NCBI GenBank assembly: GCA_947463335.1
Contig: CANHRF010000013.1
Span: forward strand, 1 to 12,984
Length of the DNA stretch: 12,984 bases
Reading direction: 5' to 3'
DNA from: Actinomycetota bacterium
GTDB taxonomy: Bacteria; Actinomycetota; Actinomycetes; Nanopelagicales; Nanopelagicaceae
The position numbers and the translations under genes are program-made. This document shows positions 1-12,984 of this stretch, in pieces; within the stretch, counting starts at the first letter, position 1; each line of letters opens with the position of its first letter. The notes under the pieces are model-generated. The model saw only the letters and a program-made list of their open reading frames with translations, ran no database searches and was not told the origin of the DNA.

Positions 1-943
1 CCGTCGCGAAGAAGAGATGGTTCTTGGCGTATCCCTGACCAGTTAGAGATTGCCAGAACCCATGGTGAGACGCTTTCAGAGTATTCAGGATCTCGATTAG
101 CGAAGAATGAAGATAGACCTCGCGAACCTGTCCCGTCTTCGTCGTACCGGTAAGAGATTCGTTCTTGCTTCCTCTTTGTCGGCTCTTCCTGATAATTATT
201 CGACCTTCAATCGGATCGAAGTCGTCCCAAGTTAGAGCCAAGAGTTCGCCGGATCTTGCGCCCGTGTGGACACTTAATCGGAAGAACGCATAAAGACGCT
301 TAAAGTCCTTATGGCTCTTTACATAGTCCAAGAATTGAATGACTTGTTCGTCTGTCCAAGGGACAAACTTCTTAGTCTTAACTTTTGGAGTCTGTACGAA
401 TTGAGCAGGATTCGAAGGAATACATTTCTCGACATTCACGGCGTACTTCAAGCCCGTCTTCAAAACGAGTTTGATATTTTCCACCGATCCGGTCGAAAGA
501 GGCTTTCCCGTCTTTGAGCCTTCTCGCAATAGATACGAATAGAACTCGCCTATGTGAAGAGGCTTGAGTTTGCCTATTGGGATCTCCCCAAGTCTCGGAA
601 TGATGTAACTATCTACATTCATTCGATAGCGACCTGCCGTGGACGCTTTGACCTTTAGCGAATGAGTCACGATCCAACGATTGAAGAACTCCCCTACGGT
701 AAGACTCGTTTTAGCGAATCTTTCTCCGTTATGGGCTTCGTATCTTGCTCGATCTCGAGCCTTAATCGCTTCTTCCATAGTCTCGAAAGTTCCCACGCGA
801 ACGATCTTCTTAAAGAAGTTTCCGGTCTCGGGATCTACTCCACGCGAAGGATCGGGAAGGCTAACGCGTACCGCGTAACTATCGCCACGCTTTGCGATCC
901 CGTCTTTTTGCTTAGTGGACGCGCCTTTCTTGTCTAAACGCAT
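1..943 (-). CDS. Phage-type tyrosine recombinase (integrase), 3' end outside the window
   Basis: Translating the minus strand from the ATG at 943 gives an open frame of 314 residues that runs off the left edge. It should carry out site-specific integration and excision of the surrounding element. Residues 1-75 look like an AP2-type arm-binding region (KRGDSYAVRVSLPDP). Residues about 80-185 form the SAM-like core-binding domain (LTVGEFFNRWIV). The catalytic domain follows, with the first catalytic arginine in HTGARSGELLALTW (R230) and the beta-strand lysine in TTKTGQVREVYL (K269). The HxxR box and nucleophilic tyrosine should lie beyond the window. A stop codon a few codons upstream makes 943 the first ATG. 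The start overlaps the end of the preceding gene by 10 bases, suggesting coupled translation. The family is clear; specificity for the tRNA site at 4630-4657 is inferred. Confidence 0.93.
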   Translation of the reverse strand, partial: MRLDKKGASTKQKDGIAKRGDSYAVRVSLPDPSRGVDPETGNFFKKIVRVGTFETMEEAIKARDRARYEAHNGERFAKTSLTVGEFFNRWIVTHSLKVKASTAGRYRMNVDSYIIPRLGEIPIGKLKPLHIGEFYSYLLREGSKTGKPLSTGSVENIKLVLKTGLKYAVNVEKCIPSNPAQFVQTPKVKTKKFVPWTDEQVIQFLDYVKSHKDFKRLYAFFRLSVHTGARSGELLALTWDDFDPIEGRIIIRKSRQRGSKNESLTGTTKTGQVREVYLHSSLIEILNTLKASHHGFWQSLTGQGYAKNHLFFAT

Positions 944-1320
944 GATGATGTCGTTTCTAGGTTTCTAACCATTCCAGATGACCAAATCCAAAGTTTTGTA
1001 AAGTTTGAAGATCCACAACGCTTAAAGGCTTCTAACGATTTTAGTCGTGCATCTATCGCGTTTAGTTTTAGAGATACAGAATCATTATCAGAATCATTAC
1101 CTTGAATTAAGGGTTCTATTTCTTTCTGAAGTATTTCGACAGCATTACTCCAAGCCCCTAAATCATTTTTTAGCGTTGAGACCGATTTTTGAAGTTGCTG
1201 AAACTGTTTTAGCGTCGGTGCGCTCGTAGGTGCGGAATTGGCTTGAGAAGCCGTTGCTATCCCAAAAAATACGAGTGAAGCCGATAGAACATAGATTGGA
1301 ATATCCTTACTCTTATTCAT
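934..1320 (-). CDS. Small secreted coiled-coil protein of unknown function
   Basis: A 128-residue protein I do not recognise. Residues 1-30 look like a Sec signal peptide: a lysine near the N terminus, a hydrophobic run (IYVLSASLVFFGIA) and an alanine-rich cleavage region (ASQANSA). Residues about 37-100 form heptad-like helices (LKQFQQLQKSVSTLKNDL, then LKLNAIDARLKSLEAF), suggesting an extracytoplasmic coiled coil. Two cysteines sit in the last third. The ATG overlaps the stop of the upstream gene as ATGA, with AAAGGA as ribosome binding site, and the 3' end overlaps the integrase start by 10 bases, so it is embedded in the integrase operon. A secreted protein there is odd; a role in exclusion or surface modification is possible but unsupported. 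Confidence 0.75.
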   Translation of the reverse strand: MNKSKDIPIYVLSASLVFFGIATASQANSAPTSAPTLKQFQQLQKSVSTLKNDLGAWSNAVEILQKEIEPLIQGNDSDNDSVSLKLNAIDARLKSLEAFKRCGSSNFTKLWIWSSGMVRNLETTSSCV

Positions 1321-2057
1321 TTTGATCCTTTCTTTCGTTGATTAGATTTTGTGCTTTCCATTTTGGGAATGGAAACCTTGTTTTCCTTATTTAAGTAACC
1401 GGTTAGACGAGCCCGTTTTATTTTGTATTCAGCACCTTTGATATCTAATCCAAAATATCGTGCTACTTCTTGTCCGTGCTTTGATCGCTTACCAGAGTTT
1501 TTTGCACGCCAATAGTTTTCTTCCACAATTTGAGCCGTCTTGAGAAGTTCTTCCTCTGTATATCCTCTTCGATCTATGACCTTTTCGAAGCGCCTCTTTA
1601 GAGATTTATGATCTACATTCTCAAAACCCTTTGATCCAAGTTCCCATTGACCGGAATCAAGTGAATCTCTTTTCACCTTTACAGGGAACGACCAATCTTC
1701 CTTTGAGCCTTCGTACCTAAAGTACTCAATCGCATAAATAGCAGAGTCGGTAAGTAGTTCATTCAGATTTTGCTGAGTTAGTTCGATCTGCCATTTCTCG
1801 ATCGGTTCATAATCTTCAAAAGGCTTGAAGCCTTTACGAAAGAATTTTTCGTTTGTGAATCCTCGAACCAACACTTCCGAGGCTTGCGGTGTACCTGCCT
1901 CACCGATCTTGACTTGCAATTCAATAACCCACCTACGATCAAATTCAAGATCTTCAACTAAAAAGAAGGTTCGAAAAGTTTCAGGTATAAGAAAACCGTT
2001 TGATTCGACGGGTTCGGGATAACCGACTAGAAGACCGCCAATTTGTTTGAACTTCAT
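1317..2057 (-). CDS. Integrase-operon protein with C-terminal helix-turn-helix, possible regulator
   Basis: A 246-residue protein starting at the ATG at 2057, preceded by a purine-rich GGGGAG; an in-frame TTG at 2072 would add five residues but the ribosome binding site would then lie inside the gene. Residues 1-125 are mixed alpha/beta with no family I recognise. Residues about 160-222 are helical and end in EVARYFGLDIKGAEYKIKRA followed by RLTGYL, the pattern of a helix-turn-helix seen at the C terminus of many actinobacterial mobile-element proteins. The tail is lysine-rich and basic. It is the first gene of the leftward operon, beside the divergent control region and opposite the excisionase gene, which is where satellites and prophages often encode their switch regulator. 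DNA binding is a reasonable guess; a master-repressor role is inference. Confidence 0.75.
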   Translation of the reverse strand: MKFKQIGGLLVGYPEPVESNGFLIPETFRTFFLVEDLEFDRRWVIELQVKIGEAGTPQASEVLVRGFTNEKFFRKGFKPFEDYEPIEKWQIELTQQNLNELLTDSAIYAIEYFRYEGSKEDWSFPVKVKRDSLDSGQWELGSKGFENVDHKSLKRRFEKVIDRRGYTEEELLKTAQIVEENYWRAKNSGKRSKHGQEVARYFGLDIKGAEYKIKRARLTGYLNKENKVSIPKMESTKSNQRKKGSK

Positions 2058-2085
2058 CTTCTCCCCTGCCAAATGATCTTTTATT

Positions 2086-2147
2086 TAGGGAGATAAGTCC
2101 CTAGTACATAGGAGACGATAGCACTACATAGGGACATAAGTAGTCCC
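2086..2147. promoter_or_regulatory. Divergent control region with repeated palindromic boxes
   Basis: Between the leftward integrase operon and the rightward excisionase operon lie two related boxes. Box A at 2086-2103 is the perfect inverted repeat TAGGGAGATAAGTCCCTA. Box B at 2129-2147 begins TAGGGACATAAGT and closes with GTCCC. They share 13 bases with one mismatch and start 43 bp apart, about four helical turns. A second pair, TACATAGG at 2105-2112 and 2125-2132, is spaced 20 bp. This is the arrangement expected of operators controlling both directions. The binding protein is not known; the two nearby helix-turn-helix proteins are candidates. Confidence 0.6.
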
Positions 2148-2169
2148 AAGACACTCTGAAAGGTTCTAT

Positions 2170-2364
2170 ATGGAAACCCAAGCCCTACCTCAACTCCACG
2201 CGATAAGCGTCGTCTCGATCAGAACTTCACTTTCGAGATCTGCAATTTATCGCGAGATCTCTTCCGGTCGCCTTCGTGCGGTCAAAATTGGAAAGTCTGT
2301 ACGCGTTACGGAAGAAGATCTTCAAGCGTTTATCGCTTCTCTTCAATCGGCAAAAGCGATCTGA
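2170..2364 (+). CDS. Excisionase-family (MerR-like helix-turn-helix) DNA-binding protein
   Basis: A 64-residue protein of the small excisionase/HTH_17 type. These bind next to attachment sites to direct excision by the integrase, and sometimes act as regulators. Residues about 12-58 carry the diagnostic pattern: a helix-turn-helix (SLSRSAIYREISSGRLRAVK), a wing (IGKSVRVTEEDL) and a closing helix (QAFIASL). The length matches the family. The start ATG at 2170 has GAAAGG about seven bases upstream. It is the first gene rightward from the control region at 2086-2147 and lies one base from the next start. A purely regulatory role cannot be excluded; family assignment is confident. Confidence 0.85.
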   Translation: METQALPQLHAISVVSIRTSLSRSAIYREISSGRLRAVKIGKSVRVTEEDLQAFIASLQSAKAI

Positions 2365-2365
2365 A

Positions 2366-2644
2366 ATGAAAATGACGAAAGCCTCGCCTTACGGCGAGAC
2401 TCCCGAACCCAAGGGAATTTTACCGTTCTTCTCAGACAATTCGCCAATCTCTGAAGATGAATGGCTTCGTGTTCGATTGGTGGCACTTACAAAGCCACGA
2501 GTTCAAGAGCCAAGCCAACTTCGAGCAGACCGGAATCGAATCGAATCTGCTCGCAAAACTTATGAACACTTCCAAGAGATCGGACTTTCACCGATCTTTA
2601 ACTCTTTCGAATATGAGGCTCTGTCTCTGATTGGAGTCGCGTGA
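2366..2644 (+). CDS. Small hypothetical protein between excisionase and ATPase genes
   Basis: A 92-residue protein I do not recognise. The frame is open further upstream, to 2276, but that would overlap the excisionase gene almost entirely; the ATG at 2366, one base after the excisionase stop, is the sensible start (a second ATG lies at 2372). It is soluble and charged, with no signal peptide or membrane segment. The second half is helical and rich in arginine and glutamate (RADRNRIESARKTYEHFQEI). Its stop overlaps the ATPase start as GTGA, so the two are translationally coupled and probably work together. Replication accessory or DNA binding is a guess from context only. Confidence 0.7.
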   Translation: MKMTKASPYGETPEPKGILPFFSDNSPISEDEWLRVRLVALTKPRVQEPSQLRADRNRIESARKTYEHFQEIGLSPIFNSFEYEALSLIGVA

Positions 2645-3741
2645 TACTCGACGATATTGAAAACCTACTTAAAAGATCGGTCATTCTAAAAAGTGAGGCT
2701 CACTATGTAGCCGAAACTTTGTGGATTGCTCACACTTATTTCATTTCCGAATTGGACTTCTCGCCAAGATTAGCGATTTGGTCGCCTGAGAAGCGGTGTG
2801 GAAAGACTCTGAACTTAGAGATTGTCGAACTACTTTCGAAGAAGGCTCGACGGACTTCCTCTATGTCTCCTGCAGTTCTATTTAGAATGATTTCCTTAGA
2901 CGAGACCACCGTCTTCCTCATAGATGAATCGGATCGTATCTTTTCGAAGAAAGCCGATAAGGAAAGAGCCGAGGCTATGACTTCACTTATTAACACGGGC
3001 TTCAAGCGTGGTTCTAGTGTGTGGAGATGTAAGCCGAACACCTTAGAACCGGAAGAGTTCTCAACTTTTGCACCCGTAGCCCTTGCCGGAATTGGAACGA
3101 GTTCGATACCGGACACGGTTCAGGATCGAGCCTTGGTGATCGAAATGCGTAGAAAGTTTCCGAATGAGGAGATTGAAGAGTTTCAAAGTGACGAAGAAGA
3201 AGCGATCTTTGCGCCTTTGCGTGAAGCCTTGGATTCGTGGTCTCAAGAGATTCGAGATCAGATAAGACCTTGCAGACCTGAACTCCCGAACGAACTTCAT
3301 TCAAGAGCCAAGGATTGTTGGAAGCCTCTATTCAAGATCGCAACTTATGCCGGATCTGATTGGCTTGAGAAGACTCGTAAGGCGTCTCTTGAGTTATCTC
3401 TTAACGAAGCCGACGACGACGATAAAAGTTATTCACTTCGTCTCTTATCTGATTGCCGTGAGGTTTTCGATTGCATTGAGTTAGGTTCTCAAGCCTTGGT
3501 TGAACGCCTATGTGAGATCGAAGAAGCGCCTTACGGTCACGGAGATCACCGACTCAACACGGCTTCTCTTGCTCGAAACTTAAAGACTTACGGAATCCGT
3601 CCAACTCGTACGAACAAACTTCGTCTCTACCGTCGAGAAGACTTTCAAGAGGCTTGGGATCGTTACTTACCTGTACGCCTAGAAAGCGTCACACCCGTCA
3701 CACCCGTCACGATTGAAGATGAACCCGATTCTTTGTGGTGA
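2641..3741 (+). CDS. DUF3631-type P-loop ATPase, probable replication protein of the element
   Basis: A 366-residue cytoplasmic ATPase. Residues 48-56 form a P-loop variant (SPEKRCGKT), residues 91-98 a Walker B strand (VFLIDESD), and VQDRALVIEMRR around 160-171 supplies a likely arginine finger. The C-terminal half, ending near LYRREDFQEAWDRYLP, matches the layout of the DUF3631 domain found in phage, plasmid and satellite primase/helicase proteins, here without a fused primase domain. It most likely acts in DNA unwinding or replication initiation. The start is GTG at 2641, overlapping the previous stop. The last residues include VTPVTPVT, encoded by three 9-bp repeats that continue in inverted form just after the stop. 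ATPase and family are well supported; the helicase role is inferred from relatives. Confidence 0.85.
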   Translation: MILDDIENLLKRSVILKSEAHYVAETLWIAHTYFISELDFSPRLAIWSPEKRCGKTLNLEIVELLSKKARRTSSMSPAVLFRMISLDETTVFLIDESDRIFSKKADKERAEAMTSLINTGFKRGSSVWRCKPNTLEPEEFSTFAPVALAGIGTSSIPDTVQDRALVIEMRRKFPNEEIEEFQSDEEEAIFAPLREALDSWSQEIRDQIRPCRPELPNELHSRAKDCWKPLFKIATYAGSDWLEKTRKASLELSLNEADDDDKSYSLRLLSDCREVFDCIELGSQALVERLCEIEEAPYGHGDHRLNTASLARNLKTYGIRPTRTNKLRLYRREDFQEAWDRYLPVRLESVTPVTPVTIEDEPDSLW

Positions 3742-3762
3742 CGCAAGTGACGCAAGTGACGG
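3688..3762. repeat. Two triplets of 9-bp repeats in opposite orientation around the ATPase stop codon
   Basis: Three GTCAC units at a 9-bp period (3688, 3697, 3706; linker ACCC) lie inside the end of the ATPase gene. After 27 bases, three GTGAC units at the same period (3738, 3747, 3756; linker GCAA) follow across and beyond the stop codon. GTCAC and GTGAC are reverse complements, so six copies of one core form two inverted clusters that could fold into a cruciform or bind a protein cooperatively. Iteron-like origin sequence and transcript hairpin are both possible. Confidence 0.7.
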
Positions 3763-3779
3763 CATTTGGGAAGGGTGGT

Positions 3780-3819
3780 GGAGACTTTTTATTTAGCGGT
3801 TTCCACCGCCTATGTCTCC
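3780..3819. repeat. Nested inverted repeat downstream of the ATPase gene
   Basis: GGAGAC at 3780-3785 pairs with GTCTCC at 3814-3819. Inside it, GCGGT at 3796-3800 and ACCGC at 3805-3809 form a tight hairpin with a TTCC loop. There is no T-run directly after the outer arm, so this is not a clean intrinsic terminator. It may be a structured origin element or a transcript structure; no gene overlaps it. Confidence 0.5.
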
Positions 3820-3893
3820 CGAGGTTTTCTTTCACCACGAAATTACCACTTAGGTTTGTTTAGTAGTAAAGGGTCTAGGCGTAGGCTTCACCT

Positions 3894-4058
3894 ATGGGTC
3901 TGTTCTTAATCTGGCTATTTAGTTCAATATTCCTCTATGCGATTCTTTCAGCCGTGAATCTCGGCGCATTAACTGGCTTAGTTTCGTTCGTGCTTCCTTT
4001 GATTATTTTGGCGTACTATCACGAAAAGAAAAAGGACGATCCTTACAAAGATTGGTAG
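3894..4058 (+). CDS. 54-residue two-helix membrane protein
   Basis: A short open frame from ATG 3894 to TAG 4058. Residues 3-21 (LFLIWLFSSIFLYAILSAV) and about 24-42 (GALTGLVSFVLPLIILAYY) are two hydrophobic helices joined by a short turn. A strongly charged tail follows (HEKKKDDPYKDW). A hairpin membrane protein with its charged tail in the cytoplasm is the straightforward reading. The upstream ribosome binding site is weak. It sits in the replication-end module of the element, as does the second small membrane protein at 4250. Function unknown; holin-like or superinfection-exclusion roles occur for such proteins in phage elements, but nothing here decides it. Confidence 0.6.
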   Translation: MGLFLIWLFSSIFLYAILSAVNLGALTGLVSFVLPLIILAYYHEKKKDDPYKDW

Positions 4059-4075
4059 TTTTTTAGGTACACCCG

Positions 4076-4145
4076 CTACCCACCCTGTATCTCTTTCGCG
4101 TTTTTTTGCGGAGATTTTTTTAGGGTGAGCGTCTACCCACCCTGT
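4076..4145. repeat. 13-bp direct repeat flanking a terminator hairpin
   Basis: CTACCCACCCTGT occurs at 4076-4088 and again at 4133-4145, starts 57 bp apart. The two copies bracket the hairpin at 4089-4121. CACCCT inside the first copy can also pair with AGGGTG at 4122-4127, extending the hairpin stem. An exact 13-base duplication in noncoding sequence is unlikely by chance and suggests a protein-binding or replication site. Confidence 0.6.
4089..4121 (+). terminator. Probable rho-independent terminator
   Basis: ATCTC at 4089-4093 pairs with GAGAT at 4111-4115, reinforced by an inner CGC/GCG pairing around a T-rich loop. The right arm runs straight into seven T residues, the mark of an intrinsic terminator reading rightward. 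It would end transcripts from the excisionase-ATPase operon and the 54-residue membrane gene. Confidence 0.6.
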
Positions 4146-4162
4146 CTTTTAGACCTTCCTCT

Positions 4163-4212
4163 CCCCGATTTAGACCGGAAAGCCCCGATTTAGGCGCAAC
4201 TAGCCCGATCTG
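4163..4212. repeat. Three boxes at an exact 20-bp period (iteron-like)
   Basis: CCCCGATTTAG is found at 4163-4173 and 4183-4193, and a diverged copy GCCCGATCTGA at 4203-4213. The starts are spaced exactly 20 bp, about two helical turns, which places the boxes on one face of the DNA. Such short, helically phased repeats downstream of a replication ATPase are typical of iteron origins, though the array is short. Replication function is inferred. Confidence 0.55.
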
Positions 4213-4249
4213 AAACTTTCAGGGAAGAATAAAACACGGAGAGTCAAGG

Positions 4250-4483
4250 GTGTTCATTCCGTATCAAAAAAACTACCCTAGGGATATGTCTCAAGAAACT
4301 TCAATGCCAAAGATCGGCTCAATCAGTTTTTTAATTTCGCTTTGGATTCTAATATTTTATTGGGATTTCGGTTGGGTTATGACCTTGATTATGATTCTAC
4401 CAATGACCGCCCTTGTTGGAATGGGCTTAGCGATTGCCTTGGAATGGGTAATCGAGCCACTAGTTCGGTGGATAAATAAATAA
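4250..4483 (+). CDS. 77-residue small membrane protein
   Basis: The frame starts at GTG 4250 with GGAG at 4238-4241, eight bases upstream; ATG 4286 is an alternative giving 65 residues. After a polar N terminus of about 22 residues come two closely spaced hydrophobic stretches, ISFLISLWILIFYWDFGWVM and then a run ending in ALVGMGLAIALEWVI, followed by a short basic end (RWINK). A two-helix inner-membrane protein is the simplest reading. It lies after the 20-bp repeats and is the last gene before the attachment site. I do not recognise a family. Its hydrophobic composition and good ribosome binding site argue that it is real. Confidence 0.6.
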   Translation: MFIPYQKNYPRDMSQETSMPKIGSISFLISLWILIFYWDFGWVMTLIMILPMTALVGMGLAIALEWVIEPLVRWINK

Positions 4484-4490
4484 TCGGTAT

Positions 4491-4509
4491 TGGTCTTTTT
4501 TGGTCTTTT
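4491..4509. repeat. Tandem 9-bp repeat near the attachment site
   Basis: TGGTCTTTT is repeated at 4491-4499 and 4501-4509, a 10-bp period, about 120 bases inside the right junction. Tyrosine integrases with an arm-binding N-terminal domain use short direct repeats at this distance from the core site, so these may be arm-type integrase sites. The rest of 4484-4629 shows only a small GCGT/ACGC hairpin at 4536-4547 and no gene. Confidence 0.4.
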
Positions 4510-4629
4510 GAAGTTTTGTTCCTAATCGTCTCCCTGCGTTTTTACGCTTAATTTCAGGATCTAGACGGAAGCCAAGAACGATCACGCACGCTCAGAGACG
4601 CTATTTGTAATTCTAATAACTCGGTCGTC

Positions 4630-4657
4630 GTCGGTTCAAGTCCGACCCGTCCCACCA
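4630..4657 (+). other. Attachment site: 3' fragment of a tRNA gene
   Basis: GTCGG, loop TTCAAGT and CCGAC (4630-4646) form a perfect T arm. CCGTCCC, discriminator A and encoded CCA (4647-4657) complete the 3' acceptor strand. The matching 5' acceptor GGGACGG and a D arm are absent upstream, and the sequence before the T arm does not fold an anticodon stem, so this is not a whole tRNA. It is the expected right junction of an element inserted in a tRNA gene; the duplicated core may extend left toward about 4610. Amino-acid identity cannot be told from this part. Confidence 0.85.
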
Positions 4658-4766
4658 GATTGTTCTCCTGCAATATTTATCAACTGATTTAGATGCTTAA
4701 CCTTTTAACTTGGAAGGATCCCAGCTCCTATATCAATCTGTGAATACGGTGTGGCAGTATCTACCT

Positions 4767-6524
4767 ATGTTTATCAGGGGTCGATTTAAGGTCTCGTTAC
4801 TGACTTTGCTGGTGTCCTGCCTAACAATCACACTGGCTGACCCGTCGCACGCGCGAGTTGATAACTATGGAAACCCCATCCCAAAAGATAGCTACGCTGT
4901 TATTTACGATAGCGGGGCGATGGTTTTTCACCCATCTGCAAATTGGAGTTCTCCACCGAGCAGTAAGTCAGGTAAATACGGAATTCAAATTAGCCTTCCA
5001 GTCTGTGAAAACGGATTGGAAACGGATTGCATCTCAAATCTCAACTACTCGGATGATTCTGGAAAAATCATAAAGGGAATATTTGATTCTTACCTACCAA
5101 TCACTTGGGACGGTTTCTACGCTGGTTGTGACTTTAATGATTGTGCGCCGACCACGCCACCTTGGAAATTCTCTGAAGGAAAAGTTTCCACTAAAGCAGA
5201 CTTGCAGCGCCGTATCCCGATCGGCTCAAAGCCAAGTCTTTGGACCTTTCCTGGGCTACGACATTCAGGTGGAGATAAATATCTTGCCAGTTTTGCGATT
5301 CAAGGGTTAATGTCAAACCAATCTGCACCACTTGATAAAGGAAGTATCGCTTTATGGTCTGGTGGTGCAATTAACATTGAAATCACTCCGGTGATTATCG
5401 AGAGAAACGCAGAATGGGAATCGATTGATCCTTGGGCGCAGAGTTATGCAATTCCCCAAACAGGGCTCTGGAATGAATCAAATCTCTGGTGCTTCTCGGG
5501 AGAGAAGTCCGGAAACCCTTACTGCTTACGTAGAGTGACAGATAATTCCGCGCGCACATTTGAGTTAAAAGCAAAGTTAAATTATCTAGCAGAAGCCTTT
5601 GCTTCGCATGCATTCATGGTCTCTCGCACCCTTGGAGCGCGAGCAGTATCCAAGAAAACAGCGGGACTGTTGGAAGTCTCATTCGCTGGGAGCACGAGCC
5701 CAGTCTCATCTGCCATCGGGTATTTACCCAGGAATGAATTTGGATTTAGAGAGATGGTTAAGGCAACGAACAAGTCTTACCGAGAAAGTGGTGTTACTAA
5801 TCCGCAGTTAGATGAAAACCAATTATCTGGGTGTGATCCGAAATCCAAGGAAAATTGCATAGACTTTCAGAACTGGATTACTAATGCGACCGGAATAAGT
5901 GAGGATGGATCCGCACCAGGGGCTATCGGCTCTTGGAGCAGTTATGAAAAAGTCATCGACTTTAAACCAGTACGACCGAGTTCAGTATGGTTTTTTAGAT
6001 CGGCTGGTATTTTATCGACGGACTTCACTTGGCTAACCTCCTGCAAAAAAGAAATTGGCGTCTCAGGGGTAATAAGTTCAAACGCTACCGTCATGAAACC
6101 AACTCCCCCTGTGTGGAACTCGCAAGAAAGAAGCCTAGATTTTAAAATTGGATCCCCGCATCTAGATGAGAGTGGAAAGGTTGCATCAGGTTTTTACAAC
6201 TTAGCAATTAGCGAGGCTGTTGCAAAGTGTCTCTGGGGTAAAGATGTGACGGCGGCAAGAGCCACTATTTCTGTAATTAATGATGCCGGTGAAGTCAAGA
6301 CATTTACTTCCAGCATGAAAGTTGCTAATGGCTACCTCAACTTTCAGGTTTCCGGGTTCACATATTCGGTAAATAAAATTTCCATCACCTTCGGCAAAGA
6401 TTCCACACCCGCAATGAGCAGCCCAACAAAGCTAAAATCTATATCTTGCAAAAAAGGCAAGGTAACTAAGGTAGTTAGCGCTAAATCTCCAAAGTGCCCG
6501 AAGGGTTATAAGAAGGTTACATAA
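4767..6524 (+). CDS. Large secreted protein of unknown function with two-cysteine lysine-rich C-terminal tail
   Basis: The frame is open from 4710 (TTG), but the ATG at 4767 gives a 585-residue protein beginning with a clear Sec signal peptide: basic MFIRGRFK, a hydrophobic core (VSLLTLLVSCLTITLA) and a cleavage region ending SHA. No good ribosome binding site precedes any candidate start. The mature protein is rich in W, Y, S, G and paired cysteines, looks like an extracellular beta-rich protein, and lacks catalytic motifs I can name. The last 25 residues (SCKKGKVTKVVSAKSPKCPK, then GYKKVT) resemble a short tail I associate with actinobacterial exported proteins, perhaps for wall attachment. 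It begins about 110 bases past the attachment site, so it is chromosomal, and ends 21 bases from a convergent dehydrogenase. Confidence 0.8.
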   Translation: MFIRGRFKVSLLTLLVSCLTITLADPSHARVDNYGNPIPKDSYAVIYDSGAMVFHPSANWSSPPSSKSGKYGIQISLPVCENGLETDCISNLNYSDDSGKIIKGIFDSYLPITWDGFYAGCDFNDCAPTTPPWKFSEGKVSTKADLQRRIPIGSKPSLWTFPGLRHSGGDKYLASFAIQGLMSNQSAPLDKGSIALWSGGAINIEITPVIIERNAEWESIDPWAQSYAIPQTGLWNESNLWCFSGEKSGNPYCLRRVTDNSARTFELKAKLNYLAEAFASHAFMVSRTLGARAVSKKTAGLLEVSFAGSTSPVSSAIGYLPRNEFGFREMVKATNKSYRESGVTNPQLDENQLSGCDPKSKENCIDFQNWITNATGISEDGSAPGAIGSWSSYEKVIDFKPVRPSSVWFFRSAGILSTDFTWLTSCKKEIGVSGVISSNATVMKPTPPVWNSQERSLDFKIGSPHLDESGKVASGFYNLAISEAVAKCLWGKDVTAARATISVINDAGEVKTFTSSMKVANGYLNFQVSGFTYSVNKISITFGKDSTPAMSSPTKLKSISCKKGKVTKVVSAKSPKCPKGYKKVT

Positions 6525-6545
6525 TCATTGTTTATGAATCTAAAT

Positions 6546-7526
6546 TCAGTGGTTTATATCGACAGCAGTTCCGGTAGAGATTGATTGCTCACATGCAATT
6601 GCCACCCGCAACGCTTCACGAGCAGAATTTGGCGGACAAGGATTGGCGATCTCACCTTTAGTAAATCGATGAAAGGCTTCGGACTCGCTGGCAAAAGCTT
6701 CGCGGAATCTTTCGATAAATCCTTTATATCTCACTGGGGCAAAATTTAATTGGCCTTCGATGTCGTGAATAGGTGTCTTTTGATTTAAACCAACCGCGAT
6801 CGAATCACGGGATCCAAATACTTCAAAGCGCACATCGTGCCCCACTGGGTTATGGCGCGTACCCGTAATCGCAACTTGAACTCCAGATTCAGTTGTTAGA
6901 GAAATTAGCGAAACATCGGCATCTTCATATTTGGCATATTGCTGATGCTCGCGCACCGCCTGGGTGGCATAAACTTTTGAAATCTCACTTTGTGTCAGCC
7001 AACGGATTAAATCAAAGTCGTGTACGTGAAGGTCGCGATAGATGCTTCCGCTTCCTTCTAAGAATTCCAAAGTTGAAGGTTGGTGGTCGTGGGCATACAT
7101 ATGCATGGCATAAAGGGTTCCAACCTCACCTGAAGAAATCGCTTTCGCTGCAAGCGCGATCGGCGGATCAAAGCGGCGCTGAAAACCCACTTGAATTTCG
7201 GTGCCGTATTTTGCGCACTTTTCAATTACCAAGTCAGTCTCTTCGACTGTGAGCGAGATGGGTTTTTCGCAGAGAATTGGTTTGCCCAATGGAATCAACT
7301 TTTCCAGGATTTCAATATGTGAATTAGTTGCTGTTGCAACAACATAGCCATCAAAGCTCTGGCTAAATAAATCTGAATAGCTGCCGGAATCGCACTTTAA
7401 CTTCACCGCTAACTCTCTCGAAGCATCATCTCTGCGGCTAAAGATTGTGACATCTGCACCAGACGAGATTAAATCTTCGGAGCGAATAGCGCCCATGCGT
7501 CCCGCGCCAATAACAGCGATTCTCAT
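6546..7526 (-). CDS. iolG: Gfo/Idh/MocA-family dehydrogenase, probable inositol 2-dehydrogenase
   Basis: A 326-residue NAD(P)-dependent dehydrogenase. Residues 1-12 carry the Rossmann signature (IAVIGAGRMG), residues 87-89 the EKP motif, and YRDLHVHDFDLIRW (about 163-176) supplies the D-x3-H pair (D165, H169) used in catalysis by this family. Length is typical of IolG, which oxidises myo-inositol to scyllo-inosose, the first step of the pathway. The start ATG at 7526 has AGAGGA seven bases upstream. It is transcribed divergently from the iolC operon across a 93-base shared regulatory region, which supports an inositol role. Some relatives act on other sugars or on scyllo-inositol, so substrate is inferred from motif and context. 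Confidence 0.8.
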   Translation of the reverse strand: MRIAVIGAGRMGAIRSEDLISSGADVTIFSRRDDASRELAVKLKCDSGSYSDLFSQSFDGYVVATATNSHIEILEKLIPLGKPILCEKPISLTVEETDLVIEKCAKYGTEIQVGFQRRFDPPIALAAKAISSGEVGTLYAMHMYAHDHQPSTLEFLEGSGSIYRDLHVHDFDLIRWLTQSEISKVYATQAVREHQQYAKYEDADVSLISLTTESGVQVAITGTRHNPVGHDVRFEVFGSRDSIAVGLNQKTPIHDIEGQLNFAPVRYKGFIERFREAFASESEAFHRFTKGEIANPCPPNSAREALRVAIACEQSISTGTAVDINH

Positions 7527-7564
7527 GGCCTGATCCTCTCGAAATTCCGCTCAACAAGGCCTTC

Positions 7565-7615
7565 ACTATATAGTTTGCACTATCAATTATGAAGCGCCGC
7601 TGTTCTATCAGATAG
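7565..7615. promoter_or_regulatory. Divergent promoter/operator region of the inositol genes
   Basis: The 93-base gap between the divergent dehydrogenase and iolC must hold both promoters. It contains the perfect palindrome ACTATATAGT (7565-7574), whose TATAGT is a plausible -10 on either strand, a lone ACTAT at 7579-7583, and CTATC-A-GATAG (7605-7615), which overlaps the iolC ribosome binding site. The recurring CTAT half-site suggests binding of one repressor; no regulator gene lies in the window. Confidence 0.4.
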
Positions 7616-7619
7616 GAAA

Positions 7620-8576
7620 ATGATGGCAATTAATCTTGATCTGATAACAGTCGGACGAATCAGCGTCGATCTCTTTGCTGAACAAATCAACACCTCTTTT
7701 AGCGAGCCACAGACTTTCCATAAATCAATTGGCGGCTCCCCCACAAATGTTGCAGTTGCCGCAGCGCGCTTAGGTCACACCAGCGCAATCATTACCAAGG
7801 TCGGTGTAGATCCCCTTGGGCAATACGTTGTAAAGAAGTTGCAAGAATTTGGAGTAAATACCGATTTTGTAAAGGTGGCGGAAAGCGGACTCACTCCAGT
7901 TGTTCTTGCTTCACAAGATCCACCTGAGGATCCAAAAATTGTCTTCCATCGTCAGCCCAGCGCACCTGATACACAGTTAACTCTTAACGATATTGATTCA
8001 CAGACTTTATTGGCTGCGAAAATCTTCTGGGTAAGCGCGTGCGCTTTATCAAATGGTGAAACTGCGAAGAGCGCGGTTAAGTGGTTAGAAATGCGCGAAA
8101 GAAGAGCAGAATCAATTATCGATCTAGATTACCGACCATCATTTTGGCCAAACGTTGAAGCTGCACGCGTAGCCGCACAAGAAGCGATTTCACATTGCAC
8201 TATTGCTATTGGAAATATTGCAGAATGCCAGGTGGCTCTTGGTATTTCTGATCCACAAACAGCAGCTGATGATCTTTTGAATCGTGGTGTTCGCTTAGCG
8301 ATAGTGAAAATGGGTGGCGATGGCGTTCTGCTCGCGACTAAAGAGGAACGAATCGTTATCGAGCCGCTTTCAATAAAGTTGGTCTGTGGCTTAGGTGCGG
8401 GTGATGCCTTTGGAGGTGCGCTGGTTCACGGCTTGTTAAGCGGTTGGAATCTGAAGCAAATTGGAGAATTTGCTAACGCCGCTGGTGCGTACTTAGCTTC
8501 TGAGTTAATGTGCTCTGATGCTATGCCAACTATCGAAGTTCTAAATAGCTTTATCAAAACAGGAGGTAAGCGGTAA
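7620..8576 (+). CDS. iolC: 5-dehydro-2-deoxygluconokinase (PfkB family)
   Basis: A 318-residue sugar kinase that phosphorylates 2-deoxy-5-keto-D-gluconate to its 6-phosphate with ATP. The N-terminal PfkB signature is GGSPTNVAVAAARLG (residues 38-52). The C-terminal signature CGLGAGDAFGGALVHGL (from about 256) contains the catalytic aspartate in GAGD (D262). The early lines ITVGRISVDLFAEQ and VGVDPLGQYV are typical of IolC rather than ribokinase or fructokinase. AGGA precedes the ATG at 7620; ATG 7623 is equally possible. It leads a four-gene plus-strand operon, and its TAA overlaps the next ATG by one base (TAATG). Confidence 0.9.
   Translation: MMAINLDLITVGRISVDLFAEQINTSFSEPQTFHKSIGGSPTNVAVAAARLGHTSAIITKVGVDPLGQYVVKKLQEFGVNTDFVKVAESGLTPVVLASQDPPEDPKIVFHRQPSAPDTQLTLNDIDSQTLLAAKIFWVSACALSNGETAKSAVKWLEMRERRAESIIDLDYRPSFWPNVEAARVAAQEAISHCTIAIGNIAECQVALGISDPQTAADDLLNRGVRLAIVKMGGDGVLLATKEERIVIEPLSIKLVCGLGAGDAFGGALVHGLLSGWNLKQIGEFANAAGAYLASELMCSDAMPTIEVLNSFIKTGGKR
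8561..8566 (+). promoter_or_regulatory. Consensus ribosome binding site for the aldolase gene
   Basis: AGGAGG lies inside the last codons of iolC, nine bases before the ATG at 8576. It fixes that start and is the strongest Shine-Dalgarno sequence in the operon. Confidence 0.8.
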
Positions 8577-9466
8577 TGACTCTCGACCGTAAGCGCTATC
8601 TCGAATTAATTGATGCTCGAATCCACAACCCAGCATCGCTGCAAACAGCGCTAAAGAAACGTGCGCGCAGAACCGTTGCAGGTAAAGATGGAAAGCTGAT
8701 GTTGCTTGCCGCAGATCACACAGCGCGTGGAATTATCGCCGCCGGAAAGAATCCAACAGCGATTGCAGATCGTTTTCTTTTATTGGATAAGTTGATTCGC
8801 GGCTTAGCCGTTGCTGGCGTCGATGGCGTTATGGCGAGTGCTGATATTTTGGAAGAGTTAGCTTGGTTGGGCGCGCTTGAAGAAAAAGTAGCGATCGGCA
8901 CAATGAACCGTGGTGGAATCATTGGCGCATCTTGGGAACTCGACGATCGTTTATCGGCCTACGATGCTGAACACGTTAGATCAATGGGCCTTGATGGCGG
9001 AAAGACGCTTCTGCGCATAGATGAGTCAGATCCTGGTGTGGCGCGAACAATTGAAATGGTCGCAAAGGTCACTACTCAGCTCGCAGATCTAGAACTTGTT
9101 TCTATGATCGAACCGCTTCCATTTATCAAGAACGCCGATGGAAGAGCTGTTCTCGATCCATCGGAAGAGAAGTTGATCAAAGTTGTTTCAATTGCATCTG
9201 GGTTGGGCTCATCTTCAGCATTTACCTGGTTGAAGATTCCGGCGCCGACAAATCCAGAAAAAGTCGCAGCGGCTACCAGTTGTCCAATTTTATTGTTGGG
9301 CGGAGATCCCGGAAGTAATTGGGAAGAAGTCTTTGCTAAATGGGAGAAGGCTTTAACGGTTCCAAATATCCGCGGTCTGGTTCCGGGTCGCGCGCTGCTT
9401 TACGGAGAAGAATTAAGCGTTGAAGCTGCCGTGGCTCGCGCAGCCAAGATGGTCAGAAAAGGTTGA
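8576..9466 (+). CDS. DeoC/LacD-like (beta/alpha)8 aldolase of the inositol cluster (Cgl0159-like)
   Basis: A 296-residue TIM-barrel protein. Strand motifs are visible in order: LMLLAADHTARG (41-52), GVDGVMAS (81-88), VAIGTMNRGG (105-114), GGKTLLRID (141-149), VSMIEPLPF (175-183), TWLKIPAP (217-224, with K220 the likely Schiff-base lysine), CPILLLGGDPG (236-246) and RGLVPGRALLY near the end, which should form a phosphate site. It resembles the protein encoded beside iolC in Corynebacterium glutamicum (Cgl0159 family). Placed between iolC and iolB, it most likely cleaves 2-deoxy-5-keto-gluconate 6-phosphate to dihydroxyacetone phosphate and malonate semialdehyde, replacing the class II aldolase IolJ. 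The fold is well supported; the reaction is inferred from context. Confidence 0.8.
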   Translation: MTLDRKRYLELIDARIHNPASLQTALKKRARRTVAGKDGKLMLLAADHTARGIIAAGKNPTAIADRFLLLDKLIRGLAVAGVDGVMASADILEELAWLGALEEKVAIGTMNRGGIIGASWELDDRLSAYDAEHVRSMGLDGGKTLLRIDESDPGVARTIEMVAKVTTQLADLELVSMIEPLPFIKNADGRAVLDPSEEKLIKVVSIASGLGSSSAFTWLKIPAPTNPEKVAAATSCPILLLGGDPGSNWEEVFAKWEKALTVPNIRGLVPGRALLYGEELSVEAAVARAAKMVRKG

Positions 9467-9468
9467 TG

Positions 9469-10359
9469 ATGAGTTGGTATAAACCTGCTGGAACTTTAGC
9501 TACTGCGGAAGCAGAAATTTTCTTAACCCCTCAGGATGCGCAATGGGAGTTCTGTGGTTTTTACACTTACAACTTTGCCAAGAGCAAGGAAGTAAAGGTT
9601 GAACTAAAGGGACGCGAAGCGATTCTGCTCCCTCTCTCAGCGCAAGATGTAAAGGTGGAAGTAGATGGTCAATCTTTCACTCTAAAGGGCCGTACGGGAG
9701 TCTTCGCCGCTGTATCCGATTGGATTTATCTACCAGTTGGCTCAACTGTGAAGTTTTCCGGGTCAACTGGCGAGGTAGCGTTGTTAACAGCAGAAGCAAG
9801 TGAGAAATTTCCCGTTTGCTACACCCCCGCGGAAACCGTTCCAGTTGAAGTTCGTGGCTCAGGTAAAGCAACTCGTCAGGTTAATAACATTGCTACCCCA
9901 ACAAGCTTTACCGCTTGCCATAAAATTTTAGTTTGCGAAGTAATTACACCTGGTGGAAATCTCTCTTCTTGGCCTCCACACCGCCACGATAAATTCCCAG
10001 GTTGTCCCACAATCAATGAAGAGGTTTATTACTTCCAAATTGGTAAAGAAGGTTCTGACCATGGCGATCCTGAAGGCGTTGGGTTCTTCCACGTTTACAC
10101 AGTCGATGGCAGCGTAGATGAGACGGTAACTCTTCACGATAAAGATATCTACGTTGTTCCTCACGGTTACCACGGACCGTCAATTGCATCACCTGAATAT
10201 CCAATGTACTTTTTAAATGTGATGGCTGGCCCTGCGCCAGAGCGAAGCATGGCTTTCTGTGATGATCCAGCACATCACTGGATTAGAGATTCATGGAACG
10301 ATCAAGTGCAAGATCCCCGTTGTCCAGTTACTTCAGCCCAAGGCAAGGTGAAAAAATGA
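9469..10359 (+). CDS. iolB: 5-deoxy-glucuronate isomerase
   Basis: A bicupin isomerase of about 296 residues that converts 5-deoxy-D-glucuronate to 2-deoxy-5-keto-D-gluconate, the substrate of IolC. Diagnostic stretches are the metal site WPPHRHDKFPGCPTINEEVY, the second-site strand VGFFHVYT, VPHGYHGPS and YFLNVMAGP, with H and E ligands in the expected order; length is typical. Three in-frame starts lie together (TTG 9463, ATG 9466, ATG 9469); AAAAGG at 9457-9462 fits 9469 best with a six-base spacing, while 9466 would overlap the aldolase TGA by one base. The stop overlaps the next gene as ATGA. Confidence 0.92.
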   Translation: MSWYKPAGTLATAEAEIFLTPQDAQWEFCGFYTYNFAKSKEVKVELKGREAILLPLSAQDVKVEVDGQSFTLKGRTGVFAAVSDWIYLPVGSTVKFSGSTGEVALLTAEASEKFPVCYTPAETVPVEVRGSGKATRQVNNIATPTSFTACHKILVCEVITPGGNLSSWPPHRHDKFPGCPTINEEVYYFQIGKEGSDHGDPEGVGFFHVYTVDGSVDETVTLHDKDIYVVPHGYHGPSIASPEYPMYFLNVMAGPAPERSMAFCDDPAHHWIRDSWNDQVQDPRCPVTSAQGKVKK

Positions 10360-11525
10360 AGAAAGATATCCGCATCGCAGTACTCGGCCTTGGTTGGATG
10401 GGACAGGCGCACTCCCGCTCTGCTCTTCGCATCCCTTCACTTTTTCCTGAAAGAGGTTTTCAACCAATCCTCCAAGTTTGTGCTGATGTAGATCCTGCGC
10501 GACAGAAGAGCGCCGTTGAGAATTACGGATTTGCTCGCGCGACCGGTGATTGGATGGAAGCGGCTACTGCAGATGATGTCGATGCAGTTTGGGTAACAGC
10601 TCCAAATATGTTGCACCTGCCAATGATCGAAGCAGCGACAAAGGCTGGCAAAGCGGTATTTAGCGAGAAGCCAATTGGTGGAAAGCCAGAACAAACTGTT
10701 GAAGCTTATAAATTAGCGAAGAACGCTGGCGTTCCAACTGGAGTTGGCTACAACTATGTATGGGCCCCTCTTGTATTGCACGCGAAGAATCTGATTGCGA
10801 GCGGTGCACTCGGAGAAATCACGCATTATCGCGGACGTTTCTTGAGTATGTATGGCAGCGATGAACTTGGGTTACTTACCTGGCGATTTAAGTTAGCTGA
10901 TGCTGGCTATGGAGTATCAAGCGATATTTTGAGCCACAGCGTTTCTATGGCGCAATTTTTAGTAGGTCCGATCTCTGAGGTTGTCGGAATGCAGAACACC
11001 ACAATTAAAGAGCGTCCCCTACCTTCCGCAAATGCCAGCCATTACTCACGTGGCAAAGCAAGTGATCCAAAGGGCGTTGTGGAAAATGAAGATTTCGCAT
11101 CAATGCTCTGCACATTCGCAAATGGCGCGACCGGAACATTCGAAGTTAGCCGCACAGTCGTTGGTCCAGAAAGCCAGAACGCCTTCGAGATCTATGGCAC
11201 CAAAGGATCTCTGCTCTGGAATCTAGAGAAGATCAACGAATTGCAGTATTACGAACTCGGAACATCACTCAACACTGGTTACACAACAATCTACGGTGGA
11301 GATCGCTTCCCATTCCACGGAGCTTTTGTGCCAGGCCAAGCAAATGCCATTGGCTTTGAAGACCTAGTTGCGATTGAAGATTATGCATTTATGCAATCAA
11401 TCGTCGAGGGTAAGAAATTTGGACAGAGCTTCAAAGAGGCAGTTGATGTGGTTAGCGTGCAGCAAGCACTCATTAACTCTTGGAGCTCACGTACTTGGGA
11501 GAGCGTTAAAGATTTAAGTCTTTAA
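10356..11525 (+). CDS. Second Gfo/Idh/MocA-family dehydrogenase of the inositol operon
   Basis: A 389-residue NAD(P)-dependent sugar or polyol dehydrogenase. The frame extends upstream to 10293, but AAGG plus an ATGA overlap with iolB makes ATG 10356 the start, followed at once by the Rossmann strand IRIAVLGLGWMG (G11-G16). FSEKPIGGKP (EKP 104-106) and SSDILSHSV (D190, H194) are the catalytic family motifs. It is longer than the dehydrogenase at 6546-7526 and clearly a different subfamily. As last gene of the operon it may act on scyllo-inositol, another inositol isomer, or reduce inosose; the sequence alone does not decide. Its 3' end overlaps the convergent ligase gene by 20 bases. Confidence 0.85.
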   Translation: MKKDIRIAVLGLGWMGQAHSRSALRIPSLFPERGFQPILQVCADVDPARQKSAVENYGFARATGDWMEAATADDVDAVWVTAPNMLHLPMIEAATKAGKAVFSEKPIGGKPEQTVEAYKLAKNAGVPTGVGYNYVWAPLVLHAKNLIASGALGEITHYRGRFLSMYGSDELGLLTWRFKLADAGYGVSSDILSHSVSMAQFLVGPISEVVGMQNTTIKERPLPSANASHYSRGKASDPKGVVENEDFASMLCTFANGATGTFEVSRTVVGPESQNAFEIYGTKGSLLWNLEKINELQYYELGTSLNTGYTTIYGGDRFPFHGAFVPGQANAIGFEDLVAIEDYAFMQSIVEGKKFGQSFKEAVDVVSVQQALINSWSSRTWESVKDLSL

Positions 11526-12984
11526 ACCAATCGAGTGTTTCTGGATTGGCAAGTGAACCTAGGTTCGTATTCTCAACTTTGTTAATGGCGTTGGCAACGG
11601 CGATTTCTACGAGTTTATTGCTTTTAGTCCGTGGGAATTCAGGTGCTTGCAAAATCAGCGCAGGAACATGTCGCGGGCTAGCTTTCATCCGCAGCGCGGA
11701 TTTAATCTGATTAATAAGCTCTTCAGTCAGCTCTCTTCCATCCGCCATCTTCACAAAGAGCACCACTCTGGTATCGCCATCCCATTTCTGGGCGATAGCT
11801 AGAGATTCGATCACTTCTGCAAACTCTTCAGTGATTCGGTAAATCTCCGCGGTTCCAATCCGAACTCCGCTGGCATTTAGCGTCGCATCTGAGCGACCGT
11901 GCACAATGTAGCCAGCTTCTAAAGTCTTTTCGACATAATCTCCGTGCGTCCATACGCCGGCAAATCTCTCAAAGTAAGCAGAACGAAATTTGGTTTGATC
12001 CGGGTCATCCCAAAAATAAAGTGGCACAGATGGAAATACATTTCGACAAACTAGCTCACCTTTGACTCCAGGATCTGCAATTTCGCCTTCATCAGAATAA
12101 ACCTGGACATCTAGGCCAAGGGCTGGAACTTGAATTTGACCAGAGTAAACCGGCAGATTGGGAGCGCCGAGCATGAAGCATCCACATATATCTGTGCCAC
12201 CTGAGATTGAAGCCAGATGGATGTCAGATGCGACGTTTTCATAGATAAAGTTGAAACCTTCTGGGTTTAGCGGAGATCCAGTTGAGGCAATCGTGCGAAG
12301 TTTCGCGAGTTTATGGCTCTCTTTCATCTTTAACTCCAACTTACGAATTGAATCTATGTATTTCGCAGATACGCCAAGAAAAGTTAACTCATTTTCTTCT
12401 GCGATATCAAATAACCGTTCTGGTGTTGGGTACAAAGGATTTCCATCGTAAAGAACGATCTCCGCGCCAGTTGCCAATCCCATAAAGAGCCAGTTCCACA
12501 TCATCCAACCGCAGGTCGTAAAGTAAAAGACTTTATCTTTCGGTTTGATATCTAGATGGTATCTCTGCTCACTTAGCGCTTTAAGCATTACACCAGCTGC
12601 GCTGTGAACGATACATTTTGGTTTTCCAGTTGTTCCGGATGAGAACAAGATAAATCCTGGTCGATCAAATCCACCTGGAATAGAAATTTCCCCTTGCGGT
12701 AATGACGCCGCAATCCATTCATCGAAACTTATGTATGGTGATTTGTGCGCGCCAATTGCGATTACCTTTTGCAAGGTAGGCAACTTCGAAACAATCTCAG
12801 CGATCTTTTCTAGACAATCGATCTCTTTGCCGTTGTATTGATACTTTGTCGTAACCAGCAAAACTTTTGGCTTAATCTGCTCAAACCGATCTAAAACTGT
12901 TGCGCTTCCGAAATCGGCAGAAGTACTTGAGAAAATAGCGCCTATCTTTAGCGCGCCAAGTGCGAAGAAGGCAGTCTCTGCGAC
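11506..12984 (-). CDS. Acetoacetyl-CoA synthetase (AMP-forming ligase), N terminus outside the window
   Basis: The minus-strand frame is open to the right edge: the TTG at 12859-12861 is internal, since in-frame sequence upstream continues the family pattern (AETAFFALGALKIGAIFSST). The 492 visible residues contain the ATP-binding FILFSSGTTGKPK, SGGTDICGCF, the adenylate-site aspartate in WTHGDYVEK, the hinge HGRSDATLNASGVRIG and the C-terminal lysine motif RTKSNKLVEIAV. The SGGTDI box in place of YGxTE and the overall pattern point to acetoacetate-CoA ligase rather than acetyl-CoA synthetase; the family is about 650 residues, so roughly 160 are missing. It activates acetoacetate in the cytoplasm. 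A direct link to inositol catabolism is not evident. Confidence 0.85.
   Translation of the reverse strand, partial: VAETAFFALGALKIGAIFSSTSADFGSATVLDRFEQIKPKVLLVTTKYQYNGKEIDCLEKIAEIVSKLPTLQKVIAIGAHKSPYISFDEWIAASLPQGEISIPGGFDRPGFILFSSGTTGKPKCIVHSAAGVMLKALSEQRYHLDIKPKDKVFYFTTCGWMMWNWLFMGLATGAEIVLYDGNPLYPTPERLFDIAEENELTFLGVSAKYIDSIRKLELKMKESHKLAKLRTIASTGSPLNPEGFNFIYENVASDIHLASISGGTDICGCFMLGAPNLPVYSGQIQVPALGLDVQVYSDEGEIADPGVKGELVCRNVFPSVPLYFWDDPDQTKFRSAYFERFAGVWTHGDYVEKTLEAGYIVHGRSDATLNASGVRIGTAEIYRITEEFAEVIESLAIAQKWDGDTRVVLFVKMADGRELTEELINQIKSALRMKASPRHVPALILQAPEFPRTKSNKLVEIAVANAINKVENTNLGSLANPETLDWFKDLNL

Follow-up and report, generated by a model that had tools for sequence, protein, structure and literature searches.

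The window, which is the whole 12,984-nucleotide stretch analyzed here (contig CANHRF010000013.1 of a Nanopelagicaceae assembly), begins with two divergent groups of genes that, read from their nucleotide sequence, belong to a nearly whole integrative element occupying positions 1–4657. Leftmost, on the minus strand, is a tyrosine integrase gene (2–943; PF14659, 9.8e-13; PF00589, 2.9e-07; phrog_1, 1.4e-44), of whose product 314 residues are visible; about 81–89 more, as estimated from ten relatives, are cut off by the window edge, which is apparently also a contig end, the longest contig listed for the regulator found here measuring 12,984 bases. On the same strand follows a gene for a 128-aa protein (934–1320) whose start resembles a signal peptide and whose body looks like a coiled coil (a Spectrin match fell under the cut-off); it overlaps the integrase gene by 10 nt and its other neighbor by 4 nt. 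That neighbor (1317–2057, minus strand) encodes a conserved protein of 246 aa, or 251 aa if translation starts at a TTG at 2072, which has 25 homologues (51–100% identity) and is a candidate regulator by its position. The first-pass annotation had called it a helix-turn-helix (HTH) protein: a conserved gene does lie at that place, but profile scans returned no accepted HTH family, the best structural model (pLDDT 77.6) matched no known fold at E 0.001, and an HTH-like look appears limited to the last helices of the model.

The intergenic region between the divergent operons (2073–2169), whose folding gives a z of −1.66, presumably holds their promoters and operators. The plus-strand group opens with a gene for an excisionase or AlpA-like small DNA-binding protein (2170–2364), which matches HTH_17 (8.4e-09) and TIGR01764 (35.3 bits, above the cut-off of 28.8), whereas the AlpA profile gave 13.9 bits (E 0.051), below its cut-off of 21. 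Next come a gene for a 92-aa protein (2366–2644), 36% identical to the protein at the same position in the relative L001, and one for a DUF3631 ATPase (2641–3741; PF12307, 2.9e-39). This is the order that had been proposed, with the integrase and further minus-strand genes diverging from an excisionase, an unknown gene and a replication-type ATPase, and the assignments as excisionase and ATPase hold. Sequence profiles detected no MCM family in the ATPase; modelling and fold comparison place an MCM-type AAA+ core fold in the predicted structure, and the protein is modelled as a predicted MCM-like AAA+ helicase.

Downstream on the plus strand are two putative genes, a 54-aa ORF (3894–4058) with a membrane-like stretch and no accepted family and a 77-aa ORF (4250–4483) with membrane-like stretches and no family. 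The two small membrane proteins claimed for the element are thereby seen as ORFs, their standing as genes being putative. Between them a 30-nt direct repeat occurs twice (4059–4088 and 4116–4145), the copies matching at 24 of 30 positions, a level reached in none of 300 shuffles. They are followed by three plus-strand CCCGATYTR motifs at an exact 20-bp spacing (4164–4212), considered as possible iterons. Three copies of CCCGAT-type motifs arose in 49 of 300 shuffles, so that copy number gives iterons no support; the zone earlier described as repeat-rich thus retains one direct repeat beyond chance.

The right boundary is attR (4613–4657, plus strand), which matches the last 45 nt of tRNA-Met(CAT) at 43 positions, the final 37 unbroken, and bears out the tRNA attachment site that had been proposed. 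No intact tRNA lies within the window. In all ten relatives that have both a HAD-hydrolase gene and an iolG-like gene on the contig, the intact tRNA-Met lies between the two, and in five of the ten it adjoins the iolG-like gene directly, an arrangement that represents the empty site; in genome G229 the 3' end of the tRNA is present twice at this tRNA-Met site. The first-pass annotation had suggested comparing relatives for presence and absence at this tRNA, and the five empty sites contradict a fixed chromosomal region that has none. Nucleotide comparison shows that the integrase inserts the element at the 3' end of tRNA-Met, leaving a copy of that end at 4613–4657; mobility of the element is well supported. 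Related integrases forecast an element of 4,977–5,024 bp, with ~0.3 kb at its left end beyond the window; the intact tRNA-Met would accordingly end some 320–367 bp left of position 1, beside the HAD-hydrolase gene. The sequence right of 4657 falls outside the att-to-att unit, and a 604-aa gene found there was dropped as cargo because it is located right of attR. The G+C content of element and flank is alike.

Eight ORFs of the element, within ~4.66 of its ~5.0 kb, were scanned for protein families, some mechanically called ORFs being left out. These eight gave no match to terminase, capsid, FtsK or relaxase, in agreement with the earlier observation on terminase, capsid and relaxase genes, and none to head, tail or packaging families up to E 1e-3, a single tail match (E 0.1) being at chance level. 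The DNA of the element had no match at 1e-5 in phage and plasmid collections, and the Rfam search none at the gathering threshold. A defence function was rejected, the PADLOC matches being weak.

Across 296 genomes of a single order, each of the ten nearest integrases is directed at a tRNA gene lying 65–97 bp away. One belongs to a complete element of 4,914 bp with the layout of the focal element, and another has this layout plus a terS-like gene. The terS-like genes of two relatives (L002 and L214) are 95% identical, while the replication genes upstream differ, and no terminase large subunit is visible alongside them. The terS assignment is one of position and homology only: viral homologues of the gene directly precede and overlap terminase large subunit genes, and a search for the protein in the phage collection gave none at 1e-5. 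These relatives, which share a chassis (by which we mean a tRNA-directed integrase gene and a regulator gene, with a divergent xis) and combine it with different replication genes and terS, make up a predicted satellite-like mosaic. Two other att-bounded relatives had no virion genes among the ORFs scanned.

The ATPase itself is sporadic, being found in two of 296 genomes of one order; a DUF3631 locus in G203 (L172, 35%) was set aside, every gene there lying on one strand. Relatives of the ATPase occur on viral contigs at 30–43% identity, some DUF3631 records also carry TerL, HNH or capsid genes, and two Streptomyces plasmids of 13.5–14.3 kb carry DUF3631; for P0010, a 66% homologue of the ATPase, no relatives were confirmed in IMG/VR viral contigs. 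An FtsK transfer gene was absent near DUF3631 in all 30 genomes or records tested. ATPase-bearing metagenome contigs cluster at ~5 kb (27 of 120 among the matches listed, and 3 of 120 in a host-gene control), a clustering that could reflect assembly breaks at att sites and not circles.

Layout, size and relatives suggest transport in virus particles made by another. The reading that we favor, with moderate confidence, is that of a ~5.0-kb integrative element that lives as a PICMI-like minimal phage satellite and would depend on a helper phage; it would be one member of a family spread among small-genome actinobacteria, probably Nanopelagicales/acI. The satellite reading has indirect support from two sister elements that carry a terS-like gene with no visible terminase large subunit, and from the lack of an FtsK gene near DUF3631 in the 30 genomes or records tested. 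Of the "satellite-like" label given earlier, the integrative element, the tRNA site and the PICI-like layout are borne out by the focal element; its predicted satellite nature is read from those sister genes and the missing FtsK, the element carrying no packaging gene of its own. This last point and the lack of a known helper speak against the satellite reading, as do the absence from IMG/VR viral contigs of confirmed relatives of the integrase and regulator and of any copy of the att sequence and the 30-nt repeat pattern, and the missing DNA match in the phage collection. A wider proposal, tentative and one that we would nearly but not quite back, is a family of ~3–8-kb phage satellites in small-genome freshwater actinobacteria, with a common chassis, freely swapped replication modules including the MCM-like helicase, and an optional terS, whose excised or packaged genomes would be the recurrent ~5-kb contigs.

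The focal element is under half the usual size of PICIs. It resembles PICIs and SaPIs (introduced in PMC10690885) in having integrase and regulator genes (the latter by position) divergent from xis and replication genes, a tRNA-type att site and, in the sisters L002 and L214, a terS-like gene; it differs in showing no packaging-redirection gene (no packaging match in the eight scanned ORFs) and no demonstrated helper, against which alone a cos/pac site could be recognized. PICMIs of Vibrionaceae, as outlined in PMC10803314, are closer in size (~5–7 kb) and share an integrase with an overlapping small gene (present in most PICMI subfamilies; here the 10-nt overlap with the 128-aa gene), a protein of putative AlpA/Xis type, a small gene followed by a replication gene, and no terS or capsid. 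By the same outline they integrate beside fis and not at a tRNA-Met 3' end, and encode a primase where the focal element has an MCM-like ATPase and no primase family in the eight scanned ORFs; here the AlpA profile is below cut-off, the phylum is another, and dependence on a helper, which for PICMIs is a virulent phage that induces and packages them, is a prediction. VEIMEs and tycheposons, compared by descriptions only (PMC10803314, PMC11389934 and PMC10690885, and for tycheposons also PMC10872708), are also small integrative elements of streamlined plankton with an integrase, and tycheposons use tRNA sites, tRNA-Met among them; the focal element differs in its lack of clear cargo, and its encapsidation is a prediction from genes.

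We regard as unlikely, while taking it seriously, an integrative element that is plasmid-like or mobilizable and has no connection with phages; it would excise, replicate by the MCM-like helicase and spread by competence, generalized transduction or the machinery of another element. The focal genes all serve integration, excision or replication or have no assigned role, no relatives of its integrase, its regulator or P0010 were confirmed in IMG/VR, and DUF3631 occurs in conjugative elements (by the account in part of PMC3218068) and on the two Streptomyces plasmids; the terS-like genes borne by sister elements on the same chassis argue the other way. The same partial account identifies DUF3631 as the RepAM protein of pMEA300-type AICEs, which also have an excisionase and a tyrosine integrase inserting in a tRNA 3' end, and the Int and Rep pair is present here (PF00589 and PF12307). 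At ~5 kb, and with no FtsK/SpoIIIE transfer gene in the scanned ~4.66 of ~5.0 kb, the element was rejected as an AICE because no FtsK gene was found. That it is a reduced AICE, persisting as a relic after loss of that gene, is improbable, given the FtsK-free surroundings of DUF3631 in 30 of 30 cases and the other replication genes that accompany the nearest integrases; conserved size and a recurrent metagenome unit argue against decay.

A remnant of a larger prophage could account for the phage-type integrase and excisionase and for the ATPases in viral contigs (30–43% identity), yet neither this element nor the two other att-bounded relatives revealed a virion gene among the ORFs scanned, on which ground a prophage was rejected, and the ~5-kb unit recurs in metagenomes; we give this origin very little credence. 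Ordinary fixed chromosome in which a stretch resembles a tRNA by chance would suit the flank-like G+C content, but is scarcely credible against a 43/45 match to the very tRNA that stands at this locus in relatives and against the five empty sites.

Under the satellite reading, the integrase/128-aa/regulator operon would be on in the resting state and the divergent xis/92-aa/helicase operon off, until a helper phage lifted the repression. Xis and Int would then cut out a circle, which the MCM-like ATPase would replicate, perhaps from the repeats 3' of its gene. The terminase and heads of the helper would carry the element DNA, which may be recognized via a DNA site because the focal element has no terS; sister elements combine this chassis with different replication genes and, in some cases, a terS-like gene of their own.

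In the literature searched, a single paper names DUF3631, as a predicted rolling-circle initiator, and this hitherto unexplained domain gains a testable role as an MCM-like replicative helicase. The host is probably of the acI/Nanopelagicales lineage, which abounds in freshwaters worldwide and has yielded phage isolates only in recent years (PMC10202952). If our reading is true, the element would be one of the smallest natural satellites, and even streamlined genomes would host parasites of phages.

The window, with a G+C content of 38–49%, holds two divergent gene sets in its leftmost 4.66 kb. On the minus strand lie a tyrosine integrase gene cut by the window edge (2–943), a gene for a 128-aa protein (934–1320) and a candidate regulator gene (1317–2057), the first two overlapping by 10 nt and the last two by 4 nt. 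The plus strand carries genes for an excisionase (2170–2364), a 92-aa protein (2366–2644) and a DUF3631 ATPase (2641–3741), the latter two also overlapping by 4 nt, together with two small ORFs containing membrane-like stretches. An ATPase homologue with 64% identity, P0015, comes from an 'Actinomycetales' MAG. The start of the 128-aa protein, encoded within the integrase operon, resembles a signal peptide. No intact tRNA was found in the window. The longest contig listed for the window's own regulator measures 12,984 bases, so a metagenome contig probably ends at the left edge.

Relatives were found through a DUF3631 locus (L001) of genome G001, and the 296 genomes of G001's order, which are small (about 0.7–2.2 Mb), formed the comparison set. 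These genome sizes, the G+C content of the window and the origin of P0015 suggest a host within Nanopelagicales (acI). ATPase relatives occur in only two of them, and any match to the window's right flank (4660–11500) in 47. Long right-flank matches comprised 15 loci (L138–L152), for 10 of which a contig with both a tRNA and an iolG-like gene could be read (L168, L169, L170, L171, L173, L174, L175, L177, L221 and L222); the contigs of L145 and L152 end without a tRNA (667 bp and 142 bp visible), L149, L150 and L151 begin too far right, and a second contig of genome G147 was left out. The order HAD hydrolase gene, tRNA-Met(CAT), iolG-like gene holds in all ten relatives, the hydrolase being assigned by Pfam in one and 88–95% identical in the other nine. 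Five (L170, L171, L173, L174 and L175) have an empty site, where the tRNA ends no more than 20 bp from the iolG-like ORF, and in the remaining five the interval is filled by other DNA. Window positions 4613–4657 are identical to the last 45 nt of the relatives' tRNA-Met(CAT) at 43 of 45 positions, the last 37 unbroken. The window thus represents the occupied form of the site, and an intact tRNA-Met is expected beyond its left edge. The first-pass annotation had read the region as a satellite-like element with a tRNA attachment site, to be compared among related genomes at the same tRNA; the five empty sites of ten contradict the case that would have refuted it, a fixed chromosome with no empty site.

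The interval is variable at L168, L169, L177 and L222. It holds a single 549-aa gene in G189 and about 7 kb in G129, G130 and G128, where ABC-transporter and sugar genes were recognized by eye; in G128 the HAD gene and tRNA-Met are duplicated. At L221, in G229, the locus holds about 3 kb, and the ~42-nt 3' end of the tRNA (7390–7464) is repeated 1.66 kb downstream (5728–5769). The tRNA and this copy flank a 504-aa secreted-type gene of the same family as the window's 604-aa protein, and no integrase was found in the flanked unit, which may be a cassette bounded by att sites or an element in decay. The 604-aa secreted-type protein itself (window 4710–6524) belongs to a lineage-expanded family, with matches in 168 of the 296 genomes, many only to the last ~160 residues, and up to 7 per genome.

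The length of the element was estimated from its integrase, which has matches in 46 of the 296 genomes. For the ten with E < 1e-20 (37–50% identity, 8 genomes), the neighbouring DNA was read as well, the weaker matches in 38 further genomes being left out of the distance count. In all ten, a tRNA gene (Arg, Thr, Lys, Met, Asn or Val) has its 3' end 65–97 bp from the end of the integrase gene; two lie at tRNA-Met genes 69/75 and 68/75 identical to the focal one. Alignment of the truncated integrase to these relatives forecasts an element of 4,977–5,024 bp. Among the best 120 of 473 ATPase homologues, the longest contig measures 4.7–5.3 kb in 27, while the adjoining 600-bp bins hold 5 (shorter) and 4 (longer); in the same range are 3 of the best 120 of 6,049 homologues of a host aldolase from the window (Fisher p 2e-6, with non-independent rows and identity ranges of 50–97% for the ATPase and 82–94% for the aldolase). 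Regulator homologues behave similarly (6 of 25 in this range; 1 and 0 in the neighbouring bins). A discrete unit of ~5 kb recurs in nature; it may be a circle, or assemblies may be interrupted at the junction of occupied and empty sites.

Sister elements were delimited in the same order. In G079 (L216), a complete 4,914-bp element lies between tRNA-Lys repeats (44/45). It carries genes for an integrase, a 259-aa protein, a divergent excisionase and an initiator that is weakly O-like (phrog_270, 2.5e-6), and also has a secreted-type ORF. The element of G001 (L001) spans 7,606 bp in tRNA-Arg (repeat 42/45); its excisionase, 92-aa protein and ATPase are 60%, 36% and 52% identical to those of the window, while the proteins at the regulator position show no likeness by BLAST. 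At L001's tRNA-Arg site, L219 is a 3,043-bp unit (43/45) with a shortened integrase. L215, too, is an incomplete unit. L212, L217, L218 and L220 extend beyond their contigs, and L213 yielded no second att copy. G199 carries three related integrases (L213, L217 and L218) at tRNA-Thr, tRNA-Asn and tRNA-Val.

In G110 (L214), the integrase–excisionase chassis is followed by a family-less 305-aa gene and then a 157-aa gene that shares 95% identity with the one following the DUF3631 gene in L002. The DNA homology (88.9% over 594 nt) starts within the 3'-terminal part of the ATPase gene of L002, so replication modules seem to have been exchanged in front of the shared gene. The latter belongs to phrog_645, annotated 'RNase E'. 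In each of the three long-matching viral loci (L178–L180; a fourth, matching over 41 residues only, was not compared), its homologue directly precedes and overlaps a gene that is a terminase large subunit by PHROG in the two tested, and we read the 157-aa gene as a putative terS. The 'RNase E' label is possibly mistaken, and phrog_645 may be a TerS family. No TerL-like ORF was seen among the six L002 ORFs scanned with profiles, and the L214 contig ends directly after the terS-like gene.

How the element moves was considered from the company of its ATPase gene. FtsK domains were absent from 24 viral DUF3631 records and from the L001 and L002 contigs, and in four other DUF3631 genomes FtsK matches lie on other contigs (by contig number) or about 99 kb away. 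The TerL_ATPase profile matched 7 of 30 DUF3631 genomes or records, 6 over the cut-off and all viral, an underestimate since it misses the TerL of L081. HNH and TerL genes accompany the ATPase gene on records L081 and L082, and a capsid gene on L004. In the latter (Mycolicibacter, 7178–13985), a recombinase-like ORF, of serine type by eye, and the capsid gene (phrog_10, 5.7e-18) flank the DUF3631 gene, an arrangement that we take to resemble phiRv1-type elements.

Among the ORFs scanned, the focal element encodes neither terS nor capsid genes, a likeness to the PICMIs, which use helper heads and whose packaging looks headful (PMC10803314). The focal integrase, regulator and att sequence have no relative in IMG/VR, its DNA has no match in the phage collection, and no helper phage is known, which counts against phage-borne transfer. 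No paper combining satellites with acI/Nanopelagicales was among the matches listed, from a search of literature other than subscription papers; the element may have been described earlier as a VEIME or tycheposon. Evidence in favour of phage-borne transfer comes from the company of the DUF3631 gene, from the terS mosaic and from the element's layout.
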